Of a DNA stretch of 64,000 nucleotides, positions 1 through 64,000 are shown in pieces (within the stretch, counting starts at the first letter, position 1; each line of letters opens with the position of its first letter). Below the pieces are notes generated by a model. It was not told where the DNA came from. It did not search any database and worked only from the letters and a program-made list of their open reading frames with translations. A program made the translations under genes and the position numbers. The stretch covers positions 6,548,501 to 6,612,500 of the forward strand of contig OY727103.1 of NCBI GenBank assembly GCA_963402885.1, read 5' to 3'. This DNA is from Antedon bifida (Eukaryota > Echinodermata > Crinoidea > Comatulida > Antedonidae).

Positions 1-158
1 AGGAGTATGCCCTAGTCTAGTGGGCATGGAACGCAAATGTCGCATTTTCTACAACACTGACCCTTGAATTGTTTCTATTCTAAGTATTTTACACTTTGTA
101 GGGATGTTTTGAGAGGTTATAAAGAAAAAAGTGTTGGAAAGTTTAGAAAAACAAACTA

Positions 159-357
159 CAGTAGAACCTCAAGTATCGGGACACCTTCAGGACACAACAC
201 TTTGTTGGGGCCTGAAGGTGTCCCCTTAATAGGGGTGTCAACTGAATAGGGGCTGGTTTTAGCTTTAAAATATATATTTCCCTTTATTCAATTCACAAAT
301 GTCCTCTTAATAGGGATGTCCTCTGAATAGGGATATCCCAAAAGAGGGGTTTTATTG
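159..357. mobile_element. Tc1/mariner-type MITE
   Basis: The ends CAGTAGAACCTC and GGGGTTTTATTG are imperfect inverted repeats flanked by TA on both sides, a mariner signature. Inside are several GAATAGGG-GTGTC units. No coding capacity. Confidence 0.5.
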
Positions 358-359
358 TA

Positions 360-3300
360 TAAATGAAAAATAAAAGTGATAACCGGTTAAAATCAATTCA
401 AATCAATTAGGTGTTTTTAACCATTTTTTTAGCCATTTAACCAGTTATTAACTGTCCTGTTTCTGCTGCCAAGAAATTGGGGTTAATTTATTCACAACTG
501 TTATTAACCATTTTTTTTTTGCAGCCGAAACAGGACTTCAATTGCAATTGGCTTTTTCTGTTAGACAAGACAAAACATTAAATAAACTTATTTTTTTGTA
601 CAACATTGATGACCAAAAAAATCTAACTTATAAAACATTCCATCAAAGAATTTGGCAAGATAGATATTTTTTCCTGCAGGGAAAAAAGAACAAAATACAT
701 CATTAACAACATTAAGCCAGAATTTCTTTCCCCTATCATCATTCAAAAATGTATGTTAAAAAACATTTGCACAGACCAAAAGAAACCATGAACTTCATAC
801 TAACTTTAATTGAAACAATTAGACGTACATCACACACCGCTTTAAAAAACAACCACTGAAGCAACAAATCGCATTAGGTTTCATACCCAAGGGCGTGCAC
901 AACAAATTTACGAGAAAATTACCCATAATTAGGTCACAAAAGAAGAGAGGCACATGCAATTGGTTATGCTAACGACATCTGATGGATCTTCATTGCAATG
1001 GTTAAACCACAGTTTGTTCTAAATTTAGTTAGTTTTTAACGATTTATTCCATGTCGTTGAGAATGCACAATATTTTGCTGATTCATAGTTTCAGTATGAA
1101 TCCACTGGGATGGATGGCAGTGATATATAAACAGTGTCTAAAAATAGAAGACTCCGTATTAAGAAAATAGAATCACATAAAGATTGCAGAGAAAAGAGAC
1201 ATACACTGCAGGTTAGCAGATCCTAAAGAATATTAAAAGGCTGCTATGTTAACTTTTGTTTCACAATTGTGATTTCTTGAGTTGCTAAAAATCCTTACAA
1301 TGTTTGACGTTTTGTAAAAATAATGCCTATAATATTACTTTAAAAACATTAAACCAGGTCATTCCTTGTCTTAAATGTACGTTTTAATGGTTTATGATAA
1401 AAAGAAAGAAACAATGCACTACCGAAGTAGCTCACGTCGAATTTCCTCTTGTCTAAAGGCTAGCTAGGCTTAGTTTCTGTAGGCCTAGCTGGTAAACAGT
1501 GGTAACATACGAACATTGTACGCTAGCTATAGGTCTAGCCTGACATTGTCTAGTTGCTGTATTAAATGTGTTTCTGTTTTTGGCAGAATCTGTTAATACA
1601 AATTGGGGAAAACCCAGTATTTTCGCTGAAAAGTTAATACGATTATTCTATTTTGTTTTGGCTTTCACGTGTGTGTGTGTGTAGTTTGTGACCTTAAATC
1701 AGATCGAAAAAAACATAGGAAATGGCTTTAATGTTAACACCAAGAGTGTAAACATTAGTCCTCCTTAAAATTGTAAACATGTTTTCATCAAAAAGTCAGG
1801 ATATATTAAAATATTTTCTTTAGACCAGTTTCCAAGCAAATTACATTATAATATTGGAAGAGTCTACGAGTCGACGAATACATCTATATTCATTACTTGC
1901 TTTGATAATATCAGCCAGGCTGTTTTAAAATATATTAAACTGTTATTAGATGGTCAAATCATGACATTATCGTTTCAAAAACATTTCGTTTGATTGATGT
2001 TATATGACAGGCAGGTGGCCATTAAAAAAAAACATGACTATACACTCAAGCAAATATAGCACAAGTTGAAAAAGGATTTTATAATTTAATTTGTATATGG
2101 CTTGTTTTTTTGTTTAAAATAAGAGCCTGTCACATGATTCATGTCACATTAGCAATGTCACATGATTCATGTTATCAATTTACTACAGTATTTCACTATT
2201 TTATTATTTTATTATATATATAAATTTTATATTTCATAATTTTGAATTAATAAAAATGTTTTTTTTAATGAAAATCATATTTATATAAAAACTTTTTTTA
2301 CTTAAAATTACTATATAAACTGAAAACAAAATATTCAAAATAAATATTTTGACTAGCATTAAACATTAAAATTGAACAATTAAGTTAATAAAAATATGTA
2401 ACTGTAGCCAATTAAAGCCTATAGTAATTGCAGGGAAGACTGTAACTGTAGGCCCTACATAACATAGTTAGAAAAGTGCTAAATATTAGTGTTAGATTGA
2501 TTTAAAAAAAAGGGAAGTGAATTGGGTTTAAGTGAAGTCAGACGCAAAAATCACTATAAATGCAAAGAATAAAATCTTTCCCTTTATTTTTTTTCAACAC
2601 TATACGTACAGTAGTATAATATTAAAATAATATTTTATAAAATAGCACATAGTTATGCCACGTACCTGTATTTTCAGTGAATAAAAGTTTGTTTTATATA
2701 TCAAGTGACAACTGATCAACCTTCATGTATTATTACTTGTAATATAGTGTTAAAAAAAGTGTAAGCACCTTGTGTTGGCTTAATTAATTTGGTTTAATAG
2801 TGACTTCCATGACTTTATCTTCAAAAGGTAAATAAAAATTGTGTGTAAATGATACGATAAGGACACTTTCCCAACAATTTAATTCAAATTTTCTCAGTCT
2901 TTATCTATATATTTTATTATCCTCTACCTTGTAGAATCATGATTGGTTGCCCAGATCAGTGGCCAAACATATGGTGGCCGAAATGATCTAACGAGAGAGA
3001 GAGAGAGAGAGACTGTACAGTTTATGCAAAACACTGTTGTAATCTTTTTGTGGATTTTACTTGGTTGCCCATTTTACTTTAGTTGCCCTATGTACATTTT
3101 TGGTTGTCCCGGAACAAGGGCATCTGATTCTGCAAGCCCAGTAGCTCAAATTCAAGTGAGAGCATACTTCTACGATTAACTCTAGTGATTCCAAGCGCTT
3201 TTTCATGAGTTTTCAATGAAAAGATGTTAACAGTATTGCGTTCTTGGAAAAACAATGAACTCGTCCGTACGGTAATAACCAAGCATACTTGTTAGTCAAA

Positions 3301-3903
3301 TGCAATACGTACTGGTCCAACATTTTCACCAACCAACCCAGCACAGACAACGATCGGCTAGCCAAGTCGCTTTCAACTAGAAATTGTACATCTAGATATC
3401 TTAACCAAATGGAGAAGTTCGATTTTGCAGATGTTGATGTATAGAATTGGTAACAAGGAACAGATGAAAATAGTTGTGAAAAACTTCTTCATTGTCATCA
3501 TGATGGTGTTAGTAAGAAAACAGTGCATGTTTAAAATCAACTTGTTCTTTTTGCTAAACAATATGGACTTTACGCATCAGGAGGGAAGAGCTGGATGACA
3601 TCAAGTCCTGCCTATACAGTACATGTCCCAATTTGCAGATTTCTTTTTTAAATACCATGTTACATGTAATAAATTTTGCGCACAACACATTGATTTCCGA
3701 ATACTATCATTGCCGTAAATGTTAAAACTGATGTGTGGAGAGTAAATGGAGTACTAGATTGGATCGTCATCCGACAGAAATACAAAATACAAAACGTTCA
3801 AGCTTCAGAGAAGACAGCAGCTACTTTCATCCGATTCGCCCGTCCTGATGCGTAGAGTCCTGAATGGTGCGAAACAGACAGACATCAAGAACTCACGGTA
3901 ACT
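360..3903. other. AT-rich stretch with no recognised gene
   Basis: Apart from the GA microsatellite I see no coding exon, RNA gene or bounded repeat. Short open frames here have no recognisable product. Confidence 0.5.
2993..3012. repeat. (GA)n microsatellite
   Basis: An uninterrupted run of alternating G and A. A similar run lies at about 51203-51220. Confidence 0.9.
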
Positions 3904-3978
3904 TCAAAACGTCAACTTCATTCTACGTGCAGTTTGCTTCTTCTGTCTGATTGCCTTACGATATCGATTCCGTGATAA
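3904..3978 (-). CDS. Possible isolated terminal coding exon (24 basic codons)
   Basis: A good acceptor (pyrimidine-rich, ending TTTCTTGCAG) is followed on the minus strand by 24 codons ending RQKKQTARRMKLTF and TGA. The composition (R and K rich, K-x-x-A-R-R-x-M-K) resembles the basic tail I remember for NOL8. If it belonged to NOL8 the last intron(s) would span about 17 kb and at least one more exon would be needed to join the phases; I could not find one. It may instead belong to an unseen gene or be chance. Confidence 0.2.
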   Translation of the reverse strand, partial: LSRNRYRKAIRQKKQTARRMKLTF

Positions 3979-4339
3979 CTGCAAGAAATAAAATATAAGA
4001 ACACGTCTACTTAGATTTTTTTTCCAATTTCATATTTTTGATAATGTTAAAAAAGAAATTTCAAATTAAAGTAAGGAATGTGCCAACATGGTTTGATTAC
4101 AATTACTGGTAGATACAAGCAAGTCTGCAGATTATAGTGAACTATATTATATCTATGCTATTGCTATAGCTATCTCTGGGATTTAAGGTACACTGCCAAC
4201 AAAAGTAAATGTCAGATTTGGTACAGTAGTATAAATCCATATTGAAATATCTCATAATGGGATACGAGTATCAAAGTGCACTCAAGATCTTCATATATGC
4301 ACACACAGGAAGATAAGCTTAGCCGGGTATACCGGTCTA

Positions 4340-4640
4340 GCCACCCAGAAACATAAGCCCACCCAGGGACATAAGCCTACCCAAGGACATAAGCCCATGC
4401 TGGGACAAAAGCCTACCCAGGGACATAAACCTACCTAGAGACATAAGCCCACACAAGGAAAGCCTAACCAGGGACATAAGCCTACCCAGGGACATAAGCC
4501 TACCCAGGGACATAAGCCCACCCAGGGACATAAGACCACCCAGAGACATAAGACCACCCAGGGACTTATACCCACCCAGGGACATAAGCCTACCCAGGGA
4601 CATAAGGAACCCAGGGACATAAGCCTACCCAGGGATACAT
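4340..4640. repeat. 18-bp minisatellite (CCCACCCAGGGACATAAG)
   Basis: About 16 imperfect copies of an 18-bp unit. Because 18 is a multiple of 3 it gives open frames (MSLGG-type) that are artefacts. Confidence 0.92.
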
Positions 4641-4837
4641 GGTTTCTTTCACTGTTGTTTCTAATACAAAATTATCCATGTAAACTTCTATGGAAACTAA
4701 ATAAGCAAAAAATAAAATCATAATAAATGTCTCTCTTCTTTTCTAACTGTCAAAGACCATTAACGTCTGATCTAAAAAAAAAATCCATAAAATGAAAGTA
4801 TGACAACTTTTTTTAATCAACTTGTTATGTTGGCCAA

Positions 4838-4908
4838 TGTTGATGAATGTCCCGCATGAATGTTGATGAATGTCCCGCATGAATGTTGATGAATGTCCCG
4901 CATGAATG
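4838..4908. repeat. 23-bp tandem repeat, three copies
   Basis: Three near-identical units of GTTGATGAATGTCCCGCATG plus AAT. Too few copies to call a satellite. Confidence 0.9.
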
Positions 4909-5221
4909 CATTACTGTTCAAAATGTTCAGTTTCTTTGAAAATAGATAAACGATTACAATCAAAAGCAATTACCGTTAATTTAAAGTATAATATTTAAAA
5001 AAAAGCAAATGAAGTTAAATCTGCCCGATTACACTTGTCAAACAAAATTAGTTTGATTCCTAAACTTTTTACTTGTTTAACAAATAGACACAATGAACAT
5101 AAAAAAGGGTGAAAAAGATAAATGTATCTTATCTTATTTCTGGCAATTTTCTATATATTATTATAAGTATTTAAGAATATAGTATTAGTAGTCTAAAACT
5201 AAAAGTTTGTTTCACCGTATG

Positions 5222-5615
5222 CAAGCTTGGTTCCAACTGGGATGCAACACAATTTAATCTTACCAATCAGAACATGGACCTATAAATTAGGTAACCTAAT
5301 TTATAGGTCCATGATCAGAAGCAAGATGACCTGTTGCAGGCCTTGTCGTTTAAGGCGAGCGAGTGTGACCACTCACCTAACACACTTCTAAACTGCCCTT
5401 GAGGAGAGCGATTTACAACACGCCTAAATTTGGTAAATTTCTACACACCAAAGTAAAACAGCACACCTACAGCACCCCTAAATGTATTGAGGAGTGCAAT
5501 TTGTAGCACACCTACAATTTTAAAAAGACAAGGCCTGCTGTTGCTTGCGATTGTTCAAACTACTGTATTGCATTGTGTAAAGGTGCCTTGCATCCAATTG
5601 GGAAGGAACAAGCTT
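5222..5615. mobile_element. MITE with CAAGCTTGGTTCC termini
   Basis: Inverted ends: CAAGCTTGGTTCCAACTGGG on the left, CCAATTGGGAAGGAACAAGC at the right. Related elements occur at 10515-10601 and 22374-22673. It encloses a 41-nt perfect hairpin at 5273-5313. Confidence 0.6.
5273..5313. repeat. 41-nt perfect inverted repeat (20-bp arms, 1-nt loop)
   Basis: CATGGACCTATAAATTAGGT, then A, then its exact complement. It could extrude as a cruciform. It lies inside a MITE. Confidence 0.9.
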
Positions 5616-6413
5616 ATAATTCATTCAAATAGCCTTGCGATCAATATAGAAATATTGGAAACCATATGGTAGATATCTTGGTGACACTCAGAGAAGATGA
5701 GTCAAACACCAGACAAAGAGACAATTGTCATTGGGAGCACTTATAAACTTTTACCCCATCATTAAAACTGATAATAAAACATTGAACATACAACACGCAT
5801 CAAATAATGTTAAAATGACAGTGAAATTTGGTAAAAACACCTTCAGTCTATCCCTAGATACCACATGTTTATATACAACCTTTTTCCACAGCTGATTCTA
5901 ACAAGGTTATAAACAAACACCCACTTTAAAACTCGTTTTATAGTCAAATACAATCAACATCATCACTATACATAGTCTAAAATGTTTATCTTTATGTCTG
6001 TGTTTTATTCTTTTATTGGCACATACCCTTTGTTACAATTGACACACGTCTACGCCAAGACACACTTGGCAGCCATTATGTGACATGTTATCAAACTAAA
6101 ACTAAGGCTACTTATAGATGTTTAGATTTTATATTTACGTATCATAAGTGAGGTTACATTGTAATTGTGTTAACAACAAAAAATTAATTGTACAGTACCT
6201 CTTCTTTACAAACTAAAATGTCATTGTCACACATCAGGGTGACCAAGCAGGGGGTTCTTATTTTCCTGAACACTTGAAGTAGGTGTATACTATTCTATAG
6301 ATTTAAAAGTCCCTCAAATACTAAAGACTGCTACAAACTAAGACAATAACGATCAACGATAAATAAACATACATTTTTCTTGCACAAAATTAAAACAAAA
6401 GAAAAATAGAAAA

Positions 6414-6706
6414 TTAGATGTTTTGAGAAAAAATTCGCAAGTAGTTCTCGGGTGGGAATCGAACCCACGACCTCCAGATCACTAGCCTGGCGTTCATACC
6501 TCTAGACCACTGAGCTTGCGCTGATGGCTAGTGATTAGATTCGAGCCCAAGTAAGCAGCGGGTACTGCACCAACAGGATTGTAATTGTAGTACTTGCGAA
6601 TATTTTCGCAAGTATTCTCAAATGTACTTAGTATAAAGTACAAATTACGTCAGAGTAGGGCAAAACATCTAATTACTCAACTCCCTGACGCAAAACTACA
6701 ATTACA
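6414..6706 (-). mobile_element. tRNA-headed SINE or foldback element with 12-bp target duplications
   Basis: The element is flanked by identical AAAAATAGAAAA copies at 6402-6413 and 6707-6718. It splits a MITE whose intact relative is at 40484-40870, so the insertion limits are clear. It contains a tRNA-like sequence on the minus strand and short inverted copies of TTAGATGTTTTG near its ends (6414 and about 6662-6674). Long duplications suggest target-primed insertion, as for SINEs; the inverted ends are unusual for a SINE. Confidence 0.6.
6445..6524 (-). pseudogene. tRNA-like sequence, probably Thr(AGT)-type, degenerate
   Basis: On the minus strand the D arm reads GCTCAGTGGTCTAGAGGTA, the anticodon arm CCAGG-CTAGTGA-TCTGG (anticodon AGT), and the T arm GTGGG-TTCGATT-CCCAC is perfect. 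The 5' side of the acceptor stem does not pair with CCGAGAA, so a functional tRNA is unlikely. It is the head of the element that contains it. Confidence 0.55.
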
Positions 6707-7003
6707 AAAAATAGAAAAGTTTTCATTCTAGAACTATTGTACCCTGTATATTATAACCATTTATGTTGTCTTTGTTCATAATATTTTTTTATTAAATACA
6801 ATTAAATGATGTGATGATCAATAAGAATAATAAAATCGTTTGATTGGACATGCGAAAATATTATTGTTATCATACATCGCATAAATAGTTATCCTGTAGT
6901 ACTAGAAAGAAAACTTTTTCTATCTTTTGTTTCATGTAGTAAGAAAAATGTATATTTATCTATCTTTCGTTAATCGTTATCGTCCTAGTGTAAAAAGGCC
7001 TAA

Positions 7004-9715
7004 ACTCACCTAATTTATGTTTAATGTGGCCAAAAAACCTAAGTTTCATAAGTCGTATACCCAATCCAGACAAATCAATGTCAAAAGACAAACAAAGTAT
7101 TAACATTGTTGTACAAAAGCTCTACAATTACTTCCCAATAAATATTTTTACAGTTTGCCAACTACTCCGCAACAGCTAATAACATCATTCTAAACTTTCC
7201 CTTTTGAACACCAAAACAATTGTTAATTTTCTTTGTAAGAACAATTTCTCAATAATATCGCTGTTCAGCGTGAAAGAGAAACCGAATTCTGTTTGGCAGG
7301 GGTACAAACCAAACAAAATTAGTAGACTAGACAGGATCTGACAAACAATTAACGAACTAAAGGTGTAAAACATTGCAGATTGTCGTTGATTAAAACCATA
7401 TTATTGCTTAAGATAAAACCATATTGTTTGAACACACGTAACCCCTACTCTTCCGAGATGTGCACTGTGACGTCACAGCAATTTACTGCGACGGCTGTAC
7501 GGCGAGCGTGTGCAGCGATATCCTTAATCTTGCGATTGTTCTGAAATCATATGTACATCCCTAATACGTTGTAAAAATATGATCCTTTAAAAGGCTCACA
7601 AGCAGATATAGGATCTTTATAGATTTTTAAGTCACTATAGAGATTTGTACACCACCAGAACTATTGACAAGGGGGGCCTTGACATTGCCGATCTTAAGGC
7701 GAGCATGTTCTTCCTTGAATATGACACCTTTAATATTTTTACTCATCTTCTCCTCTTCCATCCGACACTATTGAGCCAACTTTCAAGTCCTACTAGTTCT
7801 TTACGCGTCGTCTGACGGTTCTGAAACATGGCATGCATACACTAGGGTAATAGGTGAACAAAGCTATAGAGAGAAAATGTTCGTACTTCAACCGGATGCA
7901 GAATTATGACATCATAAACATGGTACCAATCGAAAAAAGTGTAATTTATAAAGTACTACTCCTTCCTTATTCGTTGTAATATTGAGCTGGGATTTGGCAT
8001 GAATATACTACAGGGACATGTCCTCAAAGCTATATTTAAAATTTCAAACTATAGAGCTGGATTTTTAAATTTCAAACCGGATGCAGCCATATGACGTCTC
8101 GAAGATGGTTACCTTGGTGCCAAACGATTTTCGTCGTAATATAGCCGTGTTTGGCGTCATTTCAAAGGTCTTGACTTGGAGAATAAGAATATATACAGTA
8201 AAACCTACCTATGATATTGTGGCGTCATTACAGCTTCTTTTGCTGTACCCCGAGTATGTATGTTATTATTAGTATTATAATGCAATTTGATAATTACAAT
8301 TACTATTGAAAGAAATGCTGAAAACCTATATTACTGAATGAGCAGAAGATCATAAAACTATTGTTCATATCATTACACATGTATTTTATAAAAATATACA
8401 AATATATACTTTAAAGTAGCATTAATCCAAATGCCAACTTTATGTCAATGACTACGAACCAGATGTCTTTTATAAGATGGCTAAATGAACCAGATACACC
8501 ATAAACAAACCAAATTCTAATTGGTCAACGGTACAACTCTCTGTTGCTGAACACTACATTACAATCTATATCTCAACGCACCAAATTTTTCAATACAGAC
8601 ACAATCTCAAGGTCAAAGATTCAATCGTTTGAAACACAACTAAAAGTTTGATTTTATTTAGTCAAACAACAAACTTCGAATCAAATTTGAAGTCGTACTA
8701 AATGTCCATGGATAAAGTACAGGAAATTGGCAGTTAGCAGGCCATTATATTACATCAAGTTTTTTACAACAATTGATATCCCTTGATAGCGGTTAAATTC
8801 AACTGTACTTTAAATCGCATACACATGGGGTACATTTAGAGCGCACGGGAGGGATGCTCTATACTCGGGGGGAACCCTAAGACAAGTAAACAGCCTTGAA
8901 ACTGAAAGACAATAATCTTCACAAATTTATCTTTTCTATCAGTTTCTGATTTTATCATAAAGAAGACAGTACAGTTGTCATCATAATGATGAATGGACAA
9001 TAAACAATGTATGTTACAAAACATGAAAGTAAAAGAATTTGTAAATGTATGTCACTTGATATAACCTAAAAAAATGTGCCTTTTTAAGCCTGTTTTCCAC
9101 TAGGAGAATTCATGCAAATTCACCGTTTCGCAGACAAAAAAATCGCGCGTTCATTCAAATACAAGAGCAAATATAATATTTTCATTTCCATCGCATGTCT
9201 CCAGAGGTTGTTTCTCCAACGTGCTCCATTTTGACGTGATTATGATCATGATATTTTATTTATTTTGTTTTTGATCATTTTAAAATTCACATAAAAAGAC
9301 AGCTTGATCATGATCAGTAAGCATGAGCAACAATAAATGTGAAGTGTCATTAAAAATATAATCAGATAGTATAGCATAATATAATAATGACAAATGGCTG
9401 ACAAAGCACTCTTCCTAATACAAATTTGAACGATGATACTTAATTTTCTTTCTTCTTTGTTCGGAAATCTTTGTTTCCTTTCCTTTGTTTAACTTTATTA
9501 TTTGCCGTCCCATGACTGTACGTTATCCGACAGCATCGCAATAATATATCCAGGCACCTTCCCTTTGTAAGTATCCGCAAAACTCTTGATCTTATCGCAA
9601 CCCATTTAGATGTTGTTTCTATTTTAAGGCACGTTCGTATTAACCTTTTTCTTCTGAACTTTCATTTTGGAGTATTTTGTGCCGTTGTTACATTCTACAG
9701 GTTTTATAGTCTTTA
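7004..9715. other. No recognised gene; one diverged tandem duplication
   Basis: At about 7885-8160 two diverged copies follow each other, each starting ACCGGATGCAG with a central CGT-GTAATAT. A TGTGACGTCACA palindrome sits at 7466-7477. Nothing else is recognisable. Confidence 0.45.
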
Positions 9716-9718
9716 ACC

Positions 9719-10470
9719 ACCTGGCCAGCTCAGGAGGATTCGGACAATGTTAGAAACAATGACGGCCCTTCTGGTCGTCAAACATCAAGGACAGTATTAA
9801 TACAAGAATGAAGATTTTGCCAAAAAAAATGCTCAGAGGGATCAGAAAATCTAGTTTGTCACTTAAAAAACGTAACACCTGGCTAGCTCTGAGGATTCGG
9901 ACAATGTCACTCGACATGTTAGAAACAATGGCACTTCTGGTTGAAAATCTAGTTTGTCACTTAAAGGACATAACACTTCAACCACCTGGCTAGCTCTGAG
10001 GATTCGGACACTTCACTTGTTGAAACATAAGGATGGTTTTAATACAACACGAAAATGAAAATTTGTCAAGATGAAACTGACTGAAGACTCAACGGATTTG
10101 GAAAATCTGGCTTGTCACTTAACAAAGGTAACGTATTGTTACTCTAGCGATTCGGACAATGTCAGTTGACATGCAAGAAACAATAGTGGAACTTCTGGTT
10201 GGAACACAAAGATGGTTTTAATAGAACCAGAGAATATAGATGTAATTGTCTACTAAACTCGGAGGATTTTGGAAATATAGCTTGTCACTTAACAAACGTA
10301 ATACTTCAACCACCTGGCTAGCTCTGAGGATTCACTTGACATGTAAGAAGACATTGTGGAACTTCTGGTTGTACACACAAGGATGGTATTAATACAACAC
10401 AAGAATGAAGATTTTGTAACTAACTTGCTGAAATGCTCTGCAGATTTAGAAAATCTAGCTTGACACCCAC
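9719..10470. repeat. Irregular tandem repeat, units about 100-170 bp
   Basis: The anchor CACCTGGCTAGCTCTGAGGA recurs at about 9720, 9882, 9982 and 10310, with a weaker copy near 10140. Between anchors GGAACTTCTGGTTG and TTAATACAACAC also repeat. Confidence 0.8.
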
Positions 10471-10514
10471 AAAAGGTATATTTCTGAGTCAACTTTTGGG
10501 GTGCTATTTATAAA

Positions 10515-10601
10515 ATTTGGTTCCCAATAGGACAAAAGCAATAGTTTGGATGATAAAATTACCTAAAATGTTTGTATATTGTATTCTATTGGAACCAAGC
10601 T
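10515..10601. mobile_element. Short MITE of the AAGCTTGGTTCC family
   Basis: TTTGGTTCCCAATAGGACAA on the left pairs with TTGTATTCTATTGGAACCAA on the right. Only about 87 bp. Confidence 0.5.
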
Positions 10602-10829
10602 GAAAGCGTCTTTCATACCTGATCCGGTCCGGCAAATGAAATCGCATCTCAATGCTTGATTTTCACAATGCTTCATGCAGCTATGCAGATGCGTGTAGCC
10701 AATGCTAAGTTGCTTTACACGCAATTTGATGCAAACCTGAACTGAAGCTGCACCTGATTATAACTAAAGTAGGAAATTATAACAGTCACAGCTGCACTTC
10801 ATATTACAAAATTAAGTATTAGTACATCT

Positions 10830-11010
10830 AAGCTCGAATCCTATGCTCGATTACATTCCTATGCTCGGGTAGAATCCCATGCTCGGGTAGAATCCCATGC
10901 ACGGGTAGAATCCCATGCTCGGGTACAATCCCATGCTCGGGTACAATCCCATGCTCGGGTACAATCCCATGCTCGAGTACAATCCCATGCTCGAGTACAA
11001 TCCCATGCTA
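10830..11010. repeat. 18-bp minisatellite (GGGTACAATCCCATGCTC)
   Basis: About nine copies of an 18-bp unit. The open frame through it (AWDCTR units) is an artefact of the period. Confidence 0.92.
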
Positions 11011-11134
11011 ATCCCTCCTTCCAATTTAGGCTAAATGTCATGTACTCATACTCGGTCATACAGTACAAGTTAAAACTAATTTGCTAGCTTTGAAAATACA
11101 GCCTAAAAACATCACAAGTTATGAGAGCAAAAGA

Positions 11135-11485
11135 CTATATTATTCATGTTAATAAAACCCATTATATAAACACCTAAATCAATTCCTGTCATTTGATTGG
11201 ATGATTGTGGGTCACATGGCGTCAATAGTACGCACTATTTAACGATTGTTAACATAGTACTTTTTTCTCTATTTTCTGCTTCGAACAATCAGTCTATATA
11301 AACTATATAAACAGTCCATAAACATCAAAGTTACTGTATGTGCATATCCAAGGTGGCAAAGATTATACTCATGTTAATAAAACCCATTATAACACCTAAA
11401 TAAATTCCTGTCATTTGATTGGACGATTTTGGGTCACATGACAATCGAAAAATCAAAGTTGGCATATCCAAGGTGGCAAAGATGT
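11135..11485. repeat. Direct duplication with two copies of about 100 bp
   Basis: CATGTTAATAAAACCCATTA and ATTCCTGTCATTTGATTGGA occur in both copies, and GGCATATCCAAGGTGGCAAA-like sequence recurs at about 11343 and 11461. Confidence 0.75.
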
Positions 11486-11489
11486 GTTA

Positions 11490-12955
11490 CTAATATCATT
11501 ACAGATTAATAAACGATTTCCGTATGTTTTCACTATCACATGACCTCTAAACGGTAATAATTAGGGTTTGTCCATGAATATAGATAGAAAAAAAGATAAG
11601 AAAAAAACACGAAGGAAATTATAAATCGCAAAACGAGTGATCTGGACAGGCTGATAAGTAAAAGGTTTCCACAGAACAGATTTCAAAATATGTTTTGTTG
11701 AGTGAAGTCAAGGAAAACTTTCACTATGTGTTCTATAAATAAAAGAAACAAATTTATAAAATAAGGAATTAAAAAAATACGGTCAAAAACTAAATAGGAA
11801 GAGTATTAGATTTAAAGAGAGTATCTTTTTGTTCTGAAAAGAAATTCTGGGAGGTGTGGACGAGTTGATTGGCGAGACAAAAATAAAACAGTATTTTCAA
11901 GCACCCCGAGATTCCTTTCGGCGAGTACTGTTTTAAAATTAGACTGGGTGTCTCCTATCCAAGCACAATATAATACAACACATAAAAAACATTATGACAC
12001 CATTCAGCAGCAGATTTTGAAAAATGGACCAAGTGGACGGCACCAAAACACCCTCAAATCATGTCAGGCCTGATGAAGAAAACCTTACATTTAGTAATGT
12101 GCAAATCAATGTCTTAAATAGTCTGAAATTGTTAATTGTATTCTCACAAGCATCCATATTAATCAGTTCCCTTATATTCCATAGAGGACTAAATTATTAA
12201 CTATTACTATCAAATATGTCATCAGAAAGCATAGACAAAACAATGTTAATTAAATATGTAGAATTTTTCATACAACAATATCCTTTTCTTTCGATACATT
12301 TGCTAAAGTTTTTAATTATGACCGAGTTTCTACAATTTCTAGGGTCAAAGTTGTGGCAGACGTACACAATAGGGGAAAAACAGGAAAAACAATCAACTTC
12401 CTTTGAATTCTGATGCACGTCAGGAATGACGCCGTACGGATTAATAAAACAATTTGATTTAAAAACATTAAATCAAAATCAAGTTTAAATTCACAATGAA
12501 ACAAATTATTCAATTCGAAGCAAAAAAATAACAAAAAAGCCAATTACTTAAAATTAAAACATCTTCGCATGAGGATGGATATTTTGATCGTATCACTGTC
12601 TGAATCATCGTAAATTGATTGCGTATTTCTAGGATCAGAACTCCCTACAGTATGTCATCTCGCCAAGAAATAGGACATTTTCAATATCAACAATTAAATT
12701 CTAAATATACCATTTATTTTGACTAGCAGTTGTGATATGACATTGAAAATATGCAAGACAAAAACTTATATTTTTCCTGTTGAATCATATCAAATTATTA
12801 TAGTTAATATTTTAAAGAAAAAAAGAGTACTACGTAGTTGTCCTGAAATGTATATTGAAATAAATCATTTAAAATTCAGGAAGACTATGTATGTATTTTG
12901 TATAGAAATCTTATTCATTTTCAAATGTTTGCATCTTCTTCATAATGACATTGTT
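11490..12955. other. No recognised gene
   Basis: AT-rich sequence with short open frames on both strands that overlap each other and lack recognisable motifs or flanking splice signals. Confidence 0.45.
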
Positions 12956-12959
12956 CTTC

Positions 12960-13885
12960 TTCTCATGTTTCTTCAAGTCACTTTGTCAGACTCAAACACA
13001 CTTGTTCTTCATCTACCCTTCATCCCATCTACCATTCCAATCAAGGACAAGTTGCCAATGCTGTCCATTCCGATGTTTACTCGTGTCTCTTCAAGTCACT
13101 TTGTCGGGCTCAAACACCCTTCTTCTTCCTCTACCCCTCATCACATAATCATTCTACTTAAGGACAAGTTTTCAATGCTGTCCATTCCGATGTTTACTCG
13201 TGTCTCTTCAAGTCACTTTGTCGGGCTCAAACACCCTTCTTCTTCCTCTACCCCTCATCACATAATCATTCTACTTAAGGACAAGTTTCCAATGCTGTCC
13301 ATTCCGATGTTTACTCGTGTCTCTTCAAGTCACTTTTTCTGGCTCAAACACCCTTCTTCTTCCCCTACTCATTATCCCATCTATCTTTCCAATCAATTGG
13401 ACAAGTCCTCAATGCTGTCCTTTCCGATGTTTACTCGTGTTTCTTCAAGTCACTTTGTCGGGCTCAAACACCCTTCTTCTTCCTCTACCCCTCATCACAT
13501 AATCATTCTACTTAAGGACAAGTTTTCAATGCTGTCCATTCCGATGTTTACTCGTGTTTCTTCAAGTCACTTTGTCGGGCTCAAACACCCTTCTTCTTCC
13601 TCTACCCCTCATCACATAATCATTCTACTTAAGGACAAGTTGCCAATGCTGTCCATTCCGATGTTTACTCGTGTCTCTTCAAGTCACTTTGTCGGGCTCA
13701 AACACCCTTCTTCTTCCTCTACCCCTCATCACATAATCATTCCACTTAAGGACAAGTTTTCAATGCTGTCCATTCTGATGTTTACTCGTGTCTCTTAAAG
13801 TCACTTTGTCAGACTCAAACACCCTTCTTCTTCTTCCTCTACCCCTCATCCCATCTACCATTCCAATCAAGGACAAGTTCTCAAT
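12960..13885 (+). repeat. 117-bp tandem array open in one frame
   Basis: About eight copies of a unit starting at CTTCAAGTCACTTTGTCGGG. The unit is 117 bp (one variant copy is 120), so a plus-strand frame of 359 codons runs through it with a 39-residue repeat containing MFTRVSSSHFVGLKHPSSSS. No signal peptide or splice context supports it as a gene. Confidence 0.85.
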
Positions 13886-13889
13886 CCTT

Positions 13890-15070
13890 TCTGATGTGCA
13901 CAATGAACTGTATCTGCTTGGCTAGTACACTTACAAAACTGCTTTAGTTATGGGAGGTAAATTACCATACACAATTACAAAAATGATACGGTCAAAGTTT
14001 TTCGCATCTGCTTACTGTACAAGTCTTGATGATGTCCGTTATAAGATGTACCAAATGCTCTAACGAGATAGGAAAACAAACAGCCTTTTGCATGTGTGTC
14101 TGTAATGGTAGGTTTTACTTTACAAAACTGTGTTTTGTTATGGCTTTTAATTATTTTATTACTGTCATCTCTCTCAAACATTTTAGTAAAAACTGAACAT
14201 ATTTGTTACATTAAACATGTGTCATAAGAATCGCAAATTGTATTGACAATTTTTTTTAATACGTAACTTTCACTTAGATGAATTAACAGTTAATTTCATT
14301 TTTGTCTGTATCGTGTAAAACAAACTGAGACATGTTTAATTTAATGCTGTAATAAGAACAATTTAAGTTTACACCTATTTTAAAGTTTCACTTCATGTCA
14401 AAATAATTCTACTGCAGTTATTCCAGTAACTACATGTGTTTAATGAGTTAAATTTGTCAGTCTTTTTCAAAGTAATCATACTGTACACTGTACAAAATAC
14501 AGTTACTGCAGTAACTGCATTAGAATAAATTTGCCATGGTTACACGTCAATAGTCAAAAAGTCGGACAATGATTTGATAACCAATTTAAGTTGGCCCATT
14601 TAACTGCCTCTAGTTCATCGCAAGAAATTTCAATTCATAATATTTACTGTCAACTTTAAACCACATTAAAGCATATATTCACAAAAGAATGAACAAAAAC
14701 ATTCACGAAAATAATGTTACTATGCTAAAAGCATGAAGTAACCAACTTCATAGATGCATTATACCCCAGGCCAACACGAAGGGTCAGAAACAGGTTGTTA
14801 AATAAAGCCTGATTATTTTGAGTTACACCTACACTAAAAAAAGACATTAAATATTGTGCTGAGGAAGACTAAACAGGAAAATCAATCGCCACCCACTTAG
14901 ATTAATAAAATTACATGGTATGTGTGTTTAAAGGGTCGTACTTGAAAACATTCATCAACAGAGGGTGCAACTTCTTTAGTTGGTTTTGTTGAGTATCATA
15001 ATTCTTTTTAATTTAATTGTTTAAAACTTATTATTTGTTAAAATAAAAATTGTAATAAAACGTTATAAAA
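13890..15070. other. No recognised gene; contains an 18-bp palindrome
   Basis: CAGTTACTGCAGTAACTG at 14500-14517 is a perfect palindrome repeated exactly at 21431-21448. Otherwise AT-rich unique sequence. Confidence 0.5.
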
Positions 15071-15074
15071 TCAT

Positions 15075-15330
15075 GGAAGAGTCTATCGGCATTGATGAGG
15101 CTATTGGCATGAAAGAGGCTATCAACATGTAAGAGGTTATCGGCATGGATGGAGCTATCGGCATGGATGGAGCTATCGGCATGGATAGGCTATCGACATG
15201 GACGAGTATATCGGCATGGATGAAGCTATCGGCATGAATGAGGCTTTCGCCATGTATAAGGATTTTGGCATGAATGAGGATATCGGCATGGAGAAGCTAT
15301 CGGCATGGATGAAGCTATCGGCACGGTCAA
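15075..15330. repeat. 18-bp minisatellite (GCTATCGGCATGGATGGA)
   Basis: About 14 diverged 18-bp units. Period matches the arrays at 4.3, 10.9 and 32 kb but the sequence is unrelated. Confidence 0.9.
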
Positions 15331-16728
15331 TCGTACATGTAATCTAAATTTATTCTATAAGCATGATTGGCAGTCAAAATGTTTGTATTTTCTATAATTG
15401 ACGCGTGTGTCCTATCAGCAAGGTCGACAAAGGTACTTTGAATTCTGTTGTTTTATTGGTACATGGAACTAGGTGCAATAGAAAAACTATCGATTCATTG
15501 CACTGCCAACCGTGCCAATAGAAAATAAATTTGTTAGACATTGCCATTAGCATGTGTGCCGATAGCTATGTCTTCTTAATTAAATTCACACTTGAATTAA
15601 TCTCGACCATAGTTTTTGATGGCTTACCGTCATAAGTTGTGAGCGATTATCCTGCCACCTTTGTGTTATATTTTCAATGCTTTCTTTTCTATAAAACTGC
15701 AATGGACCGTCTATAAAATAAGCAAAATAATTAGCATGGTAATGTAAACATTATGTACTTACAATGAGATACAAAGACTTAGCTTGTAGGAGGACATTTG
15801 GGTTTAATTAAACTATTTACTGATATTTGATGTAAATTATTACAGACCTTACAAACTAGTTATGTCATGTTAATTCATATCATAAACATGTGGGTCATTG
15901 GTATGTGCTGCCTCACAAAATTCTGTAAAAAATGTTTGGCAGATTCTAGGTGGAGGGCAATGACACAGTATGTATAGGTCCTATGTCAAAAATGTAAAGC
16001 TCCTTATTATCGGTAAAAAGGCATGTTTTTAAATACTATATATCACACCTGATTGTATTCTTGCAATTTGATTGGTTAATTAAACATCACGTGTCATTCA
16101 AAATCAGTTTAAACTAACAGGAAAGCGATATCTAATGGTGATATTTAGGGTTCTTTAATGCATATTCAGCTTTTTGTAAACATTTTTAACATTTCTGCCA
16201 TGTAAGGTTATTGACTGATCCATGATCGCGAATAAATTTGTGCTGGCGCCATCTAAAACTGTTCTACTCTGTGTCCAAAGTTGGAGCACTGCCTTTCTGA
16301 ATAACTTTTAAGTTACAACGATGTCTTTTGCTTAAACTGCCCCTGCCCAGCATTTTTTCATGTCATTTTTTTTTATATATTGTATTGATTTTATGCTGAT
16401 CAAATAAATAAACGAAACCAAACTTTTGTCTAGAAAGTTTAATTACTGTAGGTTATTACCAGTTAATCGGTTATCATTTTGTTGAAAGAAGAATGACTGC
16501 CTTGGTTGTGTAGTGTCGCAATCATTGGACTTCTTTTCTCTGAAAGTAAGATATTAACAATTTATTAACATTATTAATTAATGTTATGGATGTATTGCAA
16601 AACCACAACCATTTTCGTTTACATCACTTTAAAATCCTTTGGAAACTCTAAACATATAAAAAAAACACAATACAGTAGGATGGAAGTATGACAAAATTCC
16701 TTTAACCAATATTTATTATAGTAAGTAA

Positions 16729-17400
16729 GGGTATGTTCAGACTCACGGCGTTTAGGGCGGCGTTATGTAAGCGGCGTCCATATTTTTGTGTCTGAACTAG
16801 CCCGTGGATTAGCATTAGCGGGCTGTTACGCCGCGGCAGTGGCGATAATAACCCAAGCAGGAGAGGGTAGATTTAATAATGCTAATCCAGTGATGCATCA
16901 GTGATTGTAACTAACCAATGAAAATAAACGACCACGGTTAGCATGCCAACAGCATACCTGTACAGCAAGATAGATAAACGTTAAACTATCAGGTTTTCAA
17001 TTTTAAAGAACAGTAGGCCTACAGTTAGCATCACTGCAGCGATATGATATTTGCATAAATTAGTACACATTAGTAATTAATACATTAATCAGATAATTGT
17101 CTGTGTAATAATTATGTTTGAAATTATTTTGATTTAGAATGCAATTCTGCAAGTAGAACAAATCAGTATATTTTGAATGCAACATATAAATAGAAATAAC
17201 AAAAAACAACTTTACAATGTAAACTGTAATGCGTTTGTCATGAATGTATGTTAGTTTTATCTGCTTAGACCTAAGAATCAGAGCGTTTTAGGCAAGGCAT
17301 TGGAATGTTGATCGTTGTGTCTGAACACCTTTTAACACCATGGATTATCGTACGCCTTGCGGTAGATAACAAACCTAACGCCGTGAGTCTGAACATACCC
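16729..17400. mobile_element. Non-autonomous PIF/Harbinger-like element
   Basis: Perfect inverted ends GGGTATGTTCAGACTCACGG, extending to CGTT, flanked by TAA at 16726-16728 and 17401-17403. A TWA duplication and GGG-starting termini fit PIF/Harbinger. The 672-bp interior has no open frame of note, so it depends on a transposase elsewhere. Confidence 0.75.
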
Positions 17401-17619
17401 TAATACATGGCCCCAGGATCAATAACCACCATATCAACAAGGTGATTGATCTTGACAAACAGGCTGATAAAATAGCCAAAGCTAAGCACTAGACAGATTG
17501 CTAAGCACAGACAGACAGTTTAATAACATAATCTACAAAGTCATCCAGTCATTTTTTTATCTCTACCAATTGTAGAATTATGAGAGTTTATATATCAAAT
17601 CTGAGTTATATGAATTAAA

Positions 17620-17880
17620 CTTTCTGAAAAAGCTTAATCTTTTTCTAGTTGTGATAAAATATTTATTGGGTTAAGTGAATTAGATGTTATAAAAAGCTTA
17701 ATTTTTTCTACTTGCTGTGATAAATATTTATTGGGTTAAGTGAATTAGATGTTAAAAAAAGCTTAATTTTTTTCTACTTGCCGTGATAAATATTTATTGG
17801 GTTAAGTAAATTAGATGTTATAAAAAGCTTAATATTTATCTAGTTGTCTAGTTGTCGTGATAACATATTTATTTTAAGAT
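17620..17880. repeat. 66-bp tandem repeat, four copies
   Basis: Units of TTTATTGGGTTAAGTGAATT plus AGATGTTATAAAAAGCTTAA. The copies are close in sequence; the last is partial. Confidence 0.88.
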
Positions 17881-18217
17881 ACGACAAAAAATTAGGTTAG
17901 AAGGATATGGTTACTCATTGGAAGTATAATTCCATGAAAAAAGATTATGTTTGTAATTTCATTACACAGGTTGCAAAAAGGTATTACAAAATACAGTACT
18001 ATCTATCTATCTTTCCTAAGGATCATGTCTAAATTAATCTACTAGACAGTTACTGCAGTAATTATTCTTTTTAAACTATAATAACGTATGATTTAACATG
18101 AATAGATGCTTATGAGGCAGTCACTGCAATAAACAAAGACTGTATCTTTAAACCGAAAGGGCTTATATTGTTTGAAGGTTTGCATGGCAAAATAAAATGT
18201 TGATATAAAGTTTGCGA

Positions 18218-18333
18218 CACACCACATATAGTTCTGAAAAGAACTGTTGAGTGTCTTTGAGGAGGACGATCAAATTATATTGATTGAAACGTCGAGAAAC
18301 TCAACAGTTCTTTTCAAAACTATATATGTTGTG
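18218..18333 (+). ncRNA. Hammerhead-ribozyme-like hairpin (Penelope-type), tentative
   Basis: Arms at 18218-18252 and 18299-18333 are complementary over 35 nt with about four mismatches. Between them lie TTTGAGGA, a small hairpin (GATCAA and TTGATT) and GAAACGTC. This is the layout of a type I hammerhead: CTGANGA core, stem II, GAAA, a very short stem III (palindromic ACGT) and cleavage after GTC. Two faults: the first core C is T, and four extra bases precede stem II. Such motifs are known in Penelope-like retroelements. It may be a decayed copy. Confidence 0.35.
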
Positions 18334-18339
18334 TAGAGC

Positions 18340-19330
18340 AAACTGAAAGAACTTGCTTAAAATGTAGTTACTACAGTAATTTCAGTAGAATATTTTTGAC
18401 AGGGTCTCTTACCTAATAAAGTACATACAGTATTATGGTAATAAACATAATAATATTATTCATGCCATAGTTAAACTTGTTATCAAGATATTTTAAGTTT
18501 AAGATAATTCATTGTAAGAAGACATATACATATTTCTGTTCTTAATTTAACCTCTACTTTTTTTAAAATTCTTGTCTTTATCAGGAAGAGGACAAAAAAA
18601 GATAAATTTTATTTGATAAACTGCGGTTTGTGACTTATTCATAACCTACTTCCATTTTAGGTTGAACATAGGATTATTCAATTATAAAAAAATACGGTCT
18701 CCAATCTCAACTGGTTAAAAAAGGCTATAGTTGGATTTAAACCTCAAAGTGGAAAACTGCTAAACTGAAAATGCTATGCAAAATAAAACAAATATTCTTT
18801 AGAGTCCTATGCAGGATTCTAGGCCAGTATGCCGAATCCTGAATTGCAGAATCTAGTTTGCTGAAAAAAAAAAACTGAGCGGATACCTATGCAAGTAGCT
18901 GCAAACACAACAAATTTTTTCCTAGATTTTATGAACAATAGGAGATAGGGTTTTACATTTAGTAGTGGTATTGGTTCTATATCCCATCTCAATTTTTAAT
19001 AAAGTGCCTATCAACATGAATAGAACAAACACATCTTAACTTTGTTTTAAGTAAATGACTTTGCCTAAGTCAGTTTTCAAATTAACATAATTTTTTGTTT
19101 GTTTTAAACTTACTCCATACAAGTAGCAAACACAACCATTTTATTCCTAGGTTTTATGAACAATAACATTATAACATTATTAGTGGTGTTGGGTACCTTC
19201 TAAACAAACAAACAAACAAACAATTTCTATGTTCAATCTCAATAAACTCACAACTCGTCTTTTTAGTAAGGTGCATATCGACATGAATAAAACAAAAAAT
19301 CTTAAACTTTGTTTTTCTTAAGTCAGTTTC
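18340..19330. other. No recognised gene
   Basis: AT-rich. CAAACACAAC and TTTTATGAACAATA blocks occur twice (about 18900 and 19128), an old local duplication. Confidence 0.4.
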
Positions 19331-19336
19331 CGAATT

Positions 19337-19458
19337 GACAACAAAATGTGATGTGTCCATATATGGACATGATGATGTCATATCACTATCATATTTGGGA
19401 ATATTACTACTTTATTTGGGCACATCACATTTTGATGTCACATGAAGTTTGATAGTGT
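19337..19458. mobile_element. Palindromic MITE, CACTATCAAAC family, left end truncated
   Basis: Right end CAAAGTTTGATAGTG-type sequence (GAAGTTTGATAGTGT) and inverted ATGTGATGTG / CACATCACAT inside. A complete relative is at 63685-63829. Confidence 0.6.
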
Positions 19459-20239
19459 AGACAAAGCTTAGGATGAACTCCATAACCAGAGAATAGGATA
19501 CACTTCTTTAACTATTATGACTTGGTTGTTTAAGAGGGGTTTTCCTTAATTAGACAGATAATAATTTAATTTTCTATTTTGTCAAGGATTTTACTTTATG
19601 ACTTGATATCGATAACTTTATTAGGATAGAATAGTTATTGATATTTTTGAACGAGACAAGCACCAGTATTTCCACTTGCTTTGTTGATGAAATAAAGTTA
19701 TCTTATCAAAATTTAACCATGATTTAATTAAGTTCATAATTATATTATTATAATTAAATTACATTACATAATATTACATAATTTGACTTTGAAAAAAACA
19801 CAACATAGATTATGACAGATGAAACCAAATGCAATGAAATATACATATCATCATCTTTGTGGTTTTAACGTCAACATTTGTTTCCTTCTACTGGGTAAAG
19901 TTCAAGGAACTGATCTCTAATTAAACATTTCTACAGAATTCTGTCTTCAAAAAAATTAAAATTGGAAATAATATAGTTATCATGTACGGCACATTGTTTC
20001 AAATCATAATTATCAAATCAAAGATTATTATAAGTGTTTTTAAATGAATTATAGTAATTGCCAATCAATTTTTTGGAGAACCACTTTCCTGGGGTTGCTC
20101 GATTATATTCCATATCATTACACACATAGAGTATCCTTGACATTTGATGTGCCATTCGGTATTAGTGCTACTGAACAGAAAAGATATATCTAATTGATAA
20201 TTATAGGTTCGCTATGAGCAAGGTAATCTAACAACAGGA

Positions 20240-20448
20240 CACTGAGCTTGTCTTGCCAACAGAGCAACTCATAACAGTCCTTTGATCTTATGTCTGTTTG
20301 CCACAAATACCAACAGTACAGTATTATGTACATATCTCTGTGGCACGCGGTGTCTGTTAAGAGGCGTGGAAATGATCGTGTCGCAGCCACAGATAAACCT
20401 TTGATCTCCTGAGCTCAGCAACCTGTTGTTGGATTGCCTTGCTATGAG
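20240..20448. repeat. Dispersed repeat, copy 1 of 2
   Basis: Shares TTGATCTTATGTCTG, TATGTACATAT, GTTAAGAGGC and ATCGTGTCGCAGCCACAGAT with 22144-22337. Confidence 0.8.
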
Positions 20449-20549
20449 CAACGGCCTTTAAAACTTTCAGAGAATTTTTTCTATGCAAGGATGGTTGACT
20501 GAACCAGCTTTTAACGATCCTAGAGGTCATACTATGATCAAATTGTATA

Positions 20550-20555
20550 TTTATT
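20550..20555 (-). terminator. Candidate polyadenylation signal (AATAAA) after NOL8 exon 12
   Basis: AATAAA on the minus strand lies about 450 nt past the TAA of exon 12, at the edge of a copy of the 240-bp repeat. It would serve the short form of NOL8. Evidence is the hexamer only. Confidence 0.3.
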
Positions 20556-20564
20556 ATAATTCAT

Positions 20565-20795
20565 TGTTCCTATTGTCCCCATGACAGGAGAGCCTCACAC
20601 TGAATATATTTTCGCATGAGACTGTGGGTCCAGTCATGGAGGTATGTTAATGTTACGCACATTCAACTCTGACTTTCTGATTAAAACAACACTGTTGCTG
20701 GGCTACGATGACAACAAAGAGAGGACGTGCGTACACACTATACTCTCAATGATGTTAACAGTTTCACCCCAGAAAACAGATCTAATTAGTGCGTG
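20565..20795. repeat. 240-bp conserved dispersed repeat, copy 1 of 3
   Basis: Shares with 28346-28606 and 29483-29744 the blocks CATGACAGGAGAGCCTCACA, GGTCCAGTCATGGAGGTATG, CTCTGACTTTCTGATTAAAA and CAGAAAACAGATCTAATTAG. A possible hairpin joins CATGAC to GTCATG. Not identified; could be a SINE or structured RNA family. Confidence 0.85.
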
Positions 20796-21006
20796 TAGCC
20801 ATTTGAAATATGGTATGTCAAAAGAAATGTATAAACAAAAAATATGATTCTACTAGATGGTAATGTAGTACTACTAACCAATGATGAACGTAAATCACAT
20901 TGATAACAATGCAGGTTGTAACAATGCAATCAAAATGTTGAAAATAGCCTGAAAAACAGCCGAGTACTAAAACTGTGAGAGCACCCATAATCAAGCAATT
21001 TAATAC

Positions 21007-21011
21007 TTACA
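21007..21011 (-). other. NOL8: NOL8 exon 12 end: stop codon overlapping a consensus splice donor
   Basis: The frame reads ACG ATG TAA, a stop. The same bases form AT followed by GTAAGTATT, a consensus 5' splice site. Human NOL8, as I recall it, continues for roughly 100 residues past the equivalent FRFF-DSDEE blocks and ends in a basic tail, so splicing here is plausible. Both outcomes may exist. Confidence 0.5.
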
Positions 21012-24000
21012 TCGTTTCTTTTGCTTCCTCTTCTTCCATCTCTTCATCACTACTTTCAAAGAATCTGAACTTTGAACTCTCATGAGCAAACGGATTTACT
21101 TTTGGTAACGCTTGACTTAACATTACATCATTCTTTTTAATGCTCGTCTCCTCTTCGTCGCTATCACCGAAGAACCGAAATGTAGACTCATTTTGTAAAA
21201 CCTTATCTGAATTATATATACAAATTAACATTAAAAATAAATTAAGTACAGTACAGTCTTGTCTAGCATTTGAAAATATGTTTGGCCAGACTGTTCTTTA
21301 ATTTGTTATACAATATTTTTTTTAAATAAAATATTTTAGATTATTCTAATGTAGATGTTTATAAAAGACAGGCACTACAATTGAAAAATCTTGATAAATG
21401 ATCAAACAGATTAGAGATTAAATTAAATGACAGTTACTGCAGTAACTGCATTAGAATAATGTTTACACAGTCCCTATCATCAAGTAAAAGCAGCGAATTA
21501 CCTTCAAGGTTATCTTTACTGCTCTCAAGGTCACTTATCTGATCATTTTTAAGCGCTTTTGTAAGATCACCACTGACTTCAAAATATTTTTCTTTTGACA
21601 CTTCTGGCAGAGTTGTCTCTTGGACGTCTACCTTTTTCTTCTTTGCAGACTTTTTATCAATGTCCACTGAAGGTCTACAAAAATTTACATTAAAGACATT
21701 TAATAACAAATAAAACAAATTTAAGTGACATGATGAAGAGAAATGGTTCTCGAAACATGTCGCTTAAATTTAAAACTGTTTGTATATTATTTAAATGTAA
21801 CTGAATGCACTGTTTTAGATTGCCCGTTTTGTATTGCAAAGAAATAAAATATTAATCTTATACATCTATAGCAAAGTATATCATTAAAAATCAACTATTT
21901 ATTTATATTGATGATTTGTATTGTTGATATGGACTTCTTCCGAAAAAAAAATTGAATTGAATAAAAATACTTACGTTGGTTTTTTACTTTTGACTTCATA
22001 ACAGGTGTGTTCATCTCTTGTTGGATCATACCTAATCATCTTGCCTCTGAACATAAAAAAAAATACATCCAAAATACAAAACCTATATTCAAGCATTTTA
22101 GATAGCGAAATGATCAACAGAATCAAGAACAGGATACTGCGCTGACACTTGCCAAGATAGGAACCCGTAACAGTCCATTGATCTTATGTCTGGCTGCGAC
22201 AAAAACCAACAGTACTGTACTATGTACATATTCCCTATGGTGCAGTGTTTGTTAAGAGGCATGGAACTGATCGTGTCGCAGCCACAGATAAACTCTTTGA
22301 TCTCCGGAGTTCAGCCATTAGATTGCTTTGACAGAACCAACAATGGCATCTAAGAACTGCAAAAAGCTTGGCTCCCAATTAGATGTGTGATGTGCCAAAA
22401 TATTGTAGTGATATTTCCAAATATGGTAGTGATATGACATCAAATTTGATAGTGTAGCTTTTATTTTAATGTTAAACCAACCTTCTCCTGTACGAGAATA
22501 TGATTGATCAGTATTTCTGGGTTTTTTTTCTGTATTTTCAGTTCTTTACTGCATATACTTATTGTTTGATAGTGCAGACAGGTAGTTTAATCAATCACCA
22601 TCAAGTTGCTTGTGATTAACTCACTTGCATTGTGCCTACATCATTGCGTTGAGTCCAAATGGGAACCAAGCTTAAAGGTTGATATTTTGAGTTTCCAAAT
22701 ATATGTTTATTCTTCGAAACAAAAGAACACAATTTCATCGTGATGATGGGAGATTGCTCAAAATTTTGGGAAAATGTCGCAATAAATATCCATAGTTTGC
22801 GAAAGTTTGCAAATATTAACAAATACTCACAGAAAACCCAGTTTATCTGTTTGCACATCTTTTTGCTTGGAAAGCATAGCTTTAGTTCCCACAATGCCTT
22901 GTAAGATGCTGTAAGACTTCTCTTTCTCCGTTCTCAGATCAACCTCGCTGTCAACATTCTTGTGATCTACTTCAGTGGATGAATTCAGATTTTCTGTGGA
23001 TGATTTCAGATTTTCTTCTTCGCCATCTTAATAAAAACAAATTAAATATAATGTACATAAATGGTTTCTTTATTACAATTTACCAATTTCATTAAATTTA
23101 ACAAGTTCTGTTCATAATTAAACAAAAAGAGAAAAAACATTCTTACTATAGACTATCAATTAATATGATAAAATATTAATGAAAAAAAAACATTAAAAAC
23201 TTTATTAAGACCTTATATTTTTCGGATGATCTTTAAGAAAGATAAAGTTTGTGATTTACTGTTCTTTAAAGTAAATTTTAAACATTTAAAAATAATCTTA
23301 TAACGAAAATTAAGGGCACGTGAACATAGGCTTTACATTATTCATTTTTAATTTAAGTGTATCAACTCTACAAACTACAACATGCTTTTAAGGGTCTTTC
23401 ACACCTGTTCCAGCGACGGCAAATACAATCGAATGTCAATGTTTCATTTTTACGCTGCTATTTACATATCGATTGGCGCGTGGAGCATCATTGACTTTCG
23501 ATTCACCGTACCGGAACATGTGTGAAAGACTCTTTACCACTGTCATCCTCTTCAAGGAATCGCTTATCCATGGAAAATCTCTCATCGCCGCCTGCCTGCT
23601 GTTGAAGTTTGCGCAACTAGAAAACAAATACAAAGATAAAAATAATAAAAATTACTCGCCATTAAATAAAATCGCAAAAAAAGTTTCTGTACAATCATAT
23701 GTATCACATGTTTTTAGATGATTTTATGTATTTTTTAATAGGTATTAACCCCTGTTATTACTTAATTGCCAGTTGTGCTTGAGGATGTTAAAATAAAACT
23801 AAAGTTTGTTTTAAAAAAAACATATTTCTTTTCGATTTAGTTAAAATATAACATACTGTACCTTTTCACCGGAAGTTTGTAAAAAAAAACATTATATTTC
23901 TTTTCGATTTAGTTACAATATAACATACCTTTTCACCGGATTTTCCTTCAAATTGCGACTTATTATGAAAACGGGCATCGTCATCATCTTCATCACTCTC

Positions 24001-27000
24001 ATCATCGTCACTGGCAAATAGCATCGGTCCCTTATTGCTCTGAAAACAAGGAGAAAATCTGAATATAAATAATAATAATTATTTACAACTTCCAAGATCA
24101 AGTTCAAGTTATCTTTATTGTGTTTTCACAAACAGGTATAAAAACAAATTTGGTTGCTGGTTATAAAACAGAATATCAGTAAAAACATAACTTAATACAA
24201 AGTTGAAATATAGCAGCAAATATGTATACAGTAAAGACCATGGAGGAATTATTTAAAGAATTCGTCCATGGCAAGACATACATTTTATGCAAAGTATGGG
24301 ACCAAAATACCATTCATGAAATCCAGGTTAAACTTAAATTCACCCCAACACGTAGATTTTAATCTATAGCTGCAGTAAATGTTTTGTTTACTATAATAGC
24401 TAGACCTAGAAACAAATAAACTTTTATGAATGGAAAATGCTTGGAAACATAGTAATATAACACATGGAAACTACAGATAAGTTGAAAATACACCATTGCT
24501 TATTAAATACATCCAGGTACTGTCTGGGAAAATACAAACATCAGGAAAAGCTTTCCCTGGGGAAGGCCACAGACAAGATTCAGGTAAGACAGAAAGGGAA
24601 AACATGAATTAGGCAGTTTCCCATAGAACAAGGGTAGAATTCTAGTCTATTATGAAATTGGGTATCCTAGTTCTTTTTATTCAGTTCAGGATGTTTATAA
24701 CATCGTTAAGAAATCATATAATATTATTTAATCGTTGACAATAGACTATAATTTAAACCTAAAACAAATGCAGTAGCATGTGTTCATGTAAGAATATGTC
24801 TATATTTGACAAATAAAATTATGTATGTTTAAACCTAAAACAAATGCAGTAACATGTATTCATGTAAGAATATGTCTATATTTGAAAAATAAAAGTATGT
24901 ATGTAAATGAAGTTTACAAATATATTATATTAATTTTACAACATAACTATGTTTTTATTTCATAATTGGAAACAATTACTTGTGAACCTTACCGGTTTTA
25001 CATTAGATGGTTTTGTTTTATCCTGAATAGTAATATTTGCAGGGTCATCATCTTCATCATCTGAATCAAATTTAATATGCTTTCCTTGAGCCGGTCCTGC
25101 TTTAGTATCCTAAATAAGAAATGCAGACATACAATAAGTCGCTATAAAGCCTACTTTAGTCTTTGTTAATTCTGTCAGTCACGGTTGCAAAGATTAATCC
25201 AGAATAATTCTTTTGCAAATCGCAAACTCACTGTAGAGTCCCTTTGCATGTTTTGAAGACATGCATAAACCCTACTTGTAATGAAATCATGTATTATTCA
25301 AAATAAAAAATCAGCCTGTTTATAGAGGGGGCTAGTAGTATGCTAATCAACAAAGTGTGGCAATCAAATCCCTTATGTTTACCAATCATCTATAGCGGCA
25401 TACTTGTTCACCTCTTGCCAAATAAGATAATTGCATCATTCATTTAAAAATATTAAGGTATACATAAGTATATATAAGTTTGAAACTAGTCAATTTTAAA
25501 AGAAACAGGCACACCTCTCTAAAAAAGCATCTGTATTGATTTTAATATCAAAACATCTATGCATATTGTGTCATTGGTCATCGCTTGAAACAAGAGAATC
25601 AACCAAAAAGTATCACTTTCCAATGTCAATGGAGTAACCAATTCCTAGACCATCATCACTCCATATCAAATGTTTAATAACTACATGTATTAGGGTCCGT
25701 AGTGGCGTAACGGCTATGAGCGCTCACCGGCTAAACCCAAGGGCCACAGAACTTATGGGGGCTTCTGAGCAGTGCCAAAAGGAAAAAACAATGTCGAAAA
25801 AGCTAAAAACGCAGAGGCCGCAAGCCAGGGGGCTAAGTCATCTACGTTACGCCACTGCTTACAAGTCTGGCTTTGTTCTGTACATTGCATGCACCTAGAT
25901 CACAAAGTACTCACCACAGCTGCTAAGGCCATCTGTATTGCTCTCTTCTGTCCTAGCATTACTTCAGTCTTTTTTTGCATCGATGCCAGTCGCTTGATAT
26001 TTGACGATGCTTGCTTGGCAGGGTCTCCTTTGAGGACACTTAGATCCAGAACTTTCTTTGGTTTCTGGACACTATTTGAAGAAAGTTTGCCATTGACAGA
26101 GGCTGATGATAATACTTTTGGCATTTCAGCATCACTGCTATAGTTACCGTCTCCATCTGTGTTGCCACCACTGCTGCTATCACCATCTTTGGCATCTTCA
26201 TCATCATCACCACTGATATCTTCATCACCACTGACATCTTCATCATCATCACTGGTATCTTCATCACCACTGACATCTTCATCACCATTGTTATCTTCCA
26301 CACCATTGCTATCTTCATCACCACACATTTTTTCTTCTATGTTACTACTAGCTTTTTCTTCACTGCTTTCAACATCTTCGTCATCACTACTAACATCTTC
26401 ACTCTGTGGCTCTTCATCATCATTGGCATCTTCTCTGTTTTTGGCAAATTCGCCTATACTTGCACTTTCTTTACTCTTATTAACATTAACATAACCACTG
26501 GCATCTTCATCTTCACCGTTTTCAGCTTCTTCACTGCTACTGGAATCTTCATCACTGTTTTCAACATCTTCACTACCATTGGCATTTTTTATGTCTTCAT
26601 TATTACTCATATTTTTTTTAACTTCATTGTTCTTACTACACACAGTTTTGACATTGTTTACACTGATACTAAGAAGTTCATCATTAGCACCTTCACCGCT
26701 ACTATCCTCATCTAGCTCAACATCTGTTTCTTCAACACTATTGTCCTCATTGTCAGAATTTCCATTTGATTTGTTTGCTTCTTTCCCACAAAGTCTTTGA
26801 TCCTCTTTAAGTTTTATCAAATCATCTAACGGTTCATCACTATAATCATTCTGGTCATAGAACTCAATGACTCCTACATCAGACATGCTCAAAGAAATGT
26901 CTGCAAACATATTAACTGTCTTCCGGGAACATATTTCATCAGTGTCAGCAGATGAGACAGAAATTGTGTCATCTCTGTCTGGCTGTACACAAACATCTGT

Positions 27001-30000
27001 CAAAGACCTCTTACTTGTTACTGGTGAAACAGAACTGTTATTTTTTATTGCTAAAGTGTTTGGTTGAATTGCAGATAAATCTTGATCCTTGGAACAGTCT
27101 TCATTAGAACATAAAATTGATTTAATTTCTTTAGTATTTTCTTCAGTTTTTTTAATATTTTCTCCTACTTTTTGACATTTTTTACCACTTTCTTTCATCA
27201 ATGTTTTACCAGATATTAGGTTCTTTACTTCTGTACCCTGTGGTTCTAAAACAATAAAGTTTATTTCCTGATTTGTTAATGGATTTACTGCCGACTTGTA
27301 ATAAAACTTTCCTGATGAATCTAAATTCACCTCATCCAGAAGATCGTCCACAGAAACAGGATCTCTTGTGGCAAAGATGTCATAACCAGACTCTCCTGCC
27401 TCAGACTTTGTCGTAATTGCTTTCTTCTTCTGTAATTTGCTTAATTTAAAATCATTTTTCGTATCAGCATCAGTTGATTCCGAAGATGAGGATTCGGTTC
27501 CATTACTGTTGCTAATTGATATATCTTCTGGTGTAAACAAAGCATTAGGAAAATCTTTGCCTTTCTGTTTTTCACTATCAACTCTTGATGAAACCGCTTT
27601 CAGTTCAGTAGTTCTTTCAGTAATGTTTTCATTTTTAGAAACATTTTTCTGTGACGTTGAGGTTAATTTTTCTCTTTGCCTTTTCTTTGATGTAGAGCTA
27701 AGTTTAGATTTCTGTATTAATTTAGGAAGCAACAAAACATTGTCACCATCTTCTTCTTCATCATCTGATGAATTGTAAACCTTACAAGTAACTTTCTGTT
27801 GAAGATTATGTGCCGTCAAATTCTTTGAATCAAATTTTTCTGAGACAACTTCAAAGTCATCATCATTTTTCTCATCTTCATACTGATAAGAAATTGCATT
27901 TCCTTTTGTCAGATTTGGTACAAATTTAGAAACATCATCCTCAAATTCATCCTCATACACAGATTGACTTAGTTTCCTTTTTTTCTTTTTGATTGGGGTG
28001 CTATAAGCTCCAATTCTTTTTTGGTACTGCACTTTATCTTCGGCAGCCTCCATTTCCCATGTCAGAGAGCATCCATCGTTTCCACTGTCATTCTCATCTT
28101 TAATTCTTTTGAGAGAATGAGAGTATTTGCTTGGGTCTATTTTATTCACTTTTCTTTTCGTTTTGCTACGAATGTACACAATAGGAACGACTCTGCCAAA
28201 TTTAGTTACAGTCCAATTCTGTAAAAGCAAAAAAAAATTAATTGTTAACAATTTGTTCATATTTGTACACTGAATTGTAACACAAAGTGAAAAAAATGTG
28301 TGTATAACATCTATAGTACAAAAGAAGTATAATTAATTATACAGTAATTGTCATATTATCCACATGACAGGAGAGCCTTGCACTGAATATAAAAATCTCT
28401 CAACCTATATACATATTAGATTCTTTCATGCAAGACTGTGGGTCCAGTCATGGAGGTATGTTAATGTTACGCACATTCGACTCTGACTTTCTGATTAAAA
28501 CAACAATGTTGCTGGGCTACGATGACAACAAAGAGAGGATGTGCGTACACTATACTCTCAATGATGTTAACAGTTTCACCCCAGAAAACAGATCTAATTA
28601 GTGCGTTTAATAATTCTAATTCTTAACTTATTACAAATTCCATCAAAATCAAGAACTTTAATCTAAGTCCACCTTTTCTCCAGTGATCTCTGTTCCAGGA
28701 ACAGCATTTCTGATATCGAAATCCTTCACACCAGCTTTTGAAAAACTTTCTTGTAACCTCTCTTTCGCGCTTTTGGTTTTCTTGGATCTTTTTACAAGAG
28801 TTTCTTTATGTTTTGCCTCTTCCTTTTCTCTTTTCAGCCTGAAACAAAAAAATAATTTATAAAATATAATATCCAACTGAAAATTATTCTTCCTCAATTT
28901 GTCACATTGAGTGGCTGGGAAGTTAAAACAGGCGTCGCAAACCATATATAGCCAATAGGTTGGCATACACTTGACCACAGTTCTGGTTGTAAGTATTTCT
29001 GACTTAAAACAGGAGGTCCAGTGCACAGATCTGGCTTTGTCGAGTCTATAAATGTACAGCTTTACCACGTTGAAACACCGGTTCTTGTCAGATCACCGAA
29101 GTTAAGCGACGTTGGGCCTGGTTAGAGCTTGGATGGGAAACCATCTGGGAATATCAATCGGGTGCTGTATATGGAGCTGGGGTCTCGTTAGACATTTGAA
29201 ATCAGCATTGCTGACTCTTATGGCAACCCCTGCATCTAGTATCTGCCTTTCCTCTGGTGAAGGTGGGCACTGGACGAGAGAAGAACTTGATCAATGTTAG
29301 GATCAATCAAGGTACTTTAAACAGTCCTGGCTTTGTTTGTATCAAACTTGTTAGTGGCGGTAATTATCGTTGTTGGCTTCGATTGAATAAAATAAAATAA
29401 AACATCCATCTTCCAAATAAGTCCATAATGAAAGTAAGTCTGATTAATAAAAGTTAGTTCATATAATATTATAAATCATTGTTTAGTCCTATTGTCCCCA
29501 TGACAGGAGAGCCTCACACTGAATAGTAGAATCAAATACTCATATTATGTATATAGATTCTTTCGCATGAGACTGTGAGTCCAGTCATGGAGGTATGCTA
29601 ATTTTACGCACATTCGACTCTGACTTTCTGATTAAAACAACAATGTTGCTGGGCTATGATGTCAGCAAAGAGACAACGTGTGTACACAGCGCCTTCAACG
29701 ATGAAAACATTTTTGCCCCAGAAAACAGATCTAATTAGTGCGTTTAATAACAATTTAAACTGACACTTGACAGGGATCATCTTAAAAGATCTTTACCTTT
29801 GTTGAAAACTTTCCTTAGCAGTTTGTATTGTCAAACAATGTCCCTTCCATTTACTTCCATTGTAAGTGTTAAGACCTTTATAAATGAAAAAAGAATATTA
29901 TTTTTATGATGGAAATATCTTGCTTGTCATTTATTATATATTATTTTATTTATTATATTTATTTTATCATTTTTTTTAAATGTATTTTTTGTGTTGCATT

Positions 30001-31608
30001 TCAATGCATTGTGCAACTTTAAAAAGGTCTTTAGGGAGCAAAGTTTCAGTTAACTATGCATTATAATATATGATGCAAGGTGTGTTTAATTATACATCAA
30101 CATATGTTATTTTCGATCCTCAGAGTGGTGGTCATGTGATTGTGATAACATTTTATTTATTTCTTTATCTGACATAAAATCTTAGGATAAAAACACAATA
30201 AAGTACCGAGACGGCAAACTTATAATTCCATTGTGGTCCTAACAAATATTACAGAAAAAAGAAGAAAACCACACTTAATTAAACATAATAAACATACATA
30301 GCAAATTAAATTTCTCTCAATCTAAGAATTTCACGAAAGTAGCCTTTAGATCTCTGTTTAATTGTATTGAAGAGGAGCTTTGAACAAAATAGGGGAGTGA
30401 ATATCATAAGCTATATAATGTAATACTCACATTTCTTAACATTGGTATCATCTGCTTTTATGTCAACATATCCAAACGTTTTGTATACTTCACCTAAAAT
30501 AATAAACCAAAATATTGTAAATGTTATTATCCCGGGGGATCACTCTTAAATTCCATACAGGAAGATGCCACATTTATAAGGTACCTATATATTTCCGTGG
30601 GCCTGTAGCACAAGTGTGGGGAAAGACGGGTTGAAATTGGTAGTCTACCCATCCTAATTTACAATAAGACTTCTCCAATAAATAAAATATACATTTAAAG
30701 ATGTACTGTATTGTCCCCCTGAAAAAATAATTCTTAACAACATTTTTGTCGAATATGCCATTTTAATGTAACATAATAGTCATCCACAAAAATTGGATCG
30801 AAAAAAAATGTATTTACCATAAAAAACTGTAATTTAAAGCAAAAAATGGCCAAATTGGAGCTGCCAGTCAGTGGGTTTTTGGTTGAATTTAACCATTTAT
30901 TTTCTCAATCTATAGGTGAAAACATTATTTTTTTTCATTTTTTTTTCTATGGAAGTGATTAATTTTATTAAAACTACAAAATAACATATTAAAAGTCTGA
31001 TATAATTAATCTTCATTTTTCATGTTTTTGGGGGACTTTAATCTTTAATAAATTAAAAGTATTGAATATTTTTTGTTAATTCATCAACTACATTGGTGAA
31101 TATATCTCTAGAAGATTGTAGACTACTTACGGTCAACGCTAAAAGAGTATTTTGAATATCACCCTCTATAGTTTGATGCAGTTTAACAATTTGATAGCAC
31201 CCTCTGTTGTTTGGCCATGCTATCATAACTGCTTCCAATATTTCACTTTTCCAAGTTAGGACAACAAATAAGAAGGTTTTCTTTCTCATGTTCAATACAA
31301 TAACAGTACAGAAAATATATTTATTGTTTGGTACCTCGGGTTGAACATAACTTAGTTACATGTTAAGTATAAAATAACTGCTTTTGATCCTATTGTTAAA
31401 AAAGATAAGATGTCATTGGTCATAATTGTTAAAAAAGATAAGATGTCATTGGCTACACTGTCTTACACATACCATTTTCATCTAATCTTACAATGACTTC
31501 AACAGACGAAACTTCTCCGTATCGGTTAAATCGTTCCTTCAATTCATTTTGTGTTATTCCTTTAAAAAGTCCGCCAATAAACAGACGGCGTTGTTCCACT
31601 GCACCCAT
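21007..31608 (-). CDS. NOL8: NOL8 (nucleolar protein 8) homologue, 12 exons recognised
   Basis: Coding exons in transcript order: 31608-31473, 30493-30431, 29875-29797, 28838-28673, 28218-25915, 25109-24993, 24039-23929, 23616-23538, 23026-22831, 22046-21975, 21674-21502, 21206-21011. All junctions are GT-AG with matching phase; exon 4 uses a weak donor (AAG, then GTGGAC). Read to the TAA after exon 12 it gives 1,231 residues, near my memory of the human protein length. An RRM fills residues 8-85 (RNP2 RLFIGGL, RNP1-like KTFGYVDI), followed by KESFQQRLKREKEE, AVPGTEITGEK and NWTVTKFGRVVP with DPSKYSHSLKRI, a block characteristic of NOL8. Later blocks include FDSDDEDDD, RFHNKSQFEGKSGEK, DERFSMDKRFLEEDD, GKMIRYDPTRDEH and LPEVSKEKYFEV. 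Known NOL8 acts in the nucleolus in ribosome biogenesis. The conserved basic C-terminal tail is missing here or lies in unrecognised exons. Confidence 0.9.
22144..22337. repeat. Dispersed repeat, copy 2 of 2, in a NOL8 intron
   Basis: Diverged partner of 20240-20448. Confidence 0.8.
22374..22673. mobile_element. MITE of the AAGCTTGGTTCC family in NOL8 intron 9, with a nested element
   Basis: AAGCTTGGCTCCCAATTAGA on the left, AAATGGGAACCAAGCTT on the right. A shorter CACTATCAAA-type element (22387-22459) sits in its left part. Confidence 0.6.
23389..23534. mobile_element. MITE with GTCTTTCACACCTG ends, touching NOL8 exon 8
   Basis: Inverted ends GGGTCTTTCACACCTGTTCC and GGAACATGTGTGAAAGACTC. 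Its right edge is about 2 nt inside the intron after exon 8 (donor GT at 23537-23536). Partial relatives at about 10608-10700 and 58519-58620. Confidence 0.65.
23820..23945 (-). repeat. Tandem duplication of the NOL8 exon 7 donor region
   Basis: About 60 bp spanning the end of exon 7 and its donor (CCGGTGAAAAG, then GTATGTTATATT) is repeated in the intron at 23820-23880 as CCGGTGAAAAGGTACAGTAT. Confidence 0.85.
24757..24905. repeat. Two-copy tandem repeat of about 75 bp in NOL8 intron 6
   Basis: TTTAAACCTAAAACAAATGC and TCATGTAAGAATATGTCTAT occur in both copies with few changes. Confidence 0.85.
25699..25858. mobile_element. Short MITE, TAGTGGCGTAACGG ends, in NOL8 intron 5
   Basis: TAGTGGCGTAACG on the left and CGTTACGCCACTG on the right; the termini resemble hAT ends but I see no 8-bp duplication. 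It ends 57 bp from the exon 5 donor. Confidence 0.5.
25915..28218 (-). CDS. NOL8: NOL8 exon 5: 768-codon acidic exon
   Basis: This single exon carries residues 149-916. It begins NWTVTKFGRVVPIVYI and contains the conserved SLTWEMEAAEDK block. Its central and 3' part (about residues 640-840) is a low-complexity run of D, E and S with repeated GDED and DVSGDE-type units, encoded by GAT/GAA/AGT-rich DNA. It ends in a short basic helix (SNIKRLASMQKKTEVM) matching the conserved helix of NOL8. The acidic tract produces long shadow frames on the other strand, which are not genes. Confidence 0.9.
28346..28606. repeat. 240-bp conserved dispersed repeat, copy 2 of 3, in NOL8 intron 4
   Basis: Same blocks as copy 1 with an AT-rich insertion after GAGAGCC-GCACTGAATA. 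Confidence 0.85.
29053..29402 (+). mobile_element. 5S rRNA-derived SINE (SINE3-like) in NOL8 intron 3
   Basis: Positions 29053-29175 align along the whole of 5S rRNA: TTACCACGTTGAAACACCGG, GATCACCGAAGTTAAGCG, GGGCCTGGTTAG, CTTGGATGGGAAACC and GGGTGCTGTA. The internal control region (box A, intermediate element, box C) is recognisable, so an RNA polymerase III promoter may survive. The match is diverged and has a small insertion before GGGTGCTG, so it is not a functional 5S gene. About 200 bp of unrelated body follow, ending in an A-rich AATAAAATAAAATAAAA tail, as expected of a SINE moved by a LINE. It is antisense to NOL8. Confidence 0.8.
29483..29744. repeat. 240-bp conserved dispersed repeat, copy 3 of 3, in NOL8 intron 3
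   Basis: The most diverged of the three copies in its last third; the GTCCAGTCATGGAGGTATG and CAGAAAACAGATCTAATTAG blocks are intact. Confidence 0.85.
29797..31608 (-). CDS. NOL8: NOL8 exons 1-3: RNA recognition motif
   Basis: The ATG at 31608-31606 opens MGAVEQRRLFIGGLFKGI, then NELKERFNRYGEVSSVEV, the beta1-alpha1-beta2 part of an RRM. Exon 2 (30493-30431) supplies GEVYKTFGYVDIKADDTN and exon 3 (29875-29797) supplies LNTYNGSKWKGHCLTIQTA then KESFQQ. The order and wording match the N terminus of NOL8. A pyrimidine-rich acceptor (TTGCTGCAG) 17 nt before the ATG suggests a non-coding first exon further upstream, which I could not find. Confidence 0.9.
30695..31048. mobile_element. MITE with TTAAAGATGTA...TCCCCC ends, in NOL8 intron 1
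   Basis: Imperfect inverted ends (TTAAAGATGTACTGTATTGT left; GGGGGACTTTAATCTTTAA right). The interior (GAATATGCCATTTTAATGT, ACATAATAGT) recurs at 61205-61454, 62477-62800 and 63076-63332. Confidence 0.65.
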
Positions 31609-31689
31609 CACTTAATTCCAGACAAACTGCAGCAATTAAAAAATATTAATGTTGTTTAGTTTTTTAATTCATTCATAACAATTAACATG

Positions 31690-32360
31690 ATTGTATTCAT
31701 AACATGAACTAATTCACAAACATTACTTACTCAAAACATGAACTTACTCAAAAACATGAACTTACTCAAAAACAAGAACTTACTCAAATATATGAACTAA
31801 TTCACAAACATGAATTAATTCATTCATAACAATTAACATGATTGTATTCATAACATGAACTAATTCACAAACATTACTTACTCAAAACATGAACTTACTC
31901 AAAAACATGAACTTACTCAAAAACAAGAACTTACTCAAATATATGAACTAATTCACAAACATGAACTAATTCACAAACATGAGCTTATTCAAAAACATGA
32001 ACTTATTCAAAAACATGAACTTACTCAAAAACGTGAACTCATTCACAAACGTGAACTTATTCACAAACGTGCACGCATTCACAAACGTGAACTCATTCAC
32101 AAACGTAAACTCACTCACAAACATGAACTCACTCACAAACATGAACTTATTCACAAACATGAACTTATTCACAAACATGAACTTATTCACAAACATGAAC
32201 TTATTCTCAAACATGAACTTATTCACAAACATGAACTTATTCACAAACATCAACTAATTCACAAACATCAACTTATTCACAAACATCAATTCAGAACTAC
32301 ATGAACTAAAGTAATTCACAAACATGAACTAATTAAAAAACAAGAACTTATTCACAAACA
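31690..32360. repeat. 18-bp minisatellite (ACATGAACTTATTCACAA) plus a larger duplication
   Basis: About 31690-31830 is repeated as 31840-31960; then roughly 20 units of 18 bp run to 32360. Long frames occur on both strands for lack of stops; neither looks like a gene. The array lies just upstream of the NOL8 start codon. Confidence 0.9.
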
Positions 32361-32572
32361 TGAGCTTTAATTTTGGTCGCGATAAATTCAGCTTCCTGCA
32401 TTTTGTATGACAGGCCAATAGACTTTTGATATCAATAGTTGTATGGGGCACAATATACATTTTCGTTGTTTATGAGTTTAAGCGTATTCTAATTTGTTGT
32501 TATTTTACAGGTCTTGGAGATGTACATGTGTGTTTTTAGGGTTTTAAATTTGTAAACATTGTTATCTGATTA

Positions 32573-33825
32573 CAGTGGTGGCGCCAGCGGGGGGGCTACG
32601 GGGGCTCTAGCCCCCCTCGTCGGGGAGCCTAGCCCCCCCGTCGGGGAAAACAGGCACTTTTTGTCGGGTAATATAATATACAGTAAAAAACGTTCGCTTT
32701 CACTTCATATAGCTTCAGCGCCTAGAAAACCATGACGTTCCATTGACCGTGAGAGTACGTGAGAGGGCTATTATGCACTTTTATGCATTCATTATTGCCA
32801 GCGATCTAACTACTAAACAATAGCTAGGTACGCACTTGCTTGGCGGTATCCCTTTGTACGAATCGTTCACCGTTGGGTCGAGACGCGTGATATCATGTTC
32901 CATCCAGGGACCAAAATGTGTACTGTAGTTATTTTCCAGGCGAAGTTTACCGACAGTTACGTCGTGTACTGTGTCGATGTACGCTACACTACAGCAAAAG
33001 CGAATTATGTTAATTGTTCGTATGTTCACCAATTTTTTAATTTACAAGTAACCTTCTGTACCGTGGGGCACCTAAAATAAATATTTCATCCATTACTAAA
33101 CAAAAAAACATGCCATTTTCGCTTAGCCAACATCTTATTATAGCTAAATTATTAAATTGTCAATGTCCTGTATGTCATAAATTTCTCACCACTCGGAAGT
33201 CCAGATGGTACGCACACATACACTTGGGAGGAATAAACTTATTTCCCCGACTGAAAAAGGTCTACGCTTGCGTTTTTTAAGCCTCTAGGCCTGATGTTTC
33301 CAAAGTATAAAATGCAATTGTTTGAAGACCTGCAGCTCTAGTTTTAAACATTTTCTTAGCTCAGCCCCAACAATAAAGCTGGTCATATTTCGAAGTACAA
33401 GAAGTGCATTTTCCGGGACCTAACATCTCTATTTTTCAAACATTTCTTAGCTCAGTCACAACCATGATAGGGACTTATATATTTTGTTTCATGTTTTGAA
33501 GTATAATAAGTCCAATTTCCGGGACCTCCAACTCTATTTTTCTAATTTCTTTGAACATTTATTTTTTAAATTGAAAAATATGGATTGAAACAGTCATCGC
33601 GCATTGTTTTTTTGCATGCAGTATTTTATTTATGCATTATAAAAAATGGAAAAAATGGCTACCCTAAATCTGATTAAAATGACCTCAAATGATTTTAGAA
33701 CGCGTTGCTTCCGGGGGCTTCGCCCCCGTGACCCCCACCGGGGCCTAGTGATGCTCGCTTCGCTCGCATAGCCCCCTCGTCGGGGAATGTAGCCCCGCGT
33801 CGGGAAGATCCTGCCGCCACCGCTG
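32573..33825. mobile_element. hAT-like transposon, non-autonomous
   Basis: Ends CAGTGGTGGCGCCAG and CTGCCGCCACCGCTG are inverted, and TCTGATTA is duplicated exactly on both sides (32565-32572 and 33826-33833), the 8-bp duplication expected of hAT. Subterminal GGGGGCT / CCCCCTCGTCGGGG blocks repeat in inverted sense. The interior has a block of about 130 bp repeated three times (33285-33560, CTTAGCTCAG and TTTCCGGGACCT). No transposase frame is visible. Confidence 0.85.
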
Positions 33826-34119
33826 TCTGATTATAAATAAATTACGCATATTTATGTTCACATTAATTAAAAGTAATTAATATATATTTTATAGACTCAT
33901 ATCAACTACAACTAATGTCATGATAAATAGTGTATAAATAGTGTTCTTTTATTTATTACATTAGTCATTATTGCGATCAAATTAAAACGTCGTTGCTTAT
34001 TATTTTAATACACGACCAATTTTATCTCTCACCAAATAGATAGGCTACTACTACTAGGCTAGGAGCTAGACTAACTTAACTAGTTACCTCCCCTGCTGGC
34101 ATAACATTGGCCTCTAGCC

Positions 34120-34873
34120 GGCGCTAGTTCCGTTTCGCACCTGTCATTTATTTCGACTCAAAATTTGTTAAGAAACTTTATCGTGATTACCACACCTTAG
34201 AATTAGGCTTCAAAAATACTTTTACGAAGGAGATCACACAAAAAATGACAAATAAATGCTTTTACATTGATGAATTTACAGACGTGTTTCGCGCACATCG
34301 GTTCGTCAATTTCGCATACGCCATGTTCAATGTTGTTGTTCCTATGGAGCGCAACAAAAATGTTACTGTTGATGCTGTACATGGTTTTCGTTAACTTTTA
34401 AGAATGAAAATCGACAAGTTCATCATCATATTACATGTACTGTAGTTTTTATACCTCAATGATCTAAATAATATTCCTCTTAGTCTTAGGCCTAGGCTAG
34501 GTGGTAGTGATGCTGATTTAGGCCTAGGGTTTTGTTGCATTGACATTGACAAAATATATTAAAATTGAACGTAATTTTCACCAATAAATGCATTAAATAT
34601 ACGCATTATATTGAGTTTTTAGCCCTCTATTATGATTGCTCTTTTGGCGCTCCATAGACAACATTGGACATGGCGTATGCGAAATTGACGAAACGATGTG
34701 CAAGAAACACGTCTGTAAATTCATCAATTTAAAGCATTTATTTGTTACTTTTTGTGTGATCTCCTTCATAAAAGTATTTTTGAGGCCCAATTCTAAGGTG
34801 TGGTACTCACGATAAAGTTATTTAACAAATTTTGAGTCAAAATAAATGACAGGTGCGAAACGGAACTAGCGCC
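34120..34873. mobile_element. 754-bp foldback element with about 235-bp inverted arms
   Basis: The left arm (GGCGCTAGTTCCGTTTCGCA onward) is complementary to the right arm for about 235 bp with scattered mismatches, leaving a spacer near 290 bp. CTCTAGCC is duplicated exactly at 34112-34119 and 34874-34881. It resembles a hAT-type or foldback MITE. No coding capacity. Confidence 0.85.
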
Positions 34874-34942
34874 CTCTAGCCTAGATAGACCTAGGCCTAG
34901 TGGAGTGCTATTATAATACTATAATAGCTAGGCCATAGATAG

Positions 34943-37900
34943 GGGATCCAGTCAAGTCGCCCCATCGCAAAGTCGCCCCATACAAAGTCGCCCCATCGCA
35001 AAGTCGCCCCGGCACAGTCGCCCCATCGCAAAGTCGCCCCATTGCAAAGTCGACCCATCGCAAATTCGCCCCATCGCAAAGTCGCCCCATCGCAAAGTCG
35101 CCCATGGTTTTATTTCGGTATGACTATGAAGCGCCGCCGCTAGTAGTAGTAGTACGCTGTTTTAATCATATCGGTTATTGCGTTTGATATCGATCGCGTT
35201 GTTACTTTGATCGCGCTAAATGTCGTATACATTATAATGTTTATCCTATTATATACATAATTTGTGTTTTAATTTTTATTTTACAGGTTTTAATGGAGTG
35301 ATGTGCTTTTTAAAAATCATTAATAAAATAATCCTTGTTTGAAAGTTCTAAAAAGATTTTCCCTGATTTATAGTTTCGAAAATTTAATTTAATATGATTT
35401 TAAAATTACAGGTAATTACCAGAGCCACAATTACGAATCCTTCTTCAACCTACGCGTGGATACCAGCTCATTTTTTAGGATAATATAATAAATGTATAAA
35501 TGTGTAGTAGGCCTTCGTATACTATTAGTTAAAACAATAACAGCGTTGTGTAAGACAATGAGTGTTATAGGCTACTTATTGATCATTTTGCATTTATTGA
35601 CAAGTTATGTGTCTATTGTTATTTAATTTTATTATGACTTTTCAAAATGAAGAAATAAAAAATACTAAAAAACAAAGGATTTCATCGCCGATATGATCGT
35701 TTTTACATGCAGGTATTTTAGCAAAATTAAAACGCTACATTTTGACCATGGAAAAACCATCGTACAGTATCGTGTGCGTGTTTTTTAAAAAGGGGAATCC
35801 CCGACGGTCAGCAAAAAGACGTAGCAGCTGTGAGGAAACAGATACCAGAAGGCGCAGCTCCGATTGGTTTCAGATTGCGAGTCGCCTTTTATTCAACAGC
35901 ACAATGATCATTTTACTGAAGAAATTCTTTTCAACCCTTTTGGTTGTAGAACATTCTAATTATCATGCCTAATAAATATCCTCATATCGGGTGATTATAA
36001 TCAATGTTAATTGTAATACTAATAGTAAACTGAATGTTTATAAATAAATTGTTTTACGTAATTTGTTGCATATAAAATAAGACACAGTACAGACGTAGCC
36101 TACGTTCCCTATAAAATATTTCACATTTAAATAATTATGTACTGTTAAATGACATTATGCCGAATAATACTATAATCTTAAACTATGTTTACAAATTGTC
36201 ATTTTTTAAGGCACACATCTTTCTCATCATAAACCTGTAAAATAAAAACAAATCAATTATTAATATAGCCCTAATAATAATAATAAATATTCATCGACCA
36301 AAGTAAAAATAATCTAGATCGTAACATCATTTTATCGTGACCAAAATTAAACGCGACCGATTTCAAACGCGACTGATATCGTAAAACTCCGGCGGGGTTT
36401 CCCCATCTTCAGATGGTGCGTTGTAGTGCGACAACGGCGGAGTAATTACGGGGGTTTCCCTCTGGTGAGGTAGCACGTTAGTGCGACCGCGGAGTGATTA
36501 GTCGGGGGCTTCCTCTCTGATGATGGGGGAGCGTGCCGATCGTGTGACCTGAGACTACATGGCGGGGCTTCCCATTTTATGCCTACACGTTCCGTGTTAT
36601 TTTGTGTATCATTGCGACATTTAACCGATTCACCACGATAAGCGCTTAAAGCGCTCATGAGGTTAAAATTCAAGGTCATTGTAAACAAATTATCAACAAA
36701 AAAAAAAGTAAATTGAATTTACATGCGCAGTTTGCGTGACAACAAATTATACAAAATACTCACAACTTTTTTTTTTTAAATATGCTTCTAAATATATAAA
36801 AACAATTGTTGAAGTTAGTTTGAAAATAAAATTCGAAAATATAACCGTTTTTCGAATCACGCTGTTCGAATGAATCTAGGCCTAAACATACAACATAAAA
36901 TCGTCTAAAATCCATCTTTATTTGTAATAATCACTATTTTGAAGCATGTATACAATAAATGTATAATAAATAAAGATTATGTATCAGTTACAGTGTCTAA
37001 ATCGTCATATTTCCATGTAAAAATGTGATTTTTCTACCGGAGAAAAGTCGTGACCATGTCCTCACGAGGGCCGCGCCATATTGTTTACCTTTGAATGTAA
37101 TATGAACCCTGACATGTCAGATGCATTATGGGCATGAAATATTTGTTCAAACTCTGCGCAAAGGTCAGTTTATTGAAGCATAACTTTTGACAAACATTTT
37201 GATACCAAACTTGTTTTTCGACGCATTTTCGTCTAATTTTCTGCAAGCTACACATCTAAAATAGCGGACTAAGCTCCCGAGGGATGCCGGTGCGCGTGAG
37301 AATCGCGAATTCCAAGTCGCTTTCGGGATGTTATTTTTAACATTCTCGGTGAACAAACAGCGCCGACGACGCTCTCGGGGCGGCTCCCGATAGGCCTAGG
37401 CCCCATATGGTCAACCTCGGATGAGTCGGTCTACTAATTTCTTTATAATTTCGAAACCGGTCATTCATAATGGTCAAGTTTGGTCTTATTTTGAAGAGAA
37501 GAAATAGGTTCTGATGAAGAGATGAGTTTTATTATGAAATATTTAATATTTTTTGTGCATTTGGTAGTCAAAGATAAATTACAAATTTTTAATAATTTTC
37601 CTAAAATATTTCTAAAATTTGCATAATCTATACTCCGCAAAAATAAGTTGTAACACAAATTTGATAACATATTTGGAAATAAAATGTCCTTTCCATTATT
37701 TTTCTTTTTTAATTTTTTTAATGTCTGTGTTTAGAAAAAAAGTTAGGGTTAATTATGTGACATATGCTTTTTGGGTCCCCGGGGAGCAAAATAAACTTGG
37801 GGGTCAATGGGTTAATACGCACTTGTAAACTATTTTAACGTTTTGGGGCGACTTTGCGATGGGGCGACTTTACGTTGGGGCGACTTTGCGATGGGGCGAC

Positions 37901-37990
37901 TTTGCGATGGGCGACTTTGTTTTGGGGCGACTTTGCGATGGGGCGACTGTGTAAGGGGCGACTTTGCGATGGGGCGACTTGACTAGCATC
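34943..37990. mobile_element. 3-kb foldback-like element with minisatellite termini
   Basis: The left end (34951-35105) is a tandem array of GTCGCCCCATCGCAAA (16 bp) and the right end (37845-37983) is the same array inverted. The outermost bases also match (GGATCCAGTCAAGTCGCCCC and its near complement). CATAGATAG is duplicated at 34934-34942 and 37991-37999. Drosophila Foldback elements have tandem-repeat inverted ends and 9-bp duplications. The 2.7-kb interior has no recognised transposase; about 36380-36560 holds repeated GGCGGGG-TTCCC blocks. Confidence 0.75.
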
Positions 37991-38019
37991 CATAGATAGA
38001 GGCCTACTATATATTACCT

Positions 38020-38230
38020 AGGCCTATGCCCTCCATGGTGCGCCTACTAGTAGTAGGGCTCTAGACCTAGCCCTAGCTAACTAGGCCTAGCCCTCTCTGA
38101 CTGCTCGGTCTGGTGTGCGTGGTAGGTTACCTACAGTACTACTAGGCTAGTAGTACTACTAGGCCTAGCCTAGAGGCTAGGCCTAGCCCTACTCTAGGCC
38201 TAGCCTAGACTCTAAGCCTAGAGGTATAAT
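38020..38230. repeat. Cluster of TAGGCCTA / CTAGGCCTAG motifs
   Basis: Dense overlapping copies of AGGCCTA and CCTAG units. The motif is scattered elsewhere in the window too. Confidence 0.7.
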
Positions 38231-38235
38231 TAAAT

Positions 38236-38640
38236 TATAGCGCTTAGGCAGAATCTTTAGTCCTATTCAGCTTTATTAAACAGTTGATTACTCGACAAAT
38301 AAAATAGATTACCTACAAAATGTGCATTGAGTTGAGACGTAATATAGGCTAGTGTAAAAAAACACGTGTTGCAAAATGAGGGCGCTTGAACGTATGATGC
38401 GCCATCCGTGCATTCAGTAGCTTTTTATCTTCGTATATTATTACAATATTACAAATTATAGCGATTACGCAGAATCTTTAGTTCTATTCAGCTTTATTAA
38501 ACAGGTTATTACTCGACAAATAAAAAATATTACCTACAAAAGGTGCATTAAGAGTTAAGACGCCATATTGAGGGGAAATAGTATAGTGCAAAAAACACGT
38601 GTTGCAAAATGATCCGCCATCCGTGCATTCAGTACTTTTT
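38236..38640. repeat. Diverged tandem duplication of about 210 bp
   Basis: TATAGCG-TTA-GCAGAATCTTTAG, ATTCAGCTTTATTAAACAG and ACACGTGTTGCAAAATGA occur in both halves. Confidence 0.8.
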
Positions 38641-38644
38641 TTTC

Positions 38645-38790
38645 ATCTCCAGCATGATCTCTTTCTTTCTCCACTGTGCGCCTCCACATTGTTTTGTTAC
38701 TCGATAAATGACATTTTCGACGTCCGGATCAGTGGTCATTAGATGGTATCAAATCCACGCGTCGTCATTGGTCAAATTATTTATTTCTTT
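38645..38790. repeat. Dispersed repeat shared with 61560-61700 and 63440-63595
   Basis: ATCTCTTTCTTTCTCCACTG at one end and GTCGTCATTGGTCAAAT at the other occur in all three places. Confidence 0.75.
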
Positions 38791-38799
38791 GTGTCGAGT

Positions 38800-39950
38800 C
38801 GTATTGGAAACCTGGCGCATGTATGTGTATTATGTATGTACACAATAGGAAAATACGCATACAATGACTGTTTTTTCGACAACTTTATTTAAGCGTTAAA
38901 TTACATTTATATTGTAACTAAGATACAGTTGAAATAAAAAATTTAAGTTACCTAGATACAGTGCGTAATCAATGATCATCTCCTTCAATTCACTACACCA
39001 TTTACAATTAGCAATAATAAGATACTTATTTAAACACGGTAACTTTTTATGTTTTCCCGGGAACTCAAATTCCGACCGTAGCACGTTAGGTCACGGAACA
39101 CGTGGCCGCCCTCAATATGTTTCTAATATGTGAACTACTGTAGGGACGTTACTAAAATATAGGCTGTGCACTTTAATAAGCCTGTAGTGTTTAATCCGCA
39201 TAATTCACAAAGCCCATGTAGTGTTGCTGACGTTTCTCAATAACAGGCAAGTTGCACTATTACAGGCTTAGCCTTCGTCCCACTCAGAAAGCACCGAGTT
39301 TGACCTGTACTCGATCAAAGAATGCTTTATATCTACTATACGTAGGGCTAAAATTCACTCAATTCAACCATACGCTGGATTGTGCAAATTCTTACCGAAC
39401 ATCATAAGACAAAACGTGAAATAAATAATTTAAGCCATTTGCATGCATATACCAACGTATACGATAACTAACAATGGTGTTTGTACGTCAAGGATACAGT
39501 CTAATGCAGATACATATTACAGTTTGATACGCGCATGCGTAATAAGTGACTTTAACTATGTAGGAACGTGTAGATTATCTTGGTTTTTAGAATAAAAGTG
39601 TTTACTGATAACCATATTTCATTCGAATGATATACAATATTAAGAAAATTATAATTATTTTAGTAAAAACAATTATGCAATTACAATTATAAATACATTT
39701 TTAGGATATAACCATAGGAATTATTAAATTTCATTATACGTAAGATAAATAACAATAGCTGTACTGTAATTATTACAATAATAACAAATATTAAGTATGT
39801 ACAAAATCTAGCGACAAATATAAATATTCTTAATTGATATAATTCTTATTATTTTTACGCAGCGCCACCAGTGGCCCTGCATTTTGTAACACGATTTTAT
39901 ATATGTATGAAACGTCATGCGTGACAACAAATATATGTATGAAACGTCAT
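38800..39950. other. No recognised gene downstream of the YWTD/lectin gene
   Basis: AT-rich sequence without clear repeats apart from ATATGTATGAAACGTCATG twice at about 39901 and 39931. Confidence 0.4.
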
Positions 39951-39953
39951 GTT

Positions 39954-39959
39954 TTTATT
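39954..39959 (-). terminator. Candidate polyadenylation signal (AATAAA) for the YWTD/lectin gene
   Basis: An AATAAA on the minus strand lies about 310 nt past the stop codon. It is the nearest canonical hexamer I noticed. The region is AT-rich, so chance occurrence is possible. Confidence 0.3.
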
Positions 39960-40266
39960 ATTATTAGGCCGAATCGCCATTAATAGTACTACACTAGGTC
40001 GAAACATCCAACATATTTAAAAAAAAATCTAAAATGATTTACTCATGTGAAAAAAAAATTGAATTTTGAATAATTTATAGCAATACTTTCTGATACGCAA
40101 TGCAAACACATTACAATTAAACAATTAAGTATGAATTAATGTATGTAAATTTCAAAGTTACATTTTCGATTGAATTTAAAAACCACAATAGGACGGAAAT
40201 CTAAAATTGCATAATATTTGCGAAAGTTGAAAATGACTTAGAATCGGGCTGCTGAAATGTCATGAT

Positions 40267-42355
40267 TTAGCAGCAGTCTTTTTTCATTTTCAAAACTCCA
40301 TTATACTTCAGGCCACTGTCATCATCTGTTGAAAAGATAGAAATGTGTTAAATGAGCATAGTGGCATAAAACATAATCATCATTATCACAAAAGTACACT
40401 CTTGCCAGTTGATTAATTGATTTCGTATGACGTAGAACTGGTTATTTCGTTCTATTCAATGGTCAGCCCATTTTTAACATTTAAGGCCCATTTACACTAG
40501 GGTGATAACGATCGACGATAAATAGGTAAACATACATTTTTCTTTAATAAAACAAAAGAAATTAGGGTTTTCGTTCTAGAACTAAAGGATAATCATTTAT
40601 GCTGTATTTGATAAAAACATTTTTTTAAATCTAATCAAATGACGTCATGATCAATAAAAACAATAAAATCGTTGTATTGTCACGATATTATTGCTCTTAC
40701 TAATCATGACGTCATTTTATTGGACGTGTGGAAATATTATTGTCATCAAAGGCAGCATAGATGATAATTCTATAGTTTTAGGATTAAAACTTTTTTAAAT
40801 TCTTTTGTTTTAGGTATGAAAAATGCATATTTATCTTTTACATCGTTATCGCCTTAGTGTAAATGGGCCTTTAAGATTGTGGCACTTAAAAAAACACACT
40901 ATATAGTAAAGCAAAGATAGGTAGCTCAAGTTTGACCAATCACAAGCGGCAGTTCAGATGAGGCGTCAAATTACTCGCATTGGACGTACATGACAGTGAT
41001 ACCTTAGTGGGAGCTAAATAATGATATAAACTCACACAGCCAGTTGCCTTCACTAGTTCCAGCCGTCTTGAAGTCCGGCAAACTTTTTGTCAAAGAGTCC
41101 CAGGCGTCTTTACTGATAAACACCCACGTTGCACCATGATCTTTACTGCGCATGTAACTGCGCATGTCCATGTGAATGCCATAGATAAGTCCTGTGAGCT
41201 GGTCAGATCCAATGACATTGTGTAGGTTCATTGGTAGAGCTATTGAAGAACATTTATATTTTTATACATATTATAATGATAATAGTATAGGGATATATTG
41301 TTCATTTTGACATAAGAAAAATATTAATATATGCAATGTTCTGTTTATGTGCCTTTTTTATAAATCGAACATTACTGTGTGGACGCTAAGCATTCAAGGT
41401 AGGATGTATTGACAAAAGAAATGTAGGCACTACGCCTAACCATTCACTGATAGTTGTCTGCAAATCCAAAAATCTCCGGGAGAAAGTGTCAGTGTTAGGC
41501 CTATTACTTATTGATTTATCAAGTTAGAGATTCCTCTTGCTGTCTATATCGATGTGTATGATGACCCGTGGTAGTTAGGCTCTAAGTATGGAAGGTTTTG
41601 ATATATCAGCCAGCCTCAGGTCAGTGCTATTCTTGGAGGGACATTACGAAAACAATCCTCATTGTTTTACCTTTCCAGCGTCCATCTGGTGGATTATCTT
41701 GTACATAGCAGGACGGAACAATCTTGTCTGATAGACGTCCAACTGAAGGGTTACAAGCAAAAATGACGTCTTTATCCGGATCATCCAACTTCTTAGTTAT
41801 GACAAAACCCTGGTCATAATAATCTGTCGGAATAATAATAAAAACACATCAATAAATTAAAAGCAAATGCGGTCCACGAGGCCTTATTCATCGATCAATT
41901 ACATTGTGTGGAAAATATCTTGTTGATATCGTGTTGATAAAAATTGATAAAGTCACATGGATAGAAACCAAACCATGTTAAGATGATAAAATAGGAATGA
42001 GGAGTGTCTCTTTTTTATATAGGTTACGCGTCAGTGTTGACAATGTAATTTGAGTTCATAAGCAACGAAACTTCTTGTGATATATTAGCTATACCGTCAG
42101 GACTCTTTATTTCAAACTTACCCGGAACTGGGCATTTACTAGGATCACTGACACACACAGTATGCTTCCCGTTTTCACACTTATGAGCACCAGCCACGCA
42201 AGCATCACACTGGCTAGATCCCCCATCATAATGGCAGACGTCTGTCTGAGATTTAGTCCATTTGCTGTACCTCATCACAGCTTCTTTTGCAGGTCCTAGT
42301 ACTGGTTCTGGAGTACCCTCATCTGAATAAAATACTGGTTCTGGTGTTCCCTCAT
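40267..42355 (-). CDS. Exons 14-17: Cys-rich segment and Asp-box-bearing C terminus
   Basis: Exon 14 (42355-42122) begins with a tandem repeat of DEGTPEPV, then has six cysteines within about 40 residues (from DVCHYDGG to SKCPVPG). Exon 15 (41823-41671) includes two cysteines and RWK. Exon 16 (41239-41036) contains [10 protein letters not shown], which fits the Asp-box/BNR consensus S-x-D-x-G-x-T-W. Exon 17 (40325-40267) ends KKDCC then TAA. A single Asp-box is not enough to call a sialidase or VPS10 propeller. The terminal Cys pair may form interchain disulfides (inference). Confidence 0.75.
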
Positions 42356-45300
42356 CTGAGGAAAAAAGTATATAATAATGGAAATTCTTACTTATTTTGC
42401 TGAAACTCTTTTTCTAATAGACAATATTTGTGTGCTACTTTATTACAAAATTGCAGTTGTAACTACTCTAGAGGTTTATTGTGGCGATCAAGTTTATGAT
42501 AGTATGTAGTCATTATGTTGTCTTTAGGTCAAAGTTTCAAACATTATTGCATTTATCCGATAATTATCCGATTTGAATGAGATAATTATCGATTCATTTT
42601 TCTAGAGCAGAATCAGTTAAACCCCATTTACATGAACTTTATCGGTGAATTATCGGTTAAGTTTTATCGGGTAATGTTTGGCGGCAGAAACACGGTCTTG
42701 TGCAGTACGTAAGAACCATGGAATTAGCGTACCGTGTTCAAAATCTAACATATGATACTCGCATATAGCTGGTAGGATAGCGGTGCAGTCCATTATGTCC
42801 CAGTCACCAAGATCAGTACTGACATCCCTTGTATCGTAGACATCTACAAAAGCCGCTGCTCCGCAGTCTTCAGTCACACTTGTTCCGGGTCTGTTTGGTA
42901 GCCATTTTGTAAAAGACGCCGATGACCCGTTTGTCCACTTGAAAGTATCAGTACCCTAGAACATATACATTGTTATAATTGAAGTCATAAGGAGTATAAT
43001 AAACGGCATGTCATGTGATTAATCATAGACTTGCCCTGTCAAAGTTACATCCCCTTTCTCGTGTAGTTTAGCATGGCCAGTTCATTACGGCGATTACGAG
43101 TGAAACGGGGTCTGATAGCCATACTCACCCCAACGTCTTTCAGCCCAATCCAGTATTTGTATGGTGAGAGTGCTGGAACGAGGTCGCGAAGAAATTGCTG
43201 TTCACACGTATCTTCAATCATGACTAATTGCGCATTGTCTGCTTCACAGGCCGCCTTTGCTGCATCCCAAGTTTCTAGCGTGTCGTTGAACACTTTGTAA
43301 CACGTTTCTTTGTAAGGTGTGTAACCAGACCGACATAAATCTAGAAGTACAGTGTAAGAGTTATAGAGTAATTATAATCAGCCGATTCATGTTTCTAAGT
43401 TCTCTATGTTACAGGACAAATTTTTGATACTTTACCGATATCACAATCATAATAAACATAATTCAGATTTGATAAGAATGGCTTAATGTTGTGAAAGAAA
43501 CATTGTCAATTTTTTAGGTGCCTTATGTTTAAAAACAGCAGTTACAATACGGCACATGCAATCCTCACAACCTGGTGAGATGCGCCTAATATTCATTTAA
43601 ACATGGTTAGAATATATGCAGACAATGTATAACTCTTTCAGATTAAACTGACACACTATCGTACACTTACCACCACCACCAACATCTGGTCTGTCCGAAT
43701 ACATAAATTGAAAAGATTTTGTGCAAGAAAGAACTTTAGCGCTATTAACAGTCGAGAACCACAACAAATCAGCCACGCCAACAAAGCGACGAGTGCCCGG
43801 AGCAGTTTTTCTGTTTTTGTCGATTCCTAGGCGTACACGGAAAGTTGGTTTTGCGGCAATCTGAATGGTTCCAAGCTGTGAAATACATGAGAAATGGTAC
43901 TACGCTTGTCTGATTTCACTTAGAAAACCCCTGTCGACTTACGTCATAAGTCATTAAAACAGAGAAAGTTAAACACACCACCCAGTGAAATAAAGGCTGT
44001 AATAATTGTAAACCTTTAATAACAAATCTAAAGACTGAAAAAATCGCACCCAGCCAAGATGGAATTTTTTATCCTGATGGAGACATACGTTACACTTCAT
44101 TAATAGGTATATTAATGTATTCTGAACTTGTTACTGAAGGTACTACACTGGCCATCCACCCGTTTCCTAATCTTTCAAAATGTATCAGCGCTGTAGGTAA
44201 ACACCTAACATACTTACAAGTACTCTTCCAAACATTATTGAATATGGTTGATTGTAGAATAACTTACATTAAATCGAACAGGAGATGGTCCAGGCATGCT
44301 TGGGTTTACCGCTGGTGACTGCAACAGCTCTGTGTATTCTGATTCAAGTTTAATATATTGCACATTTTTCGACTTCAATATTGTGAAAGTTACATCTACT
44401 GCTTTTCCCGTTGAATCGTCATCGTGCCAAATACTAATCAGTATTATTACATCATCACTGAAAATAACAACCAACAAATACTATTATCGAAATCAAATTA
44501 GAGTGGTACCACAATCACTATATCCCAATACTTTATAGGATGTCAAGAGTGATTATGTGAACATCTCTGCCGTACTTTGAGAAAAAGGCTTATCTACAAA
44601 GAGCTACTTTTGAGTAATTGACTAAAACGTGTTTTTGTTTTTCATTACAAAAGTTCATGTAATATTTTATTTTCAAATGAATATATTTCAAAGTACATTA
44701 TTGAAAAATATCTGACATAATATTCAATTATTACTTTTTTATTTGGGGGTCAAATTGCAGATAAAGCCTTTTCCAAATTATTTGTAATTAATAATTGCGA
44801 GAAATACTTCGAAAACAGGGCACTTTTGCAGTTATTTTGTTTGATTATTTATCAAAATTTACCAAAACATTTAGTAACTTTAGTTTAAATAAATTATAAA
44901 TGCAATTTAGATTAGGTAATTTGTAAATAGGCTTTTCTCTTAAAGTATTAATCTGCCTCATTATATATTCATCATACCGTTATCTGATTTTGTCAAAACG
45001 TCAAATGCCAAATGCCGCAACCCAAATGTCAAACGCTTATGTATAAAATTGGTTACATTTAAAAATCGTCAAAAATGAACAATGATTGCAAACGATCAAA
45101 TACGACGAATGCAATTGTTTGCCAATTTCTGACAGTGTTCGCTAGTGTCAACTTGAACCATTCTAATTTATCCTTTTTCATTCATACAATTCTAGAATAA
45201 TAAGAACTATTACTCTTACATTGCTTGTATCCGATACCAAACTTACCCTTTATAAAAGGAATTAGTTTCGTATGTTATCTTGAACGACATCTTAGGCTTC

Positions 45301-48300
45301 GGGACTTCATTAATCAGCGTATAAACTGGTACTTCTCCAACCCAGATGTGAGCTCCGTCGCCAATCTGCATTCCAAGTCCTAACCAGTGCTCAGATCCAT
45401 TGACCACCGCGTCTGTATCGTCTAGGACAACTTCAACTTCTAACACTAAGATGTTATTGGTAGCATCTGGGTCTTTCACTTCAATAAATCCGTCGAACTG
45501 TGTCACCGACCAGTCTTTAAGGATGCCGAAATCATCATCGCTAGCAATGTACTGCGTCTGAGGAGCGTAGTAGCAGAACTCTGTCGAATACGTACAGGAT
45601 AAGGAGTCACTGACATACGAAACCGACACTTTGTTGATACTCCACTGCTCGCTTGTCTTGTTAGTCGTAAAGTTGTATGGTAGTGTGACTTCAATTGTAG
45701 GATCAGCGGTACCTTTTGGAAACTCAACAATAAGGTTCATATGCACCTTTTGACCAACGTTAACATAAACTTTACCATCTGCAGACTGCTCAGTGATGTT
45801 CATCACGAAATGCGGTAGTTTACTGAAAACTGCGTCGGTAGTTCCCTCTGCCGTGACTAAACCGGCGTCATTGATCTCAGCATTAATGGTTACACGTAAA
45901 ATAGTTCCAGGTTTCACATTGGCTATAAATGATTTCGAAAAAAAATACGTTGAAAAAACTTTTCAAAAATAAGTAGTTTAAAAAAAAAATTAGAAAATTA
46001 ATGCAATAAGGGCAAGTTTAAATAAAACTGATCGATTATTTCGTGGCGTTAGCAACAATCTATATTAATGCTACTAAACTGGTCGCGTAAGTTTACGTAT
46101 CTCATCCGAAACCGCTGAATGATACGTGTTCGCATTTGGCACACTAATGGGCAAAAAAGAACAGGAAGGAATACAATTCGTGTATAACAAAATCAATGGC
46201 CGTAAATAGTTCCGAAATTTATTCTTGACAGTTTGTTTTTCTTTTTTTAATAATTTTTCAGAGTAACTTTCATCCATGCGCTTTTATTATACTTACTCAT
46301 CCCATGCGAATTAGTATATAGCCACATATTAAGGCAGAAAAAGAACATGGTTACTGCTAGTGATACGGTTATATCTGCACTTAAATGGTGGCGACACCAA
46401 TCTGTTTGAGTTTTGAGTAGAGTGTCAACATTTATTGTGGTTTATTTAAGTAAAAAAAAACGATTTCAGTAATACCATTAACAGTAGAATTGATGGTCCC
46501 TTCAAATTCAATGTCAGATGAAAAGTAATCATTATTACTAAAAGACAAAGTAATGTCTGATGCGGAGACTCGGATGACCGTGAAGTCGCTCTGAAAAATA
46601 CAATAAATCCGTAGCAACGTCTGATAGAAAATCTTACTTAAAAACAAAACACAATAGATCGGTCAAATCAAGAAGAAACACAGCAATAGGTAAATATCTT
46701 AAGCGGTAATGTAAATAGAATCTCTGAGATTAAAGTCGGATGTTCTGCTTCATTTTTTCCGCACGCCCAAGAGAAAATATTGTTTGACATACCATTACAT
46801 TAAGTTATATTTAATTATTTCACTGCTAAAATCACACGTCACACTTATTTTTGTTATGATCACAGCATTACTCAAAATTAACCAATACCGTATATTAGGA
46901 AAATATAAAAAAGAACCATACCGTCATGGTTGAGTCGGTGTCTCCGTTTCCTGTTAAAGTCCATATAAAAGGATCTGCAGACAGGTCGAACTGAAAAAGA
47001 TGTTTACTATAATTACCAGCCGATTAAAGATGATGACTGTATATATATTTTCACAGTATCATAGGAATAGTTGGTAATACAACATCACATGTGTTTCACA
47101 TGTTTCTCCTGGTCATATCATAATCAAATATTCCTCTGATACTTGGAAACTATATCTCGAAGATACAGCACTAAGAATCGGGTAATAATTACACCCAACC
47201 GGTATTTAGTACTATATACATTATGTTCCGCGTGTGTTATTTCTTGGATAAACTAACGTATACGTATAGGCCTATGTATCCATGTTACGGTGGCCTATAA
47301 GTGTCACGGCAACTTTCAAAAAATATCACGGCAACTTTCAAAAAAAGCCACGGCAATTTGAAAAAAGCCACGGCAATTTGAAAAAAGCCACGGCAAATTA
47401 AAAATAAAACATCACGGCAAATTAAAAATAAAACATCGCGGCAATTTAACAAAAATACCACGGCAACTTAAAAATAAAACACCACGGCAAATTAGTATTG
47501 AAACACCACGGCAAATTAGTAATGAAACACCACGGCAAATTACAGAATGCCACGGCGGAAGTGAGTTACCACGGCGGAAGTGAAACCTTTAGAATCTTCG
47601 ATTTTTTCTGAGGTAAGTAATTATTTGTGCATTGAAGTAAATATTATTATATTAATTTATTTAACTGCAGCATTTACGTGTTTATTGCACTAGGCCTAGC
47701 TATGCCCACTACTAGCCTAAGGCCTAAGCCTTAGGCCTACAGTAGTAGCTAGGTCTACTGTAAAAAAAACTTGTTATATAAAAAACAGATTACTGTAAAT
47801 ATATTAAAACATTGTAGAATGTTATAGGGCCTAGGCCTACCTTGTAATAAGGCCTATGGTCTAGCCCGCTAGAAAGTTCAAGAAGAGTGCAATAAACACG
47901 TAAACTGCTGCAGTTAAATAAATAAATATAATATTTACATCAATGCACAAATAATTACTTACCTCAGAAAAAATCGAAGATTCCAAAGGTTTCACTTCCG
48001 CCGTGGTAACTCACTTCCGCCGTGGCATTCTGTAATTTGCCGTGGTGTTCCATTATTAATTTGCCGTGGTGTTTCAATACTAATTTGCCGTGGTGTTTCA
48101 TTTTTAAGTTGCCGTGGTATTTTTGTTAAATTGCCGCGATGTTTTATTTTTAATTTGCCGTGATGTTTTATTTTTAATTTGCCGTGGCTTTTTTCAAATT
48201 GCCGTGGCTTTTTTCAAATTGCCGTGGCTTTTTTCAAATTGCCGTGGCTTTTTTCAAATTGCCGTGGCTTTTTTTGAAAAAATTGCCGTGATATTTTTTG

Positions 48301-51300
48301 AAAGTTGCCGTGACACTTATAGGCCACCGTACCATGTCGACACACGACACATGAATTCGTAGCTTGTTTCATTAGGCCAAATTCATTTTACGTCCGTCGG
48401 TAGTACAGAGTACAGACATGTGATCCGTTGTTCTCAGTAGGCTTATATGGAACGCCTCCTCTGCCTTCAGTTCACATTTATCATGCAGTACACACCAATC
48501 GTCATGCAGTACACACCAATCGTACTACTACACCGCACGTGCTTTACGTCCTATAGATTCCAAGATTTATTTAATAGTTTTTCCAGCCATTTTAGTCATA
48601 AAGCACGTGAATGTGAACTGAAGGCAGAGGAGGCGTTGTTGCTTTAATTAACATTTTTTTCTCTTGTTAATAGTTTATGTTTATGATAACTCATAACCTA
48701 CCAGTGTCACTGATGAAATATGATATAGAAATGTATTTTCAACAATTAAATCTCAAAGCTATAGTTAACGTGTAAAATTCAATCCATACAAAATGCACAG
48801 AAAATCCGGCTCACGCGCGGCTAACGTCACACTACCCGCACACATTGTGACGTATGCAAATTTCACCCATTATATGCGACTACGGAGTTTTTCCCATTCT
48901 ACTTATTCCATAACTCATTATACCATTCATATGCATTCTCAACTGAGAATCATCGACGCACAGGTCAACAAAATAATGTGCAAGTTTTGGAACACTAATA
49001 ATCGTTATTTCCGATGCTGTATGCAAGTATTGCATGAATACAGTACCACCAAAAAACAACGAAATGGAAACCATTACGGCCAAATAAACACCCTATAGCC
49101 GCCGACTTAAATTAAGAATAACCAAATATATATATATATAGGCCTATGCCTAGACATTTGATGAAATATAAATTATTGGCATGGTCAGAAACACTGTGTA
49201 TACTATGTGTGTATCTTTTTAGTTAATTACCTCCATATTCTCAGCTGTAAGGGTGACTTTAAAGCCTGTTCCTAATGTCAATCCAGTAGTGTTCACCAAG
49301 AGGTCCGTCATCACTTCATCTCCAATTCCGTAATAGGTCGAATCTTCTACGGTTGCGCTCGCATCCATAATGGGAACTGAAAGTATACGTTGCCGGTATT
49401 AATATACAATTAGATAATAATAAGAATTATGCAAATAATTTATCTTTATTCGTTGAAAAATTGACTACACTGTATATAACGAGGCATAATTGACCAATAA
49501 AATTGCAGGTGTATTATAAATTTATCTATACGATGGTCTGCTATTAGATTATTTCAATTATTTGTAATCAATTACATTTTATAGCTTTTTTTGATAGTTA
49601 AATACCTAATCTAAAAGATGATATTGATTAATTTTGTTTGCATAATTATTTCGTTGTGTCCAACCTAATAGTTTGTTGGCAATAATGTGTAAATACAGTT
49701 GTTTGAATCTAAATCATATTGTTTTAAACAATTATTCATTATCAATTTAAAGCTTGATTCCCATTAGAAAAATACATCCTCGCGTTTTCTTTTATTTGTT
49801 GGCAGAAACGGGGAAGATCCGGTAAATTTATTCACAATCGCCTCTATTTTGGGTTTATTATTGAAACGCGAATCTGCGCGCAATGCATTCCGGTATTTAA
49901 AGCTAGCTGCTTAAATTATTATAACCGACTTCTTTTTCAGATTTCTACCCGTTTAAAGACAACAAAAATGATCGCGCAATATAGGTAAGGCCTATTTAGT
50001 CTGTGATTTTAAAATAAACCATATATATAGGGAATGCGTCTTTTATCAAAATGTACTTGATGGAACCCTTGTTCGCCAAAAATTAAACAACTTTCGCCCC
50101 ATAATATTATGATAAGGTAAACATATCTTATTTCTATCAGGTCAAAGTTTAATATGTTACTCTCCAATCCTTTACGCGATATTTCTTTTCGTTGGGGACC
50201 CCTCGTGAAACGTCTCAAAATAAACATGAATATTCATTAGTCATATCCATAAGGCTGTGGTGTCCTTTTCCACTTACCAACTTCTTTTCTTGCATTATAT
50301 TATTTATGTTCATTATCAGTTGTATACTTATTATGCTACTTTGTATTTTGCTTTATTATTTGTGGAAATAAATATTATTATTATTATAAGGTGTGACGTA
50401 AGAATTGAGCTAACTACAATTCGTTAATGCAAACGATTTCTGTCGAGCCGTCTGTGTAGTCGAGTGGATAAGACTATGGACTTTACATGTCGATGTATGG
50501 GGTTCGACTCCCATGAGCTACTTCTTTTACTTTATCGTGAGAGAGAGATTATTTAGAGGGTTAGGTTTAGTTATATTTAAGAAGTACTTCGGCTATCTTT
50601 CACATGGGATCCCAACTTATGCTTATGAATCACAACACGAAAATATTTCATCGACTTAAAATTATTTCGGGAACTGAACATCGCGTCCAATTTCGTCTTA
50701 CCTTGTTTTGTTCCAAAGAGTGTTTTTACTAGCACATTTGACTTAATTATGAATGTAGGTACTTAAAAAAGGTAAATTAAAAAGGAGCTTGTTGACCACA
50801 AATATACTTTACTATTATACTAGGCCTATACTGAAATAGAAATATAAAAGCAACGCTAATGCAATGTGTGCCATTTGCATCTTTAACTACAATTTGAGTT
50901 AGCAATTTCATTTGAATATTAAAATAGAATATTTACTTGTTAAAATATATAATCCGTATGCGTTATTAAGTCGACTATCGCTACTTTCCTTTGATGATAC
51001 TCCAGTTGTTCTATGCACTCGATATATACCACCCGATGTCCAGTACAGATAGCTTCCATAAATATCTATCCCCCTTGGGCGATTCAGCACAGTTGTAATC
51101 GTTCTTCTGTTAGTTCCGTTAAGGTTAGCTTCCTCAATTAACCTACTGCTGTAATCATACCAATACATCTTTCCATCTTGAGAATAATGAAAAACGAAAA
51201 TGAGAGAGAGAGAGAGACGTATACGATTGAATACTGTACTTGAATACGCCTATTAAGTTTTAACAAGTTGAGACTCGATCTCGGTACCACCGAGCCATAC

Positions 51301-54300
51301 ACAACGGACTAAAACCTCCGTGTATTTACTATGCAGTAGGGCCTAACCACTTTGGTGCAGATAGATTATTATATACCGCAATGAATTATAACTTTTTACT
51401 ATGATGAAATCTTTAAAAATATAAAAAAATGATGCAATGTCAAACTATATACTATTAAATGTAATATGTCATGTCAATAAAAAAAAAAAAAAAAATGTCA
51501 TAATTTGTTTGATTGTCGAAATTATTTTTTTTAAATTTAATATGCAATTAGTGATGACTTAATCAACTTTTGTTCTCTTAATTTCATAATAAATCATACA
51601 TATGATACACTAAGAAAATGAAATGCAAAATAGGTGTTCCCGAGCATTGACGATTAATTTTAAAATTTAGCATATTTTTACCATTTTGTTAACTTACACG
51701 TACGTGCGTAGCCTGTCACTTGTATAACGTAATTTCGAGTTGAAAAGTGAATCAAAATGATGATATTATTATGGTTGTAAAAGTGCATATTAACATTTAC
51801 CGCGCAGTGCGCGTGCAAAAATCTGCGCACTCATGGCAATTTTTTAAACGCTTAAAATTGTATGAAACGTACTCTTATTTCATCGAAAATAAATTTTGAA
51901 AATTTTAAGCGCGCGTACGCATGCGTTACATGCGCTACGCACGTAATTGTATTGCCATATGATGATTAATGCCCTGAAATTTATAAGTACCACATTTTAT
52001 TTAATTGTGATTCATGCTGGTGAAGATATGATTACAAACGTGATTTCGTTAAATCGTGTGTAGACCGCGTAATTTTTGATTACGCACCGTGAAAACATAA
52101 CCACATCCTTTCCTGGCCATATGGAATATACTTTGAAAAATTGACTTAGCTAGATGAAGGTGATATCAAGACAAAGCCATATACAAGTTAGTGTTTACCG
52201 ACCGACCGACCGACATAGTGAACTGTAGAATCGCGTTGCACGCGACTAAAAAAGAAACTTCATCTCAAAAAAATAAAATGTACTTAGAAGGGATTAGTTG
52301 GTACCAATAGTTTCACTTATAAAGAATATATTGTGTAACATCCATAGCACTTATCAACCACCGCCATGCCTAATTATTATAGGTACGTGGATGACAATAT
52401 TTCCTTTAATTTTGCTGTTGTACCTTTTTATATCTGTATTTTATACTATTTTTTTATATATCAGTAGTTTTATATGAATTTTTTACACTACATAATGTAT
52501 ATTTTTATATAACTTTTAAAACTTATTCTAAGATGCTGTTTATGCTGTTTTTGCCTTGAGGAAGAATTTCAAATTATAAATGTTTGACAATAAAGTTATC
52601 TTGTATCTTGTATGTATAGCATAAATATCAGCCACGATACTTAAAGCATAATTTTTGTTTTTCATTAAGCTCTGCAGGCTCAAAAGTTGGTACACATTTA
52701 TTTTCTAGGTCTGACTATAGTCTACACAGTGACTCATGTTGCAGGTATAAATAAGCAACGTGGCCCGAAATGTCGTCTATAGTAAGCGACTTTATGTACA
52801 GGCATCAACAATCAGCATTAGCTATAGTTAGTAATAGTCTACATATATTACATGCGGTAGTACTATTATATAACTTACATGCATTCATGATCATACAGTA
52901 ACTTACCGGGAACTGCTAAAACAAGTCCTCTTGCGTCTATTACGCTTGTTACTAACACGGTCCTTGTACTCAAGTCATTTAACTTCGCTCGCTCTATCCT
53001 TCTGTTGCTTATATCAGTCCAGTACAGGTATCTAAGTATAAGTATAATATATGTTACTACATTAACGTTCTGTTACAAGTAGTTCACAGCCCTGTCATAG
53101 ATAAAAAAAATATATTGAAACTTACAAAATTACTGAAGCAGATAAGTGATTTACGAATATGTGAAAAGAAATGTTAATAAATCTTTATTACTTCCTTTAT
53201 TGAGTGGTATTAATGTAATATTATTACGTTTTTGCTTACAAATCAAAAAGTAAGAATAAGAATGGAATGTGAAGTTCATAGTTGATATTCCTCCAACGTG
53301 AAAAGAGGTTTACTGTGACATTACACGTTAGATATATCAAACATAACTAATAAGAATTGTTCTGTACGTTCCATCCAGATGTATTACTTTAATGCGGCCA
53401 GTCTTTTACTAATTTAAATTATGTTACAAGTGGCAGGAGCGGATGTAGGATTTTGATAAAGAGGGGGCCCCCGGAAAAAATTTTTCTAGACGCCCGGAGA
53501 TAGCATATGAGGCGTTTTGGCCAGTCGATTCTTGTCATATAATTATCTGAATATAGTGGGTTTTATAGACCATATTTAATATAGGCCTTTTTTGCGCCAA
53601 TAGCCTAAAGCCTGTTTTCTTGTCGACGAAGCGTTACGACTAGGACTTGCATTAAATTTTCAAATCGTTCAAGTTGAAAATAAATTAACGATAACGATGA
53701 TCGAGCCGGACCGCAAATTTTTACGCGATAGTTAATGGTTTCTTGGTTTTTTCGATGTTGCTGTACACATGGAGGTGAAGTTTTGCAAAGCCAAGGCCGT
53801 TCACGCGCAGCCAGCCAGGCCCGTGTGAAAATTGAAAATGTTACGGGTTTTGATGCTTCAACCCAGCCGGCGCATAAGACATGATTTCGCTGATATATTA
53901 ATCTCGGCTTTACACTAAGACAAACATTAAATTCAATTATTTTAATTATATTACAAATTAATTAAAATTTAGTTTTACACTTGTTATTTTGAAATATCAG
54001 ACTTTAAAAGAGTACAAAAAACATCGTCGCTTTGTAAAAAATCAAGAATTGTCAGCGCGTACGTATTTTTTCTCAAACTATGATGACGTAATTTATGAAC
54101 TAGGCCTATTTGATTGGTCAGTCAGTTTTACTGATCGTAACGTTGAAGTTGAACTCGGTTCAACTTAAAAAGAAAATTGAAGATTTTAACGATTTTTAAT
54201 GTTGATTTCCTGTAAAATCGTATATAATCTGTAATACAGTGTCATGTGACACCTGTATAAGCCTACCCTAACTTTAACCATAGCATAGTACAGACGCCAC

Positions 54301-57300
54301 GTGAAACATGTGGCAATGTATTTATAGAATTGGCCTATACTGGACAGATTATATAGAAACTACTAAAGCTGAGATATTATGAATGAAATTCAATCCATTG
54401 AATGTTTTAAACGTAAAGGCAATAATTCTTTTTTAAACATTCTTATTATTAAATTTTAACGAATTTAAATGTATGGTTTAGATGCATTAATAATAATATA
54501 CAGTTCAACCGCGATGTGATCACACAGTTCATCTCCTTTGGATGAGTAAAACAAAATAGATAGATGTACGAGAGAGAGTGACATACCCGTTAGCTGCATC
54601 TATCTCAATTGCAAATGGATAGGGTAATCCTGTGTCAAACAGAATTGTTCTGTTTGTTCCATCCAGATTGATTACTTCAATTCGGTCTTCGCCAGCATCT
54701 GTCCAATAAAGTTTTTTTCCAGCTCCATCAACGGCTAAACCATACACACCTTAAATAATGATGACAATTAAACAATTACGGCAATCTCAACCATCTAATT
54801 TACTTTATAAATTACGCTAAAGACTATAACTGTGTTAACACATTTCAATTGATGCTCAACACTCTACTAGGGTTATGTATTATATTATACTAAACTTTAG
54901 CACGAGGACGAAAACGTTTACTTTAACGGATGACGTCAAACTACTCATTTACATAACAGTGTAGTTCATAATTCAGCGAACAGTTGCGTTTTAACGTACT
55001 TGTTTGTAAATTTGATTTGAACGCAACGCATGTGTCGCGCACGCAACATACGCCGCTCGCATCAAAATAATTGCCTTGGGCCGACAAGAGAATTATCCCT
55101 ATCTAGCTGGGCATTTTAACTAGCATAATTATTATTAGCTGATAAATAGCATATTGCGATGAACAAATATTATTGTTTGACTTACTTATAAACATAAAAC
55201 AATTTATTTTTTTAAATTAAAATAATTAAATTTACCATTTTGTTTCCTTAATTATTGAATGATCTTTCATGTTTCGATACCATTTGGTTAACGTTTTTTA
55301 CGTCCCTATGTTTCAGAAATAAGGTTTTCTACACAATTAACTATATTGTTTCGTAATGCTTGCTCACGTAGACAGAAAAAAAGTATGTTAGGCCTATATA
55401 TATAGTTTAAGGCGTATCTTAAAAAAGCAAGGCAGTATAACAATTGAACCGTACGATATTTATTTTAAATGAAAAGTTGGACATTTTAATGATGGTAACA
55501 TTATATAATTTGTGCGTTCGGTAGGTGTTTTAACATACTTTGATTTAAACGCAACGCATGTATCGCGCATGCAACACACGCCGCTCGCATTAAAAAACAA
55601 TTGCCTTGGGCCACTGAGAGAATTAGCCCTACCTATTATCAGCTGAGAAATAGCATATTGTGAACAAATCTTATTGTTTGACTAAATTAAAAACATAACT
55701 TTAAATTTATCATTTTGTTTTCTTAATTATTCTGCAGCAATGTAATGATCTTCTATGTTCCGATACCCTTTGGTTAACGTTTTTCACGTCGCTATTTTTT
55801 AGAAATTCAACTAATTATATTTTTTCGTAATGCTTGCTCACGTATAAAGAAAAGAATTATTATATATATAATTTAAGGCGTATCTTAAAAAAGCAAGGCA
55901 GTATAATAATTGAACCGTACGTTAATTTCTTTTCGAAAAAAAAGTGGAAACATTATAGGCCTATAAGTTCGGAGGTCTAAAAAAGATTTAATTTCATCGT
56001 CAAGACCGGCACTATTTTAGATTATAAATTTCAAGAATCTCTTTTGAGGTTTAGGTACAAACAAGCTTTTGTGGGATTCCTTAGATATTAGTGAGTGACA
56101 TTGCAATAGATAGCTTGGGTTTTACAAGAACATTGATCCTATTGCAGTAAAGTAGTAATTATATTTCGTGGCAATTTATTTAAAAATAATTAGATAATGT
56201 CTTTATTTTTACAGAGCATGATATATTGATTGTATTCCATGTTGTTTTTAATAGTTACTTTTATTGTTTATGTTTATGATATTCATAATAATCTTGTACG
56301 TGTATTTCTGTAGGTTTTATTATTAATTATGTTCGGTGTTTTGATTTCTAGTATTTATTGATTATATTATACCCTTTATTATCCCAGGTTTTTTAGTTCT
56401 TGTATGTAGAGGAAACGACAAAAGAAAGATTTTTTTTGCGAAAGCGGGAAATAAAAGATTTGCCTATACAAATTATAAATATGCTGTAAAATGGTTTAAC
56501 TTCTGCTACTGTACGCATTTGGACTAGGCGCTATCTTTCCTAACCTATACATCTGTTATCAACGCTTACTGAAATCTTTCGATTCAGAAATCCTAAATCC
56601 GATCCCGTTATCTACAATTTCTGAAAAATCAGAATTGATAAATGGTGCTTATACTATAACATCCTATGCAAAAAGAGGTTAAACGTAAATGTCCTAACGA
56701 CATTATGTTACTTTAGTATCCTCAAACATTTAATTATGATTATTAGGCCTATTCAACAGCGTTTAGTTCAACAACGTTTGGTTCAACCTTGAAATAACTC
56801 TGAAGAGTTGGTCTATTTGGACTATGATGATGATGATGATGATACACTTTCTACCAAATAATTAGGCATATATTCTTAAAAAGTAAATTAACATAGCAAA
56901 AATACATTTCTTTTGCATACATTTTGAATTAAAAGTTAATGAAATTCAAACAAATGCTCTAAAAATGCATGATGCTTATTTTTCCTAATAAAACATATAA
57001 AAATAAATAGAATATTACTAGCAGTTGATTCCAAAGACAAAAACACTTCATGTTGGTTAGTGACAAGTGAAAACCGTTCAATGGTGTCCTTGCTGAAATC
57101 AGACCAATACAGTGTTAATGTCCTGGTATCACAATCGACAGCGTAGGGTTGAGTTATTCCGACATTCTGAATAACTGCTTCAAAAATTAAAGTTGCGTTG
57201 TCACTGGAACTAATGTTGGTCATATATATTCCAGGAGGATACCAGTTAACAACAAACATAACATCACCTGTATTATTAAAATATTAAAAAAAAACGTTTA

Positions 57301-59324
57301 CTTGAATATAGCACCTAAATAAACAATAAGAATAATAATATACATTTACACACTAATTATTATTCTATTAAACATTAATTATTGGGATAAAATTATTTGC
57401 TGATTCATAAATAAATGCATGAGCAAATCAAATATAATACCTATGCACAAAAACAAAAGCGATTTTGTTCCAGAGGACAAAAGCTGCTTCAAGAGGCGAC
57501 TTACATGTACCGAAATTAACATTGTGATGTTTCCGTCGTTCTTGTAGTTATTTTTTGTATTACCATCTGTTTTAAACGAATCTTTCAATTCCTTTAAATT
57601 TAAATTTAAAAAATATATTGTATAGTATTTTTTTTATTGAATGTTATATTGTATAGAGTTAAGTATAATAGATGTTTATATTATTTAAAGGCCTCCGGAT
57701 ACTAGTTGGCCTGAGGATTCAGCTAGAAGAGTTACCCTCTTTAACTAAAGTGAAAATATATAAATAAAAAGAAAAACATCAATTCCGATCTCTAGGAAAT
57801 TATTAAAAGCATTCACTCCACAGTTATATTATCAGGTTTCTTGTAAGCATTGTTTAGTTCCACTATCACAATATTAAAACAAGAAAGCCATTCCGAGAGT
57901 GCATACCTCCGCCTACTGTAAAATTCTCCTACATAAGATTTCTCCGGGGCGGGAATATAATTATTTGTGTGTGTCTTAATGTTGGGCGTGATTTAGGCTA
58001 ATTTCACTACAAGCATGTGTATGCGAATTTGGTGTAATGGTTATGTAACCAGTCTTTCAACTAGTATCAGTCAGTCAATCACTAACAATAGAACAGCAAC
58101 ACCAAAAACAAACGGGTGAATTTTAAAAGAAATAAGTTTTTTTAAAACTACTCGTATAAAAAAAACAAATTATGTTTTAAAATTACAAATCAAAAATTAT
58201 AACTCTTGTCTCTTGTATAAAAATGAAGTTTTTTGGACACGTAGTTCTCGAGAAAATGCAATTTCAGTTTACTTGTTACTTTAAGACTGCTCGCCGGCTT
58301 TTGACAAATTCTGTCCTATCTTTTAACACTAGCAGGTCTGAAAAGTATACTAAAAAGTGGTCCAGAAATGGGACCGTGGTCCCAAAATTTAATGAAATGG
58401 TCCTTGACCACATATCTACCTGTATTTTCATTTTGGTAAAGATCTTGTAATTACTTTTTGAGTAATACTGCTAACAAACAAACAGACAAACGCGATCAAC
58501 TACACAATAGTTATGCCTTTAAGTGTCTTTCACACCTGGAAATCACCTCTCAATGTTTCGTCTTCACGACGCACCTTGCGCGGCTCGTGACGTGCCAATA
58601 TTGTTACTCGATATGCGTACATGTGGTAATGTAAATGCTTCAGGAAAAAATATTTAATATCATATCTAGTTACCGATATATTTGTTTAATTTACCGTCAC
58701 CCGTGTGTGAACGAATAACAAGAACAAGGAAATTTTAAGTTCAATGTTGTAAATAAATTGTGATTATTAAAAATGTTTAATAATGTTATAATACTCAATT
58801 CCGGAAAACATTGTTTAAAATAATAACAGTAACGAAGTAATTCATATTAAATTCGTACAATACACTGTAACCTACTTTGAAGAGCATAAACTTCAAGGTT
58901 ATTTAGACCAAACGTCTTTGTATTAACTTTTTAAAATTCTTAAAAAGTGTAGGTCCTACTATAGCAAAATATAAGGGAATTAATGAAAAAACGAGGTAAT
59001 ACGGAATACCAAGATTTAAAAATGTTATTGATGAAGTTTATCAAATTGTGATGACATTAAGAATTAACAATAATGTGATAAATGATTGTGATTTTTTGTG
59101 ATGACATGAAAGATAATAATGAATGTGAATAAAAGTGGTGTTTAGAGAAACAAAAAGAGCACAAAAAAACATCAAGTTTCTTCCTAAATGTAGAAGCAGT
59201 TACTCTCAGATACTATTTACATTTACAGCATTGGTAAATACTAAAATATATATATTAATAACATACCTTGAATTAAGTGTAGAAGTACGGAAAGAAAAAA
59301 ACAGACGAATTTCAAACAGGCCAT
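40267..59324 (-). CDS. Secreted YWTD-propeller / C-type lectin multidomain protein, 17 exons, 1,106 aa
   Basis: Coding exons in transcript order: 59324-59267, 57267-57019, 54749-54587, 53031-52907, 51176-50937, 49376-49231, 46990-46922, 46590-46476, 45922-45247, 44457-44268, 43875-43671, 43340-43129, 42955-42733, 42355-42122, 41823-41671, 41239-41036, 40325-40267. Every junction is GT-AG and the phases chain to exactly 3,321 nt ending in TAA. Residues 2-19 are a hydrophobic signal peptide. Residues about 20-278 hold LDLR class B repeats (YWSD, YWTD twice, YWYD, YWTS), usually a six-bladed extracellular propeller. Residues 279-745 are beta-rich and unassigned. Residues 746-890 are a C-type lectin domain (YWIGLKD, final AICEY). 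Residues 891-968 are Cys-rich, and 1050-1057 is an Asp-box (SKDHGATW). There is no hydrophobic segment near the C terminus, so I infer secretion. Several N-X-S/T sites fit an extracellular protein. The family as a whole is not recognised; ligand and role are unknown. Individual exon ends could be off where donors are weak (exon 2 GTAATA, exon 5 GTAAAT). Confidence 0.8.
40484..40870. mobile_element. MITE of the GATAACGAT family, intact copy
   Basis: Inverted ends AGGCCCATTTACACTAGGG and CCTTAGTGTAAATGGGCCT, flanked by TTA on both sides. It also has inner inverted AATGACGTCATGA copies. It provides the uninterrupted form of 6331-7003. Confidence 0.7.
42733..43340 (-). CDS. Exons 12-13: C-type lectin domain
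   Basis: Exon 12 (43340-43129) starts [18 protein letters not shown], then [18 protein letters not shown], and ends at YWIGLKDVG. Exon 13 (42955-42733) adds [29 protein letters not shown], and WDIMDC through AICEY. The WIGL motif, the conserved cysteines of a long-form CTLD and the closing C-E-Y are all present. The usual EPN/QPD calcium-site tripeptide is replaced by RPG, and the WND motif reads WDI, so classic calcium-dependent sugar binding is unlikely. An intron splits the domain at the usual central position. Confidence 0.9.
43671..49376 (-). CDS. Exons 6-11: beta-rich extracellular region of unknown family
   Basis: Exons 49376-49231, 46990-46922, 46590-46476, 45922-45247, 44457-44268 and 43875-43671 encode about 467 residues rich in V, T, D and N with alternating hydrophobic residues, as in stacked Ig-like or fibronectin-like beta sandwiches. 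Two stretches look like the same unit repeated: one with [20 protein letters not shown] and one with [18 protein letters not shown]. Exon 9 (676 nt) is the longest in the gene. I do not recognise a named domain; a DUF11-like surface module is possible. Intron 6 contains a foldback element and a small MITE. Confidence 0.75.
47286..48331. mobile_element. 1,046-bp foldback element with tandem-repeat arms, in intron 6 of the YWTD/lectin gene
   Basis: Left arm 47286-47710 and right arm 47880-48331 are complementary almost throughout. Both consist of 20-26 bp units built on CACGGCAA (for example CACGGCAAATTAAAAATAAA). The outer ends TACGGTGGCCTATAAGTGTC match exactly and CCATGT is duplicated at 47280-47285 and 48332-48337. 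The inner arm (AATAAACACGTAAA-type) is not repetitive. No coding capacity. Confidence 0.85.
48451..48637. mobile_element. Small MITE with 28-bp perfect inverted ends
   Basis: AACGCCTCCTCTGCCTTCAG continues to TTCACATT and is exactly inverted at the right end. Inside, CATGCAGTACACACCAATCG is tandemly duplicated. No clear target duplication. Confidence 0.7.
50300..50395. mobile_element. Probable LINE 3' end remnant
   Basis: TATTTGTGGAAATAAATATT is followed by a (TTA)n-type tail, as at the 3' end of a retroposon. No coding part remains. Confidence 0.3.
50447..50526 (+). pseudogene. tRNA-like sequence (possible SINE head), weak
   Basis: GTAGTCGAGTGGATAAGAC resembles a D arm, TGGAC-TTTACAT-GTCGA an anticodon arm, and ATGGG-GTTCGACT-CCCAT a T arm with an 8-nt loop. 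Acceptor pairing is poor. It lies in intron 5 of the YWTD/lectin gene. A tRNA-derived SINE remnant is the likeliest reading. Confidence 0.3.
50937..57267 (-). CDS. Exons 2-5: LDL-receptor class B (YWTD) propeller region
   Basis: Four exons (57267-57019, 54749-54587, 53031-52907, 51176-50937) encode repeated units of about 42 residues: [73 protein letters not shown] and [13 protein letters not shown]. The Y-W-x-D core, the downstream I-E/R stretch and the NLDGTNRT-type strand are diagnostic of LDLR class B repeats. Five clear blades are visible, with a weaker one before them (around [11 protein letters not shown]). Known proteins of this class bind protein ligands. The introns between these exons are long (2-4 kb) and repeat-filled. 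Confidence 0.88.
51478..51496. repeat. Poly(A) tract
   Basis: A run of A broken by nothing, in intron 4 of the YWTD/lectin gene on the opposite sense. May be an old retroposon tail. Confidence 0.7.
52400..52615 (+). mobile_element. Probable LINE/SINE 3' end with TTGTATC tail
   Basis: GACAATAAAGTTATCTTGTA then a second TCTTGTA unit, typical of a CR1/L2-like retroposon end. A related AATAAAGTTATCTT occurs near 19690. Confidence 0.35.
53440..53520 (+). mobile_element. Single DNA-transposon end (hAT-like)
   Basis: CAGGAGCGGATGTAGGATTT and a following GAGGGGGCCCCCGG resemble a hAT terminus, but I find no partner end nearby. Confidence 0.3.
54985..55935. repeat. Two-copy segmental duplication in intron 2 of the YWTD/lectin gene
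   Basis: Copies of about 420-450 bp start near 54985 and 55515. Shared blocks: ACGCAACGCATGT, ACGCCGCTCGCAT, GGCGTATCTTAAAAAAGCAA and TTGAACCGTACG. Confidence 0.85.
57600..59266. other. Intron 1 of the YWTD/lectin gene: nothing further recognised
   Basis: A partial copy of the GTCTTTCACACCTG MITE lies at about 58519-58620. The rest is AT-rich and featureless to me. Confidence 0.4.
59267..59324 (-). CDS. Exon 1 of the YWTD/lectin gene: start codon and signal peptide
   Basis: The ATG at 59324-59322 opens 19 codons, largely F, L, V, C and I after a Lys at position 5, ending in a GTATGT donor. This is a typical secretory signal. It leaves phase 1, which matches the acceptor of exon 2 at 57267. 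The first intron is about 2 kb. I did not identify a TATA box or a transcription start upstream. The first exon is the least certain join, because a short signal exon can be mimicked by chance, but phase and hydrophobicity both fit. Confidence 0.65.
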
Positions 59325-59919
59325 TTTAAAAAACAATCTAACTTCACAGTCTGTTAATCAACAATGTTCAATTACGTCGTCGAAAACGAATATGCTGTAT
59401 ATCACACGGTCGCAATATTATAACTAACGCTATCTTGTTGCGAATTGTTTATTAATAACGCTATATTATTCAAATTAATTAATAATTAAGACTGACATGT
59501 TAGGTACTTTATATGCACATGATAAGCACAATAAAAAAGTAACATACACACCGATCTTTATTAATATGACTCTCTTAAACGAAGACATAATCAATAACTT
59601 AAAAGTGGATGAGTTTATTATTATCAGTATCTTTATCTTCGTGGACGGAAATATTTTAAATAACACGTCCTCTGTCGTTTCGCCAAGCATTAATTTTTAT
59701 GGCGTTCACTCAACTCGGATGCATCTTTAACTTTTCTTAGCAATAACCGTTTTTATAAAGAATATAATATGTACGTGCATGTATATGATAATGGATAATA
59801 ACAATGAGTTATTAATTTATTTTTAATTAATTTCTAGGTTAAATTAGCAAGAACGCTAGTATTAAAAATAATTTCATACACATTGGCCTGACTAATTAAA
59901 TACGTTATATGCACAAGCA

Positions 59920-61700
59920 CAACAAAACCTGTACTTTTATTTAATAACACACACAAGTGAACGTTATAGTATTTTATTACCTTAAAGAAAAGACATAATC
60001 AATAACTTAATAAACCTACATTATACTGGATAAGTTTAGAACTTATTTATTAAATATGTATTATCCCACTGAAAAAATATCAGACTGTGTAAGCAATTTG
60101 AAAATGACAATACCAGAGTGAATTTATGGAGTCACGCGACGACGGCCAACTGCTGGTTAATTATACTTTTAGCATTTTACTTAAAATTTTAGGAGAATGA
60201 AAAAAAAAGAAATATAAGATCTACAGTAGACGTCTCAATATCTAGTACCAGCAGTATCACTAGATTTGTGTATTTGTCTCGAAACACCAGTTCCTGCACG
60301 GAAATTACCTTACTTAAAGATATATTGTTCCCTAAAAATGTTTGCTTTTCACGCTGCTGCTTTAGCCAGGTACGTCCCAAGAGGACTACTCATTCAGAAG
60401 CTAAAGCAAGCAGCAGTTATAGTTCCAGAGGCCGACGTGTTTGGTACTTTGTAAACTAGGACGGGTCATGCTAAAATTACAAACCCCAAAGCTAGGAGAA
60501 TAGAGAGTCTGTCAACATAGGCCAGTATTATAATAATTCACACGGTCAAATAATCAAAACATTATTTCTGGTATTTACAATGAGTCCCATTTGACTGTCA
60601 ATCTAGACCGATATATATATATTAACTGTAATTCGCTGTCAGATAATCATTGAATTATTATCAAAACAGTCCATACGAAGTAATAGTAAAGTTTTTGGTT
60701 GTAATAGGATACAATTTGTTAACACTTGAAGCTTGATGAAGTGACCCTTAACAATAAAATAAACGAAACTGACAGAAATTGAGTCTGTTTAGTATATTAA
60801 AGTAATATTATTTAGACATCATTTTTATTTAAATTATTTAATAAGCACATCATCTTTTACAGATTCAGTATTTTTTTGTTTTTCAATTGCACAATTATGA
60901 CTTATCAAAGTATGAATTCTTGTTGTATTTTACTTCAAATACAAAAGTTATTCACTTCTGTAACAAACAAAAAATATTTATTCATGAAAACAGAAAAGAA
61001 ACGTTTAATTATAACCCCAAAACCATTGTCTGACAGACAATTTAAGTATTTTTTGTTTAAATTACATTTTTTTCAGGTAAATAATTGTTTGGTTAATGTG
61101 AATAACTATTATGTGACAATAAAATGGCACATTCAAAAACAAATTTGAAATAAAATATGTCTTTAAAGCTGTTACGTCAACAAGCGAGCAGCGTTTTTTG
61201 TAAGAAATATTTCTTGTTTATATTTTTTGTTGAATATGCCATTTTAATGTCACATAATAGTTGACCAAACTGGATCGGAAAAGATATATATATATTTTCT
61301 GAATGTTATTAAAAATTAACCGTTTCTTTTGTCTTTTCATACGTGATATAATTATTTTTGTTGATTTGTAACTTTATTAAAACTGTAAAATGGCCAATCC
61401 AAAGATTTTATTAGTCTTTAATTTTCAGGTTTTTGGGGGACAATACATCTTTAACAATATCCTTTTTGGACAGATTGTCCCATAAGGCTATAAGATGTTC
61501 TTTTCAACCAGTTCTTTTTTCTTGCTTTTGCTTTAGCTTCATTCCCTGATATCCAGCCTAATCTCTTTCTTTCTCCATCGTGCGTCTCCAGATTGCTTTG
61601 TGTCGACTCGGAAACTTGAGAAATACAATTTTCGATACCCTGATCAATGGCCTGAGATGGTATTTCGAATCGACGCGTCGTCATTGGTCAAATCATTTGC
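59920..61700. repeat. Upstream copy of a duplicated MITE-rich block
   Basis: Shares AACACACACA-GT-AAC, GGAGTCACGCGACGACG, CAACTGCTGGTTAATTATAC and, further on, GGACAGATTGTCCCATAAGG with 62335-63600. It has an extra segment (60300-61200) absent from the other copy. Confidence 0.75.
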
Positions 61701-62165
61701 ACAGTGATAATAAATCGGATTTAGCACTGTGGGGTACTGTAGGCCTACCTATTTTGGTTGTATTTGAGCACAGTGATAATAAATAGGATATAGATTAGCA
61801 CTGTGCCCTAGTATTGGCCTACCCATTTTGGTTGTATTTGAGCACAGTGATAATAAATAGGATTTAGTTTAGCACTGTGCCCTATAGTATTGGCCTACCC
61901 ATTTTGGTTGTATTTGAGCACAGTGATAATAAATAGGATTTAGTTTAGCACTGTACGCAACTAAACCCATTCTGGTTGTAATTGAGCACAATGACAATAA
62001 ATAGGGTTTAGTTTTTGCACTGATGTGCGCTACTGTACCCATTTTGGTTGTACTTGGGCACAGTGATAATAAACAGGATTTGGTTTAGCACTGTGCGCGC
62101 GCTATACCCATTTTGGCTGTATTATACTAGCGCACATTGATAATGAAGGTTACGATTACATTAAA
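61695..62165. repeat. Tandem array, about six units of 75-80 bp
   Basis: Each unit contains CCCATTTTGGTTGTATTTGA, GCACAGTGATAATAAATAGG and TTTAGCACTGTG. The last units are more diverged. Confidence 0.9.
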
Positions 62166-62334
62166 TCAGCGATATGTTAACACTGTGAGCTACTATACCT
62201 ATTTAAGGTAGCTTGGTAGAGATATAAACAATTTTGGAATGAAACTAAAAAAACAGCTTAAATGGTGGTTGATATTGAAACTTAAATTTTGGTAGTCAAA
62301 AGAATAATTTTAACGATCTTATGTTTTACCGAGC

Positions 62335-63600
62335 ATGAACATAAGCACAACGAAACTGTACTTTTATTTAATAACACACACAGGTAAACTTTATAGTATT
62401 TTATTACCTTAAACAAAGACATAATCAATAACTTAATAAACCTACCTTATACTGGATAAGTTTAGAGCTAATTTAATTAAAGATGTATTATCCCCTGAAA
62501 AAATAATTCTTAAAAATTGTTTGCTAAATATTCCATTTTAATAGTTATTTACTTTGACCAAAAATTGGAGCGAAAAAAGATCATTTACTTGAAAACAAAA
62601 TGTAATTTAAAGCCAAAAAATGGTCAAATTGGCTGCCAGCCAATTTTTGGTTGAATGTAACCATTTATTTTGTCATTTTATTAGTGATAACATAACTTTT
62701 TTGTTTTTTTTCTACGAAAATGATCAACTTTATTGAAACTACAAAATAACCTATTCAAAGTCTGATTTAATTAATCTTCATTTTCATGTTTTTTTTGATA
62801 GACAACGAATCGTTAAGCAGGCCGCTTTAAACACATTTTAGAAGACCAACACAATATCATACTGTCTAAGCAATTTGAAAATAATTAGCTACGTTAACAA
62901 AATTCAATACCAGACTGAATTTAAGGAGTCACGCGACGACGTCCAACTGCTGGTTAATTATACTTTTAGCATTTTACTTCTAATTTTAGGAGAATGAAAA
63001 AAAAAACACAAATAAAAATATAGATCTAGAGGTACCAATATCGAGTACCATCAATATCACTAGATTTGCTCATTTTTGTCCCCTAAAAATGTCTGTTTTT
63101 AAAAATATTTTTTGTTGAATATGCCATTTTAATGTCACATAATAGTTGACCAAACTGGATCGAAAAAGATATACATATTTTTGTGAATTTTATTAAAAAT
63201 TATTCGTTTCTTTTGTCTTTTTATAAGTGAAATAATTTTTTTTTTATTTATAACTTTATTAAAACTGTAAAATGGCCAATCCAAAGATTTTATTAGTCTT
63301 TTTTCATGTTTTGGGGGACAATACATCTTTAACTTAACAATATCCTTTTTGGACAGATTGTCCCATAAGGCTACAAGATGTTCTTTTCAACCAGTTCTTT
63401 TTTCTAGCTTTTGCTTTAGCTTCATTCCATGATATCTAGCCTAATCTCTTTCTTTCTCCACCGTGCGTCTCCAGATTGCTTTGTGTCGACTCGAAAACTT
63501 ACTCGAGAAATGCAATTTTCGATCCCCAGATCAATGGTCTGAGTTGCTATTTCGAATCGGCGAGTCGTCATTGGTCAAATTATTTGCATTACACTTATAT
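62335..63600. repeat. Downstream copy of the duplicated MITE-rich block
   Basis: Partner of 59920-61700. It carries an extra TTAAAGATGTA-type MITE copy (62477-62800) and ends in the GTCGTCATTGGTCAAAT repeat. Confidence 0.75.
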
Positions 63601-63684
63601 ACAAACAGAACTGCATATTGATTGCCAGGAAAATCGATATATCGGTGACGTCATAAAAGCTTATTATAGTCATAAGCTCTATCA

Positions 63685-63829
63685 ACACTATCAAACTAGT
63701 TTGACAACAAATTGTGATGTGCCCAAATGATTATAGTAGTGATAATCTCAATCATTATAGTGATATGAGATTATCATGTCTATATTTGGGCACATCACCT
63801 TTTTTTTGTCACATAAAGTTTGATAGTGT
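63685..63829. mobile_element. Palindromic MITE, CACTATCAAAC family, complete copy
   Basis: Ends ACACTATCAAACT and AGTTTGATAGTGT, with inner GTGATGTGCCCAAAT and ATTTGGGCACATCAC also inverted. Almost the whole element can fold back. Relatives at 19337-19458 and 22387-22459. Confidence 0.75.
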
Positions 63830-64000
63830 AGGGCGGATATATTAAATAACACGCCCTCTGTCGCTCTCTCTGCATTTTGCCAAGCAATACTTTTTATAAC
63901 GTTAGTTTACATAAACATCTACAGCTTCATGTTTTATAGCCATGTCAGGTTTTTGTTAAAGAACAACATATGAACGCGCATGTATGTTTATTATATATGT

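Follow-up and report, generated by a model that had tools for sequence, protein, structure and literature searches.

The question raised by this locus is whether a 3-kb stretch bounded by inverted arrays of a 16-bp repeat is a mobile element, and if so of which kind. The window, i.e. the whole stretch of DNA that was analysed, comprises 64 kb (C16:6548501-6612500) of a 315.6 Mb genome in 27 contigs. A preliminary description had proposed a DNA transposon of foldback-like type in which no transposase could be recognised. We retain this transposon reading because the dispersed copies of the element were found to have fixed ends and different flanking target site duplications (TSDs). The probability that the window element is a copy of a non-autonomous foldback-type DNA transposon is put at about 0.85.

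Ends, borders and target site duplication

As the preliminary description had stated, the inverted ends consist of tandem 16-bp units. The left array (34956..35103, plus strand) contains 10 units of GTCGCCCCATCGCAAA, the last one partial, with unit lengths of 14-16 bp, and the right array (37845..37979, minus strand) contains nine inverted units, the innermost one partial. Positions 34950-35010 and 37924-37984 were 97 % complementary over 61 bp. When the 64 kb were searched for the unit (≤4 mismatches), 15 matches were obtained, 14 of them inside the two arrays, and with five single-base shuffles 0-3 matches were obtained. A search of viral contigs with the GTCGCCCCATCGCAAA unit returned 0 matches.

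Units 1-3 match between the left and right arrays in order and length, and therefore the two arrays are probably not independent expansions. Unit 2 is a 15-bp variant at both ends, but its letters differ. Among the 17 full units of the window, changes were fewer in the first half of the unit (3 over 8 positions) than in the second half (16 over 8 positions; binomial 0.002, with units that are not independent of one another). A total of 454 units of 18 kinds was counted among the family copies, of which 436 start with GTCGCCC and 398 with GTCGCCCC; the motif search required TCG and CC, which favours units with an intact core.

Outside the arrays, short terminal motifs common to the copies were observed, GGGATCCAGTCAA on the left (34943..34955, plus strand) and GGATGCTAGTCA, when read inward, on the right (37980..37991, minus strand). 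The termini GGGATCCAGTCAAG... and GGATGCTAGTCAAG... were exact in 19 copies including that of the window, and the two fixed end motifs are unlike each other (GGGATCC and GGATGC). The outermost bases of the window element, at first given as matching, are similar but not identical (GGGATCCAGTC versus GGATGCTAGTC).

By the termini common to the family, the window element extends over 34943-37991, which corresponds to C16:6583443-6586491, and its right border is 37991 instead of 37990. The 8-bp ATAGATAG is duplicated directly outside these borders (34935..34942 and 37992..37999, both plus strand). A 9-bp TSD had been reported before. The letters concerned, CATAGATAG, are indeed present at both flanks and have exactly two plus-strand sites in the 64-kb window, one per flank, but they do not constitute a 9-bp TSD, as the duplication is 8 bp long and the ninth base is the terminal C of the element. 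The letters of the two flanks agree over 10 bp (CCATAGATAG). For a 9-bp match, the chance was 0.15 % when two places were taken at random with a slack of 10 bp, and 1.1 % among the local flanks of the window element. The two C's before the right-flank duplication are assigned to the element itself, since the ...GCATCC right terminus is present in 18 further copies.

When flanks were compared in the 19 copies that have canonical termini on both sides, an exact 8-bp TSD was observed directly outside the termini in 14 copies. These represent 13 independent sites, since the flanks of L016 and L017 are identical. Two further copies (L009 and L029) shared 7 of the 8 bases, giving 16 of 19 copies at ≥7/8 bases, and the expectation that the borders of copies would fall at TSDs was thus confirmed for most of them. 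The TSD was 10 bp long in one copy (L011), no TSD was seen at L027 and L030, and a 9-bp TSD was found in none of the 19. The duplicated sequences differ from site to site. As a control, left flanks were paired with the right flanks of other copies, and exact 8-bp matches were obtained in 2 of 340 pairings, which we ascribe to L016/L017, a duplicated pair of loci with identical flanks.

An extension of the inverted repeat past the duplication was also considered and was judged unlikely. Of 100 placements in the adjoining TAGGCCTA-rich stretch, 60 reached the flank score of 18 obtained beyond the duplication, yet over the whole window only 104 of 3000 placements did so. The inverted repeat probably stops at the duplication.

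A nested repeat and the copies of the family

The stretch had been described as one 3-kb element. It was found that 36625..37811 (plus strand) is a separate, unrelated dispersed repeat of ~1.19 kb, which is flanked by TTAA and has the ends CCGATTCACC... and ...GGTCAATGGG. The host interior consists of 35104..36624 (plus strand), in which no coding capacity was found and which has the left TTAA (36621-36624) at its end, and of 37812..37844 (plus strand), which includes the right TTAA (37812-37815) and the rest of the interior. Among the best candidates of the genome search, 36621-37815 matched a separate set of loci with 91-95 % identity, and at these other loci the repeat is ~1.2 kb long. Thirteen of the 15 inner-repeat loci listed were fetched. 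TTAA was present at both ends in seven of them and ATAA at both ends in one (L042), while in the remaining five one end was altered or the alignment ended early.

The insert was missing from the host site in 19 of 19 readable copies. Twenty-one entries were tested, the two unread ones being the partial copy of the window and L018, whose sequence was taken in the reverse orientation. The empty site reads GACATTTTACGCAC in 18 copies and has a few extra bases in the other (L015a). Uninserted copies carry TTTTAC, not TTAA, at this site, and thus the lineage of the window copy differed at the target. The nested repeat represents ~39 % of the 3-kb stretch and the element proper measures ~1.86 kb without it, so that a TTAA-flanked insertion makes a 1.86-kb copy look 3 kb long.

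Relatives are numerous in the genome, with at least 215 matches, listed as pieces with the best candidates scored, and copy numbers are therefore lower bounds. Other copies with different flanks had been predicted and do exist, as 24 further loci bearing parts of the element were fetched and read. Seven of these (L014, L018, L023, L024, L028, L031 and L032) are without one or both canonical ends. The other two-ended copies are 1.82-2.13 kb long, with L030 at 2.66 kb. Identity was calculated from an alignment of 20 rows with gaps ignored, in which the window copy was represented by its left part only and from which L017, L030 and four irregular loci were left out. Four copies forming a subfamily were ~100 % alike and the remaining fifteen 97-100 % alike; identity between the two subfamilies was 95-96 %, and the window copy showed 96-97 % to each. 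Because the copies are 97-100 % identical within subfamilies, the family must have moved recently.

Unit number differs among copies and between both ends of one copy. Array length shifts by whole units between copies, through insertions of 16 or 32 bp around positions 104 and 133 of the consensus. The outer unit types hold the same order in the 8 copies displayed. Deletions other than of units were also observed (~155 bp in L009-L012, ~168 bp in the window copy and 269 bp in L029). L015 contains two family copies that point in opposite directions and are separated by ~37 bp; a distinct 8-bp TSD flanks each of them. The near-identical copies, the exact 8-bp TSDs and the whole-unit changes offer a natural series in which to ask whether movement increases with the number of end repeats; apart from this array series, it is an ordinary transposon family.

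Two readings that compete with this one can be weighed on the data above. A single 3-kb foldback-like element with a 9-bp TSD would account for the CATAGATAG letters at both flanks, but it was rejected as very improbable, as no copy has the 9-bp duplication and 36625-37811 is missing at the site in all 19 readable copies. It is still less credible that no transposon exists here and that a minisatellite was duplicated in inverted form, or that a satellite occurs twice in opposite orientation by chance. The window does contain many tandem repeats (69 rows, part of them overlapping), but a process of this kind is refuted by the comparison of copies, which showed termini fixed outside the arrays, a conserved interior and dispersed copies with a site-specific 8-bp TSD.

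Coding capacity and MULE loci

Outside the arrays, no open frame exceeded 91 aa in the window copy or 82 aa in L019. When 20 interior frames were compared with Pfam, only matches below the cut-off were obtained. Of the first ten frames, all from the window copy, six lay wholly and three partly within the nested repeat, and the second ten, which were taken from the host interior (eight in the window and two in L019), gave one match, again below the cut-off. Nothing was found by Rfam on the interior up to an E-value of 1. The interior was accordingly rejected as a captured gene or an RNA gene.

A total of 33 PF10551 matches was found in this genome, and 30 MULE loci were read with ~1.5 kb per side. 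Within this distance, neither a GTCGCCCCATCGCAAA array nor the termini of the element (exact motifs) were present at any of the 30 loci; a single GTCGCCC occurred at seven. Neither a longer, transposase-bearing copy nor an autonomous partner of the family was found among the loci read. Six of the MULE loci form one MULE family, with blastn pieces of >500 bp outside arrays that are 91-100 % alike. The array unit of this family is of the CAACTACCCC type, [AT]CAA[CT]TACCCC, and is other than the unit of the window element. Two loci of the family have inverted CAACTACCCC-type arrays on either side, L048 with 12 and 4 hits and L054 with 9 and 3 hits. L049 has an array on one side (8 hits), and none was seen at L047, L050 and L051 within the stretch read. 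None of the 24 other MULE loci had such an array, L062 showing a single hit.

The MULE domain at L048 is a 106-aa frame (59.8 bits). An 8-bp direct repeat, TGCTTTGG, was found near both array borders of this locus, but it is only suggestive, because about three exact 8-mers are expected by chance (calculated by hand) and three were found in the zones searched. Minisatellite-ended MULEs probably exist in this genome. Arrays next to MULE genes are less telling than they look, however, since inverted arrays occur commonly here, with two pairs in the 64 kb of the window, and no array was seen at three loci of the six-locus family within the stretch read. Several of the other MULE loci also showed tandem repeats that lacked an inverted partner. 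At L071, L073, L074 and L075, open frames of 600-704 aa were present. An 18-bp repeat at these four loci was considered as an end repeat; this was rejected for L073, where the repeat lies in frame within an open frame of ≥690 aa that has a PF10551 match.

Affinities, mechanism and neighbouring repeats

Inverted ends of short tandem repeats, variable unit number and dispersed, TSD-flanked copies were all observed, and these are the features by which foldback elements are recognised. Drosophila Foldback (FB) elements have inverted ends of short tandem repeats, variable in length, and a 9-bp TSD. The window element resembles them in its inverted tandem-repeat ends but has an 8-bp TSD, and the likeness to FB that had been drawn from a 9-bp TSD could not be maintained with 0 of 19 copies showing that length. 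The TU elements of sea urchins are foldbacks with short tandem units in their outer inverted ends and an 8-bp TSD, and on both points they resemble the window element. The TAGGCCTA-rich spacer is reminiscent of echinoderms, and if the host is one, TU elements would be its natural comparison. Sea urchin foldback elements are also among those cited in the Tetris paper (PMC4079207).

Of the published elements, Muta1 and Tm1 were most like the window element, and both are grouped with the Phantom MULEs. Muta1 is a MULE of Aedes aegypti that is termed a type 2 Foldback element (PMC5225508). As described there, its ends of 145 bp consist of a 10-bp terminal motif and nine 12-bp repeats that are spaced 3-4 bp apart, its TSD is 8 or 9 bp, and its putative non-autonomous derivatives, of which there are more than 300, vary in unit number. 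The period of 15-16 bp, the short terminal motif and the possible 8-bp TSD are shared with the window element, the units being compared by description only. In contrast, Muta1 encodes a 504-aa transposase within 3198 bp (PMC5225508), and no enzyme was found here. Tm1, a Mutator/Foldback family of root-knot nematodes, is described as having unlike short terminal motifs outside inverted arrays, tandem units (13-15 bp) in variable number and non-coding members, as in the present family; it differs in its TSD of mostly 9 bp (8-10), in its unit and in having a transposase-bearing member (PMC3169594). In Rehavkus, which is MULE-related, a minisatellite is likewise tied to the ends, but its descriptions give a 9-bp TSD, a PHD-finger transposase and, for Rehavkus-1_TC, a unit of 164 bp (PMC6446971, PMC10218199); the TSD here is 8 bp.

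The shape of foldback elements is easily recognised, and their enzyme is hard to assign. We consider it likely, but not proven, that the enzyme moving the window element is a MULE of the Phantom/Muta type, with this reserve because none of the 30 MULE loci carries its unit as an array. An 8-bp TSD is compatible with hAT, P, Merlin and KDZ elements as well. An enzyme from outside the MULEs (hAT, P/Galileo-like, Merlin or KDZ) is thus a serious alternative, though the less probable one. In its favour, the TSD is 8 bp long and not 9 bp, the most frequent length in Tm1 and Rehavkus, foldback ends occur in more than one superfamily, the foldback-like ends described for Galileo of the P superfamily (PMC3573991) being an example, and the absence of the unit as an array from the MULE loci read points the same way. 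On the other hand, Muta1 is a MULE with an 8- or 9-bp TSD and almost the same end structure, this genome has MULE genes between inverted minisatellites, and the 8 bp seen here (10 bp in one copy) lies within the 8-10 bp given for MULE TSDs (PMC5225508). As far as searched, the element represents a new family of a known kind. The letters of its unit were absent from the open-access literature searched and keyword searches returned no such family, Repbase lying outside this comparison.

Following a model drawn from the accounts in PMC5225508, PMC3169594 and PMC3573991, the element would move by cut and paste. A transposase encoded elsewhere in the genome would bind the repeated unit at many places per end, with the GTCGCCCC core of the unit as its likely contact, and would then pair the ends, cut at the GG termini and insert the element into 8-bp staggered cuts. 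Extra units may serve as extra binding sites and could grow or shrink in number by slippage or unequal exchange. A more speculative and rather doubtful idea is that several minisatellite-ended transposon lineages occur here, each with its own unit (GTCGCCCCATCGCAAA, CAACTACCCC-type and CACGGCAA), and that the ordered and conserved unit types of both ends form a spaced binding code for one transposase. If this were true, unit and enzyme would diverge jointly, and the families would thereby be kept separate.

Another structure of foldback-like form, different from the window element, was located at 47281-48336. It has arms of ~380 bp, 98 % complementary over 307 bp, with 20-24-bp CACGGCAA units, terminal GGTGGCCTATAAGTGTCACGG and CCATG at both borders. 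A plain inverted-repeat element (34114-34879) with the ends GGCGCTAGTTCCG lies ~55 bp to the left of the main element, and CTCTAGCC was seen by eye at both of its borders. A short palindromic repeat occurs, as copies or parts, at 19335-19473, 22386-22442 and 63670-63831, the 63.7-kb copy having ends like CTACACTATCAAACTT. The inverted pair at 19.4 and 22.4 kb was considered as a second minisatellite-ended element, which is unlikely as its left end is the palindromic repeat with the 63.7-kb copy; its right end matches that copy only over 17 bp.

Long tandem arrays are present at 12962-13885, 31701-32367, 4341-4635 and 15072-15323, three with a period of 18 bp and one of 117 bp. A 5S rRNA match (29052-29173, 73.4 bits, plus strand) overlaps a minus-strand open frame, and a tRNA match of 36.3 bits lies on the minus strand at 6447-6514. 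The protein frames of the window have an animal-like look, and an LDL-receptor class B repeat was found among them above the cut-off.
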